NCBI RefSeq assembly: GCF_028583425.1 | Contig: NC_072806.1 | Location: 32,224,001 to 32,288,000, forward strand | Direction: 5' to 3' | Origin: Eublepharis macularius | Taxonomy: Eukaryota > Chordata > Lepidosauria > Squamata > Eublepharidae | Length of the DNA stretch: 64,000 nucleotides | Shown: piece by piece, positions 1-64,000 of the stretch | Layout: the number at the start of each line of letters is the position of its first letter | Numbering within the stretch: the first letter of the stretch is position 1 | The notes under the pieces: generated by a model | What the model saw: the letters and a program-made list of their open reading frames with translations, nothing else | What the model was told of the DNA's origin: nothing | Databases searched by the model: none | Made by a program: the position numbers and the translations under genes

Positions 1-699
1 AGTTCGGCTGCAGTAATTTATAGTGACTTCAGTATCCAGTTGAGAGGTAGTCAGTCATAGAAGCTGCTGTGGCTGCTAACAATTGGCTTTTAGCTAGTTT
101 GAAGAGACAGTCCTCAAATCAGCCTAGGAACCGGTCGCTAGAGTGTCGGGAAAGGAAGCACAGTGGCCTGCTTCCAGGACATGCCAAGTGTTTTCCTCCC
201 ATGTAAAATTTCCCAATGACATAGCTAGTCCAGGGCTTTGTTGCCAATCTGTTGGGCCAGGTGGTTTATTTTCTCAGCTAGGAGCTATAAAACAAAATCA
301 AAATTCATGCCCTGCTGGACAGATGCACGAGGGAGCGAGTGGTCTTTATTGGACAGCATTGCATGGAGACCAGATTCGAATCCCTGCTCAACCATAACAC
401 TTACTGGGTGATCTTGGCTGAATTGTAGTCTCCAAGCCTAACTGGCTTCACAGTGCTCTTGTAGGAATGAGAGGGGGGGGAAATCAATTACCAGGTAGAG
501 ATCCGTCTGAGAATGGAAAGATAAAGAGGGGAACTTTCAATGGGTGTTTTAAACGGCAAACAGAATACTGTTTGGAGGAGACAAAGGAATGTAGACTTCA
601 GTTGTCCAGCTGTGTTGGGAGGATCTTCATACTGTTTGGAATGTGAAAATTTTAACATATTACCTCCTCTTCTTCTCCCCCTCAATCACCTCCTTTCAG
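1..699 (+). other. SMG8: SMG8 intron, 3' part
   Basis: This stretch ends in a pyrimidine-rich tract and AG at 698-699, directly before the SMG8 coding exon, so it is read as intron. The only internal feature I can name is a MIR-like segment around 320-450. Short open frames here have no family resemblance and are treated as chance. Earlier SMG8 exons must lie upstream of the window. Confidence 0.75.
320..450 (+). repeat. MIR/CORE-SINE-like fragment
   Basis: The segment contains a box-B-like 'gattcgaatccc' followed by 'tactgggtgatcttggc', which resembles the core of MIR/CORE-SINE elements. It is short and diverged, and its ends cannot be placed exactly. Confidence 0.4.
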
Positions 700-1575
700 T
701 TACTGGAAGAGAAATGTTGCGGGAAACTGGATCATATCAACTTCCCCATATTTCAGCCAAGTACACCAGACCCGGCACCTGCCAAGAACGAATCATCGGC
801 CAGCCCTGTGGAAGGAGAAGTGGAAAAACTGAAGGAGAAGGAGCCACAAACTCAGGGTGAAAGCACCAGCTTGAGTTTAGCTCTCAGCTTGGGTCAGTCC
901 ACGGACAGTTTGGGTACCTACCCTGCAGATCCACAAGGTGGAGGGGACAACACAGAGGCTCACGGGCAGGCCGCAGAATCCAAAGGGGAAAAGAGGCCCA
1001 GCTTGGTAGACCGTCAGGCGTCTACAGTTGAGTATCTCCCTGGTATGCTCCATTCCAATTGTCCTAAGGGTCTTCTGCCCAAATTTTCCAGCTGGTCGCT
1101 GGTGAAACTCGGCCCTGCCAAGGCTTACAACTTCCACACTGGCTTAGATCAACAGGGCTTCATCCTGGGAACAAACTACTTAATGCCTTGGGACATTGTG
1201 ATCCGAACAAGGACTGAAGAGGAAGGAGACCTGGATACTAATTCCTGGCCGGCTCCTAACAAAGCCATTCCTGGGAAGAGAAGCGCCGTCGTCATGGGAA
1301 GAGGAAGGCGTCGGGATGATGTGGCCCGTGCCTTTGTGGGGTTTGAGTATGAAGACGCTCGCGGCCGAAGGTTCATGTGTTCCGGGCCGGAGAAAGTCAT
1401 GAAGGTGATGGGAGGGGGACCGAAAGAATCGGCTATCAAAGCTCTCAACTCGGATATGCCTTTGTACATCTTGTCATCCAATCCAGGGCGAGGACTGAAA
1501 CCACACTATGCTCAGCTGATGAGACTTTTTGTTGTAGTTCCCGATGCTCCACTCCAGATAATACTGAGCCCCCAG
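700..1575 (+). CDS. SMG8: SMG8, penultimate coding exon (partial gene)
   Basis: This exon encodes 292 residues of the C-terminal half of SMG8, a subunit that with SMG9 binds and restrains the SMG1 kinase that phosphorylates UPF1 in nonsense-mediated mRNA decay. The frame is open from the acceptor AG at 698-699 to the donor 'gtaagg' at 1576. Recognisable SMG8 stretches include a Cys-Cys segment with LDHINFP near the start, an acidic/Gln-rich linker, 'STVEYLPGMLHSNCPKG', 'RSAVVMGRGRRRDD' and 'PHYAQLMRLFVVVPDAPLQ'. The frame continues in phase 0 into the exon at 3683. The whole protein is about 990 residues in other vertebrates, so only about the last third is in this window. The ATG at 643 lies in the intron and is not used. 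Assignment is by recognition of the family sequence. Confidence 0.95.
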
Positions 1576-2098
1576 GTAAGGTATGCTATTATGGAAAGAC
1601 TATGGGCATGGGTACGCGAAAGTATGGCGTATGGCCCTAAGAGATAAAACGATCTTGTTAAAGACACTGATTTTTAGACTGTTCCATGGAAATGCTCAGG
1701 TGTTCCTGATTTCCTTGGAGAAAGGGTGGGATAAAAATATATAAGATAACAAACTGAATTGGTACACTACAGTTGCCCCAGAACCTTCTCCCATGCGCTA
1801 GGATTCCACGGCAGACATGCAGGGTTTACTTCGCAAACCAGTCAGTGTGAAAAGGGATCCCTGAAGACAAACAGCTTGAAAGCCATTGGACAAAGACACC
1901 AGAATTTATTTATGTTAATTATGGTCTGCCTTTCTCACTGGGACTCAAAACAGATGACACAGAGTAAGTCAATGCAATCAACAGGATGGGACATCCAATA
2001 AACAGTGCAGTAGGAACTGTATTGTAGAAAGCTGGAACCAACCAGAAATCTGAAATCAAAACTTAGGCAAAGCATAAGTATTAACATGGGAAGTAGAC

Positions 2099-2244
<146 letters not shown>

Positions 2245-3290
2245 CACTAAGATCCAAGGTAGATTACAACAGTGCAAGTGACTGTTCCCAACGACTTACT
2301 TCTTAGCCTGGTGCGCCTGCGCCAGGAAAAAAAAGTGAGGCGGCGGCAGGCCTCTGAGGGGCTGCAGAGCTTGGCGCTCTGTGGCCCCTTAGAGGCCTGC
2401 CAGCAGGGCGGCAAAGCGCAGGGGAGCCCTTATGTGTGGACTCCCCGCTGGCTCCACGGCCTCTCAGAGGCCTGCTGGCAAGGAGGCAAAGCACAGGGGA
2501 GCCACCCCCCTTTGCAGCCTTCCCACCGCTTCCACGGGGGCTTGGGAGGGGTATGCTGGTGCGGCCCTCCCATGGCCCTGCTGCTAGAGCCTGTTGTATT
2601 CATTTTTACAACGGACTCTTACTAATACAATATAATTGACAACTAGGATATTCACTGAGCAAAGTACAATAATGAACAACAGTTAGGACATTCAGTGAAA
2701 CAGATACAATAGGGAATGGTGGCAGTAAGTTTTTAAAACAAGTATAAAGCCAAGCATAGAGATGAAATCTATCTGAAACAAAGCATAATTCATTTCCATG
2801 GCATGTTTCGCAGTGTGGAAACTCGCTAATAGGTGCATATCTGCATCAGCCCTCCTGAATAATTTAGTTTTGCGTAATTTGCAGAAAGCCAGGAGAGTGG
2901 GGGCTTTTCTGACCACTTCAGACCTGGTGGGGGCTTCCATAGAGAAAGTACATATGCTTTTGCCCAGCTTTAGGGTACTACCTTCAGAAGACGCTGTTCA
3001 AGTGAGCAAGGCTGCCATGGCGGAATATAGGGGGGGGGGAGGTGGTCGCACAGATACGAGGAACCAAGGCTAGGAAGGGCTTTGAATGTGACAGTCGTGA
3101 CCTTGAATTGTGCCAGGGGGAAGCCAGTGAAGTGACTGCAGGATGGAAGTGATATGAATGCTCCGTCCAGCTTCTGAAAGTAAATGAGCTGTAGGGTTCT
3201 GCACCAACTGAAATCTTTGAGTTAACTTTGACGGGAGACCATTGTAGAGTGCATTACAGTAGTCTAGTCTCGACATTACTGTGCCATGGA
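2245..3290 (-). mobile_element. L2-type LINE, 3' part, antisense
   Basis: The minus strand at 3070-3276 encodes 'SRLDYCNALYNGLPSKL' and 'QLVQNPTAHLL', typical of the C-terminal part of L2-clade reverse transcriptase ORFs. The sequence from 2250 to 3290 also aligns by eye with 62970-63770, for example 'tagagatgaaatct' and 'ggtgcatatctgcatcag', so two copies of one family are present. The copy is 5'-truncated and decayed. A GC-rich block near 2290-2610 interrupts it. Confidence 0.75.
2290..2610. repeat. GC-rich insert with internal duplication inside the LINE
   Basis: This block is absent from the sister LINE copy at 62980-63060, where the flanking text is continuous. It is much more GC-rich than its surroundings and holds two similar units at roughly 2390-2430 and 2468-2506 (gaggcctg-ccagcaggg and gaggcctg-ctggcaagg, each followed by aaagc-cagggga). 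I do not recognise the family. Confidence 0.5.
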
Positions 3291-3324
3291 TCTAGGTGGC
3301 ATAAGGCAGCTTCTTGTTTTTAGG

Positions 3325-3560
3325 TGATGGTAACAACAACATTCAATTTATATACCACCCTTCAGGACAACTTAACATCCATTTAGAGCGGTTTACAAAG
3401 TCTATTATTATTATTCAGTGGGTGGGGCTGAGAGAGCTCCGAGAAGCTGTGATTGACCTAAAGTCACCCAGCTGGCTTCAAGTGAAGGAGCGGGGAATCA
3501 TACCCAGTTCTCCGGATTAGAGTCCAGCTGCTCTTAACCACTACACCAAACTGACTCAGT
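3325..3560 (-). mobile_element. tRNA-headed MIR/L2-tailed SINE, antisense
   Basis: Read on the minus strand the element begins with a tRNA-like head: box A 'tggtgtagtgg' and a box-B-like 'gtatgattcc'. It ends with a tail of the L2 type ('accgctctaaatgg' and a GTT-rich end). It is a short non-autonomous retroelement, not a tRNA gene. Confidence 0.65.
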
Positions 3561-3682
3561 TTTTGTATGTGTAATCCTGTCTGGGGGAGGGGGGGAATTA
3601 AAATAGGTTTGTTAAATTCACCTGTTGAAGTCACTGAAACTGTTTTCTGCTTGCTTTTCTTTCCACCCTGCTCCCTTTCCAG

Positions 3683-3880
3683 GTCCAACCAGGGCCACCT
3701 CCTTGCCCTGTATTTTATCCTGAGAAGCAAGAGATAACTCTTCCTCCTGACGGACTGTGGGTCCTTCGATTTCCATACGCTTACGTTACGGAACGGGGGC
3801 CCTGCTTTCCTCCGAAAGAAAACCAGCAGTTGATGAGTTACAAGGTTGTCCGAGGAATACTAAAGGCTGTGGTACAATAG
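3683..3880 (+). CDS. SMG8: SMG8, last coding exon
   Basis: This exon encodes the final 65 residues of SMG8 and a TAG stop at 3878-3880. It follows an AG acceptor at 3681-3682 and joins the previous exon in phase 0. The peptide contains 'PGPPPCPVFYPEKQEITLPP' and then 'FPYAYVTERGPCFPPKE', a strongly conserved SMG8 C-terminus. Nothing suggests truncation. Confidence 0.96.
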   Translation, partial: VQPGPPPCPVFYPEKQEITLPPDGLWVLRFPYAYVTERGPCFPPKENQQLMSYKVVRGILKAVVQ

Positions 3881-4315
3881 GAGTTCTTGGACCTCAAACA
3901 TTGGAAGTTATTTTTTTTTCTCCTTCCCCTCAGCATTGCCCTGAAATGTATGATGGATTTTGATTACTAACTGCTGGGATTTTGAAAGTAATCATTGCTC
4001 TGATTTAGTGAAACCAATGTACGTGAAGGTCCCAATTTTGAAATGATGTTATATGTGCCAAAACATGCTGAGAGTGGTAGGTAGAGTAATACTGAAGGCA
4101 GATTCTGGCTTTTAAAAAAATATCTGTGGATCAAAATGAAGGGGAGATCAGGGAAAGAAACCATGAGGGGTTGCTCTGCTGCAAACCCATAACAATCCCA
4201 TATTGTGTGTGTTTATATGAGGAAAGAGAGATGATTTGTATAACAGCTACACAACACAGCATTCATGTAAGTTCTGAAACCTTGCAGAATGGTGAGCAAA
4301 AGTCATTTATGTGTA

Positions 4316-4321
4316 AATAAA
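4316..4321 (+). terminator. SMG8: Candidate SMG8 polyadenylation signal
   Basis: An AATAAA hexamer lies 436 bases after the SMG8 stop, before the first downstream LINE. The distance is reasonable for a 3' UTR. Actual use is not shown by the sequence. Confidence 0.5.
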
Positions 4322-4639
4322 TGACCGATGGAATAGAGAGCCTTGAAATTATTTATTTAAACATGATGGTTTCTGCACTGTTAGTTTTTCAAACTGAGCC
4401 CTGGACACCAAGTTATTAATTCTATATGCGCTGAAGGTGAAGGAAATCCTCAGGAAATGTGGCATTTTACGTTTTATTCACTAGGAATTTTTAACTTGCT
4501 CTTTTCCAGTTACAAATTCAAGATGGCATATAAAGGCAAGAGAAGATTTGTAAAGACTTTAAAACTTTTCAAAATTTCTCTTGCCAAAAAAAGTAATACA
4601 AATACATTATGTGGTGTAAAAACTATAAGTAGTGCCCTC

Positions 4640-6790
4640 TTAGTTTATTTTATTTATTTTATTTTATTTATATCATATTTGTATTCCGCCTTCCCCGCGA
4701 GCAGGCTTAGGGCGGATAACAACATTAAGAACGTTTAAAACATTTCATATTAAAACATTTAAAAACATCATACAAAAATACCATACAAAAATAGCAGCAC
4801 TCTTTTTCCTGATAGCAGAAATACAATTAATAACAAATAATACAACAGTACAACTGAATATAGCAGCAGCTTAAGGACAGAGGTGGGCAGCTTTCACAGG
4901 GAGGGGGGTAGATGTTGTATCCTCCAGCCAGTGGAGGCCTGGCCTCAGCCATAAGCCTGGCAGAACAACTCTGTCTTACAGGCCCGGCAGAAAGATGATA
5001 GATCCTGCCGGGCCCTGGTCTCGGTAGACAGAGCGTTCCACCAGGTAGGTGCCAGGACTGAGAAAGCCCTGGCTCTAGTCAAGGCCAGGCGGGCCTCCTT
5101 GGAGCCAGGAACTGCTAACAATTGCTTTCCTCCCGATCGGAGGGTCCTCTGGGGAATATATGGGGAGAGAGGGTCCTTCAGGTACGCTGGCCCCAGTCTG
5201 CACAGGGCCTTATAGGTCAGTACCAAGACCAAGTTAAATCTAAACAAAGAAAAAGAAGGTGATGAGTGATCTTAAAGGGGACAGATCTATGGGGCCACCA
5301 CCAAGAAGGCCCTAGCTTCATTTCCACTTGCTTAAATTCAGAAGATGGAGGCACCCAGAGAGGGGCCTCTGCATACCATCGTAATGGAAGGACAGTTTTG
5401 TACAGGAGTAAGCAGTCCTTCAGCTACTATAGACCCAGATTGTGTAGGACTTTAAAGGTCAAAACCAACACTTTGCTGTGTCTCCAGAAATAAACCAGTA
5501 ACTATGCAGCCCTTTTAACACAAGGATGATGATGTCACTATGGCATGCTCCATCAGTGCTCTTGACACAGTATTTTGGACCAGCTGTAGTTTTCAAGAGA
5601 TATCAAAAGGCAACTGCACGTCGAGCACGTTACAGTAATCAGAGCATGGGCAACTGTAGCCAGCTCACGGTTTGTCAAAGAGGGTGCAGCTGGCCTGCCT
5701 GCCAAATTTAGAAAGAAGTACTTCAAGCCACAGATGTCAGCTGGTTATGACATAAGACAATATCCAGAAGCAACCCAAGCTTTGAGCCTCCTGCTTTAAA
5801 GGGGAGTGTCACCTGGTTCCAGAATTGTTGATAGATCATCATCATGGTTTGAACCCCTGACTGACAGCATTTCTGTCTTGTCTGGATTAATCTTCAGTTT
5901 ATTCACTCTCATCCAGCCCATCTTGTTCCACCTAAAGCTGTTCAGCACACCCATTCCTCTGTCTGACTCAGATAAAAGGAGGAATAAATAGAACTGGGTG
6001 TAATTAGTATGCTAATGATGTCTTGCTCTAGAGTCTGAGGGCCAAACTACAAGTGACGAATCACACAGGTTGGACACTTGTCAGCTTCCCTCAAGTTTTG
6101 ATGGGAAATGTAGGCAGCTTGGTGGAATGTTGGACAAGTGACAGTTGAAAAGTCCATTGGACAGCAGTCAGAGAGCCAAGCTGCAAGACCAGGATTCCTA
6201 CATTTCCCATCAAAACTTGAGGGAAGCTGACAAGTGTCCAACCTGTGTCATTCGTCACTTGTAGCTTGGCCCTCAGACAACTTTATCCAACGGTGTATGT
6301 TTTAAAACACGAGGAAAACCTGTCGCTCAACAGAGTCCCATAACTCAACTAGTAGGGTACAGAGCTATGGTCTCTTGAGGACTACGTGAAACCTGACTTC
6401 AAAGTAAGAGTGTCCTTAGCTTTCAAAAACTGACAGGCAGTCCAAAAGGATATTATGGTCAATATTATCAAAAGCTGATGATGGATCCAAGAGAAACAAC
6501 AGAGTGTAGCAATTCCGTTTTTCTCTCCTAGTATAGATTGTCCATTAGAACTATCCGAGGGGGTTCAATGTTGAATCAGGGCCCGAAGCCCACCTGAAAT
6601 GGGTTTATTTTCAGTCAAAGATACCTGGAGTTTCACCACCACCATTTTCTCTTGCGCACCTGGCCAAGGTGCCACATAGCAGGCACAACTTAAGAGATCC
6701 AGAGAGAGTTTGTTTCCCCCCAGAAATGGTCTCATAACCACTTCCTTCAAATAATTAGGGCCACATTCTCAAGAAATTTTCAGCCTTCTG
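4640..6790 (-). mobile_element. Long L2-type LINE, antisense, with nested MITE
   Basis: The 3' end lies at 4640-4740 ('ttgtattccgccttccccgc', A-rich on the minus strand). Minus-strand 4945-5247 encodes 'VLTYKALCRLGPAYLKDPLS' and 'RAFSVLAPTWWNALS', a signature of the C-terminal region of L2-clade ORFs. Upstream, 5266-6030 and 6279-6790 continue with text typical of this LINE family, such as 'tctgtcttgtctggattaat' and 'gcccacctgaaatgggttta'. The MITE at 6033-6278 interrupts it. The frames are decayed. Confidence 0.65.
6033..6278. mobile_element. MITE with about 78-bp terminal inverted repeats
   Basis: The left end 'gtctgagggccaa...' and right end '...ttggccctcagac' are reverse complements, and similarity continues inward for about 78 bp with few mismatches, leaving a short central spacer. 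There is no coding capacity. It splits the antisense L2-type LINE. A convincing target-site duplication was not found, so the superfamily (hAT-like by appearance) is uncertain. Confidence 0.75.
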
Positions 6791-8810
6791 GATCCAATAA
6801 TTCACCCTCCCTCAGGTAAATACTAAAATAAACCAAGATGGCCTAGGGTAATGGGCAGGTTTGGAACAGACTTTTTCATGCTTATATTTTCTAAATAAAG
6901 AATCAAGAGAAAGGTGATCTACAACTGCTGTCAAGAGAGAATTTGACAATCTGGTGAAGAAGTTATATTGTGTGGTGTAACTATTAATATTGGGGCCCAC
7001 TTTATATTAAAAGCAATTTTATGTACAAAGTGCTTCACAAAAAAATTATACAATACAGCGCTGAGGCTTCTACCATCTTCTTACCCTGTCCTACATGAAA
7101 CAAGGTGCATATCACTTTTTAAACAGGTCTGAGCAGATGTAATGGTGACAGAAAAGTGAGTTTTTGCCTCAGTTGCTGTTACTGATTTGGCTTTAAGAAG
7201 AATGATAGCCTGTTGTAGGCCATGTATGCTCTAGCCATCATTCTGTTGCTTCATTACTCTGTATGTTCCCTGGTATATCCAGTTCCATAGAAGAATGCCT
7301 GAAGGAGATAATCATGCCAACCGCCCCAATTACTTTCCTATTTCAAAGTTCAACTGAGGTGTTGATAGAACTGCCTGCCATGTCTTCTGGTACCCGCCCC
7401 TCCCAAAGGCCACCTGGAAAAGCTGCAGGATCCAACAGCTTCTGTTCTCCCATCTCTGCAAAAGAGGGAAGTTCCCACAATACAATGCTTTACTTTTAGG
7501 CACTCAGGAGGACAAGTCAGACTGGTAAGGCTTCTTCTGCAGATCTGTTTTCGTTGCCCTGTTTAAGACGTGTGCAACTGGTAGTGATTTTCAAAATCTC
7601 TTCTCCCTTGCTTAAACTGATGGGAAGAGTAAAAACTGGCCATTAGGCCCCTTTATGTGGCTAATCTTAAAAATAAAATCTAGAAGAGCTTAATTGTGAA
7701 GTTCTAAAAATGAGATGTTTTGTAAAGTATGGCAACCAGAAAGGGCCATTTCTAGATGCCATGCTCCTATTGAAATGCTAGGAGCTTTATACAGTCATTG
7801 AAATAACAGTGCAGTGGCTGAATCCACACTTCCTTTTTGTTTCCGCGCCTTTTTTGCAACCACAGCACTGTTCAAGCAGATGCACACTTCCCATTCCGCG
7901 TGTTCCCTGCCATCGCTGCGCCACAATTGCACCTCCTTTCCGTACCACGTGATAATGGTGGAAATTTGTTTTTGCCCGGGGCTTTCATAGTGCATTTGCA
8001 CAATAAAGAAAGGTCGGTATACCACAAAACCTACTTCAGTGAGCAGTGGTTTGCGCGGGAAAAGAAACACATGATGGTTCTTTATCTTACCATCAGTTTA
8101 TTTCCGCTCTCGGCTTTGAATGGAACCTGGTTCCCCCCTAGAAATACTCTGGCTTTTCCCTGGCTCTGCCTACATAAGAGTTGGACTATCGGTATAGCAC
8201 AAAATTAACTTTTTTTTTTAAAAAAAGGAAGTGACATGCGCTGTCAACGCTGACGACGGAGGAGGGAACCGCCCACTATAACGCTTTACTCAGTGGCGTG
8301 TGGAGAACTTATTGCGCCACAAAGATGCACTGGGAGGGTGAATGTGATGATGCACAGCATGGTAGCGGAATGAACCCAACTGCCATGACTGCGCAAGATA
8401 AGTGGATGCTGAGTATGTGTGGATTTGGCCAGTGTTGGGAGTGGGAGAGGTTCTCTTACAAAATTAATCTAATGATTGCTGCTAATATGTCCTGTCAAAG
8501 TTATAGCAGCTGTTAAGTTGTTGAACTTCAGAGTGGGGCTAGAGTCCATTGCTACCAAGTAAATTCATTATCTACCTTGGAAAATTTGATCATTAATGCT
8601 GTGTGATTGGGCACAATCTGAAATTGGACAGCTTTGGGGAAAAGACATTCTATACATGCTTAGAGTGCATTTTGTTACATTTTAATGTTCATCCATGGTT
8701 TTGAGAATGAATTCCAGAGCTGAGCTGACCTCAGCCCAGTTAACCCTAGAATATAATGTAGCTTTTTTCCTGCTGGTACCTGGTTGCTGTAGTAATTCTC
8801 AATTTCATTG
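6791..8810. other. Intergenic, no gene recognised
   Basis: No coding region or RNA gene is supported here. The stretch 7810-8310 has a base composition and 'ggctgaatccacac' text that look repeat-derived, but I cannot assign a family or find clear ends. Confidence 0.5.
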
Positions 8811-9028
8811 GGAAGAGCAAGATTCCAGTAGCACCTATAAGAGTAACGACATTTGTGGTAGGGTATGAGCTTTCATGAGTCACAACTCACTTCTGAAATA
8901 TCTGAAGAAGTGAGCGGTGACTCTCAAAAGCTCATATCCTACCACAAATTTTGTCTGTCTTACAGATGCTACTGGACTCTTGCTCTTTTCTACTGCCACA
9001 GACGAACTAACCTGGCTATCCATCTTGA
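8811..9028. mobile_element. Penelope-type foldback, older copy
   Basis: The two arms, about 80 bp each, are inverted copies of the same terminal-repeat sequence: 'agtagcacctataa' and 'ggtatgagctttcatga' on the left, 'agctcatatcctaccac' and 'gctactggactcttgctc' on the right. They are only about 85% alike, so the insertion is old. The right arm extends further, ending 'ctatccatcttga'. Flanks carry a 12-bp duplication with one mismatch (tca-a/g-tttcattg at 8799-8810 and 9029-9040). The arm matches the single unit at 13137-13277. Confidence 0.7.
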
Positions 9029-9886
9029 TCAGTTTCATTGCTTACACTTGTCTTGATGCAGTCTCTATCTGAGATGTCTGCAGGCTGCATTACTCAAAAG
9101 TGATGGGAAATGCAGTCTGCCCAGGTTAAGCTGTCTGGTTATCTTAATTTGTTCTATACACATACCGGGGTTTGAACCCTAACTTGTAAAGGAATCTTTT
9201 CATCCAAATCCTTGCTCAAGCTAATTTTTTCCCTATTTCTCTGAACATGTTCTGTATGTTGACTTCTTTGTCAGGAAATAAATCAGTCAGTCTTTGCTAC
9301 ATACTTAAGAATGAAACCAGATATCTATCTCACTTTTACCCCATTTTTACTCTTCCAAGAACTCCAGATGGCATACATAGTTCTCCTGACTTTCATATCT
9401 TCACAACAGCCCTGTGAGCTAGTCACCCGGCAAATTTCATGATTGCGTGAGGACAAATGTGGTTTCTCTTTTGTTCTAGTTCCTAACCAATATGCCACAT
9501 CAGCTCTAGTTGTTTGTGACAAATAGCCTAAAAGATAATCAGTTCTTAACTCCTTTGCCTGGTCATGCTTAGTTGCTAGATACAGATGAAGAGGCAAATG
9601 GCTATTGACCTGCCTGCTGTGGTGCAATGCATTGCTGACTCCTCTCATTTAACTTGTCTTCTGTAAACTTATATTTGTTATTTTTATTGTTGGATGTGGG
9701 GTTGCATGTGAAAATTAGCACACATCTGCATTCTAAGAGATGCCTGAGAGGGCTCAGGATGTCTGTGAGACATCTCCCCCCCACCCCCCATATAGCAATA
9801 TAGTCTGTATTTGATGTGAGGCTGAAAATGTCTTTTAAGCATTGCCTCCCAACAGAGGAATGTGTTTCATATTACTGGATATTGAG

Positions 9887-10030
9887 TGATTCCGCACACG
9901 TTGGATAATGCACTTCCAATCCTCTTTATAGATCATTTAGAATGGATTTTTTTGTGTGCGGAACAAAAAATCCACCTCAAACGACTGATAAAGTGCATTG
10001 AAAGTGTATTATCCAACATGTGCTGAATCA
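9887..10030. mobile_element. Short MITE
   Basis: The left end 'tgattccgcacac-gttggataatgcactt' and right end 'aagtgtattatccaaca-tgtgctgaatca' are imperfect inverted repeats of about 33 bp. A second inner pair ('ggattttttt' and 'aaaaaatcc') makes a hairpin. There is no coding capacity. Confidence 0.6.
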
Positions 10031-11425
10031 GCCAATATCCACCATTCATTTTCTGATGTTTACCTGTAAAAATCCTTGAGTGAAAGAAATTGCCAGAGTT
10101 GCAGTTGTGGCATATGGCCTGCTAGGGGGCTCTCTCACCCTAAGTGAAATTTCTTTTTCTTAGGTACCTATTTTCCTTGCAGGATAATTTTAAACAGGGG
10201 CAAAGAACATCAGTTTCATTGAGAAAACCTTTAAGTTTGTCAGACAGTGATGCAGATTTTCTTAGTCTCTGTAGAAAAGGTTTTTTTATGAATGGGCCAT
10301 TAAAAAAATCACTGGGTGCCGCTAAAGCAATGATTGTTTAGCAGCTCTATTTAGTTCCTTGTTTATAACTTAAAGGGCCTTTTTAAAAATCTGCACAAAA
10401 TACATTAATTTGCATTTGTATTTTATTCCAGGTTATTGTATCATAGTTGGCCTTGTGTCTGTGTGTCTGTGTATCATTAATATATAGGGGGATGTTTATT
10501 CTGTTAATTTAAAAAAAATCTCTGTATGACATCCTAAAAATTGAAGTGAAAGCCATTGCAATCGAAGATTATTACACATTCCATGCACATAAAGTTGCCA
10601 ATCTTTTACCCTGTGTTAATTTGGTGTTTTGTTGAGTAAAACACCATGCATACTGCTACTCTTTTCCTCTGAGGTAGTTAATGCTGAATATATTCCTTGG
10701 ATGGGGGATGGAAAGCCAATAATTACTATATATTTGTTTGGAAATGATCCTTTCTGTGCCAGTGAGAGGATGAAAACCTAACCTAATTTTATTTAGTTGC
10801 ATAATCTAGCACAACTTTCTTTAGTTCTTTAAAGGGACGATTTCAAATGAGTTCTCTCTGATTGAGTGCCATAGCATGCAAATACCAGTTTTTAAAATTT
10901 AGAATAGTTTTTTTAAAGATAAACCTTCAAAGGGAAAGTGAGAGAAGTCAGTACTATACAAATTCTTGTAGGCGCTGCTCCTTTTAAAACAGAGTCTCCT
11001 TCTCCTGACTAGAGGGACATTCTGTACATGCTCACGGGCAAAGGCTCTTTGTGCCTGCCGAGCATCTCTCTGAGGTACCAAGATGATTTGAAAAGAGAGA
11101 GCAATCCTAAACAGGTCTACTCAGAATCCAGCTCAGGTCTAGCCAATGGGATTTCTTAGGATAGTCCTATGTGTTGCACCGCTATTTACGTGTAACACTT
11201 CCCACAAAGTGCCCTCTGACTTATGGAAGTTTCTGCTGTGCAACAAATATGCCACAGGGCTATTCCCTGCGACATGATTAATGTGCTAAATTACTCTTGT
11301 GTTGCTACTTGTGGACCGGTGCATTGAAGGCTTAGGGAAATGGGGTGTGCAATTGTGGATGCTTGTTGCCAAGAACATTTTACTATTGTGTCATAATATT
11401 CAATATGACACCGTGAGAAAAACTC

Positions 11426-11532
11426 ACCTGTATCTTTCTGTCACTGTCTTCTTCTAGCAGGTAAAGACTTTTGATGAAACACAAAAGTCTTTACCTGCTG
11501 CTGGAAGAAGACAGTGACAGAAAGATACAGGT
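11426..11532. repeat. Long near-perfect hairpin
   Basis: Arms of about 47-50 bp ('acctgtatctttctgtcac...' and '...gtgacagaaagatacaggt') flank a loop of about 8 bp, with only a small mismatch near the middle of the arms. It has no ORF and no clear duplicated flanks. It could be a small foldback transposon or a local inverted duplication. Confidence 0.7.
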
Positions 11533-11579
11533 CTGGCATTCCCCCAGTGATCCCTCCTTCCCCATATCCTAGCTTTCCC

Positions 11580-11690
11580 CCTATGGGGACCCAAAGTTCT
11601 CTATTTTATCCTCACAACAACCTTGTGAGGTAGGTTGGAGGCTAAGAGTGTGTGACCGGCAGCTTCTCTGACGGTGCAGATTCGAACCAC
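11580..11690 (+). repeat. MIR/L2-like fragment
   Basis: The text 'atcctcacaacaacc' followed by 'tgtgaggtaggt' is a widespread MIR/L2-type repeat motif. A second copy lies near 45930-45960. Ends are approximate. Confidence 0.4.
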
Positions 11691-12004
11691 CTTTTGCCAG
11701 ATCCTAACTCAATACCCAAAGACAACGCCACACTTTTCAAATGATTGTTTTCATAGATGTTCATTTTATTTGAGCTATATGTATCTCCTGGCTTTCATTC
11801 TAAGCGTTTTAATGTGATGTTGCTTGGTTGTGACAACAACAACAACAGCTGCTGTCTCCTTTGATAGCCCTGATTTGGGCTATCAAATTTTGTGAAGAAA
11901 AATGATGATTATTTAAAAGAGGCGTGAGGGAAAGGACAAGGAACCGTTAAGACAGCTTTATTTTGAAAAAAAGGGGCGGGGCGGCCCTGACACACGCAGC
12001 CCTC

Positions 12005-12012
12005 TGACGTCA
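12005..12012. promoter_or_regulatory. GDPD1: Consensus CRE
   Basis: A perfect TGACGTCA palindrome, the CREB/ATF consensus, lies 295 bases before the start codon. Confidence 0.6.
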
Positions 12013-12083
12013 CACACACACCCCAACCCCCTCCGGTGTTTCTTTCTCCCCTCAGCAGCTTTCTACGGCCGCGCGCGCTGCGG

Positions 12084-12096
12084 CCAATCCGCCAAT
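12084..12096 (+). promoter_or_regulatory. GDPD1: Tandem CCAAT boxes
   Basis: Two CCAAT pentamers lie 8 bases apart about 215 bases before the ATG. They are likely NF-Y sites. Confidence 0.6.
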
Positions 12097-12306
12097 CAGA
12101 GCGACGAGCGCGCTCGCGACCGACCTCTCCGCTCGCCCCCCTCCCACTCGTTCTGTTTTCGGCGCCTGCGCGGTCGGGGAGGGAGGCCGGGCCGGGTGTC
12201 CGGCGTTGGTTGTGTGGCTGCGCGGCGCTCCGGTTCCCTCAGTCCGGGGAAAAAGGCGAGCGCCGGTCGGACGCCCTCCGCCTCCCCCATCCTCTCAGGG
12301 AGGGCC

Positions 12307-12442
12307 ATGTCGACCGCTCTCTACCTGCTCTCCACGCTGGGCGGCTACCTGCTCACCTCGACGCTGCTGCTCAAGTACCCGGGCTTGCTCCACCGACCCA
12401 AACGCCACCGGTTCCGTTGCCGGCATATCTCCCACCGCGGCG
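12307..12442 (+). CDS. GDPD1: GDPD1 exon 1: glycerophosphodiester phosphodiesterase domain protein 1 (GDE4)
   Basis: GDPD1 is a membrane lysophospholipase D that hydrolyses lysophospholipids, including N-acyl and lyso-PC types, to lysophosphatidic acid. The ten exons give a 312-residue protein; human is 314. Exon 1 encodes residues 1-45 plus one base. A hydrophobic segment at about 5-22 (LYLLSTLGGYLLTSTLLL) is the N-terminal membrane anchor. The catalytic HRGG begins at His43. The ATG is chosen because it is in frame with that anchor and follows the CpG promoter. The donor is 'gtaaga' at 12443. Further family residues lie in later exons: E52-N-T, E70-L-D72, His85, and the D-I-K strand. A second membrane segment lies at about 203-220. 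No frameshift or missing catalytic residue is seen. Confidence 0.96.
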
Positions 12443-12934
12443 GTAAGAGCCTCGAGGAATCGTAGCCTTTAACCGGGGAGGGGGGGCAGACTGATAAAGG
12501 GGGGGCTTTTTCCTGCATAGGAGCAGGATTCAAAGGGGGGGCAGCAAATGGGGGTGGTGAAGACCCTCCTGGAGAGGGGGCTTCCAATGGGGAGGGATGG
12601 GGCGGGAGTCTAAGCAGGTGATAAAGGAGAATACCCCCCTCCCTCGGGGAAGGGAGTTATTCGATGTGAGAAATGGGGGGGGGATGCTTTCTCCTTGATC
12701 TTCTGGGGGGTGGATTCTGAAGCTTGGGCTGCACCGTTTAATGGGTGGGCTATTTGGGTGGGAGTTAATGGGGGAGGAGGAGGAATGGTGATGGCTGCTT
12801 CCCTCCCCATGACAAGGAGTGACCTTGAAAGCTGTGTCCCTTTCTCCACAAAGGAGGATAGGGATTGCCGCCTCCTGTGTGTCGCTTCGGTGAGGCTCTC
12901 ACTCCAGGCGTGAACAAGTTCTTGCTAGTAGGAC

Positions 12935-13120
12935 TGTGTCAGTGGAAGGCAGTAGGAAAAAAGGAAGACCTAAAATGAGATGGCTTGACTCAATAAAAGA
13001 AGTGGCGTCCTCCGGTTTGTAAGATCTCAGCAAGTCTGCTAACAATAGGGTGTCTTGGAGGTCTTTCGTTCATAGGGTGGCCATAGGTCGGAGGCGACTT
13101 GGCGGCACATGACACACGTA
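12935..13120 (+). mobile_element. RTE-BovB LINE 3' end
   Basis: One frame reads 'GRPKMRWLDSIKE'-like text, then 'LSKSANNRVSWRSFVHRVA' and 'RRRLGGT', the C-terminus of BovB-type RTE retrotransposons, followed by the typical 'ggcggcacatgacacac' tail. Only the last ~180 bp are present, so the copy is 5'-truncated. Confidence 0.75.
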
Positions 13121-13136
13121 ACTCTTCCTCCATCTG

Positions 13137-13277
13137 ACACCCCTATCTGAAGAAGTGAGCTGTGGCTCACGAAAGCTCATACCCTACCACAAATGTTGTT
13201 AGCCTTAGAGGTGCTACTGGACTCTTGCTCTTTTCTACTGCTACAGACAGGCTAACACGGCCACCCATCTTGATCTG
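13137..13277 (+). mobile_element. Single Penelope-type terminal repeat unit with hammerhead-like core
   Basis: A 141-bp insertion is flanked by a 14-bp duplication with one mismatch (tcttcctcca-t/c-ctg at 13123-13136 and 13278-13291). Its 5' part contains CTGAAGA (13147-13153), helix arms GTGAGC and GCTCAC, GAAA (13171-13174) and GCTC, in hammerhead order. Its 3' part, 'gctactggactcttgctc' to 'cccatcttgatc', matches the foldback at 8811-9028 and the end of the Penelope-like element at 25636. Confidence 0.75.
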
Positions 13278-14729
13278 TCTTCCTCCACCTGCCATCCTCC
13301 TTTGCTAGCATCTCATCATCTGAATGCTGTAGCTTTAAAACTGTCCAGCCTTGTTTTCTAAAACATTTTTGTCTCCCTCTGTTTTGTGTCTCTCTGGTGC
13401 CTTTTTTGCTTCACACAACCCATGTTAACCATTTGCTTCAGAAGGGCAATTTCAGAACTATCTTAGATGGTGCAAAGTCTTTCCAAGATACTGTTTCTGA
13501 AACTGACCTTTTGGAGCAGAGAGAGGGGGAGCAAATCTGGGCACAGAATGATGTGAAAAGGGGCGGATGAGGGGACTTTAGGAAAGGAGCCAACTGAGAG
13601 AGCTTTTGCTTTCTACAGCCTTCCCCCTTTCCTTTTGCATTGTTTCTTGTCCCTTTTGCTAGGCCCCTGTTTGGTTAGCCATCTAATCTGCTTTCAAAAA
13701 GTTTCAGAAGAATATCCTTGATTAATGAATGCAAAAGAAGTGTTTAGGCTGGCTATGTGGGGCATAGGGTCAGGGTTAAGCTAACAGTGGGTTTGGGGGG
13801 TATTAGTGTACTTGAATCTGAATTTTGTTTAAAGGACACAGTTTAACAGATTGAATCCTGCCCCCCAGGCTCTTGGTGAGGAGCAGATATTTATATGATG
13901 CCTGTTATCTCAAATGTCTCCCACTCTACCCCAGTCCCTGTGCCTGCCTTGCAAGGATGCACATTTATCTTAGTTGTGCTGTTCGTGTTTCTGGAGTCAC
14001 GCTCTATAAGTCATTATAAATGGGGGTAATACTTTCCTTCTCCTGCCCGTTTTTATAGCACAGCTGCTTGCTGGTTTTCTCTGTGCCCCATTCTGTTGCC
14101 TCTAGCCTCTGCTTTTAGAGGCCTTATGCTGGAAAGGGCTTTAGAACTGATATAAGGATGGAAGTGCCTGCGCCTAGATGCTTTTTGATACAGCTCCAAG
14201 GAGTATAAAATGTGGACACTTAAGTTCTCTACCTAGAGGGGTTATCTATTGTACCCATCCTTCGCAAGAGGTCATGTGGATTTTTTAGTGAGATATTTCT
14301 CATTATGGTTGTGTGTCTTATTAATTGTCCTCCTAGGTAATTGTATCAATTGATGGCATTTAAGACCATTCTTTCCCATGAGAATTCACTTGAGCTAATC
14401 TTCGAGTCCATTAGGCAGATAAACAAATGAGGTTTTTAAATAAATGGATGGCGGCCTATAAGAATCTGCAGTAGTCTTGAGTTTTTAAAGCCTGCTTTGA
14501 ACTCTGTATTTCTTCTGTAGTGGCGGCTTTTTGTTCCCAAAGAGTGGGTCTCTCTCTTTTTGTGTACAAGGGCAGTTGTGGCCTTGGTTGATGGGAAATA
14601 CCTATTTTAGTTGTCATTTTTGTATGAAGCTTACTGTGAGCCTTCCCAGAAGAGGAAGGGGGTGAGAAAGTTAGTCTTTCACAAGGAATCCTTTTGACTT
14701 CAGCAGGGCTGGGAGGAAATGCTTCATAT

Positions 14730-15190
14730 TTATTAAGAGAGTAAAGTAGGCACCTGGTGAGCCTCAAAGGGGTGTTCCATAAGCGGGGTGCCACTACTAA
14801 AAAAGCCCTGGCTATGGTTGCTAGCTGCTTCACCTTTGAAAGCAGTAGCACAAAGAGTAGCGCTTGTGAGACAGATCTTAACTGGTGGTCTGGACAATAT
14901 GGGAGAAGGTGGTGGTCCTTTGAGTACCCTAGCCCTAAGTCATTTAAAGGTAAACCAGCACTTTGAATTGGGCCTAGAAACAAATGGACGTCCAGTGCAG
15001 ATTTTTCAGCACTGGAGTGTTACAATTTCTGTATCGTGCCCTGATAGTAGCTTGGCTGTTGCGTTGTAGACCAGCTGATTGTTCAGACTGTTTTCAAAGA
15101 TAGGCCCAAATAGACTGCATTACAGTAATCTAACCTGAATGTAATCGGAATGTGGATCACTATGGCCAGATCATGTTGTTTCTAGAATGG
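14730..15190 (-). mobile_element. L2-type LINE fragment, antisense
   Basis: Minus-strand translation around 14760-14870 contains 'IARAFLVVAPRLWNTPL', the same C-terminal ORF motif seen in the LINE at 4945-5247. The downstream text 'cattacagtaatctaacctg' is also typical of this LINE. It is truncated and frameshifted. Confidence 0.6.
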
Positions 15191-16714
15191 GTGGAGCTGG
15201 CATATCAGCCAAAGTTGATAAGGTGGTACATTCCACAGAGGAGATCTAACTCATAGGCTAGGGTCCAGCAGCACCTTCAAGCCTACAAACCTGCTCCTTC
15301 AGAGGAGTGCAGTCTCCTTTGGGACAGGCTGAATCCTCACTCCTTGAGCAGCTTTGCTGTAGAATTTTGAGCATCGCTTTGCTTGCATGGGAAATTAACA
15401 CGATAGTTGCTGCATTCATTGGCATCCCCTTTTTTTGGAATTGGAATGTAGACTTAACGTTTCCAGTCTGTGGGCCATTGTTTTGTTTTCCATATTTGTT
15501 GACAGATTCTTGTTAAGATTTTAATGGACTATTACGTGGGATTATTTTTGCTCTGCTCCTAATCATCACTTTGTACTGCCTTCTGTGCTCTCTCTTCCTC
15601 ACCTGTAATATACCTGGAGCCCATCATTTTAATCCTCCCTTTCTTCCTTAAAAATCACTTGTTCTGTGTGGCATCTTGTGCATTTACTGTTTATAAACAC
15701 AGCAGAACCTGCGCGTCTTCATTTTCTCTACCCCCTTTGTCAAGTTGCATCTTCTCTGTTGTCTTCTGATATTTAGATTTTGAGCATTCTGAAGAAGGAC
15801 CTTGTTTCTTGGAAGTACAGAATTCTTTGCACTTAATAAATGCTCTCTTTTTCTGATGACTATAGAGATGTGCCTCTTTGGGTATTATTCTGACTTTTAG
15901 CCATATTGTTATCTGGGATATATAAACCCCTCCTTGTGTGCTGTTTCTGTCTAACACAGCAGCATCAAACTGCTGTTCATCTTGAGCATTAAACTTCTGC
16001 TCTCTGAGGAATTCTTAAAGCCCTGTCTCAATTTGCAAGGCTTGCATAAAAGATCCTCATCTATTATTTGTGACCAATACTGTATCAGATGGAGTTTGAA
16101 AACTGCTTGTTCTTGAAGATGTGTAACTGAGCCTTATGGACTGCTGTGCCAGAACCCTCAGTCTGAGGGTTCAGATGGGGCGGATGTGCAGATGGGGCTT
16201 CTCTGCTGCACAGGCTGCTGACTCCAGAGTAGATGGATTCAGAGTAGAACAAGAGAGGCTCTGTGGCCTACGGGGAGGATGAGGAGGGCAAAGCTGCCAA
16301 ACTTGAAGCTCTTAGATTACAGGATTTCAAATATTGAAAATCAAATTCTGTCTTTGGGGAGCAGTTATGCAGAGGCCATTCAGCATCCACATCTACTGAC
16401 TATTTATTTATTTATTCACTTACTTACATTATAGTCCTCCCTGCTGCTAAAGTACTGGCTCATGTTATCCCTTTGCCAAAAACAAATGGGTTGCCTCCAT
16501 AAAAATGTAAGGAGAGTCCATCCACGCCAGCATCCTGTTTCACACAGTGGACAACCAGGTGCCTTGGACAGACGACAAATAGGGCATAGAAGCATTGCCT
16601 AATAAGACTGCTGTTCAAAAGATTACTGCCTCCGGATAGTGGAGGTTCCTTTAGTCCTTGTGGCTGGTAGCCATGGATGGCTCCATTCTCCATATATCTG
16701 TCTGTTGCTCTTTT

Positions 16715-16925
16715 AAAGGCATCTGCTAGTGGCCATCAGTAAGTCAGCTGGGGCCATAATAGAGCATCTGCTTTATATACAGAGGGTCCCCGATTCAATC
16801 ACTGGCATCAACAGTGGAAAGGATCAGATGCTAAGTGATATAAAAGACTTTTGCCTGAGACCCTGCAGCCAGTTGGTATCGGCCTCAATGGACCAGTGGT
16901 CTCACCTGGTGTAAGGCAGCTTCAT
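16715..16925 (+). mobile_element. tRNA-headed SINE, older copy
   Basis: The segment includes 'agagcatctgctttatatac', a decayed box B near 'gattcaatcactggc', then 'ttttgcctgagaccctgcag' and 'aatggaccagtggtct'. It is the same family as the younger SINE at 58248-58440, but more diverged. Confidence 0.6.
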
Positions 16926-19900
16926 GCGCTCCTGTGTATTGGCAGTGAATTCTGAAACATAATTCTTCAGTAAAGAAGTACGTCTCTTGGTCCATCCCAG
17001 ATCTTTTTCCTATCAACTTCAGTGGTTGCCTCTCAAAATCTAATATTATGGCAGAGAAAAAGTTCTCTGTATCCACTTGCTCTGTCTTGCGCTTAATTTT
17101 ATAAACCTCTGTCATGTTCCTCCTCTTAATTGTCATTTCTGTACACAAAAAAGTCTAAGACTTTTTGATCTTTCCTCATAAGAAATGTGCTCCAGCTCCT
17201 TATTCATCTTGGTTGCTGCCTCTTTATGAAACAGTCTGTAATAACTTCTGAGATATGGCAAACCAGAAATGTACGCTGTACTGCAAATGAGGTCTTAGTA
17301 TAGACAAGCACATGACAATATTGGTCATTTTATTTTCAGTCTCTTTTCTTAGCCTGAAGTTTTTTTTTCAACACAGTCACTTGCTGAGTAAACATATCCA
17401 CCAGGCTCTCCACTACAACACCAAAATCTCCCCCCACCCCACTCTCCTTGACCAGGTCTTAACTGTAAGGCTCTTAAACTGTTGCATGCTGCCAATATCT
17501 TAGATGGCCAAAGAAGGCGTGGTACGAGGAGTTTCGTGGAGGGAACCTCTGGCATTTTTTCATTAAAAGTAGGCACATGGGTACCTGAGGGAAGAGTAGA
17601 TTTAACCCTCCCCTTTTTTCTGACCTGAAATAGCCCCATGGAATGACTGTTTTCCCCCACTGGCAAACACATAGTATTGATAAGTGTACAAGAAAGTTTG
17701 TCCAAGAATGGCAGGTAAAAGTTCTGTGCGACCGCCCTCATGCACTTACTTTTAAATGGCAACCTTGGTGAGGATGTCGAGGATCTCTTTTCACTGAGCT
17801 CCTAGCATTACCTTCGCCATGGTTTGCACAGAATAATTTGCCAGTTGAATTAAAATGAAATCTCAACCTTTAAGGTGCAGCATTTAAAAACAAAACAAAG
17901 AACCTTCTTGTATTAGACCAAACATCAATGCACTTGTGTTGTGTTGGACTCGTTCTTGGGCGTGAGTGAGGCTTGTGCCCACACAGCACTTCAGGAGCAT
18001 TTTCCTTTACTCTGTGACACCTTCCTGACTAACAAAATGAGGCTTGGAAGAAAAGAGAGAGGCAGAAACAGACTGCTAATTATCTGGGTCACATTTTCAG
18101 AGCTTGAATTACAGAGCTGAATTAAGATGATCAGCCTTTAGGGCCCTGGTACCTTCAGTTGACCGGTCTGGGGCTCTTCCTGTAAGCCCAATATAGAGAT
18201 AATTTATGTCAGGCTCCAAATCCCAAGGGATGGAATCCAGGGCTGCTGTGCTCTCCAGTGTTCTTCAGTGGCAGGCCTCAGACAAAGCCTGTTACTGGGG
18301 CAGGAGGAGGGTTCTGTTTCACACTAGCCCATCTCCCTTGCTCCTCTCATTTCCTCTGAGTGCAAGGTAGAGGCCTGGCCCGTCTTCCTTGGCTACCCTG
18401 CTTCCTTCCTTTTAAAGGGTTTCCTGTGGACTGGGCAGCCCTGTGCTCATTGAAAGCCCCATGTAAAGGAGCGTGGTCCTGCTGGGTGTGGGTAACAGAG
18501 GTGGGAATGCTGGGAATTGGGTTCCCGTCTCATACGTTACCTTCCTGCACCCTTCCTTCCCCTGCTATCTTATTTTTAACTGTTTATTTAGTTTTTTTTA
18601 AAAAACAATAAAAACAATAGAACATTCATTAATAAATATATACAAAGAGAATAATTGCAAACTGAATTTTAACAAACTAAGGAACTTGGTGTCTCTAAAC
18701 TTATATACAGTTGAATAACATTTATAATTGTCATGTCTATGCCCCATCCATGCTGCTACTTAATGCTGACCTGTTGTTTGCTGACCTGTTGTTTCTGAAC
18801 CAATGTTTCATACTATTAACTTGATGTCATATTGCCAATGCCATAACTGTCTCCTTTCACAGGCTTATTGAAGCTGCAGGTGCCTTATCTAACGGACTGT
18901 AGAAACTTTCAGTGCTTCTGACCTTGTATGTTGCTCACTCCTATGCATTACTATGCCTGAACTTTGATCTCTTGCTTTCTCAGTGTCTCGACTTGATAGT
19001 ACAAATATGTGAGACGCTCTCAGGATGAGTTCGCGCCAAAAGTTCTGTTTTACTGTTGGGAGGGGGAAGGAGCAAACGTGGGTGTTAAGAGGAAGGATTT
19101 TCCCACAGGTTACTATTCCTGTCAGCCTTTTCTTACTACTTAGATGCTTACCTTGCTTCTGAGTAATTCTATGGACATATCTGTGGAAATGATCTGATTT
19201 CTGAATAAAGCCATTTAACCAAGAGCTTGGATTTCTTGTTGCAATGGTACAGGGATCTATCTGCCATAGCCTGTCATCCATAGCCTGACATTTTGACAGG
19301 AATCCTTCTTTAATCCTTCTGTACCTGTAACCTTTGGAGAATGGCTACTGGCTTCATGTCATCAGAGCCAGACCCAGGGACTATGGAGCCAGAGGATTTA
19401 ATGAGCAAACCAGACCTGCAACTGGGACCAGGTGCAACTCCTGGTGGACATTCTAGGGAGCTGGTGCCTGTGACTCAATCGAGACCGGACTATCTAATAG
19501 ACTAATATATCTGAGATGAGGGGACTTGGAGCCTGTCGTGGGCTCTGAGTCCTCAGAGGATGAAGACCTCAGGGAGGATGACACGGGAGAGAGTATACAA
19601 AGCCCCTCCAGAGTCAGCCGCTTGGAAGACCAGCAGGGAGGGGAACAGCAGGAACCCTTGCCAGAGCAGGTTGAGGAATCCAGGGCAGACTCAGAGACAG
19701 AGGCTGTTCCCCTACTTGCCCCAGCAGTTGAGACCAGGGCAACATCCCCACCAAGCTCCCCTGAGCCTGAAAGGCAGCGTAGGGTGCGGCAGCGTCTTGC
19801 TGCACAGGAAAGGAGATGAAGTGCAAGGCTTCAGGCACTCAAACAGCGGCGTAGTGACCTTGAGGCTTAACAGGATGCAGCACTGCCCTGGAAGTGATTG

Positions 19901-20199
19901 CTCTTAAGCCGGGACGCCCTCCCCCTCATTGTAGACGCACCTGCGCACAGACCTGCCCGGTTCTACTGCGACCCAGCTCTGCTCTGACTGCTGTCTTGAC
20001 TCTGACCTTTGAATTCGGCTCCCTGGACTACGCTCTCTGCTTGCTCCCCGGTCGGCTTGGTTATGCTCCGGACTCTTAGAGAAGCTTGAGGCAGACTCCC
20101 CACCTGCATTCCAGCACAGAGCCACAGGAACCCACCAGATGTATCTTGAACTGGGAGCGATCCCCAAGGCTGGGTCTATCTACTATCAGTGGAGCTTAC

Positions 20200-21440
20200 C
20201 ACCCACCTGGGAGTGGGTCCCTTGCAGATTCAACATCGTGGAAGGACAACCTATTTTCGTCACTCCCTAGAGATGGAGGAGTACATCGCTGACCCGAGGG
20301 AGGTGAAAACATCCTGTGACCAATGGGTGCGGGGCCCCGGTGACACGAGGCAACTTATGATGTGGGCGATCGTACCTGCACCAAGGGAATATGGACGAGC
20401 TGAAACCCTCGAATGGAGGATGATGCAGAATATGGTGGAAGAACTACAAGGACTGGGGGACCCTGGATTACCCCCAGGCATATCGGATAATATCGGAGCT
20501 GTACAGTTGCAGCAGGGACAGATCCCTTGGACGCATGTGAACTGGGAGACGCAGCGGGGCTGAGTAACCAGGATTGGGGCCAGACGCTGCAGCTACCCGC
20601 ACCACACAAGCACAGGGGCATCGGTTGCCTCTGTAGGGATGAGGGTGCCCCGAACCAGCCGACCTATCATCGTTCCAATGGGGACAAGAGTACAAATGGG
20701 TCATCTGCAACCAGGAGGTCCCACAGTATACCCCCCTTGAAAAGTATTGGGGGTTCAAGCGCACCCTTTTCAACCACAGTACAGAGTGGTGCCTCAAGCC
20801 GCTCCTATGGTATATGGAGCAAGTGGAGCGTATCAAATACCCTTCATGGCACAGGGACACATTCAGCCACCCCCCACCCCAGAGCGGCCCCAATCCAGCA
20901 GCTGGCATGGCATTGGGAGTAGGAGCTCCCGGAGCGGGACTACCGCAAGGATGGTTCAAATTGGAAGCCAGGTTTGATGGAAAACCTGGAGACTTGGGAT
21001 TTTTTATAGTACAAGCCATGGAATTTTTCCAAGATTGGGGACATTTGTTTCCTACGGAGCACAGTCAAGTGAGCTATTTAGGATCTTGACTAGGGGGCCC
21101 AGCAGCCGAGTGGTATGCAACTTTGCATGACATGGGAGCACCTGAGCTGTATGATTTAAATGGTTTTGAGTATGCACTAAGAGCCCAATTTGAAGACCTG
21201 TTAGAAGGAGAAAGGGCTCAAACAAGACTCAGAACCATAAGACAAGGGTCCAGAACTGTAAGAGAATATGCTGCTGAATTCAGGCAATTAGCCACCAAAG
21301 TTCAGGCTTATCATGAAGGAGTTAAAATTGAACTTTAAATGCTGACCTGCTAGATAGAGCATTAATGCAGGATGACCCCACAGACTTTGTTAGGGTGGAT
21401 CCAATTAGCATGTGAGGTTGAAAACAGAAGCCAAGTGGTG
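20200..21440 (+). pseudogene. Gypsy gag-like remnant
   Basis: Several frames together resemble a Gypsy capsid. The clearest is near 20970-21100 ('FDGKPGDLGFFIVQAMEFF'), followed at 21123-21338 by a segment with 'RAQFEDLLEGERAQTRLRTI' and 'TVREYAAEFRQLATKV'. Stop codons and frameshifts separate the pieces. No zinc knuckle is evident. Confidence 0.65.
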
Positions 21441-21769
21441 AAACTCGTATGAATGCAACAACATGCGGGGGCAAGGAGGCCCCCTACCACAGAGAGGGGA
21501 CGTACCTCACTAGGGCCAAGGCCCCCCATCCCAGGAACTGGGAGAGAATTGAGATGGAGACAAGGACTATGTTAAACCGCCAGATCGGAGATTGTCTCCG
21601 AAGCGTGGGAGGCCAGAGACCGGCTTGGATGCCGAGGAAAGTCCCGAAAACACTGAGGAACCCATACAAAAAGAAGCAGAGGAGGGTTTTACCCCACCGT
21701 TGGGAAACGAGACAGACCTGCCGTGAAAAGGTCCCGCCGGCAGGTCCCTAAAGAGCCCACACCACCAGA

Positions 21770-22145
21770 GGTGAGAGAAAGAGGGGCTATACTGTTTATA
21801 CCCATGATGTTACTGAATCTAAAAAAGGGAACTCATGTGCAGGTGCAAGCATTAATAGATTCTGGACGTTCTTGGGACTTAATATCACCAGCCCTGGTCA
21901 CAGGACTAGGACTAGAAGTAATAAAACTCAAAGACCCTATAGTATTTGAGCAAATGGATGGGTCTAGTATGACTCCTGCACCCTATAGAACTGAGCCTAC
22001 CCCAACGGGCATGGGGAATCATTGGGAGAATAGAACGTATGTAGTCAGTGATGTAGCCAAATACCGCTTGGTATTGGGAAGTCGGTGGCTGTGGGACCAT
22101 GACCCGTACATCAAATGGTCCGCTGGAATGGGATCATTGTGCAAA
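21770..22145 (+). pseudogene. Gypsy aspartic protease remnant
   Basis: The open frame at 21723-22160 includes 'VQALIDSGRSWDLISPALV', with the D-S-G triad of retropepsin-like proteases, and later 'YRLVLGSRWLWDHDP', typical of the protease to RT linker in Gypsy Pol. It ends in a stop before the RT region. Confidence 0.75.
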
Positions 22146-22507
22146 ACATGCATGGACTAAAGTGTGGGGCCAGGAGGCACCCTCCCCATTAGAAACTGTG
22201 TGATGGACCACAGAGGAGGAAAAAGCCATTCCCCCCGAATATTATGATTTAAAACAAGTGTTCGATGAAAAAGAAGCTGGTGAGCTTCCCCTCCCATAGA
22301 AGCACAGACTGCACTATTGAATTAATTCCAGGGGGAAAGCTGCCTAAAGGAAAATTGTACTCTATGAACCCAGCAGAGAGAAAAGAACTCAGAGAGTTAA
22401 TTGATCAAAACCTGGAGCAGGGATTCATCCACCCTGCCAGCTCCGCCCATGCCACGCCTGTATTATTCCGCAAAAAGAAAGATGGGGGAATGAAACTGTG
22501 TACTGAT

Positions 22508-23401
22508 TGTTATATCATGGCAAGTTGTGAATTTGATGATGTTCCCTTATTGAACTGTTTTCCCGTATTGAACTGTTTCGTATTTCCCCCCTGTTACCTT
22601 TAGGCCGAAAAGCCTGTGTAGTAGTTTTAGTTTCATTTTCCCTTCATGTTGTGGGCTTGTTCCTCTAGCAAGCAGAGGCCAGGGAAGGCTCTGCTTTTGT
22701 TAAATAAAACTTTCAAACCTTTAGACAAGGTGTGCTGATGGAATTATTACACTGGCGATGTGGATAAAGCTACAGTGACCATGGCAATGTATGGTGTGAT
22801 GCTGGAGTTTGATGGAGTCAGTGACTGGTCTGAGTATGTGGAGAGGCTAGAACACTATTTTCTGGCAAACAAGATTGAAGATGCAGTCCAGCAGCGATCT
22901 ATCTTTTTGACTGTTTGTGGGCAAAAGTCCTATTCCCTGCTGAGGAAGTTGCTGGCCCCTCAAAAGCCAGGTGACACAGGGGCTTATCAACAATCACCAG
23001 CAGTTGCAGAAGAGCCTCAAACATCAGGAGTGACTGAGGCTCAGCCCCTCCAAGGTGATAGAGGTCAAGAACTGCCACAGACGAACTCTGAGATGACTGG
23101 CCCCAGGAGGTCCAGGAGATTACGGAGAAAACCAGATGGATTAACATTCTAGATCGAGTCTTAAAGGAAGAGGGGTGTTATATCGTGGCAAGTTGTGGAT
23201 TTGGTGATGTTCCCTTATTGAACTGTTTAGTATTTTTCCCGTTACCTTTAGGCCAAAAAGCCTGTGTAGTAGTTTTAGTTTCATTTCCCCTCCATGTTGT
23301 GGTCTGTTTGTTCTCTCCCAAGCAGAGGCCAAGGAAGGCCCTGCTTTTGTTAAATAAAACTTTCCAACCTTTAGACATGGTGTACTGATGGAATTATTAC
23401 A
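22508..23401 (+). mobile_element. Miniature LTR retrotransposon inserted in Gypsy RT
   Basis: Two direct LTRs (22508-22751 and 23176-23401) both start TGTTATATC and end ATTATTACA. A 5-bp target duplication, ctgat, lies at 22503-22507 and 23402-23406. A purine-rich tract (aaaggaagagggg) precedes the second LTR, and a primer-site-like 'tggcgatgtgg' follows the first. The LTRs differ at about 20 positions by eye plus a ~19-bp insertion in the first, so the insertion is not recent. The internal part is only 424 bp, so it must have moved in trans. Confidence 0.92.
22760..23152 (+). CDS. Short Gag-start/Pol-tail ORF in the miniature LTR element
   Basis: This 130-codon frame is intact. The first ~75 residues resemble the N-terminus of a Ty3/Gypsy Gag ('VSDWSEYVERLEHYFLANKI', 'RSIFLTVCGQKSYSLLRKLL'). 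The last ~25 are a basic stretch ('RRSRRLRRKPDGL') like the end of a Gypsy Pol. The natural explanation is a large internal deletion of a full-length element that left both ends of the coding region in one frame. No enzyme domain is present. Whether it makes protein is unknown. Confidence 0.6.
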   Translation: MDKATVTMAMYGVMLEFDGVSDWSEYVERLEHYFLANKIEDAVQQRSIFLTVCGQKSYSLLRKLLAPQKPGDTGAYQQSPAVAEEPQTSGVTEAQPLQGDRGQELPQTNSEMTGPRRSRRLRRKPDGLTF

Positions 23402-23592
23402 CTGATTATCGTGGAATAAATGCTGTGTCCATGTCAAATGCTTACTCCCTCCCCTTGATCAGAAACTTGCTCAGTGTGGTGGCACAAGGGGAAGTTTTTT
23501 CAAAGCTAGATTTAAAAGATGCTTGCTTCCGGATCAGAATATGGGAGGGGGATGAATGGAAAACTGCCTTCAATACCCCCCTGGGGCAATTT

Positions 23593-23792
23593 AATTTAAT
23601 TTATTATATTTATATTCCGCCCTCCCCGCTTTTGCAGGCTGAGGGCGGATAACAAATACAAACATCATTAAAAACATTAAATAATACATTTAAAAACATT
23701 TTAAAAACATTAAATATTACAATTCATGCTGCACAGTGGTTCATACATGCCTCTGTGTTTGCATAGAGGCGATGGTTTAACACCCCCCCCCC
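23593..23792 (-). mobile_element. L2-type LINE tail inserted in Gypsy RT
   Basis: The insert contains 'tatattccgccctccccgc' and 'gagggcggataaca', matching the 3' end of the antisense LINE at 4640-4740. It is flanked by a 6-bp duplication, caattt, at 23587-23592 and 23793-23798. The RT coding text is continuous when it is set aside. It ends in a C-run. Confidence 0.8.
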
Positions 23793-24109
23793 CAATTTGA
23801 ATATCTTGTGATGCCTTTCAGCCTGCAGGGGGCGCCAGGTGTGTTTATGAATTTAATCAATGAAGTGCTGCATGAGTACTTGTACAAAGGTGTAGTTGTT
23901 TACCTAGATGACATGTTGATTTATTCTCCTGATAAAGAATCCCATGTGGAATTGGTGAGAAAAGTGCTGACCGCTTTGAAAAAGCACAAACTACCAGTGA
24001 AACTGTCTAAATGCGAGTTCCACAAGGAGGAACTAGATTTTTGGGGGTACCAGGTCTCACATCAAGGACTTAAAATGGACCTGGCAAAAGTCCAAGCTGT
24101 AGTGGGGTA

Positions 24110-24760
24110 GGAACCCCCCACAACAAGAAGGCAATTGCAATCGTTTCTAGGGTTTGCTATCTTTTACTAACCCTTCATAAAGAACTTTGCTCAAATCGCT
24201 CTCCCCCAACAGACTTGCTAAAAACCAAGGGGAGGGGAATGCAAGGGGAAAAGCCTAGTGCTAAACTGAATTGGACTGTGGAATGCCAGGAAGCTTTTGA
24301 AAAACTGAAAAAGTTGTTTATTTCAGAACCGGTTCTACAGCACCCAGATGAGAACTGAAAATTTGTGGTCCAGGTAGATGTGAGCAATACTGCCGTAGGG
24401 GGCATTTTATTGCAAATAAATAAAGAAGGGAAGTTGTACCCCTGTGCATACATTTCTAAGAAATTCTCTGAGGCAGAACGCAACTGGAGCGTGTGGAGAA
24501 GGAAGCTTTTGCGGTGAAATTTGCACTCACCACCTGGCGACATTGGTTAGAGGGGGCTAAAATTCCTTTTGAAGTATGAACTGGTCATAAAAACTTAGAA
24601 GCGTTACACACACCCCGTAAACTGAACACCAAACAGTTAAGGTGGGTGGAATTCTTTTCCAAGTTCAACTTCATGTTGAAATACCTCCCTGGCCGATCAA
24701 ATTTCCTTGCAGACGCACTTTCACGTATGCTCCCAACACGACAGCCAGAAGGAGGAGATA
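24110..24760 (+). pseudogene. Gypsy RNase H remnant
   Basis: Frameshifted text between the RT and the integrase resembles the RNase H part of Gypsy Pol, ending near 24710 with 'LKYLPGRSNFLADALSR'-like coding. Multiple stops are present. Confidence 0.6.
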
Positions 24761-24779
24761 ATTGATACAGTTTTCTCAC

Positions 24780-25635
24780 CAGCTCAACTGGGAGGAGCGA
24801 TGACGACATGCAGCCAAGCTGTGAAAACACAAAGTGGCACAAAACCTGATCTCTCAGAATTGGGAGAAAAGATAAAAGCTGAAACAGAAAGGGAGGGGGA
24901 AAATGCGCCCAAAGCCAACCTGAAACAGGAGGGGGATGGCCTCTGGTACAGAATGGGCAAATTATACATCCCAGCCATCTTAAGAAAAGAAATTTTACAA
25001 CAATGTCATGATGCCAAAACAGCTGGACATTTTGGGTATCTTAAAACCCTACACTTAGTACAAAGACGGTTTTGGTGGCCAGCAATGAGAAAAGATGTTT
25101 CTCAATATGTATCCTCATGCCCAGTTTGTATAATGGGTAAATCTAGAGGGGAAAACCCCCAGGACTATTGCAACCCTTAGAAACCCCTCCTAGACCGTGG
25201 GCTGTGATATCAGTGGACTCACAGATCTTCCCCCCTTGAAAGGATATATAGTCATTTTAGTAGTAGTAGATTTGTTTTCAAAACAGGCTCATTTTATTCC
25301 ATGCACTATGATCCCTACAGCCAAGAAACTAGCCAGCCTGTTCATCAAACACGTGGTCAAACTACACTCCTTTCCTAATAAGGCGATCTCCGACAGGGGC
25401 CCACAGGTCGCTGCCAACTTCTGGTGGGAGCTTCTCACACTTGCTGGGATTGAACAAGGAACTAGCTCCGTCTATCATCCCGAGAGCGACGGGCAGTCGG
25501 AACTCACAAATCAAGTGCTGGAACAGTTTTTAAGATGCTACATTAACTATCAACAAGATGATTGGATTGATATTCTTGATTTTTCCGAATATGTGTATAA
25601 CAACTCAATACACAGCTCTACAGGAGCTACTCTTT
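24780..25635 (+). pseudogene. Gypsy integrase remnant, 3'-truncated
   Basis: The zinc-binding region ('CHDAKTAGHFGYLKTLHLVQ' to 'SSCPVC', about 25000-25120) is followed after a stop by the catalytic core at 25197-25640. There 'VVVDLFSKQAHFIP', 'ISDRGPQVAANFWW' and 'YHPESDGQSELTNQ' carry the D, D and E positions. The frame is cut at about 25635, where Penelope-like sequence starts, so the C-terminal part is missing. Confidence 0.8.
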
Positions 25636-26444
25636 TTAAAATCAAAAAGAGTCCAGTAGCACCTTTTAAATGAAGACTTAATAAAGTCTAATTCAGCAGC
25701 TTCGTGCAGGTGCCTTCCTTTGATGTTGTTTTGTAGAAGGATGGTGACTTTGTCAGAAATCATGCTGTGAGAATGAAATGTTCTCCCACTAGTTCCTGAA
25801 TTATTTTGAGTATTAGATTTATTATTTTGCGTAGGGAGGGACTGACCTGTTTGTCCTTTGCAGACAGCAGGATATTGTTGATGCATGGCATCACATTGGA
25901 GGAAAAAGTGGATGAGCCCATGATGATGTAGCTGATGTCATTGGACCCTGTAATGCTATTGCCCAAGTGTGTATAGGAGCTGGTTGCTGTTTTGGTCCCT
26001 AGGTTTGCCTCTATATTAGGTGGCTCATCACTGCTGGCCAGAAGCTGTTTTAAGTTAGGGTCTAGGGTTGTGCACAGGAAAAGAAATCAGTAAATTCCGG
26101 TTCAGTAATACTGAACTGGGAACAAAATTTGGTATTCCCCAAATACTAAAATTGTTCTCTAGGTTGGTTTGGTAGTACAGAGCAAATTCGGTAAAATTTG
26201 GCCATTATTTCCTATAGGAAACTCAATTTGGGTATATCCAGTGGCCTGTGGGGAGTCATTTTTGACTGAATTTCACCAAATTTGCAGGGACCTCCTCCTA
26301 ACTGTCCTCTAACACACTCCCCCATTTCACAAAGATTGGACCCCAGGGGGCATTTTATGGCCCCCCCAAAGAAGGTGTCTCCGGCCAACTCCAATCTCCA
26401 TTAATCCCTGTGGGGAAATCTATAGGGGCTATCCAAGGGGCTGA

Positions 26445-26640
26445 GGTTTATACCTCGACCTCCCTGCGAACGGGCTCAGGGCAGCTAACAACATTATACA
26501 ACTAAAACCATATACATATTTTTAAAAAACCATAAAAATAATACAAACAACTGGTGCCATGATCAACTCAGGCTATAATAAATAACTAAAAAAACATGTA
26601 CATAACTGTGGCACAGCCCAGGGTGGCCACTAGCAAACAG
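26445..26640 (-). mobile_element. L2-type LINE tail inside the hAT element
   Basis: The text 'cctcgacctccctgcgaac' and 'ggctcagggcagctaacaac' followed by A-rich sequence resembles the 3' tail seen at 4680-4800 and 23620-23740. It is short and 5'-truncated. Confidence 0.5.
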
Positions 26641-27129
26641 GAAGGGGATAATTCACTGGCTCTCAACATCTCTGTTTTGCAAGCCCTGTGGAACTGCAAC
26701 TGTTAACATGAGAACAACAACATATTAGAACAGCACATTACATCAGCCATCCTTCCCACCCCTGCAATGAGGAAAGTTATGTTAACATTAGAAAAGCACA
26801 TTACATACATTATATTACACAACTGCAGTCTGTAGCACTAGCTTTGGGTGTTTCTGTGGGTTTCCCTCTGTGATACATGGTGTGTCATTCTCTGCTTTCC
26901 CTAATATCTCTTTGACTCTTCCCATCTCAGTCGCAAGAGAACAACATCTCTGGGGCCTCTTTTCTCAATTACTTATAGAAATTTGTGCTAATACAGGCTG
27001 GTGGTTTTGTAGTATGTATGTGTGGGGATCCAAATTGCAGTGTGCATTTGTTGTGCCAACTGTCCTCCTTCTGCTTGTTTTCTACCTAACTTTTTAAGTC
27101 TTGGGAAGAACATTTCCATCCCACCTCAC

Positions 27130-29600
27130 AGACTCTCAGAGGATGCAGGCCACAAGGTGGGCTCACCTCATTCACTCTGGAAGACCAAAGTTTGGAAATT
27201 GTTGCCCACACGCTCGCTCTCCATGCTCATTGGAGGGCATGAGAGGAGAGAGGTTCAGCCAGATCACCTCCTCCTTGGCCCAGTAGTTCAACGGATTGGT
27301 GGAAAGCAACTTGCAGGGCTCTGCAAGGTAGTCCCTGACTATTGCCTTCGCCAAATCATGGCTCGTGCACCTCATGTTCCCAGAGGGGCTGAAGGCACAC
27401 CAGAGTATCTCCATCTGTATGGACATCCTAGTGCTGGCCATGGGGGTGGAGCCTGCTGAGAATGGGTAGGAGCAGGACCAGCTGAGCTGGGCCCCTCCCC
27501 CGTCCCCTCTGCTGTCAGGAAGCCTCTCTTGGCCTGCCCACACAGCACCCCCAAAGAGAGGGCATCTCTCGTGCTGATGAGGTGCTCTGCCTGCTTGCCA
27601 AAGGTGCCCCTTGATATGCAGATCACACATGGTTGCCAACACGTATGACTCCTTCTTGGTGAGAGGCTGCAGCCAGGACGTGATGCTTTGTTGCAGCCTT
27701 CTCATAAGTGTGTGAGGTCTGCACATCCTGCACGTGGGTCCAGGAAGGAGGCCGTAGCACTCTGAAGTATATGCACCAAAGGAATGACCAGATCCAGGGG
27801 CGCCGTGTCAGACGAGACCATGACAGTGAATTCCGTGAGAGGCCTCAGGCCCTCCACTGTCTGGGAGATGGTGAGCCAATTCTCTGGGCTGAACTCAACC
27901 TTCCCCCTCGAAGTGTTGCTCTCTGAGAGCCACACCCTCAGGGTGGCCTACTGCTCCATCAAATGCTCAAGTATGGCACTGGTGGAGTTCCAGCGAGTGA
28001 CAACATCAGTGATCAGATGATGTTCTGTTCTGGCCTGCTTCTGGCACAATTGGTGAGTTGCTTTCATGCTGGAAGAGACACTGGAACTCATGAGTTGTGG
28101 GATCCTCTGCAAGTTCATCAGAGGAACCCAGACCAACCACGTTCTTCACCAGGAGGTGAAGTTTATGGGTCTCACAGTAAATGCGCTTGAGACCCACTCA
28201 CATCGCCGCTGCCTTCCTGTTTACGCCACCATCAATCACCATGTATCCCTTGGTGACGCTGCCCTCACCTTCCCAGTCCACTGATTCCCTCTTGATGGTG
28301 GCAGTGATGTTCTCCGCCATGTATGTCTTGTCGAGAACCTCAGCATGGAGCAAAGCCTTGTTTTAGCTGGCCCAGTAGTCTCTCATCTGGCCCACCCCCA
28401 CCCTGAAGGTCATCGGGTTGCCAGCAGTGCTCAGTAAGCAAGAAGTACGCATGCTGTGACTGAGGTGAAGTGCACACTTCTCCTAGTGGCACGAGACAAC
28501 TGGGCTTTCCCGTGCTCCTTGGCAGCCCTGTAAAGGGAGGGCACCATGGTCCTGCTCAGCATGGTGTGAGCAGGGGGTGTGTACCAAGGCTAGACTAGCT
28601 GAAGCTGCCCTCAGAAGCCGAAGTCCTCTACTATGAAGAAAGGTGGCCTATATTGGTGATCATCCCCACAGTCTTCCAAATGATGAACCTAAATGCCCTC
28701 TGGATCCCTGCACCCCTCTTGGCACATTAATGCCATGCACAGCAAACATCTCCAGCAGAGGGAAACCTGGGGGGAGAGTGCCAGAGGTAGTTGCAGGACG
28801 ACCTCTTGCTGGTTTTCTGGCAGCCATGTGGTGCCAGTCCCTCTCTCCTCCTGAAGAAGCTCCACATGGTGGTGCTTCTTCATGTGGTTCCTCAGGCTTG
28901 TCATCAAGAGATGATTCACATCCCTCCCTCGACTGACTCAGGCCCTACATTGCTGGCATTGTGCATACCAGGGGCCTCCAGCTTCTGGAAGTGCCCCTGG
29001 ACATTGGAGGACAAGGGGTTCCCACACTGCCCTGCAGTTGTGGGTACCCCAGGAGACACCTCCTGTGGGGTGCTTGGGACAGACACACCATGTTTAGGCT
29101 GGGCAGAAAAAGATGGCTGAAGGTGAAAGGGTGGAGATTTGGGGGTCACCACTTCCACATTCTCTTCTTCCACCATCCTCTTCTCCTGCCTCGCCATGAA
29201 AGGCCTGCTTCTGGTGTCAGAGGAAACTGGGGAAGGCTCTCCGATGGTGGGCCTGTCCACTAATTCCTCCAACATCCTCTGGGTCCCTGAGGTGAGCACG
29301 AGGGATGGCAAACTCATGTGCCCCCAAGCCCACCCCAAAACACTCCTCATGCTGCTCCTCCTCCCGCTGCTGGATCTCAACAGCTGGAAGAGGAGCCTCA
29401 GCAGTAGGCCCCTGCCCAGTACCAGCTCTTGCCTCAGGCACCTGTGGTGGGGGTGGTGTTCCTGCAGCTGCTTCAGGAAAGAGGGCCTTGCAAACCCTCT
29501 TGCTGTCACTAGAAGCCAGGCTGGTAAACGGCAACTGCGCTGGGACGGGCCTGCTCCACGTAGGTGGGGGAGAACCACAGCCCCCCCCCCTCCCACTCTT
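27130..29600 (-). pseudogene. hAT transposase pseudogene (BED-type)
   Basis: Read on the minus strand, a long N-terminal frame (29596-28916, 226 codons, Ser/Pro-rich and without a recognised domain) is followed by a BED-finger-like 'TSLRNHMKKHHHVELL' near 28900. Next come 'CETHKLHLLVKNVVG' near 28170 and 'LITDVVTRWNSTSAILEHLM' near 28000. A C-terminal 'NPLNYWAKEEVIWLNLSPL' near 27280 is the hAT dimerisation motif. Stops and frameshifts separate the pieces. The order matches ZBED/Ac-type hAT transposases, so this is a dead autonomous-type copy. Confidence 0.75.
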
Positions 29601-30334
29601 AGCCCTCACCTTTCTCTCAGGGCCCCTCTCTGGTCTGTCACTCATTTTTCTGCCCCATGGAATGTACACTAACTAGTAACTAATCTGATTTGTTATTCCT
29701 TTTAAAGTTCAGATTTACTGAATCTTACCGAATCAGGTAAAATTTGGTATTTTAACCAAATATCGATCCTGAATTACCCACCCCTATTAGGTTCTGTCTG
29801 TAAGCAAGGAAAGGCCTGCCTCCCAAGGCCTCTGAAAAGAGAGATTATTATCCAGGATGGGTTGTGTAGAACATTGATGTCTTGAACTGGTTTGAGCTGG
29901 GAGTTCAAAGTGACAACCTGTGGTGTTCTGTTGTGTTCTCTTTTGGTCCTTTCAAGGCAAGCAATTTTTAATGTCAGAAGTGGGTTACTTGCAAGACCGT
30001 GACTGCTTATGAAAGAGAAGTTTCTTTCTGTACTGCCTGCAAAGGGCAAAATATAAATGGGACTGAAATGTTCCAAGGTTGCTTAACGCAGAAGCTTAAG
30101 CTTATTGCTGTAAAGATTTAGCCAATCTGTTTCATTAAAGTTCTTCCGATTTGAGTTGCATGCTACCAGCCTTCCTGTTCTGTGTAGGCATGAAAAAACA
30201 CTGGGCATAGTAAACTCAGATGTGAAGCAGAGTAATTTTGTAGGCAAACATTGATTGGATTATATGTATTAATATATTATGGTATGTGGACTGCAAGCGC
30301 ATTAATAATATGAGTTAATGCGGTAATTAAATAA

Positions 30335-30450
30335 CAGAAGGATAGCCATGCTGGTCTGTTGCAGCAAAAGCAAACAAAACCTGAGGCACCTTTAAAGGCT
30401 ATTGTGGCACAAGTTTTTGTGGATTAGAATCCTCAGTTGGCAGATACGTG
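30335..30450 (-). mobile_element. Penelope-type terminal repeat remnant
   Basis: On the minus strand the unit begins 'ctgaggattctaatccac', then 'acaaaaacttgtgccacaa' and 'ctttaaaggtgcctcagg', and ends 'agcatggctatccttc'. It is the same plan as other Penelope terminal units (CTGANGA box, short helix, a GAAA-like position), but the core is degraded. Confidence 0.5.
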
Positions 30451-31490
30451 CATGTACATATGGGCACAGAAAGGGAAGATTTGTAGATTGAGGGATCACT
30501 TAACTGCTTTAAACAGCATAAAATGCATAATTTATAGCATAGCATTGTACTATCTGGCATATTTATGAGTCAAGTGGAAAAGCTACAGTCTGGGTTGGCT
30601 CCAAAGGGTGTGATTTAATTTATTTGTCCCCCCCCCCTAAATTATAGTTTGTCAGGACCGGGGGGGGGGTACTACATTTTGGAGTTTTTGTAAGTTGCTT
30701 TGGGTTCCTTGTTATGGAAAAAAGCAAAGTGAAATTACCTAAATGAATATATTTATGGAATGTATATATATATGTGTGTGTGCGCACCTTAGCTTTCTAT
30801 GTCCAAAACTGTGAATATATCCAGTATTTGAGATAGACCTGCAAACTGCTTGTTCCCTGTGCTACTTAGAACATATATCTCAGCGTTTACCATCTCAAAG
30901 GCAGAGACTAGAAACCTGATGTATGACATTGAGCCAGCCACACACTCTTAGCTAAACCTACCTCAACAGTAAAATTGTTGTGAGGATAAAATGGGGGAGA
31001 GGAGCCAACTTGGGAGTCGGTGAGGGGAGAAAGGTGGGGTATAGGGATGTGCGTTTCGGCATTCAGAATGCCGAAAGAATGCCGAAACAAAAGTGTTTCG
31101 GCTTCTTTCGGGGAATGCCGAAACGTTTTGGGGAATGCCGAAACGTTTCGGGTAGCCGAAAGAAAAAAGCCGAAACGTTTCGGGATTCTTTCGGCTTTCT
31201 TTCGGCTTTTCAATGGGAAAATGCCTCCGTCTTCCCGGACGTCTGGGGGAGGCATTTTCCCACCGAATAAGCCCAAAATTGGTGGGGACCTTCCTCTAAC
31301 CCTTCTCTAACAACCACCCAAGTTTCAGACAGATTGGACTTTGGGAGGCCATGTTATGGCCCCCCAAAGCAGGTCCCCCCATCCTCCCATAAGAAAGCGA
31401 AGGAGCAGCATATTGTTAGCATGCTGCTACTCATCTTCTTCATTATTTCCTATGGGGAAAAAATGAAGAAGCAGGCTTCCTTTGCCAGGG

Positions 31491-31965
31491 GTGGCATTTT
31501 GCATGCAAAATGCCCCCTCACCCTCAGGGGCCCTTCTCCCACCCCTCCTCCCACCCCCCACCAAGGCTCAGCCTGCTCCCACTTGGGGGGGGCATTTCAT
31601 GGCCTCCCCAAGTAGGTGCTCTAATCTCTACCACTGACAGCTGGGGGAGGCTTGTGTTGCCAGGGGTGGCATTTTGCATGCAAAATGCCCCCCAACCCTC
31701 TGGGGCCCTTCTCCCACCCCTCCTCCCACCCCCCACCAAGGCTCAGCCTGCTCCCACTTGGGGGGGCCATTTCATGGCCTCCCCAAGTAGGTGCTCTAAT
31801 CTCTACCACTGACAGCTGGGGGAGGCTTGTCTTGCCAGGGGTGGCATTTTGCATGCAAAATGCCCCCCAACCCTCTGGGGCCCTTCTCCCACCCCTCCTC
31901 CCACCCCCCACCAAGGCTCAGCCTGCTCCCACTTGGGGGGCCATTTCATGGCCTCCCCAAGTAGG
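31491..31965. repeat. Three 175-bp direct repeats, left arm
   Basis: Each unit carries the 18-bp palindrome cattttgcatgcaaaatg, at 31495, 31670 and 31845, exactly 175 bp apart. The remainder of each unit is C-rich and closely alike between units. Confidence 0.92.
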
Positions 31966-32504
31966 TCCTGTCAGCCCCTAAAGTCCACCCCTTACAGCCC
32001 CACACAAACCCAATTCCCCCCCAGCTGCCACACACAGACCCAAATCCCCACATTAGCCCCTCACAGACCCAAATCCACCCCCACCTGCCCCACACCCATA
32101 ACCCCAGGAACAGGCTGGCAAAGGCCAGCCCTCTCCCTTTGTTCCCTATGCTGGGAACTTCTAAACTCTCTTTCCCTGGGCAATTCTGCACAGCCCAGGG
32201 GTGCCACAAATGTGGGCACAGCAGGGGGGCGCACCAAAGGGCATGATAGAAGTGTACTACACAAAATAATACAACCCACTTCACCGTTTTTGACAGCAGT
32301 TGTGTTTGTGTGATTCTCTGATGTGAAGTGAGTTGTGTTATTTTTATGTAGTACACTGCTTTCATGCCCTGTTGTGCCTTCCTACTGTGTAACCTAAAGC
32401 AGTTAAGGAAATAAAGTGCTTTTGACAGCAATATTTTGGGGTGATTCTCTGATGTTAAGTGAGTTGTGTTATTTTTGTGTAAGATACTGCTGCCATGCCC
32501 TTTG

Positions 32505-32930
32505 GTGGGGGGTGGGAGGAGGGGTGGGAGAAGGGCCCCTGAGGGCTGGGGGGCATTTTGCATGCAAAATGCCACCCCTGGCAAGACAAGCCTCCCCCAG
32601 CTGTCAGTGGTAGAGAAAAGAGCACCTACTTGGGGAGGCCATGAAATGCCCCCCCCAAGTGGGAGCAGTCTGAGCCTTGGTGGGGGGTGGAAGGAAGGGT
32701 GGGAGAAGGGCCCCAGAGGGTTGGGGGGCATTTTGCATGCAAAATGCCACCCCTGGCAAGACAAGCCTCCCCCAGCTGTCAGTGGTAGAGATTAGAGCAC
32801 CTACTTGGGGAGGCCATGAAATGGCCCCCCCAAGTGGGAGCAGGCTGAGCCTTGGTGGGGGGTGGGAGGAGGGGTGGGAGAAGGGCTCCTGAGGGTAAGG
32901 GGGAATTTTGCATGCAAAATGCCACCCCTG
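32505..32930. repeat. Three 175-bp repeats, right arm, inverted
   Basis: The same unit occurs in reverse orientation, with the 18-bp palindrome at 32554, 32729 and 32904 (the last with one changed base). Spacing is again exactly 175 bp. Confidence 0.92.
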
Positions 32931-35026
32931 GCAAAGGAAGCCTGCCTCTTCATTTTTTCCCCATAGGAAATAATGAAGAAAGATTAGCAGCAGCATGCTA
33001 ACAATATGCTGCTCCTTCGCTTTCTTATGGGAGGATGGGGGGACCTGCTTTGGGGGGCCATAACATGGCCTCCCAAAGTCCAATCTGTCTGAAACTTGGG
33101 TGGTTGTTAGAGAAGGGTTAGAGGAAGGTCCCCACCAATTTTGGGCTTATTCGGTGGGAAAATGCCTCCTCCAGGCGTCCTGGAAGACGGAGGCATTTTC
33201 CCATAGAAAAAAGCCGAAAGAATGCCGAAAGAATCCCGAAAGCCGAAAGAGATTCTTGTTTCGGCTTTCAGCTTTAACAATAGAGAATCTTCTTTCGGCT
33301 TTCTACTTTCGGCTATAGCTGAAAATTTTTGGCTTGCACACCCCTAGTGGGGTATAAATGAAATAAATAAATAAGATAAAGTATTACAGTTTTATATGCC
33401 GACCAAGTTATAAATGACGTATCTTATGTTGCTAAAATAGTAAAATAAGTTTCAAGTTGATAAAGGGAGTAGATGTTACAGCAATTTACCCCACATGTCC
33501 CTTTTTTCCCCAGGGGGCAAAACCAAGAGGGGGGGCCCTCAGGGATTTCTGAAAATGTTACATCTCTCACTGCACCAAACCTACTTCCGAATTAAGGGCC
33601 ATCCTAATCCTCCCAGTTCATAGCTGGCAGTTTTCATTGACCCTGTCTCAACTGCTCTTTTATGCTATCTCTGTTCTGATCTTCATTTTCTGAAATATAC
33701 TTCCTGGATTCTTGCTGCACCTCTTATATTGTTTCAGGAAGAGTATCCTCTGCATATCCTTTTTTTTTTACTTTAAAGGCACAGATGTTTCTCCTTTCTG
33801 TTGCTATGGCGGGTTGGGACGGTGTAAGAGACAGTTTGCATGGGAGGGGATGAAGTGAGCTACTTCAGTGCCCTTTCTGTGCCTCCCTCCCAGTCCAACC
33901 TCAGGGTGGAGGGTAAGATTCCCCCCCCCCTTCACTGCAATACTGTTTCCAAGTGCGGTGCCATTGGGGGAAATGGGTGCCTTTAACTTGTATGGGAGAC
34001 AACAAAGAGGATGACCTTGTGGGTCCAGAGCTACTCTAGTTCCTGTTTGCATCATCACCTCTCCAGTTTTGTTTTATAATACAGGTAGATGCCTGCAACT
34101 TTTCCTGGCTGTTTGTAGCTAGAGATTTCCTTCTGTCACAGTTCTTTGCTTGTCTTACTTTGACCTTTCAGAGCACTTTGTTCCCACAGCCCTCTTTTCT
34201 CTAGAGAGCACACTGGACACTTATCTGATTTCCACATGTGTTTACCAGCGTTTAATACATGAAAAGATTTGGGGGCCTCTTAAAAATCCTTACATTAGGT
34301 TTTCAGGAGTATGCCAGATGAACACAGCATGTGAGTAAGAAAGGAATATTTTGGGTAAGTTTCCTGTGTCCAGGGATCTCCAGCGGGTGTAGATTTTTTG
34401 GATGGGAGACTGGAAAAGGATGAATGCTTGTTTAGCCCTGTTCTCAACTGCAGAAAGTTAGACACAATAAATTAACTGTCTAGCATAGCTTTTGAAGCTG
34501 CAGAGTTACATACATTTTAACAGAAGTATTGTATGTCTGAGACATGAGAGTAAATAATACTGACACTTCCCTTTGCTGCCATCTAGACTGCATATCAAGT
34601 GGTTATAAGTTGGCATCGATCCACCTTGCAGAGCAGCTTTGCACAGGGCTTATTTTGCTCTTTTCTTTTTTCTTTTCTTTTGGTTGTATATCTTGCTACA
34701 GTAACTGGTAACTGGCAAAGGGTTTGTGACGCTTCTGGCTCTCTGACAGTATTTAAGAGAAGAGAAAAACTTTTCACTGACATTGACTACTACTTCTGCA
34801 TAATATAATGGTTCGTAGTACTGAGGCTAGATGATACTGCAAATAGTATTTACATATCTGGCCAGTTCTGATAGTGGCATGTGAATTTTATTAGGGTATA
34901 TTGAAAAAAAAATTCTGTGGAAAGTTTAGCTGTACTAAAATGAAGGTTGGTACACTATTTTAATAGTATTTTTTTACCTTTGTCCAAATACACCTTGTAC
35001 AATACATGATGTAGGTAAAGTTATTC

Positions 35027-35135
35027 CTGTATGAGCCAGATATGTATTCCTGTGTGAGCTAGATATGTATTCCTGTATGAGCCAGATATGTGTTCCTGTA
35101 TGAGCCAGATACATATTCCTGTAAGAGTCAGATAA
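35027..35135. repeat. 23-bp minisatellite
   Basis: About four to five imperfect copies of a 23-bp unit (attcctgtatgagccagatatgt) lie in tandem about 215 bp before GDPD1 exon 2. The minus-strand frame through it is a repeat artefact. Confidence 0.9.
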
Positions 35136-35349
35136 GTGGAAAAGAAGATCTCAGAACTCATGAAATTTCCTGCAAATACACTGAAAGTCACCAGTGGGTA
35201 CCTTTTGAAGTTCACATCTGCAGAATTCAGCTAGCCCCCTTGAAACTCTTTGAACACTAACTATATTTGTTGTCAAGTTTGAAGAAAGTGGTTACCAGTG
35301 TGGTTACCAGTTAACACCACTTTAAAATATATTTTCAATACTCCCACAG

Positions 35350-35392
35350 GTGCTGGAGAGAATCTGGAAAATACCATGGGAGCTTTTCGCCA
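35350..35392 (+). CDS. GDPD1: GDPD1 exon 2
   Basis: This 43-bp exon completes the HRGG motif and adds AGENLENTMGAFR. The E-N-T that follows HRG in this family is at residues 52-54. It has AG before and 'gtgagt' after. It leaves two bases of a split codon, completed by exon 3. Confidence 0.95.
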
Positions 35393-36945
35393 GTGAGTAT
35401 AAAGATTGACTTTTGACCAGACGTTCTTGGCTTGTGTGTCTATAGACTTGTTTCATGTGATCACTTGTTGAATAATAACTGTTGCTTCAGTCTGGTTCCT
35501 TTGAATATTCCAAGGATTAACTGGAGATTCGTATCCAAATATGAGGTCTAAGCAGAGCTCCCAGTTAACTGGAGGATCAGCTCTTGCTTTTTGATCACTG
35601 GAAATCAAATATTAGGGGTAAACAATGGGATCATTGTATATTTTTATGCAGTGTCCTGAATGAAATTGAAAGTAAGAAGCAGGGTGTGTATCTAAAACAT
35701 TGTGCAGTTTTCTCACATCAACAGAATCCGTAGATTGTGTTCTAAACCAAAACCTTTTTTTCTGATACAACTTTGATGGAGGAGGGCTTATGCTCTTCTT
35801 CCAGGAGGAAGGACTTTTCTATCCCTGTTCCCATCCCCCTTTCTCTCATGAGGCTTAAATTTCTCTCTTCCCCACAGCTATTTGTTTGAAGTCCCTTTAG
35901 GGATGGGGAAAGTTTTCCTTTTTCTCTTCACTTGTTCTCAAGCCACATTATGTTGTGATCCACTTGGTTAAGTACGCTATTAGTACAAGAACATATTTAG
36001 TTCCCATGTCAGGTATGAAGGTATCCCTGTCTCTTCCAGTTTAAGCCTGTTCTGTCAGCTTCACCCAGAGGAGTTGATGACATTTTGGCAAGGGCAGAAA
36101 TTCATGGGAAGCCCTAGGAATTCTTCTTGCATTTGAATAAATAAAGCTTGTTCTCTGTTTTGGAAATCAGAGACCCACGCTTGTGATAGAGGGAATCTGG
36201 CCTGCAAGTTGTGACTTGCCCACAATCATTTGATTTGGGAGTAAAACCCAAGAGACCATATTAAGTTTTTCTCAAATCAAAACATAAATCTGCCTTTCTT
36301 GTTACGCCACTTGCTTTTTATTTTACAGATATTTTGTCCTGCTTTTTGGTACAGCAGAGCCCTAGTCGTTTTATAAAGCTGGGTATTTAATGTCTGGTAA
36401 CAGGAATAGCCTAGTGCTAATTCCTGGTATCAAACTGAGAATGCCATATGGAAGTTCCCCGGGCTCTTTAAATAACTACACTGCATAGATTTCATGCATG
36501 AATTTCCTTATGTGGAAATGTGGGGGGAAATTAAAATACATACAATACTTTCCTATCTAAACTTTTACTGATATAACAAAATACTTCATTTATAGCTTAG
36601 CATATATAATGAAATAGGTTGCAGAGAGGAAATTCCAAAGAATATTTTTTTTTTAATTTTTTTAAATTCCTTCTTGCCCATAGAGGTGTCAATTTCTGAA
36701 ACAAATTCTGGGGCAGTGGGTATGCATTTGTGCTTATGGTGGCATTTGACCCTCCACATTTGTGCCCGTGGAGCATGTTCGTAGTTTTCTCTGGATAAAT
36801 GAGCCTTGTAGCACGAGTGGGTAACCTGCTCCACAGTGGCACCTAGCAGGATCAGTAGCGCCATTGGCTCTAGCTAACATCTGCTCTAACTTGGTACAAA
36901 AAGGCGCAAGGCATTGGAGCAGCATATGAACTATAATACTTGGGT

Positions 36946-37115
36946 GAGCCTGATCTCGTCAGATCTCAGAAGCTAAGCTGGATGGGCGACCTCCAAGGAA
37001 GATGAGGGTTGCAGAGGCAGGCAATAGCAAACCACCTCTGTTAGTCTCTTGCCTTGAAAACCCCAAGAGGGGTCGCCATAAGTTGGCTGTGACTTGAGGG
37101 CATTCTCCACCACCT
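36946..37115 (+). mobile_element. 5S-rRNA-headed SINE
   Basis: The head 'gcctgatctcgtcagatctc' followed by 'agaagctaagc' and 'ggatgggcgacc' is 5S rRNA-like, with the middle control segment of 5S shortened. The tail 'ggcaatagcaaaccacctct' to 'gtcgccataagttggctgtg' and 'gacttgagggcatt' is the BovB-like body of Sauria-type SINEs. It is not a 5S gene. The BovB-like tail fits mobilisation by the RTE LINE whose end is at 12935-13120. Confidence 0.75.
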
Positions 37116-38534
37116 GGGGAGCTAGGGAACAGTTTTTCCTTGAACTATGGCATTTTTGCCTACAATACTTAACATGTTCAGTTCACGAATTCTAGACTTC
37201 ATTCCTTTCACTGATACCCTGTTCTGTCTGAGTGTGTACATGTTGCAGATTACTACAGTTAGCTGTTGAGTGTTGATATATACCCCTATACTTTTTGTTC
37301 AAGAATCTGTTTTCTGTTGTGTCACAGACTGGCTCAGAAGACCTTGATAACTCTGGTTTCTTCAACAGTTCAAGGCCACCTGAAAAGAAGCAGGTTACCT
37401 TCAAAATCCATAGGGCGGAACAGGCATAATAGAGCCCAAGCTGCTTCTCAAAAACTCCCCATGTAGATAATAGCTGTGTGTGAACATTGTAGCTTGCTCT
37501 TTACATCCCACATACGCCACGCTAATTCTACTTCAGATACTGAGATTGACTTCAAGACCATTCTAAAATTGAGTGGGATGCAGATTGTAGTATTAACACC
37601 TGAATTTCAAAGTGCTTTTTCCCCAAGGCCCATCAAATTACTCCCAGCAAAATGGCGTATTATAAAAGATTGAAAGTGCACATGAAATTCTTTGTGAGAG
37701 AGTTATTACTACAAGGGATTGATTTTTAAAAGAATTCTTTGCCCTGAACAGCATTATCACAGCTGGTATTCTTTCTTTCAAAAGTATTCTGCAGTGGCAA
37801 CATTTTCCTAACCTTGCAAGGTTATTGGAAAGTGCTACAGGGGCTTCTGATCTCCGTGGCAGTTATATATGATGGTTTAACAGCAGAGTCTTCCTTTGTC
37901 CCTTTCTTTTTAACTGTACTAGAACAGACCTCTGGGAGGAGAGTTGCATCTCTGGTTCAGATTTCGAGAGGACTGCAGACCTAGTGGACCTTATTTTAAA
38001 TAAAAACATTCATGCTTAATCTCAGCATAGATGGTTCACATATAAAGGCTAACACATTCCGTTTTAGAAGGGCTGTGGTGACTTGCACAAGAAGACAGGG
38101 TGAATTGTTGATTGTCTCTTGAAATCAGTTAAATGTTCAGTTAATTTCAGGCCTGGCCTACTCATGCGGCAGAATGAGGTGTTAATATCAGGCTGTACCA
38201 CTTCAGACTGCAGTTGAGGAGAGTTGGATTTTTAATACTTATTCTCGTGCAAAGACTCAACATAAAAATAATTAGAACATCAAGGAGAGAGGTTCTAGCT
38301 TAGGTTGTTTTACCTTCTTATTATTATAGTAAGGCATCCTGAGTGTTTTCAAAGCAGAAGGGTGTATACCTGGTCCTTACCATGCTGTGCTAATTTTCTA
38401 TTTGCAGGGAGTCAGTATGGGGGAACACTGGAAAATGTCGTTGCTTACCTGAAGTGGTACAGCTGAGCGCCACCTTATTCTACAACATGTTGTAGAGCAC
38501 ATCATTAATTCCCCCGTTTAGTAGATAAATATTT

Positions 38535-38720
38535 ATTATCTTCATTTATAGCCAGTCTTTCTCACTGAGGTAAAAGCAGATTACAAAATACGAAAAAGCA
38601 GTTTAGTCAGACAGGAAAGACCTCCAATAAACAATGTAGAACTAGGATTACAGAACTGGAAAAACAACACAAACAAAAACCACTCTACAACATGACAAAG
38701 GTAGAGGACATTGCAGTATA
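38535..38720 (-). mobile_element. L2-type LINE tail
   Basis: The text 'tttatagccagtctttctca' with 'gcagattacaaaa' and an A-rich run resembles the antisense 3' end of the LINE family at 2250 and 62960. It is short and diverged. Confidence 0.4.
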
Positions 38721-40029
38721 AATACGTGCAAGAAACAATGAAATAGGCCATGTCACTATCCCTTATAGAAGTGACCTCCGGTGCTCTTCCATCATATTAC
38801 CATTTTGACATTTATTTTGCACATTCTGTGAATTAATAGTTTATTTCAGTGTACTTGAGAATGTGTGCAGTTTAGCACCCCACCTCCCCACACACACATG
38901 GTAATTGATTATTACATGTAGGTGTAAACATGATGTGTTCAGGTTGCATTACTAAAAAATTAGCCTTTTACACATTTCGGTTCCCAGAGGAGATTTTCCT
39001 CACACGCATAAGCCAAGCTGCAGGAAAGTTGAATGTGTAGTAAAGATGTATCAGGGGAAGACTTGGCCAGAGCCTCTGTCGTTATTCACCTTGGGGGAAG
39101 AGGAGAGTTAGAGCCCTTTGCTCATATGGGCTCACACGGAGGGGTCCGTGGGCAGAGCCAAGATCGTTTCGCTCCAAAGAATGGCTTTTGTAAAATATTG
39201 CTTGCTAGGCTGCCAGAGAATCCCTTTATCTCTGTTCAAGTGCTACTGCTTGGTGTCGGCGGCCAGACCATAAAGCAAGTGTTGCATTAGAATGAAACAA
39301 GGCGAGCCTTGGGGTTTCCCTGTTTACTACTCTCTGAAGGTAAAGCAGAGCTCCATACTGTGTTCACACTCCAAATTAGATGTTAGCGTGGAGTAATAGC
39401 AGCATTTTTTAAAAAATGCTGATATTAAAAGAATTATGCACCTCCAGTGAAAAGAGCTGGCTCTTGAATTGATCTCCTCTGTACAGAACACCAAAGCAAA
39501 CTTAATTTACAAATGGAAAACAAAAGTCTTTAATTGGCTCAAATCCCTTGTTTCAAAGTCCTTGAAGAGCCCTTAGGTAAATTGCCTGTATGTAGCTGTT
39601 GTTTACCTTTTCCTTCTCATTCTGAAGGGTAAAATGAAGTCATGTCTGCTGGATGTGATATCTTCACCTCAAAGCTCGTTGCTAACTGAACTGTTTGATT
39701 GTTCATAGAACAGCATCTGCAAACTAAAGATACCATTCTGTCTGCTTTTTGTGGGTGGCAGTAACGCTCAGGACAAGGGGTAGCTACGCAGGTTATTCTT
39801 TCTCTCCTCCCAACTGTCCGACTTCTTGGATATTTTCCCTTCCCTCGCCTCCCTGCAACTCCATTTTCAAGAAGCTGCTGCTGTTCCATCCCAGCTAAGA
39901 GCATTTTCACGTCGTGTACTATCTGAACTACCTGGGAACTGTGTCGAGCTCAGGTGCCATAGTTTGGCACTACTGCCATGAGCTCAGTAGGGGGCTTGGG
40001 TAAGCCCCTCCCCTCAGCCCCTCCTCCCC

Positions 40030-40145
40030 AGCTGTATTGTGGGGACAATAATAACACTAACTTGTTCACCGCTCTGGGTGAGGCACTAATCTTTCTAGAA
40101 GAGCGGTATATAAGCGCAGTTGTTGTTGTTATTGTTACTAAACTA
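40030..40145 (+). mobile_element. MIR/L2 tail fragment
   Basis: The text 'caccgctctgggtgaggc' and 'gagcggtatataagcgcagt' followed by GTT repeats is the typical end of MIR/L2-tailed SINEs, as in the antisense copy at 3325-3560. Confidence 0.5.
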
Positions 40146-40240
40146 AAACATGTTTTCCTTCTTTTTTAATGGATGAAGTTACAAATACTTTCCCCTCTTC
40201 CCAAAGTGTAAAGATGTTCAGGGTTATTCTCTTCTTTCAG

Positions 40241-40376
40241 TGCAGTTAATGTAGGGACCGATATGTTGGAACTTGACTGTCACATGACGAAGGATGAACA
40301 AGTCGTGGTGTCTCATGATGAGAATCTCAAACGATCAACAGGACTAGATATCAATATATCTGACCTCAAGTACTCG
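40241..40376 (+). CDS. GDPD1: GDPD1 exon 3
   Basis: This 136-bp exon encodes residues 60-105, with the metal-binding E70-L-D72 ('TDMLELDCH') and catalytic His85 in 'VVVSHDENLKRSTG'. It is flanked by AG and 'gtaagt' and ends in phase 0. Confidence 0.96.
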
Positions 40377-40999
40377 GTAAGTTAATGAGAATGCTCCCCC
40401 TACCCTGATTCCCAAAGTATTCAAAACTAACTGGCAGTCTTACCTAAGCTAACATTTAAAATTTAAAATAAATTAATTTTAAAATCTGCAAAAGGGCAAA
40501 GGCTTGTTTGCATCCTTGTAATACCTCTTGCCTGGTGAAACTTGTTCTGTGGCTAAAGAATGCTGGGGAAGCACATGCCGGGCTGGAAATCTGTAATTTT
40601 ATGCACTTTGACAACAAGATAAGTGTAGCCAAAATAATAGTGTTGTGGCACTTCAAAGATTTTTTAAAAGTATTGTGATATGAGATTCCTTGAACCAGAG
40701 CCTCCTTTGCTGGATACATAATATCCCTTCAGTTTGAAAGTGATTAATTATGTACATTGCAAGAACTCACACTGTTTGCTAGTGAGCCATGTCTAGTCTT
40801 GCCCACTGAATACCATCAGGTATCTTCCTGGTTGTGGACTTCGTTGTTGTGCTTTCAAACTTTAATCAACATACGTGAGCTGGAGTTTGTGTTTTTACAT
40901 GGAAACTGAGACGCTCAGGAAAACAACCTTGCACATGCTGAGGGTTGCACATTCCACTAAAAGTTTACCTTGGGGTTAAGCAGATGATGCTCAAAAGGA

Positions 41000-41885
41000 C
41001 TTTGGTTGGAGCTCCTTTCCTGTGAGGAAAGTCTGAAGAGTCTGGGACTTCTCAGTTTTGAAAAGAGATTATTATGGGAGGACATGATTGAAGTTTATTT
41101 AACAATGCATGGGTTAGAGAGAGTGGGCACAGCAATTTTCTCCCTCTCTCAAAATACTAGAACTCAGTGGTATCCAATGAAGTTGATAGGCATTCGCTTG
41201 AGGATGAATAAGGCTTTACTCGGAGTCTCTCTAAACGAGACGCATTACATGAGGATGCTCAAGTGAAGAGAGGCGCAATGTTAGCTAGGAATTGTAGTGT
41301 GAAAAGACAGATTGAAACGCTCTTGTCATTTTCTCCTCTTTCGACTCCCAAGGCAAGATCCCTCCTTAGAGGGTTTGTTTATTTCCTCTCCGCCTCCCCA
41401 AAGGGGAGGGGAAATTGACAGAGCCTTCAGGGAGGCAAAGAGGAAATCAACAAACCCTCTGAGGAATGATCTTGCCATGCGGCTCTAGAGAGGTGAAAAG
41501 GATGGAGCCTTCCGATTTGTCTTTTTACACCACAATTCCCAGCTAACATTGTGTTTCCTTCACTTGAGCATCCTTTCATAATGTGTCTTGTTTAGAGAGA
41601 CTCTAAGTGAGTGATTAAAATGTACAATTTGCTGCTAGAGGAAGTAGTTATGGCCACAGGCATAGACAGCTTTAAAGGGGGATTAAACAGATTCACAAAG
41701 GATAATTCTATCAGTACCTACTAACCGTGGGGACTAAAGGGAGCCCTCTACATTCAAAAGCAGTAAACATCAGGGGAAGCCTTAGCCTCTATACCGTCTT
41801 GTTGGCCTCCAAGGAAACTAGTTTCCCACTATGTAAGTCAGGATGATGGACTAGATGGTCCACTGGTCTGACTCAGCAAGGTTTT
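41000..41885 (+). mobile_element. CR1-type LINE 3' part, split by a MITE
   Basis: The frame near 41040-41210 reads 'LLSFEKRLLWEDMIEVYLTM' and 'FSLSQNTRTQWYPMKLIG', the C-terminal region of CR1-type LINE ORFs. After the MITE at 41217-41610 the text resumes ('tttgctgctagaggaagta', 'gactagatggtccactgg', 'tctgactcagcaagg'), the LINE's 3' UTR. It is 5'-truncated and inactive. Confidence 0.65.
41217..41610. mobile_element. MITE with about 95-bp inverted repeats
   Basis: The left arm 'gagtctctctaaacgagac' through 'aattgtagtgtgaaaagaca' is mirrored by the right arm from 'gtctttttacaccacaattc' to 'gtttagagagactc'. Inside is a second nested inverted repeat around 'agagggtttgtttatttcct' and 'caacaaaccctct'. 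There is no ORF. It interrupts a LINE, so it is the younger of the two. Confidence 0.75.
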
Positions 41886-42687
41886 TATGTACACAAGTAT
41901 AGTCTCTGCCAAGAGTCAGCCTTACAATGTTCTGGCTCATGTTTGTGTCCTGTAAGCTCTCTCCACATACGAGGGCCAGTTCCCAAGAGACTGTTGTTAG
42001 ATCCAGAGGCAGGGAACAGGCGGCATTGCAGCTTGGCTGCCGGCTGCCCGGTGCCTTCTGCAACAAGGTAAAATCCTCAACAGAAAGGGAAACTTGTCTC
42101 CACAGGATTGGGGTCTATAGTGGTGCTGCTTTCAGGAAGAGCCTGAAGCTCTTCTGTGTAGGATTGATGGGGAGAATTGATGTGCCTTGTTGGCTCTGTG
42201 AAGAAATGCATTTTATTTCAAGGCTTGCACTCTGCAGAAACCCCACACTTGATTTTAGATATTTTTCTCTGTGAGCAGAAGACAGGCAGGAGGGGGGGAT
42301 GTCCGTCTCCGCAGGTATCACCAGTCCTACCAATGCTCTACTGAATATCAGGCCATCAAAGCTTTGCTTATGACCAGAGACACAACTTGACTGGAATCTG
42401 ATACCCAGAAGGTGACAGAGACTTGGAATGCAGGAGGCTAAATAGGATCTTTCCTGGTGACTGCAGGAAGAAATGATTTGACCCATGAGGGATGAGAGCA
42501 GAAAGAAGAGACAGAATCTCGGCATGAAGGGAGAGGGTCAGTTTTGGTTAAATCTTTTTGTAGGAAGGAGTTCTCATGCCTGAGCTCTGTCTTGATGGCT
42601 GCCATGCCACATGGAGCAGACAAGGGACTGTCTGCCTGGACAAAGGCTCTAAGGCATGTGTAGATTTGTGGAACAGAGAATTGCATG

Positions 42688-42973
42688 GTTGTTGTGGGTT
42701 TTCCGGGCTGTATTGCCGTGGTCTTGGCATTGTAGTTCCTGACGTTTCGCCAGCAGCTGTGGCTGGCATCTTCAGAGGTGTAGCACCAAAAGACAGAGAT
42801 CTCTCAGTGACACTGTGACACTGAGAGATCTCTGTCTTTTGGTGCTACACCTCTGAAGATGCCAGCCACAGCTGCTGGCGAAACGTCAGGAACTACAATG
42901 CCAAGACCACGGCAATACAGCCCGGAAAACCCACAACAACCATCGTTCTCCGGCCGTGAAAGCCTTCGACAAT
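42688..42973. mobile_element. Young palindromic foldback (Penelope-type), copy 1
   Basis: Arms 42688-42809 and 42819-42940 (122 bp each) are reverse complements with no mismatch seen, around a 9-bp loop. The right side has an extra 33 bp ending 'agccttcgacaat'. Flanks carry a perfect 15-bp duplication, acagagaattgcatg, at 42673-42687 and 42974-42988. Each arm contains CTGAAGA, GCCAGC/GCTGGC, GAAA and CGTC in hammerhead order. The structure is almost the reverse complement of the copy at 48369-48660. Confidence 0.92.
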
Positions 42974-43738
42974 ACAGAGAATTGCATGTTTGCACCCTTT
43001 CTTTGTGCTACTTGGTCAGTCCATTGCTGTGCACAGTATGTGTGTGGACTTTTCCCCTTTAATAAATTCTTCACTATTTTAAATACTCATAGTTGCTCCC
43101 CATACCACTTAGACTGCCACCGTTTGAACACACATTTCAAAATGGATGGCAGGGGAATGGAAGCACTTGGTTCCTGGATCACTAATTCTCTGGGAGTGTG
43201 CAGATGTGGTAAGCTGTCCCTGTGGTAACCTGTCACTGGGTAGCAGGAGATGCAGGTACTAGGCAAAGCATTTTATCAGCAGCGTGGAAAGGAAGCTGGG
43301 AGTACTCGGTCCTCTTGGTGGGTAATTCCAAAACTGACCAGCTGGGGCAGTTTTCTGAAAGAGAAGTGTCAGGGGACGACCCCCCCACACACACACACAC
43401 AAGTTGAGAGAGCTAGGAGAGTGTTTTGTCACTGAGTGGAGAATTCTAATAACCGCTGCTGCCTAGGTGCCATGGAAAACTGAATAGGAGAGGGCCTGTG
43501 AGTTACTAGGGCTGTTCTGCCACAGGCTCTTTGGCTGTACCAGTTTCAGATAGCATGTATCACAAATCTTTGTGTTGTCCTCCAAAATGACTCGTGTTTG
43601 TGAGACTGTCCTTTCCCAGAGTACATGCTATCGCAGCTGGTAGATTGAAACCAGCCTGATTCTGAATGAAAGCTGTTCAAGTTGCAGAACTCAGCACAGT
43701 TGTATTTCTGCTGATATTCTTTTCTTCTCCTTTTAAAG

Positions 43739-43784
43739 GAACTCCCACCATACCTCTGCAGACTGGATGTAACTTTTCAAAAAG
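43739..43784 (+). CDS. GDPD1: GDPD1 exon 4
   Basis: This 46-bp exon encodes ELPPYLCRLDVTFQK plus one base. AG precedes it and 'gtaatg' follows. Confidence 0.95.
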
Positions 43785-44758
43785 GTAATGTTGTGAACTG
43801 TAGATAGCTTGCAAAAACAAATTTTCTGGTATTAGTGTGTTCTTGAAATAGACAACTGCAGTATTACCCTAATAGTGTATTAAATTTTCTAAGATTTTGA
43901 AAATTACTGGAATAGTTTATAAACAGAGTAATGCATTAATTTTGCCAGTCCATAAATCAGCATAGTAAATTATCATGTGTGTCCCACTCTTTGTCGAGGG
44001 AGCTCAGGGTAGTGTGAATGTAGCAGCTACTACAGGTAGCTTTTATAGCATCATTGTTAGGTTACAGTGGTGCGTCCAGAAGTCACCCCCTAAGCTTCAT
44101 GAGTCGGTGGTAGGGGAGTGCAATTTAAAAAAAAAACACCCTGTTATTTGGATTCCGGTATCTGCTATTGGATTCAGTATTCCCAATATATGGGTCCAAA
44201 AATACCAGTATAATATTCTCTTTTGGAATTCAGGAAATCCAGATAGATTCAGCTCCATATGGGGAAATCTTTCTGGGGCGAGTGGTATGAGTTTGTATGT
44301 TGAGGGACATTTTTCAAACAAACTACACCAAAATGGCAGGTAATCTAGTTATGACTGTTCACTAAAGACCCCCCCCCCAAAGTTTTAAGCAGATTGGCCA
44401 CTGAACCACCTGCATCTAGCCACTCTCCGTTGTTTCCTATTGGGACAAAATCCAAGGCTTTCTCCAGGACACAGGAAACCTTAGTCAAACACAAAATAGC
44501 AACCAATGAACAAAACCTTCCCAATGCAAACCGAACAAACAAAGCCCACCAGAACCAATGTCAAACCAGAAAATCCCACCGGAACCGACCTGGAGCAAGG
44601 GACACTGTTACAAGCCCGACAGAACTAGTGTCACTTAAATATGCCTGGCAGAACCCAGGACCAATGCAAGCCCGAAAAAGACCCGATTCTCCTTATCACG
44701 AATGCAAGTGGCACGTGAGTGCCTCTTACAACAACCAACTTCTTCTTGCCTCTGTCAG
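43785..44758 (+). other. GDPD1: GDPD1 intron 4
   Basis: The intron contains a hAT-arm-like segment from 44111 and otherwise nothing I can name. Confidence 0.85.
44111..44720. mobile_element. Truncated hAT-like arm
   Basis: It begins 'taggggagtgcaattt' and has the same layout as the subterminal parts of the hAT elements at 26063 and 31042: an imperfect repetitive block, 'atggggaaatctttctgggg', then 'gttttaagcagattggcc'. No matching right end or target duplication was found, so the limits are guesses. Confidence 0.4.
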
Positions 44759-44877
44759 AGTGCCACTGTGAGGGTGAAGACAAGCGCATTCCCCTGCTGA
44801 AGGAGGTATTTGAGGCCTTTCCCCATACCCCAGTCAACATAGATATCAAAGTGAACAATGATGTGCTGATCAAAAAG
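44759..44877 (+). CDS. GDPD1: GDPD1 exon 5
   Basis: This 119-bp exon completes a codon from exon 4 and encodes ECHCEGEDKRIPLLKEVFEA and then FPHTPVNIDIKVNND. The 'NIDIKV' strand is a conserved GDPD motif. AG precedes it and 'gtgagt' follows; it ends in phase 0. Confidence 0.96.
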
Positions 44878-44994
44878 GTGAGTTGGTCATTTAGTTTTTC
44901 TAGTAGCAGCCTTGTTCTGTAGTCATGTCAGATTGGGCAAATGTCACCTCTTTCATTTTGAATGGCAGCAGCCTGATCTCCTGGCTAAGATTTG

Positions 44995-45185
44995 GTAGAA
45001 TCATAGCGCTGGAAGGGACCTCTAGGGTCATCTAGTCCAACCCCCTGCACAATGCAGGAAATTTACAAATATCTCCCCTCCCCCTGCTCCCCACACACAC
45101 CCAGTGACCCTTACTCCATGCCCAGAAGATGGCAAAAAAACCTGTCAGGATCCCTAGCCAAATTAGCCTGGGGAAAATTGCTACC
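44995..45185 (-). mobile_element. CR1 LINE 3' end, antisense
   Basis: The text 'agaatcatagcgctggaagg' followed by 'gacctctagggtcatctagt' and 'ccaaccccctgcacaatgc' is the well-known antisense 3' end of CR1 elements. Confidence 0.85.
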
Positions 45186-46439
45186 TGACCCCAAGGTGAC
45201 AATCAGACTTATCCTGGGCATGTAAGAAGGGGCCAGAAGAACTAAGCACTGGTAGGAGAAGCCCTTCTGAAAAGAGCAAGTATGGAATCTGCATCAGTCC
45301 AGTGATGGTCATAAGAGTGTCACCGCTGAAAACCGCTGTTAAAAATGAGATGCGGCACCAAGATTGTATTCTACTGGGGAAGAAATCATAGAAAATGTGT
45401 AGAGAAGGGAGTGTGGAAGAAGCGAGGGAGCAGTTGTTCAAAGAACGAAGTATGGATGCACAATCGGGAAGCAGAGGATTTTTGTTGATTATTTTCGTAC
45501 CTTGCTCCAGGGCAGGGGGCACTCCCACAGGCCCCCACACAAGTCTGTGGTCAGGCCCAAACCTGTTTATTACCAACAGGGCCCCACTAGCATCTGGTGC
45601 TCCCAGGCCATTCCCCTGGCCTTTGTTTACATATACTTTATTTCTATAAATACAGGATTCTCCCCTTTCTCCATTTGGTCCTCACAACTTCTCTGTGGGG
45701 TAGTCCAGGATTAGAGGTAGTAAAGCAGCAATCATCTCGAGAGAAGAAAGGAAAACAGGATTGAAGGGATGGGGAAATGAAATTGTCAAAGCAATTCACC
45801 AAAGAGACGGCTAAAAGAAGTGAACAATTTTTCTAAAAAGCCCAAATGACACTTCTCTGTATGATGTAATAATTATTTACTTCCTTTCTCTTCACTGAGG
45901 ACTCAAAGTGTCTTACATTGTTCTCTTATTTTATCCTCACAACAACCCTGTAAGGTAGGTTAGCTTGTTTGCAGAGCCTTGTTTGCAGAGCCTTGTATAT
46001 CCATTTTAAAAGGTTTGTCTTCACCCAGTGTGTTATGGGAATTGTAGTTATGTTGAGAGTGGGCAGGGGGCTCCATTGCCTTGAAATGGGTTTCATATTT
46101 ATAGGGTAGGCATATCCTTTGACTATATTGTTAGTGTTTCAGTATGCTATTTTTAACTAGGTGATTCATTGTTGAAAGCATGAAGCAGTAAATTCATTAA
46201 TAAGCTGTAATGCTGACTTGAAATCTGTGCTGACTCTTATAAAGCATTTCATAAACAATTTAAAGTGTGTTTTCAGTGAGGCAGCTTTGATAGATGAGTT
46301 CTAATGGCCTTAGCTTCTGTCTGTAGCTGAAATTGGTATCGAAGTGCAGAGTACATTGCTCTGTGCCAGTGCCTTGTACTTCTCACCTCTCATCTCTCTT
46401 GAAGGAAATCTAGAAAAATCTGCTGTATCTTTTATACTC

Positions 46440-47305
46440 TTGATAGCTTTTATTTTTTAATATTTTTTTATCTTCCAAACTATAAAAGGGATACAAAACA
46501 AAAAAGAAACAGGAATACAAATTACACTAAAGAAAGATGAAGATACCCATTACAAAGATTGTCTAGAATACAATAACCATATATCATTTAAATCTTGTAT
46601 TTAGGGTTTATAACAGCCATTCTCAGAAACATTTCCTCTCTCTCTTTTACTATATCTCACTATTAAATCAAATATTAAAAATACAGTGTTGTATTTTAAA
46701 AGTATTTAACAATATTGTTGTACTTTCCTTACCTCCAAACTATTTATATAAAACATATTCTGATATAAACATTTTAATACTAACAATATACTATAATATA
46801 CCAAATTATGCTAATTCCTTGATACTGTATTGAAATGTACTTGATGCTGATTGCACTAATCTCATACTGTGTAATCCACCTTGAGTCTCAGTGAGAAAGG
46901 CGGACTATAAATAAATAAATAAATGTATCAGTCAAATTAAATAATGTGTTTCTATACACTATTTTTGAAAATTTGAAACTTAAAGTAAGCAACATTACTA
47001 TAACCTCTGTTAATCAAAGCTCATGTCCAACTTTACATTATTAATTCTTTTATTTCTCATCTTTATCAATAATAGGCGAAGTAATTTTCCTATTTCTTTT
47101 CAAATTCTTTAATGGGTCTTCTATCTATATAATTTGTTAGTTTTGTCATTGCCACATAGCCTGTCATTTTATCTTTCCAATTTTCTCTTGATGTTTTTAT
47201 TAGTAATATTCTATAGATATTTTTATTTCTTACTGAGATAATTCTTTTTATTTTTTTTACTATTTTAACTGTGAGCCATCTCAAGCAGCTCTGGAGAGGC
47301 AACAT
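46440..47305 (-). mobile_element. L1-type LINE 3' end, antisense, with L2-type tails
   Basis: Minus-strand 47090-47250 includes 'NWKDKMTGYVAMTKLTNYID' and 'RRPIKEFEKK', resembling the C-terminus of squamate L1 ORF2. The A/T-rich 3' region follows to about 46440. A plus-sense LINE tail (46860-46925, 'ccaccttgagtctcagtgag' then AAATA repeats) lies within it. Confidence 0.55.
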
Positions 47306-47588
47306 ATAAATAATATCAGCACAGTCAATTTCAAAGGAATAGCATAAAATTTGAAACTATATTTTTATTCAAGCTTGTCTGAATTTGCTTTAGTTTAAGT
47401 GAGCATGAGTCCAACACACTGTAATTTTTGGTCTCCCTAACAAGAAGAAAGTTTGTAGTGATAATCTTGCCAAGGCATTCTCACGGCATGAGACATCTGC
47501 TCCAGAATAACATAAAATAAAATCCCCCCGAGGGCCAGAGCGATCAGTGAACATCTGTAAGAGATCTGTGGTTTTATACTGATCCCAG

Positions 47589-47678
47589 GTTTCCGAGTTG
47601 GTGAGCCAGTACCAAAGAGAACATCTGACCGTGTGGGGGAATGTCAGTCATGAGATTGTGGACAAGTGTCACAAAGAG
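47589..47678 (+). CDS. GDPD1: GDPD1 exon 6
   Basis: This 90-bp exon encodes VSELVSQYQREHLTVWGNVS and then HEIVDKCHKE. AG precedes it and 'gtaagt' follows, phase 0 on both sides. Confidence 0.96.
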
Positions 47679-48141
47679 GTAAGTGCCTGGGACTCCTTAG
47701 CTAAAGAAATCACTCAGTGGACAAGCAAGTGCTTTGCTTGCTGAAGGCACCAGATTCAGCCTTTGACATACATAAGGCGCAGGGGCCAAGTGCCCGGAAG
47801 TTGTTTCTGTGCTTGAGACAGCAGAGAGCTGCAGCTAGTCACCTGAATTGTCTGACAGTCTAGAGCAACTTCATGCATTCTCCTATAAAGGTAGAATGCG
47901 GACGATAACACTGTGTACAGTTTGCATCAACTCTACTGCTCCACTTGGCTCCCGTGTCAGTTCTCTGTTCCATCTTGGGGAGGCATTTGAAAAATCTCCC
48001 AGCCATATTAGTGGCTATCACTAGTGGCTCTGACTCGAAGCTTGCTGAAGCTGTTGGAGCTGATCTTAGTCATGAATTAATCCTCCTGCGTTTGGTAGTT
48101 TTGTTTGATCTCTCTCTCTCTCTGTCTGCGTCTCTTGTCAG
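47679..48141 (+). other. GDPD1: GDPD1 intron 6
   Basis: A short 463-bp intron with a CT-rich acceptor tract and no recognised repeat. Confidence 0.9.
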
Positions 48142-48275
48142 AATGCCCACATTCCTATCCTCTTTTGCTTGCGCCGTGTCCTGCTGCTGCTTGGCCTGTT
48201 CTATACTGGACTCCTGCCTTTCTTTCCCATCATGGAGGAGTTCTTGGAGATTCCGATGCCTTCAATAATTCTCAA
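48142..48275 (+). CDS. GDPD1: GDPD1 exon 7
   Basis: This 134-bp exon encodes residues 191-234, including the second hydrophobic segment VLLLLGLFYTGLLPFFPI (about 203-220), probably a membrane or re-entrant helix, followed by 'EEFLEIPMPSIIL'. AG precedes it and 'gtaagt' follows. It leaves two bases of a split codon. Confidence 0.96.
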
Positions 48276-48368
48276 GTAAGTGGCTTTTTTTTGCTTCTCT
48301 ACCTGGACCAATGACACTGGCATTGCAGTCTTGAAACAAGGGTTTCTCAAAGCTCTCCAGAGTCGATG

Positions 48369-48660
48369 TATTGTCGAAGGCTTTCACGGCCGGAGAACGA
48401 TGGTTGTTGGGGGTTTTCCGGGCTGTATTGCCGTGGTCTTGGCATTGTAGTTCCTGACGTTTCGCCAGCAGCTGTGGCTGGCATCTTCAGAGGTGTAGCA
48501 CCAAAAGACAGAGATCTCTCAGTGTCACAGTGTCACTGAGAGATCTCTGTCTTTTGGTGCTACACCTCTGAAGATGCCAGCCACAGCTGCTGGCGAAACG
48601 TCAGGAACTACAATGCCAAGACCACGGCAATACAGCCCGGAAAACCCCCAACAACCATCA
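48369..48660. mobile_element. Young palindromic foldback (Penelope-type), copy 2
   Basis: Arms 48399-48524 and 48534-48659 (126 bp) are reverse complements with no mismatch seen, around a 9-bp loop. The left side has an extra 30 bp starting 'tattgtcgaaggctttcac'. Flanks carry a perfect 16-bp duplication, ctctccagagtcgatg, at 48353-48368 and 48661-48676. The hammerhead-like core is at 48568-48602 on the + strand and again in the other arm on the minus strand. Confidence 0.92.
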
Positions 48661-51067
48661 CTCTCCAGAGTCGATGGCTGCTGCCGTATTGACTTTTTTC
48701 TCTGCTTCAGGTGCCAAACCTCCGTGCTTTTTTTTTTTTTTTGCATCCACATGAAATACTAGTCTGTTCATGCTCCGTTCATCCTTTATCTGTCTTCAGC
48801 ATGCTCTTTCTCCCACCTCTTTGCCAACAGCGCAGTCCAAATGTGTTCTCAAGCAGTCTGGATGGGAATCTGCCCATTCTCCAAGGACCTGCCCACATCA
48901 GCGCTATTTTCCTTCTCTTTGCCCCTTGCAGCCACCCTGTTCCCAGCCACTAGAGGGCTTTTTTCGGGCTTTTAAAATAATGGGATATTTTTGTATCAGT
49001 ATATATCTGTAACAGGGTAACAATCAGTTGGCACCATTTATTAGCTTCTCTGAACTCCCAGTTTTCCTTTTTTTAAAAATGTGAACTTCTAGCAGTTTTT
49101 CCTACCAGTGATATAAGGGGAAAGAGGCGTGATATAAATATACAGGCTATCTTAACACTCAGGAATGCCCTGATCTCAGGAAAGACCTTTTTTCTGGGAG
49201 ACGAAGCAATAAACTCCGATTTCAGGCTACGAGGAAATGAGCTTCTTTTATGGAAACAAGTGGGCAGGATGGAGGTTGCCCCCCTTCCGGGAAGGGGCAA
49301 GATAGACGGCTATTTGGATATACTGAGTTGGGCTGGAAAGGCTGTGGGGGACTTGCACCTTGATAACTAACTGGATAGAAGATGCACAGCAATACACGTG
49401 GGGCCCACTCCAGCTTTCATGACAGGTTAAGCTGAAGCCATCCTTGCTGGAACAGGAAGGGGTAAAATGTCTGGACGTTTTGGCAGAAGAACACAAGCCA
49501 GAGACTGGGGAACAAGGGCGGCAGTGGAGTGAAGTCTGTGTGGATGAGCCTCTGTTCTCAGAGTTCCCGCATGTCTGCGTCTATTACACGGAAGGGCTGC
49601 GAGTCCAACGTAGTCCCTTGATTGATTTCTTTTTTTACAGAACTAAGAAAAGAAATCAAACAAGACAATGAACTAGATTGTACATCACGGGTGCCAGTCA
49701 CCTTGGCATCCTGTAGTGTTTTGATATAATTTTCCAGTGCTTTGGGCTCTAGTGCATTGAGATTGTATCATAGTACGTAACGATATCAGGCTGTGGTCAG
49801 AGATCTCACCGAAGGCCCCTGACTGCTCATCCATGCAACAGATCCGAAATTCATGATTGGGCAACTGACAGCTGGCTAGGGAGGAGGAAAGGAGAGAAGC
49901 AGGGCACACAAGCACATAGCTCCTGTCTGTGTTTCAAGGTGCAGGTAGTGAAAGAGAGGGCATCGCTTGAGTGATGATGGCTAACCAAAGAAAAGTAAGA
50001 GCCGGGGAGGCAATTGGAGCAAACCCTCATTCACATATGCAGCTTCCCCACTGCCTCTCAGGCAAAGGCAGTGGGAAGGAAGAGGGGTCCTTTTACAAGC
50101 TGTACCTCCTATATCTCTGCAACAAAAAGGTCTTGTTTGAAAATAAAAGCTGAAAGTTCAGAGAAACTAACTCTTGCCAGGTTATAACAGCAATGTTATG
50201 GCAGTCTAACAATTATGGTCTTTTTTTAAAGCCCCCCAAATAGGCCTCCCGTGGTATGGGGGTAAATGGTGGCCACAGGGTGCTGCTGAGATAAGGACAG
50301 TGCCTGGAAAACCGCTGTGTAGATGTTTTGTTGCAACAGTGAAGGCTATGTGGAGAATCCTTGCCGTATAGACCCGAGCTATCAGTGCTTGGAAGATTCT
50401 CCAGGGAAGCTGAATAAGGTTTGCTTTCCAGGGAATGATTGGCTTAGCATAATCCACTTGTAAATATATAACACGCTTCAGTGCTTTCGATTCTGGAAGT
50501 AGGGAGAATAATGTAATTATTTTAGGCCTCAGACTCCTCAGTGTTTTATCAGTTAACTTTAGTACCTGCCCAGTTCTGAAATGAAATGGAGCATAAAAAC
50601 TATATCTCAAATAAGCGGAAGATTTTTGCAAGCAGAACTGTTTATCTTATCCCTGAAATAATTTTTCATTATCCTGGCTCATGGAATTGTTATTCAAAAG
50701 GAGGCGGGATTTTTTTAGCCTGTGTATAAGCAGGCACATCTTAATGTACTTGTAAAGGAGATAGGGGAGGAGGTAGGGCGGGCACTTAACCGGGGGTAAT
50801 TTTATTGTCCTAACCAAAGCTACAGAGTAACAAAGAAGAGAAAAGCTGTAATTTTCAAGTTAATAACACTTCTGGCAATAAAACACTGACAGCAGTTCAG
50901 TAATAACACAGTAGCCATTTGCTTGTGACAGTCCAAAGGAGATATTATGTTGCATTGGAAATCTTTTGTGTCCAATTCAGTTTGTCACAAAAAGTGTTCC
51001 TTGCCCTGGTGAAACCCATCTCGAGTGGGGGAAGGTATGTGTATGCCCCAGAAGAGATGTATAAGAG

Positions 51068-51290
51068 CAGGGCTTTTTTTCAGCTGGAACATGGTGGAAC
51101 GGAGTTCCGGCACCTCTTGAAAATGGTCACATGGCTGGTGGCCCCGCCCCCTGCTCTCCAGCAGCAGGGAGGGCAATCTCAACTCCCCTCTGTCTGGAGA
51201 TCAGGGGGCGGGGCCACCAGCCATGTGACCATTTTCTCCGATGGCAACCCACTGAGTTCCACCACCTCTTTTCCCAGAAAAAAAGCCCTG
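51068..51290. mobile_element. hAT-type MITE
   Basis: The ends CAGGGCTTTTTTTC and GAAAAAAAGCCCTG are inverted, and similarity extends inward through 'aatggtcacatggctggtgg' and 'ccaccagccatgtgaccatt'. There is no ORF. A clean 8-bp target duplication was not seen, so hAT is inferred from the end sequence. Confidence 0.75.
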
Positions 51291-51797
51291 GTCACACCCA
51301 TGCTGTTTCTGCTCTCTCACATTACGCACAGCTCTGTAGCTAAATGAAGACCAACTGCAGAATTTTGTTCATGGTTCCTATCTCTCTTGAGTTACTTCTA
51401 GATTGATTTTCTCTCTCTCCAGGTTTAACCAAATGTTACAGCTTCCTGTAAGGATGGTTACCTTCAGCTTCCTGTATTTAATTTTAAAATGGTTTAGAAC
51501 ACAGGTCGTATATATTTTCTGGCTGCTTTTGTGTTTTTGTATGAACTGGTGTATTCAGGCTTCTCTATATAGGTCTGAGAGCCTCAGCCATTCTTTCATC
51601 ACAGGGGCTCGTTTTCTTCATCAGGTTCATAGTGCTGGTGATCTTTTAGGTGCTCTTTGAGCTGAGATTGTTGCTTCTGCCACTTGTGAAATTGTTTCTG
51701 TACATCTTCCTTTTCCTGTGTTGTCAGGGATGGTTTGTAACGGGAATGTAATCAAAGTTCTCTTCTGTCCTCCCCCTCCCCCCGCTCCCAATCTCAG

Positions 51798-51857
51798 GCT
51801 CAAAGAACCAGAGAAGATCTCAAGAAGTCAACGGTTTACCATTTGGCTTACTGACAT
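51798..51857 (+). CDS. GDPD1: GDPD1 exon 8
   Basis: This 60-bp exon encodes LKEPEKISRSQRFTIWLTD with split codons at both ends. AG precedes it and 'gtaagg' follows. Confidence 0.95.
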
Positions 51858-54104
51858 GTAAGGTTTCCTTGTTTCTTGACAAAACAGAAGTGCAGTGGCG
51901 TCTTAGACTAACATTTATTCCAATATAAGTTTTTGTGATTGTTTTTTGATCCCTTTTTCCATTGTCATATGCTCTTGTCTTTTTCCATTGTCATATGCTC
52001 TTGTCATATGCATTATCAGGTGTGCTGTTTAGGCACACCTTTTTGGCTGTGCCTAAAGAGAACCTATTCTGACTTCCGTCTAACAGTTCTTATCCTATCC
52101 CCCCATGTATAACCGTTCAACCCCCGGCTACCATTCTCAAGCTCTGGTGCACAGCCACTGAGACCCCTAGCAGCTTTCTGTGGGGGTTGAGGTCCTTTGA
52201 TTTGTTGAGACTCCCCAGTCTCTGGGTTCGTTCTGGGAGAACTTGCACACAAGTGGTCAGAGACTCTAGACAGGCTTAAATATAAGTGCTGTTTATTAAT
52301 TCAGGAGAGTGTATGCAGGGCAGGAACCACTCCATAAGGCACAAGCGAAAGGCAATAAAATAACAGCTTACCTAATTCTGGCTAAAACCCCTGACTAGAC
52401 ATAAAACTTGCTCACTTGCATTTCCCTGTAGCTTCTAGGTTGCTCATACTCACAAAGTCCAGCCATGCCAGGCAGCTCTGGTTATTGTAGGACCTGGCAT
52501 GGAGCAACGTCTCTCAAATGCTGGCATGGAGCAAAGTCTCTCAATAAAATGGTCAAATCAGGTGTCCAAGCTAGAGTGTGTGATGATGTGTGCTGTGAGG
52601 AGCCATCTTTTCTAGGACTATCAGCCAATCAGGGCACACCTTGATATCAGCGTTGTTAGGCCTGAGAAAGCGGGGGGGCAGCCGGAGCTGAGGCACCCTT
52701 CCACCCAAGGACATCTTGCTCGGCAACAACTGGCTGCAGGTGTAATCAGTCAAGGAGCCTGTTCATTCCATTCCCAGGGTGGCAAGCCAGAACTGGGCCT
52801 GTGAGAACTTCCAAGCCTGAACCAAAGTGCTCAGGCCAGGCGTGTGTATGTATGGCTTTCCTACACACCCCACTCTGTGCCTTTCTTAGTATAAACCTGC
52901 ATAAATACTTAATGTAACACTTAATGCATCTGATGAAGTGGGCTGTTGCCCAGAAAGCTTCTGCTATAATAAATCGGTCTTTAAGGTTCCACAAAACCAT
53001 ATTCCTTTGGCTGCAGCGGACTCTCACGACTACCCCTCTGGAATTCCTAAGTAACGTGGGTATCTGCTGTTCCTCGAGAAAATGTGTTGACATAAATAAA
53101 AAACCCAACTGTAGCTAATTTGCTTCTTTACTTTAAAACAAAAACAAGTTACTTTAAAACAAAAATCTGTTTTCCACAGGCCTCTTCACTTGGCAGTGGG
53201 CAAAAGCTCACGTGGTTCCCTATGGCTCTTGCAGGAGAAGAGGAGCTGCAAGAGGGGGAAAGTGGGGCATGTGGTTCTGAACCTTCATAGCTATCTTTGC
53301 CTGCCCCATGCATCTCTTCTTGCTTCATCGTCAGTGCCTCTGTGCCACCTTTCCTGTTTCTCGGCTGGGATGCAGCAGAGTCACGTTTGGGAAGAGATGC
53401 AAACTGGTGGGCTGGTTGAGAGAAGTGACCCAGGACCAGTTCTTCTCCCTGTCCCAACAGAACCTGGAGTACTACTTGCAGTCATTGCAAGGAATTCACT
53501 GTCACAGATGGCCACCGTATTTAGACACCTCATTTTTAAAAAAAGGGTTAGATACATTCATGCAGCGTGGACCCATTGGGTGCTGTTAGCTGTAACAGCT
53601 GACGGGAACTTCTTTGTCTAGAGGAAGCGCACCACTGAGTCCTGGTTTCTGCAGATGAGTGAGGAAGGGCTGTCGGCTTCATGTCTTGCTTGCGAGCTTC
53701 TCAAGAAGCACCTGGTTGTCCGCTGTTGGAAGTGCTGGAGTGGGTGACCCCTTTCTGCGATACAGCAGACTCTTACAACTGAGGTTGGCAGCAGATTACC
53801 CTCCAAAGCTAATACTTGGACATAAAGCATACCCTGTCCAACTGCATACAGCAAGCCCAGTGTGGCAAAGCATGCTTCCCAGACATCAGCCGTACTTGGT
53901 CTCCCTTTGAAGCTTCCATGTTGTTCTGGAGCACAGACCCCCAGTTATCAAAGCAATGCGTTCAAGGGGCATGATGAATGTTGGCATTGTTATTTCCTAG
54001 TTCCACCTGTCTCTACATCTTCTGTCAGGGCAAGGCTGATTTAAATGTTGAACATCAAAGACCTCAAAACATGTAAGTGATCTTTTCTCTTCCTATTGTT
54101 GTAG
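51858..54104 (+). other. GDPD1: GDPD1 intron 8
   Basis: The intron carries Penelope-type terminal remnants near 51885-51960 and at 52925-53030, a 27-bp local duplication near 51955-52010, and otherwise nothing I can name. Confidence 0.85.
52925..53035 (+). mobile_element. Penelope-type terminal repeat with hammerhead-like core
   Basis: It starts 'gcatctgatgaagtgggctg', then 'ttgcccagaaagcttctgc' and 'ataataaatcggtctttaag'. CTGATGA, a GTGGGC/GCCCA helix, GAAA and GCTT lie in hammerhead order. Its layout matches the unit at 13137-13277, but the sequence is of a different subfamily. Confidence 0.6.
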
Positions 54105-54156
54105 GTTGCTAATGCGGAAAGCGTTATTTGACCACCTCACTGCTCGAGGCATTCAG
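54105..54156 (+). CDS. GDPD1: GDPD1 exon 9
   Basis: This 52-bp exon encodes LLMRKALFDHLTARGIQ after the split Met codon. AG precedes it and 'gtacag' follows; it ends in phase 0. Confidence 0.95.
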
Positions 54157-56651
54157 GTACAGCATGGCAAAGATTTCAGAAAGTAATATGAGGTTCTACA
54201 TTTGTGTTGTCTACTGTTCCTGTCTCTAACTGGCTTTAAAAAAAAGACTACTTGTAATGCTTGAAGAACTTTGCATACATTATTTATATGGCACTTCCCC
54301 CAGGTATGATCCTTATTCTACCCTACACAGTGGTTGTAAGCCAATATCAGCATCTTGTTACAGAGGCAGTGTCCGGGGTCAGCAGCCCAGCCCCCGGACT
54401 TGCTGACAGAAGCTGGCCAGGGCAGCTCCTCGTGAGCAAGGCCAAAGAGACCTCAGCTGGGGATGGCTCGCATTCAGCCCCACCCTGCCAGCAAGGCAAG
54501 GAAGCCAGGAAGGGATTAGTGGTAGGAGGGAAACACCTGAGGGAAGGCACAGCTGGACCAAGTCAGGAGAAGGAACAAGCCTAGAAGGAGGGCGGGGCGG
54601 GGAAAGGAAACCCTATATAAGGTGGCTAGGAAGAGCTCTGAGGTGGTGGGTGTGAGTAAGGAGTGACGGTGTGGAGTGAGAGCAGTGCAATGCAAGAGTG
54701 GAGGCTTGGAGGAGAGTTCTGGAAGGAGGAGATGATGGAGGATGCAGAGGGTAAGCAGGCCAGGTTGAGCAGGCCAGCGAGTGGACTGAGAGGGAGTCTG
54801 GGTGATGTATACCGCCCCTCCTTCCACAGAGCAGGGTCCTGCAGTATCCCTGGCACCCCTCTGACGTCAGGGCCGGCCCAGCTGGGGCCCTGCCCAGCGG
54901 CGGCAGCGACAAGCCCTGACAGGCAGAATTGAGACAGCAAGTGGGGAAGTAGCTTAACTAACACCAGGCAGTAGCAAGTTTGTGGCCAAGCTGCTATGTG
55001 AACAAGGAGCCTTTAGCTCATGCTCTTAACCACTACATCACAGTAGTGAGGTGAAGCTGTGAGCCATAGAGCACTACCTTCTAAAAAGTATAGTTTCTAG
55101 GCCTTATGGTTGTTAGAAGAAATGTTCTTTTTACAAAACTGCTGAAAATGTGAGAGGAGATCATTGCATGGCCAGAGCGCTACCACATTCAAAATTTGAC
55201 AGTGAGGGGGTAAAGCTTTTTTTATTGAAAAATGTAAACCCTGGGGTATTTTTGTGTGTTCTTTCTTAGAGCCCCTAAGCTGTATGCACACAGTCACCTA
55301 TTCTAAGGCGTTAAGTCAAATGCAAAACAAAACTGATGTAACTAAGCAGAACAAAACTATAGCAGAACAAAACTGGTATTACTAAGGCGAGCAAGAGGAG
55401 TAGGGAACTCTGTGTTAGTGGTTGCTGTTTAACTGTTGAGTAAATGTAGAGTCATAATATCATTACTGGAGGACTTAATGTTGTGCTGCTCTAGGGGCTG
55501 GATGAGAGTGATTCTAAAAAGAGCTTGACATTGTCCCAGCCTTTTCCTCCTTCCCTCTTCTGTCACTGTCTATTAATTGTGCCAGGGCTCTTGAGCCCAT
55601 GTGTGCGGGCAAAACCCCTCTTCCCTTGCCATGCTGTCTCCTTACCCCTGCTTCTTCCCTTCTCCTTTCCCTAACTTGGCCCTCCTGGTTGGGACCATGG
55701 AACATTGTGTACTATTTGGGGTGATTCGGGCAACCTAAAATGCTATCTCAAACACAGGGTATTTCCTTACTCTAGGGAAGGGCAGGCCCCGAGTTATATT
55801 AGGTTGGTTACATCCCCTTTCGCAACTGCCCCTCTCCCTGGACACCCAGGACCAAGATCCCCTCTCTCCTTGAGCCCTGCAAACTACGGCGCTCAAGCAA
55901 GGAATTTCTCGCTTTGCTGGTCCTGAGAACCAGCCCTTTCTCTTCCCTCAAGTTCTTTGCATGCTCAAGAGAGGGAAGAGTTGTTGGCAGACACAAAAAA
56001 AGGCCACCTACTAAGCCGAGCAAAGTTTGCAGCTGCTGTTCTTTTGCATATAGACGCACGTTGGGATGAGGAGAGATTTCTCAACTTTTTAACTTCATGA
56101 TGAAGTGTCTGATAAGGCAAGGCAATGAATCGGCCCCCTGAAAGAAGTGGAGATTTTTCATACTTTGGGGGCTCCCTTGGCATGCCGGAAAAGGCTTTCT
56201 AAATTTAAAAAAATCCCTCAAAAAGCATGGGGACAGACAATTCTCAACAAGCCACAGAATGTTAAAGGCATTGGCCATCCAGTCAAGGACTGGGAATCAA
56301 AGTGGAGGAAGAAGGAAACCAGTTGAGGGGATTTTTTCCATTGCCCCTTCTCAGTCTTCCTGTACTGTTGTATGTGTATGTATATAGTTATTTGTGTATG
56401 TATATATCTGTACTTCTGTTGTACGTAAAAGCTCAAAAGTGTGCTTTCTGCCCTGTTTGGCCTACAGTCCAGATTTCATCACTGGGGGAGAAGCAAGTGC
56501 AATAGGAAGAATGTAAGCAGATGAAGTTACTTCGTACTTAAGCTTGCTGTCAGTTGGAGATTAGGTCTAAACCAAAGGCTTTGAGGGGGACAAATGGGAT
56601 TGACTGCTGCATTTTTGGAACAGAGATCTTTCACTCTATCCTTCCATTCAG
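54157..56651 (+). other. GDPD1: GDPD1 intron 9
   Basis: The intron contains a solo LTR (54370-54921). The remaining 54930-56640 shows nothing I can name. Confidence 0.85.
54370..54921 (+). mobile_element. Solo LTR
   Basis: A 552-bp GC-rich block starts TGTCCGGGG and ends CCCTGACA and is flanked by a 5-bp duplication, ggcag, at 54365-54369 and 54922-54926. It contains a TATA-like 'cctatataagg' near 54612 preceded by a GC-box-like 'gggcggggcgggg'. No internal coding sequence or second LTR is present, so it is a recombination-derived solo LTR. Orientation is inferred from the TATA element. Confidence 0.75.
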
Positions 56652-56774
56652 GTGTACATCTGGGTGCTAAACGAAGAACCAGAATACAAGCGAGCGTTTG
56701 ACTTGGGCGCGACTGGAGTCATGACAGACTACCCAACAAAACTGAAGAACTTTTTGCACAACTACCCAGCATAA
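56652..56774 (+). CDS. GDPD1: GDPD1 exon 10, last coding exon
   Basis: This 123-bp segment encodes VYIWVLNEEPEYKRAFDLGA and then TGVMTDYPTKLKNFLHNYPA, followed by TAA at 56772-56774. The 'VYIWVLNE' strand and 'GVMTDYP' are conserved near the C-terminus of GDPD enzymes. AG lies at 56650-56651. Total coding length is 939 bp. Confidence 0.97.
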   Translation: MYIWVLNEEPEYKRAFDLGATGVMTDYPTKLKNFLHNYPA

Positions 56775-58156
56775 AAGATACCAAGGACAGTGCCTCCGAA
56801 GAAAATAGACAGGATCAAGCCAAGGAAGCTAGTCCAGCGATCTGATTTTCCAGCAACACATTCACCCCATTGACGGCAGACATAAATAGCTGGGATTTTA
56901 TTACCTCATTCTTAAGTCATTACACAGTATAGAGATTGTATACAGCTATATTTATTTAAAATTTTAATTGAATAGTTTACATTTATTTTCTTTTTGTAAA
57001 TAGCTCGGTGAGCTGTCAGTCGCTGACCTAGTAGATATATCTAGAAAGAGACGTGCAGACAGGGTAACTCATAGAAGTGGTAGGCATAACTTACTGTGTA
57101 TGTTGCTAGACCTCATCGCTTCAACTTCACCAAATTTGCCTGCAGAAAGCATTCCAGGAAGACATAATTTTGTTGTTGTGTAGTACGTGTAAATGTTGCT
57201 AGTAAACTGCTTGACGTGACTACGTTACCTGGTCACCCCAGGTAATCTGTGGGGGAAGCAATAAGAAATAAGAGCAAGCAACATGGAAATTCTGTGCTGA
57301 ACTATACAGTTCTCAGTGTGGGTAGCCTCCAGTCCACAGCTGGTTTTTCTGGGGACAAGCAGAGACAAGCTGTGCCCCCACCGCTCTTTCCTCTTCTGTC
57401 CCCTTGGGATACTGCAAGTCCCATTTCAACACAGTCACTGCTCGCTTTCTTCTCCTGGTTGGCAGCTGGGTGGGCCAGATGTGGTCAAGGCACCCAGTTG
57501 TTAGTCTCCAGTGTAGCTTATGAGACTAGCAACCTGTGTATTTGTCCAAAAGTGATTCTTAAAGCTAGCTATAGTACTACTATTGTAGGGATATTCAGGC
57601 CAGTTTATCATGCAAAGATACTGATGTGATGTACTGACAATATATTTAGTTGAAATATTTTTCAAGTTTGGAGCAATTGGCTCTGAATAGTCTTGTTGGT
57701 GTATCTAAAAATGCCTCTATGTGCATCTGTTAGAGCTCTGGAGCCTCGGCAGGAGAAGAGAATTTCTGGAGCAAGCTGAGAATCAAACGGAAAAGTCGTC
57801 TCCTTTCATTTGCTGGCACCCTTTCGGTAAACTGAACCAGTTTCCCAGACTGATACACTGGGCGACTTTTTAAAACTTGCTGACAATTGGAGAAAACAGT
57901 ATCCGTTCAAGTTTTTTAAAAGGGCCTATCATGTGTTTTAAATGCCTAGCAGACAGCCTGAAGGCAACAGAAGCAAGTACAGTGTAAAATATAATGGAGT
58001 TCTTAGACATACCTGTGCACAAGAGCAGATGAGGGGTTTTGATTACATAGTGAACTCTCCTTTCACTGTGTGAAAAAAACAAACGCACCATTCATTGACT
58101 GCATCCATCTAGCGACTCCTCCCCACAGTGATTCAGGGAGATTGTCTACTTGGTGG

Positions 58157-58161
<5 letters not shown>

Positions 58162-58188
<27 letters not shown>
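58162..58188. repeat. (CA)n microsatellite
   Basis: About 13 CA dinucleotides lie immediately before the SINE at 58248. Confidence 0.9.
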
Positions 58189-58247
58189 CCCGCCGCCCCA
58201 AGCATCAGATGCATTTTCTGGGCCAGATGTTTGGTGGTTTGGAGGGA

Positions 58248-58440
58248 TGGGGTGTGGCTCAGTGGCAGAGCATCTCTTTTTCACGCAGAAGGCTCCAGGT
58301 TCGATCGCTGGCCTCTCCAGTTAAAAAGTCTTTCGGTAACAGGAGATGGGAAAGACCTCTACCAGAGACCTTGGAGAGCTGCTGCCAGTCTGAGTAGACA
58401 GTACTGACCTTGTTGGACTGATGGTCTTATTCCTGTGCGA
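58248..58440 (+). mobile_element. tRNA-headed SINE, younger copy
   Basis: The head has box A 'tggctcagtgg' and box B 'ggttcgatcg', followed by the family body 'caggagatgggaaagacctc' and 'gagagctgctgccagtctga'. A decayed relative is at 16715-16925. It is not a functional tRNA gene, because the cloverleaf is not continued. Confidence 0.75.
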
Positions 58441-58673
58441 GAGGGGTAGGGGCTCGGCCTTTTTTACGCTTCTGACTATTTTAAAATCTGTTCAGAAAGG
58501 GAATGAAGCTGTCAGACAGACAATCAGTGCTGTATGCTGTCTGAAATAGGGTGGCGGTTTTTGACAGACACGTGGAGATCAGCCAAGCAATGCTGTGAAA
58601 ATCAGGACAGGTGCCCCCACCCCACCCCCAAGCCTAGCCCAGGTGAGAGGGCTGTTTACGTATCTGAATGTTG

Positions 58674-59245
58674 CCAAACAAGGACCTAACAGTCTACAGA
58701 AACCTGATAGAAAATAACAATAATGCAATTTTAATGGAAGTGCCAATGCAATGAGTGCAAAAAGGGCAAGGTAAGTAAGTACTTGCCATTGAAGGGCGAA
58801 GAGGGTCCAGTGGTGTTTGGAGGAGATGAGGCAACAGGAATGGCCTGACAAAGCAACACACAGCGAAACGGGCTGTCTTAATTGCTAGCGCGCCCGTTGC
58901 CAACAGCCCGGGAGCTTCCTTACCGACCTTCTGACTCCCGTTGGACCCTCTTTGCCCTTCATTGGCAGGTTTGCCTGCAAGAAAGAAGAAAAAACCCATT
59001 GGAACTGTACACCTTGAAAGACGAACTTTGTATTTATATGCATGTTGTTATACATGTGTTCTTTGGACCGTATTCCATGCATTGGGGCTACATGTGTGCA
59101 GACGGATAGTCCCTAGTATTTTTGGAGTATATATATTGGAATACTTACCTTGCACTTTTTGCACTCATTGCATTGGCACTTCCATGAAAATTGCATTATT
59201 GTTATTTTCTATCAGGTTTCTGTAGACCGTTAAGTCCTCGTTGGG
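58674..59245. repeat. Composite inverted repeat downstream of GDPD1
   Basis: Outer arms 58674-58775 and 59142-59245 are inverted copies of about 100 bp ('ctacagaaacctgatagaaa' and 'tttctatcaggtttctgtag'). A second pair, 58784-58809 and 58942-58967, nests inside. Near 58845 lies 'ctgacaaagcaacacacagc' then 'gaaacggg', resembling the loop text of the foldback at 62386-62896. Arms show several mismatches. Confidence 0.75.
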
Positions 59246-60979
59246 CAGTATTTTGTTTGAAACCTGTCCCTACTTGTTTGTGATACGTATCCGAGTGGCC
59301 AGGAGTGGGCTTCTGTAGCAAGTGAGGGTCTAGTGTACGTTTGCCTTTCTCCTTGTGACATAGACTGGACAAGCCTGTACCAATCAGAATTTCTTAATCT
59401 ACCTCATGTGGCTGTTGTCAAGGTAACAGGAGGAAATTAAAACACTGTATGCTCCACTATGATCTCATTTTAGGAAGTGCAGGATGCAGATTTGATTACT
59501 AAGACTTAAAAATGCAAGGATCTACTTTAGGAAGTGTAGGAAGTGTAGCACGCTGAAGTGTGCTTCTGTATATCTTACAAGTTTTCATGAAGGATTACTA
59601 GGGAGGATGCAGCTGTCTTCCGATTAGAAGGCCAAAAAAAAGTGTGCCTTCTTGGAAAAGACCTATGTTGAATTCCAGCCGTCCTGATTGAAATTAACTT
59701 GCTTGACAGAGAGCACTGCCTGGAGTAAAATAACACACGCTCTTGTCGGTCATGCTCACCTCTGGTCTGGTGTCATGACACAAACAGACTGCACTCCTCT
59801 GCAACATAGGTCTTGGCAAAAGTAATTCTTTTTCCAAGCAATATTCAAATCTTAGTAGTTCTTCCTGTATTTAAGACTTTTCTTTTCACCTGTATAACTG
59901 CACTATGAGCAGATGCCTAAGAAAGAAGTTTGGATTTCTTTTAATAATAGGTATTCTTGATGGAAGTTGCTTGAGACCCTGGCTTCTTCCTTTGCAGTCC
60001 CCCTGCTTCCCCCCTCCACCCTACGCACCCTGTTTTTAAATGATTGTTAGTCCCTGGGAGCAGGCATCAAGTTTTCCACTTTTCATGAAGTCTTGTTTAA
60101 GTTACACAGCCAATCTCTTGGTATTTGAACTGTCCTTGGATTCAACTCCACATCTCAACAGGTTTACTGAGTGTAGGGAGCCTGCAATCTCATTTTAGCA
60201 AAGCCATGTGTGTAAAATGTTAAATAGCAGCATGAATTCAAAAGGAGGCTCGTTCTCATGAAGGTGGGTTTGGTTTCATAGTTTTTTAACAGCACAAAAT
60301 GCCGCTGATTTCTAAGTCGGATACCAGTAGCTCTGCGGTTGCCTTCTGTACTTCGTCACAGTCGAGGCAAATTGTGTTCAATGGGAATTCAGCTCTTTTT
60401 CTGACTAAGATGGTAGAATACCCTTGAGCTACTCGATCAGTTCCAGCACAAGTAAAAAAATAATTGGTTTGAACCAGCCCTGCTAATAAGCTCCCCAGCC
60501 TGAATGGAATAAATCAACTGACTTCATGCGTTTGGGGAGAATGAATAAGATTGCGTCCTTTGTTCTAGATTTGTAGCTCCCAATTATAAATCCCCTTAAG
60601 TGAAGTCGTGCCCCAAATCTCACCGACAATGTGCGGTGTGTATTGATTTGGCGGTCGTATTTATGTTCGGCTCCTATAACTGCACAAATGTGGGCTGGAC
60701 TATCGCTCATGGGACCCCAGAGTACTGAGCTTCCATTTCTGAGAGCAAGCCAAGGGAAAATGGTGGTTTTGGTTCCAATCTCTTATCTTGAAGGCTGTGA
60801 AGCTGGAAAATAGTTAAAAGGCGGGGCAGTGCCTGGGTATCTGATTTCCATTGATCCAGCAGTTGGGAGCTCTGCATGCTTTTCCCCCTTCCCTTTGCTT
60901 AGTAAAAGCAGAATAAAGCAGGCATAGGCTAATTTTTATTAATGGTTTGGGTCCCCCCCCTTGATGTTTTTACAATAAA

Positions 60980-62385
60980 TAGGATTTCCTTCTTCCACGC
61001 AACATGCACGCATCATGCAAGTGGGGAGTTACTTTATGCCCTCCCAGCCATCCTGTTCTGTCATTTTTTTAACTTGCCAGGTGTGCAGGGGCCTAGTTGG
61101 GATTGGCACTGTGGTGTGAGGAGGGGGGTCTTTTAAGCCTTCTTCCCTGTGCTATAATCCTGATCCAGATGGGTCCCTAGTTGCCTGTTCAGTGAGTTTT
61201 AAAAAAGGTGCCTCATTGGGAGTTCCACGTACTGATGGTGTAGTTGGACCCTTATTCTCTGGAGTTGCAGATCTGTAGTACAGCTTTCTCGACAGTGCAG
61301 CCAGTTTCTAAAGCAGACACTTCCTTGCCTAATGTTGTCACCTGTGGCTTTTGTGAGGAAGCTGCATTGGATGGATCCGTATCAACAGAGCACTCTTCCC
61401 CGCAAGTGACCAATTGGGTAGATTGTGCACGACACGTGGACTTACCTGTCGATTTTAATCAATGGGACTTCATTCCACGTACTGCTTTAAGATCAGGGTA
61501 AACTGGTTTAACTGTTCTCATGCCCCACCCTCACAAACAACTAGGGACTTGTTCCCGAAATGGATGCTACTGTGTCCGTGTCCCAGGCACTCCTTATTCA
61601 GAAGAATGCATCTCATAGGAAAGAGGAGAGAACTTCTGAGTATTCAACATCCTGGAGGTTTTTCTCCTTCTGTTCTAGTCTGTCTTCATTGGGTTTTTTA
61701 AATTGTAATCTAGTATCATTCATATAGTGAAGGATGCTGCGAAATACTCTGTGCAGTTTCCCATCTGCAGAAATTCTCCAGCACCAAGAGCTCTTCTGAA
61801 AGAGGTGAAAATGTGACACTTGGCATTAAAAACTTTTTTGCTCCAAAATGTAGAATTGTGTGTCCTTTTTTTAGGTTAAAAAAAAAGTACCTTTATCTTC
61901 AAGAGCTCTGCTGATTGTTTTTTCCCCAATTGTTTCTTCTCTAAAGAAATTTTAAAGACCTGTGATTTCCATAAGAACCTTTTGCTACTGCAGAAACTTT
62001 TCCTGTGTGCTAGGAATGCTCTCCCATGTCTAGAAAGCGTTCAGGTTATAACCAGCAGAAGTGCCAAGTCTGTGCCAGTGTTCATTGATTTAAATAGCTT
62101 ACCTAGCTACATTTAAGTGACCTATAAAGTTTAATTAAAAAGATGCAAGACTTTTCCCATTAAGGAGTTGTTTGTGGTCACAGCTTCATGGAAGTAAAAA
62201 AAACTCTGAAGCCCAAGCTCACATGAGTTCAAACCAGGAAGATCTAGATTTAAAGCTATTCATATTCCTGTTGCAGGGGATGATCTTGGTAAAAAACGCT
62301 ACCTTTAACTATTCTCTGTAATGAAAAATAATAATCTGATGATATATTTTTCCCTAGAAGGGGTTTGTCTTGCCTATGAAGCAGC
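60980..62385. other. Intergenic, no feature recognised
   Basis: No coding region, RNA gene or repeat could be supported in this interval. Short open frames have no family resemblance. Confidence 0.5.
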
Positions 62386-62896
62386 AAATCCAAGAGGGGG
62401 TGGTCCCAAACAAAATGGAATGAAGATGAAGAACAGGACCACGTACAAAGAAGTTTAATGTTCTTGCTATCGAAACTCAAATATAAGGCACTCAATTGTA
62501 AGGCACAGTAAGCCAATGTCAACCGAGGAGTTGTGAAGAATTCCCAAACTCCCAGCTGGAGGTGGCAACGGGTTTGCCGGCTTGGAAATTAGGACCCGTT
62601 TAGACCCCATGTAGTAAAATCATTCGGGAACAGAAGCTTCTAAGAGAAGAGTAGCAGTAGCAGACCATAATTGATTTATATGTGGCTTATGACAAAGCAC
62701 ATTGTGCGAAACGGGTCCTAATTTCCAAGCCGGCAAACCCGTTGCCACCTCCAGCTGGGAGTTTGGGAATTCTTCACAACTCCTCGGTTGACATTGGCTT
62801 ACTGTGCCTTACAATTGAGTGCCTTATATTTGAGTTTCGATAGCAAGAACATTAAACTTCTTTGTACGTGGTCCTGTTCTTCATCTTCATTCCATT
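62386..62896. mobile_element. Young foldback with 190-bp identical arms
   Basis: Arms 62412-62601 and 62709-62898 are reverse complements over 190 bp with no mismatch seen, around a 107-bp loop. The left side has an extra ~26 bp. A perfect 16-bp duplication, ttgcctatgaagcagc, flanks it at 62370-62385 and 62897-62912, its first bases overlapping the right arm. The loop contains 'tgacaaagcacattgtgc' then 'gaaacgggtc', a variant of the hammerhead-like layout. Penelope type is inferred from that and from the duplication length. Confidence 0.85.
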
Positions 62897-62954
62897 TTGC
62901 CTATGAAGCAGCCTGGGCAATTGTCCAAGGCCCCAACAGCCAGTGTGAATGAAT

Positions 62955-64000
62955 TTATTTATTTATTTATAGTTCGCCGTTCTCACAGATCCAAGGCAGA
63001 TTACAATAGCTAGGATATCCTAGCTGCAACAGCTAGGATATTCCCTGAGGAAAATACAATAATGAACCCGTTAGGACATTCCGTGAACAGATACTATAGG
63101 GTATGGTAGCAGAAAATTTGAAAACAAGCATAAAGTCAAGCATAGAGATGAAATCTTTTTGGAACAACACATAACTAATTTACATGGCATGTTTAGCAAC
63201 ATGGGAACTCCTTAGTAGGTGCATATCTGCATCAGCAGATAGTACCCAATAGCGTAGCATATAGTCCCTGTCCCTAGCAAAGCATCTTTCTGAGCTATTT
63301 CTTATGACAGCCCTATAATCTGGGTAGAAAACCCTCCTGAATAACTCAGTTTTGCAAAGTTTGTGGAATGCCAGGAGAGTGGGAGCTTTTCTGACCTACT
63401 CAAACCGGCCATTCCATAAGAGAGAGCATGTGTATGGGCAGCTGTTGATTTTGCCCAGCTGCAGGGTGGCATCTGCAGAAGACCCTGACTAGATTAGCGA
63501 AGCTGCCAAGAGTTCCTTAAACAGATAGGGGCCAAGGCCATGAAGGGCTTTGAATGTGATGATCATGACCTTGAACTGAGAAGCCTTGAACTGGGAAGCC
63601 AATGGAGTGACTGCAGAATGGAAGTGATGTCTTCTTCCATCTGGCTCCTGAGGGTAAGTGAGCTGCAGCGTTCTGCATCAGCTGGAGTCTTCAGCTTTTG
63701 AGGGAAGACCTATATAGTACTATGTATTATAGTAGTCTAGTCTTTATGTTACCATGCCATTAATCCAGGTAGCCAGATCAGCCTTGTCAAGGTAGAGGGC
63801 CATCTTCTAGGCTAGTCTGAGTTAGAAGAAGGCCCTTTTTGCAGCAGTATTTACTTACTTCTCTAGCAGCATTGCTGGGTCTAGTATAACCTCTAGGCTG
63901 TTAACTGAATCAGCCAGGGTCAACTGAGCCCTATCAAAGGTCAGCAGCACAATGTCCTTCAAGATATCTGCTTTGCCAACAAGCATCATTTCCATCATGT
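62955..64000 (-). mobile_element. L2-type LINE, antisense, running off the window
   Basis: It begins with an ATTT-rich tail (62948-62972), then follows the same order as the LINE at 2245-3290: 'tagagatgaaatct', 'ggtgcatatctgcatcag', 'gccaggagagtgggagctt', 'tgaagggctttgaatgtga', 'tagtagtctagtct'. It continues to the window end. No intact ORF is seen. Confidence 0.7.

Follow-up and report, generated by a model that had tools for sequence, protein, structure and literature searches.

The window and its two palindromes

The window, that is, the whole stretch of DNA that was analysed, comprises 64,000 nucleotides of contig NC_072806.1 from the gecko Eublepharis macularius. An SMG8-like gene lies at its start, where the coding stretch 595-1647 matches Pfam Smg8_Smg9 with an E value of 1.7e-108. 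In the segment 24680-25673, an integrase zinc-binding domain is accompanied by a match to an integrase core that is weak and below cut-off; judging by these domains, the segment is the remains of an LTR-type retroelement. At 58248-58319, a 33-bit Rfam tRNA match that ARAGORN does not call may represent a tRNA-derived SINE. Inverted repeats occur in several places. The structure at 31207-33210 is large, with arms 95-97% complementary and 175-bp tandem repeats in both halves (31482-31966 and 32502-32934). Another at 62411-62899 has 191-nt arms that are 100% complementary, with 107 nt between them, and others are found at 6033-6278 (91-nt arms, 95%) and 58667-59252 (111-nt arms, 93%).

The palindrome studied here, copy A, occupies 42688-42973 and is near-perfect, with about 32 nt of extra length on one arm. 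Its arms (42685-42813 and 42815-42943) are 129 nt each, complementary at 128 of 129 positions and separated by a spacer of 1 nt, a description equivalent to a 9-nt loop with perfect arms outside the loop. It is flanked by a 15-bp target-site duplication (TSD), ACAGAGAATTGCATG, at 42673-42687 and 42974-42988. A sequence-only reading of this DNA had described a palindromic foldback with one longer arm and a perfect 15-bp duplication, and the arm complementarity and the TSD on both sides confirm it. The core CTGAAGA-T-GCCAGC ... GCTGGC-GAAA-CGTC is present once per strand.

A second palindrome, copy B, absent from that reading, lies at 48369-48660, 5.7 kb from copy A and in the opposite orientation. 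It has its own 16-bp TSD, separate from that of copy A, and is identical to copy A at 284 of 286 positions. The two differing positions are palindromic partners, which suggests a single template for both arms of one copy; the difference is synonymous in the element's reading frame (codon 25, CCA/CCC). By their sequence, both copies are head-to-head pairs of the leader repeat (pLTR) of a Penelope/Poseidon-type element, the clade within the Penelope-like elements (PLEs) being assigned from the alignment with PAc only. PAc is a Penelope-like (Poseidon) element of Anolis carolinensis whose template RNA is printed in PMC11167929. The features of both copies are as follows, with x positions counted along the pLTR and positions preceded by a plus sign along the ORF.

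42673..42687, no strand: left TSD of copy A, 15 bp (from the sequence)
42688..42809, minus strand (sense on minus): tail-less pLTR arm of copy A, outer end at ORF ~+82 to +85
42741..42775, minus strand: hammerhead-like core in the tail-less arm of copy A (from the sequence)
42810..42976, plus strand: tailed pLTR arm of copy A, x1 to x167, the last 3 bases common to the TSD
42853..42887, plus strand: hammerhead-like core in the tailed arm of copy A (from the sequence and the PAc alignment)
42859..42976, plus strand: first 39 codons of the PLE ORF, copy A
42944..42976, plus strand: tail of copy A, ORF ~+86 to +118 (from the PAc alignment)
42974..42988, no strand: right TSD of copy A (from the sequence)
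48353..48368, no strand: TSD of copy B, 16 bp
48369..48533, minus strand: tailed pLTR arm of copy B
48534..48660, plus strand: tail-less pLTR arm of copy B, final base not templated by the element
48661..48676, no strand: other TSD of copy B

Affiliation, abundance and the hammerhead core

On the sense strand of the tailed arm, CTGAAG-ATG is followed by the open frame MPATAAGETSGTTMPRPRQYSPENPQQPSFSGRESLRQY. The unit and the PAc template RNA can be aligned across the hammerhead, the start codon, the AC-rich stretch and the tail, and the motifs CGAAACGTC at +21 and CTTCGACAA at +106 are common to both. In a longer copy in the gecko genome, L098, the pLTR is preceded by an ORF that encodes a reverse transcriptase domain (RVT_1, E 2e-9), in keeping with the telomerase-like reverse transcriptase of PLEs. 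This ORF stops shortly before the pLTR, which is followed by the next ORF start, and the order corresponds to the tandem pLTRs of PLEs. A GIY-YIG-like stretch is legible by eye in the same ORF, and Pfam (E <= 0.01) gave RVT_1 only. The tail of about 32 nt and the target duplications of variable length (10-16 bp) also agree with PLEs, for which an optional tail of 30-40 bp and short, variable duplications are characteristic. The Penelope-like nature proposed from the sequence is thus borne out by the PAc alignment and by RVT_1 in the L098 ORF. Between the stop of the upstream ORF and x1, a TATA-like box was seen by eye; together with clustering, it makes x1 the probable 5' end of the RNA.

Elsewhere in the host genome, at least 78 matches to the GIY-YIG endonuclease family PF01541 are listed. 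The unit is present in only one of the 20 loci L052-L071 (L065, ~0.9 kb from the endonuclease match), so those 20 would belong mostly to other PLE families. Outside the host, viral contigs gave 0 matches to the unit and the phages and plasmids searched gave none, while five matches in bacterial genomes, on actinobacterial and other contigs, are taken as chance. A search of literature text for the sequence words of the unit returned 0.

The host genome was searched over 2.24 Gb in 19 large and 53 small contigs (72 in total). Exact counts reached 32,119 for a core 25-mer, 18,602 for a leader 49-mer and 13,773 for a tail 25-mer, and 0 for each of the three read backward as controls. A pattern for palindromes joined near x1 was found at 2,874 places, against 278 for its control, from which about 2,600 such palindromes are estimated, some of the listed places being unrelated or double-counted. 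Two samples were studied in more depth. The first consists of the best 40 of 1523 genome-wide candidates, picked by likeness to copy A and hence most similar to the query; all 40 scored matches are full palindromes. The second was selected by the exact tail and nothing else: the first 14 Mb of one chromosome contain 79 tail sites, and removal of duplicates (17 dropped) left 62 loci, 39 of which show an adjacent inverted arm. The palindrome is a common scar of a Penelope-type element in the gecko genome. The earlier description of an unusual retroelement form is not supported, as inverted pLTRs with a one-sided tail have been described for PLEs (PMC3846280) and thousands are found here.

The conserved hammerhead core, CUGANGA ... 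GAA with short helices, is present with one additional U, as in PAc. This base beyond the canonical form is the T of the ATG start codon of the element, and the PAc template RNA has the same additional base at the same core position. What had been taken as a departure from the canonical core is therefore nothing peculiar to this element. Among the 40 best matches, the exact core is found in both arms in 27, in one arm in 10 and in neither in 3. Simulation of 100 first-order Markov windows produced a looser form of the core in 9. The motif by itself thus counts for little, and it is the match to the PAc hammerhead that bears the weight; through that match, the proposed short-stem hammerhead sequence is upheld. 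The covariance-model search suggested with the sequence-only reading was negative, Rfam giving no hammerhead match (E up to 10; gathering cut-off) in a run without a positive control on a PLE hammerhead.

In the predicted fold of the monomer, helix II is present and helix I hardly forms (pair probability 0.014-0.021). For the palindromic transcript the predicted structure is a single hairpin (about -265 to -270 kcal/mol) in which helix II has a probability of 0. Each strand holds one sense and one antisense copy, and since the transcript would fold as one long hairpin, the two ribozyme-like folds formerly envisaged for each inverted dimer are unlikely. For PAc, hammerhead cleavage is reported only with protein added, is dispensable for insertion in vitro, and the template is given as unprocessed RNA (PMC11167929). 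According to the methods of that study, a PLE hammerhead had self-cleaved in Mg2+ in earlier work.

Ends, centres and a proposed route of insertion

The tail ends at ORF +114 to +118 in all of the 40 best matches of 1523, and reverse transcription of PAc starts at 111-118 (PMC11167929), where the far end of the copy A tail also falls. The tail-less arm has its outer end at x132-138 in 30 of the 39 inverted pairs; the remaining nine end at 142, 167, 120, 112 and 47, with four inside the element. In these four the left arm ends upstream of the pLTR, which speaks against the explanation preferred below. The two outer ends are fixed places about 32 nt apart, one per arm, and match the known reverse-transcription starts.

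A repeat of at least 10 bp with the tail-side flank is present at 42 of the 62 tail-chosen loci and, with the flank reversed, at none of the 62. Over both samples, exact TSDs of 10-16 bp, mostly 12-13, were found at 73 of 102 loci, and the duplications of 13-16 bp anticipated as a recurrent class are thereby borne out. Across the 102 loci, both primer strands have a similar preference in their last bases, which are A/T-rich with T and then T or G. The palindromic shape and the target duplications would both be expected of a DNA transposon or MITE whose inverted ends are long, but the TSD length is not fixed (10-16 bp), the ends fall inside the PLE ORF and the arm lengths vary through 5' truncation, which leaves such an origin scarcely credible. 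Long palindromes are a known type of artefact, and assembly or amplification might on that account be suspected. Yet TSDs surround many separate insertions on different chromosomes, and with the reversed-flank control at 0 of 62 this suspicion deserves next to no weight.

The single tail was also assessed in a sample blind to it, in which head-to-head pairs were taken by eye from core 25-mer matches, giving 17 among the first 100 places. Ten of these have the exact tail on one arm and the other arm ending at x132-138. Five more, without the exact tail, each show one slightly altered tail and one tail-less arm. In every one of the 15 checked pairs, which represent 13 distinct insertions, there is thus exactly one tail. 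The two pairs outside the 15 (1377547/1377719 and 8536618/8536753) have the spacing of L142 and L146 and are probably duplicates. A single tail is likewise seen in both window copies and in the chance-met L065 and L116, and the genome-wide core:tail ratio of 2.33 agrees with one tail per pair. Exceptions are L140, with a tail on both arms, and L096 and its duplicate L097, which have a complex structure. About 7 of the 62 loci look one-sided (L092, L100, L106, L107, L116, L129, L137), and of these L106 has no more than a 9-bp repeat. Both the exceptions and the one-sided loci count against the explanation preferred below. That the two start sites are chosen independently was considered and rejected, because one tail in 13 of 13 insertions would arise with a chance of at most 0.5^13 at any tail rate.

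The centres are varied, 27 being distinct among the 34 readable in the best 40 of 1523. A palindromic master copy, transcribed and retrotransposed whole as a foldback family of its own, would explain why copies A and B have the same centre, as do L017 and L024. This idea is strained by the variety of centres, by symmetric truncations at x40, x60 and x89-91, and by the fact that the sole two differences between copies A and B are palindromic partners; it is very improbable. The 31 junctions comprise 11 with an overlap of 1-9 nt, 2 without either overlap or filler (blunt) and 18 with filler of 1-51 nt, in part copied from the nearby arm as judged by eye. In sequence, the centre junctions resemble end joining. 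Some centres contain an extra G, a candidate for a cap-derived base.

Arm ends were analysed in 31 of the 39 pairs, those with an outer end at x130-142. The inner ends of the two arms lie within 3 nt of each other in 14 of the 31, against a shuffled mean of 2.63 with 0 of 10,000 shuffles as high, and such coincidence argues for a template common to both arms. In nine pairs the tail-less arm extends more than 8 nt beyond the tailed one (up to ~1 kb), and in four it is the tailed arm that reaches further by more than 8 nt. The nine cases imply that the tail-less arm cannot always be a copy of the tailed arm. In L101 and L118 the tail-less arm extends far beyond x1 in the upstream direction (by ~1.05 kb and ~0.11 kb), which places the beginning of some templates upstream of the presumed start site.

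Hammerhead-cleaved RNA was also considered as the template and rejected. Among the 62 arm ends of the 31 pairs, 0 fall at x77-81 around the predicted cut, which in the tailed arm of copy A lies after 42887 (x78, ORF +29). This agrees with the report of unprocessed RNA as the PAc template. The hammerhead sequence travels along, and the insertions bear no sign of its cleavage product as template. Symmetric arm ends recur at x88-96, which accounts for 10 of the 62 ends and lies 10-18 nt past the predicted cut in the downstream direction. They occur at the centres of L086, L088, L099, L108 and L134 and may reflect a pause or a preferred join.

Sequence variants were compared between partner arms. 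Two variants segregate at position x124, which has the same base in both arms of 67 of 70 copies (A/A 59, C/C 8, mixed 3; 32 of the 39 tail-sample pairs included). Rare variants common to partner arms number 6 against a shuffled mean of 0.68 in one sample and 6 against 1.45 in the other, with maxima of 4 in 500 shuffles for both (16 of the 39 tail-sample pairs included). Mean arm divergence within and between copies is 0.0121 and 0.0145 in one sample and 0.0123 and 0.0177 in the other, and in 16 of 40 no arm is closer than the own partner; these values tell against the explanation preferred below. The difference is small because most variants are confined to one arm (52 of 58 and 21 of 27), and these would be later than the insertion or unrelated to it.

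Both palindromes are best read, with a probability of roughly three in four, as new PLE insertions in which two target-primed cDNAs stopped near the 5' end of the RNA and were joined head to head. The element protein would make a staggered cut of 10-16 bp, and the exposed 3' end of each strand would prime a cDNA inside the ORF start. One cDNA would begin at the end of the tail (~+115 to +118), the second (~+83 to +89) about 32 nt upstream of it. Both would be copied toward the 5' end from a single RNA, or from two RNAs with a common source locus, and their 3' ends would then be joined head to head through short overlaps or filler, leaving a palindrome with a tail on one side. The PLE identity, the fixed outer ends, the private TSDs and the varied centres can be read from the copies themselves; simultaneous priming of both strands, a single RNA template and end joining at the centre would be the events behind them. 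In vitro, the PAc protein cleaved and extended both strands, and two adjacent start sites bound the tail (PMC11167929). It is the combination of these two findings with the genomic record that leads to the bilateral model. The start site in vitro is reported as no different between strands (PMC11167929), whereas in the gecko genome there is one site per arm, and this counts against the model.

The one tail per pair, the correlated arm ends and the variants common to both arms are likewise legible in the sequences, and the strong arm-end correlation is equally predicted by fold-back copying. A single cDNA whose 3' end folds back and copies itself would also yield a head-to-head palindrome, with arm ends within 3 nt as in 14 of 31 pairs and with common variants. 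A short fold-back with a loop of 9 nt is one way to read the centre of copy A, and self-priming, there on an antisense template, has been proposed for the inverted pLTRs of Adineta (PMC3846280, 2013). However, where the tail-less arm is more than 8 nt longer (9 of 31 pairs) it is no copy of the tailed arm. A copied arm should moreover continue into the tail and the target, but 30 of 39 pairs have this outer end at x132-138. Several centres are too tight for a loop (1 nt in L043-L045), and filler is present at 18 of 31 junctions. Self-priming is on these grounds considered unlikely.

For the preferred route of two target-primed cDNAs, a further step can be envisaged. PLE integration may be bilateral by design, a proposition for which the chances appear about even: a protein dimer on one RNA would use one site and one strand per subunit, with the sites about 32 nt apart, and the joining of the two cDNAs would complete the insertion. 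If so, the genome would bear its signature in the one-tail rule, and the integration route would be unlike both the one-strand TPRT of LINE-type elements and the action of LTR integrases.

Comparison with known systems

The closest system is PAc, which has in common with the gecko unit the hammerhead, start codon, AC-rich stretch, tail, additional core base and tail end at 111-118 (PMC11167929). It belongs to another species, and its leader is divergent. The available text of PMC11167929, an in vitro study of 2024, does not tie both-strand priming to inverted pLTRs or to a single tail per insertion, and it leaves PLE second-strand synthesis and repair as steps for validation. Penelope elements of Adineta vaga have a 31-bp tail on one inverted pLTR, junction palindromes and a short TSD, and in Pen2a_Av and other Penelope elements of this species the inverted pLTR on the 5' side is shorter by 37 bp (PMC3846280). 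The gecko palindromes resemble them in the inverted pLTRs, the one-sided tail, the junction palindromes and the short TSD. In Adineta, by contrast, the inverted pLTRs are described mainly around an ORF, in the available text of PMC3846280, and are explained by self-priming. The inverted-pLTR structure was therefore known already, and what is new is the mechanistic reading only, which is put forward with reserve. No paper combining both-strand priming with inverted pLTRs was found in a literature coverage that is incomplete.

Metazoan retrozymes (PMC7229834) are like the gecko unit in having a type I hammerhead and short non-coding units. They form direct tandem repeats, whereas the gecko units are head-to-head pairs that include the start of a PLE ORF. 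A retrozyme was accordingly considered and rejected for the window copies, as the tandem-repeat scan of the window gave no direct tandem repeats here and the units stand head to head.

In LINE-1 twin priming, the second target strand primes on the same RNA, and an inversion with little overlap results. The route proposed for the gecko is similar in that the second target strand would prime on the same RNA. It differs in that both primers would lie at fixed sites within 40 nt, so that the arms overlap fully instead of little. Thousands of short insertions in the gecko genome record the reaction in their outer ends, single tail, centre and duplications, and they point to two cDNAs from two fixed sites, a proposal that is testable with the purified Anolis protein. 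The bilateral model would account for the long-puzzling inverted structure of Penelope elements.
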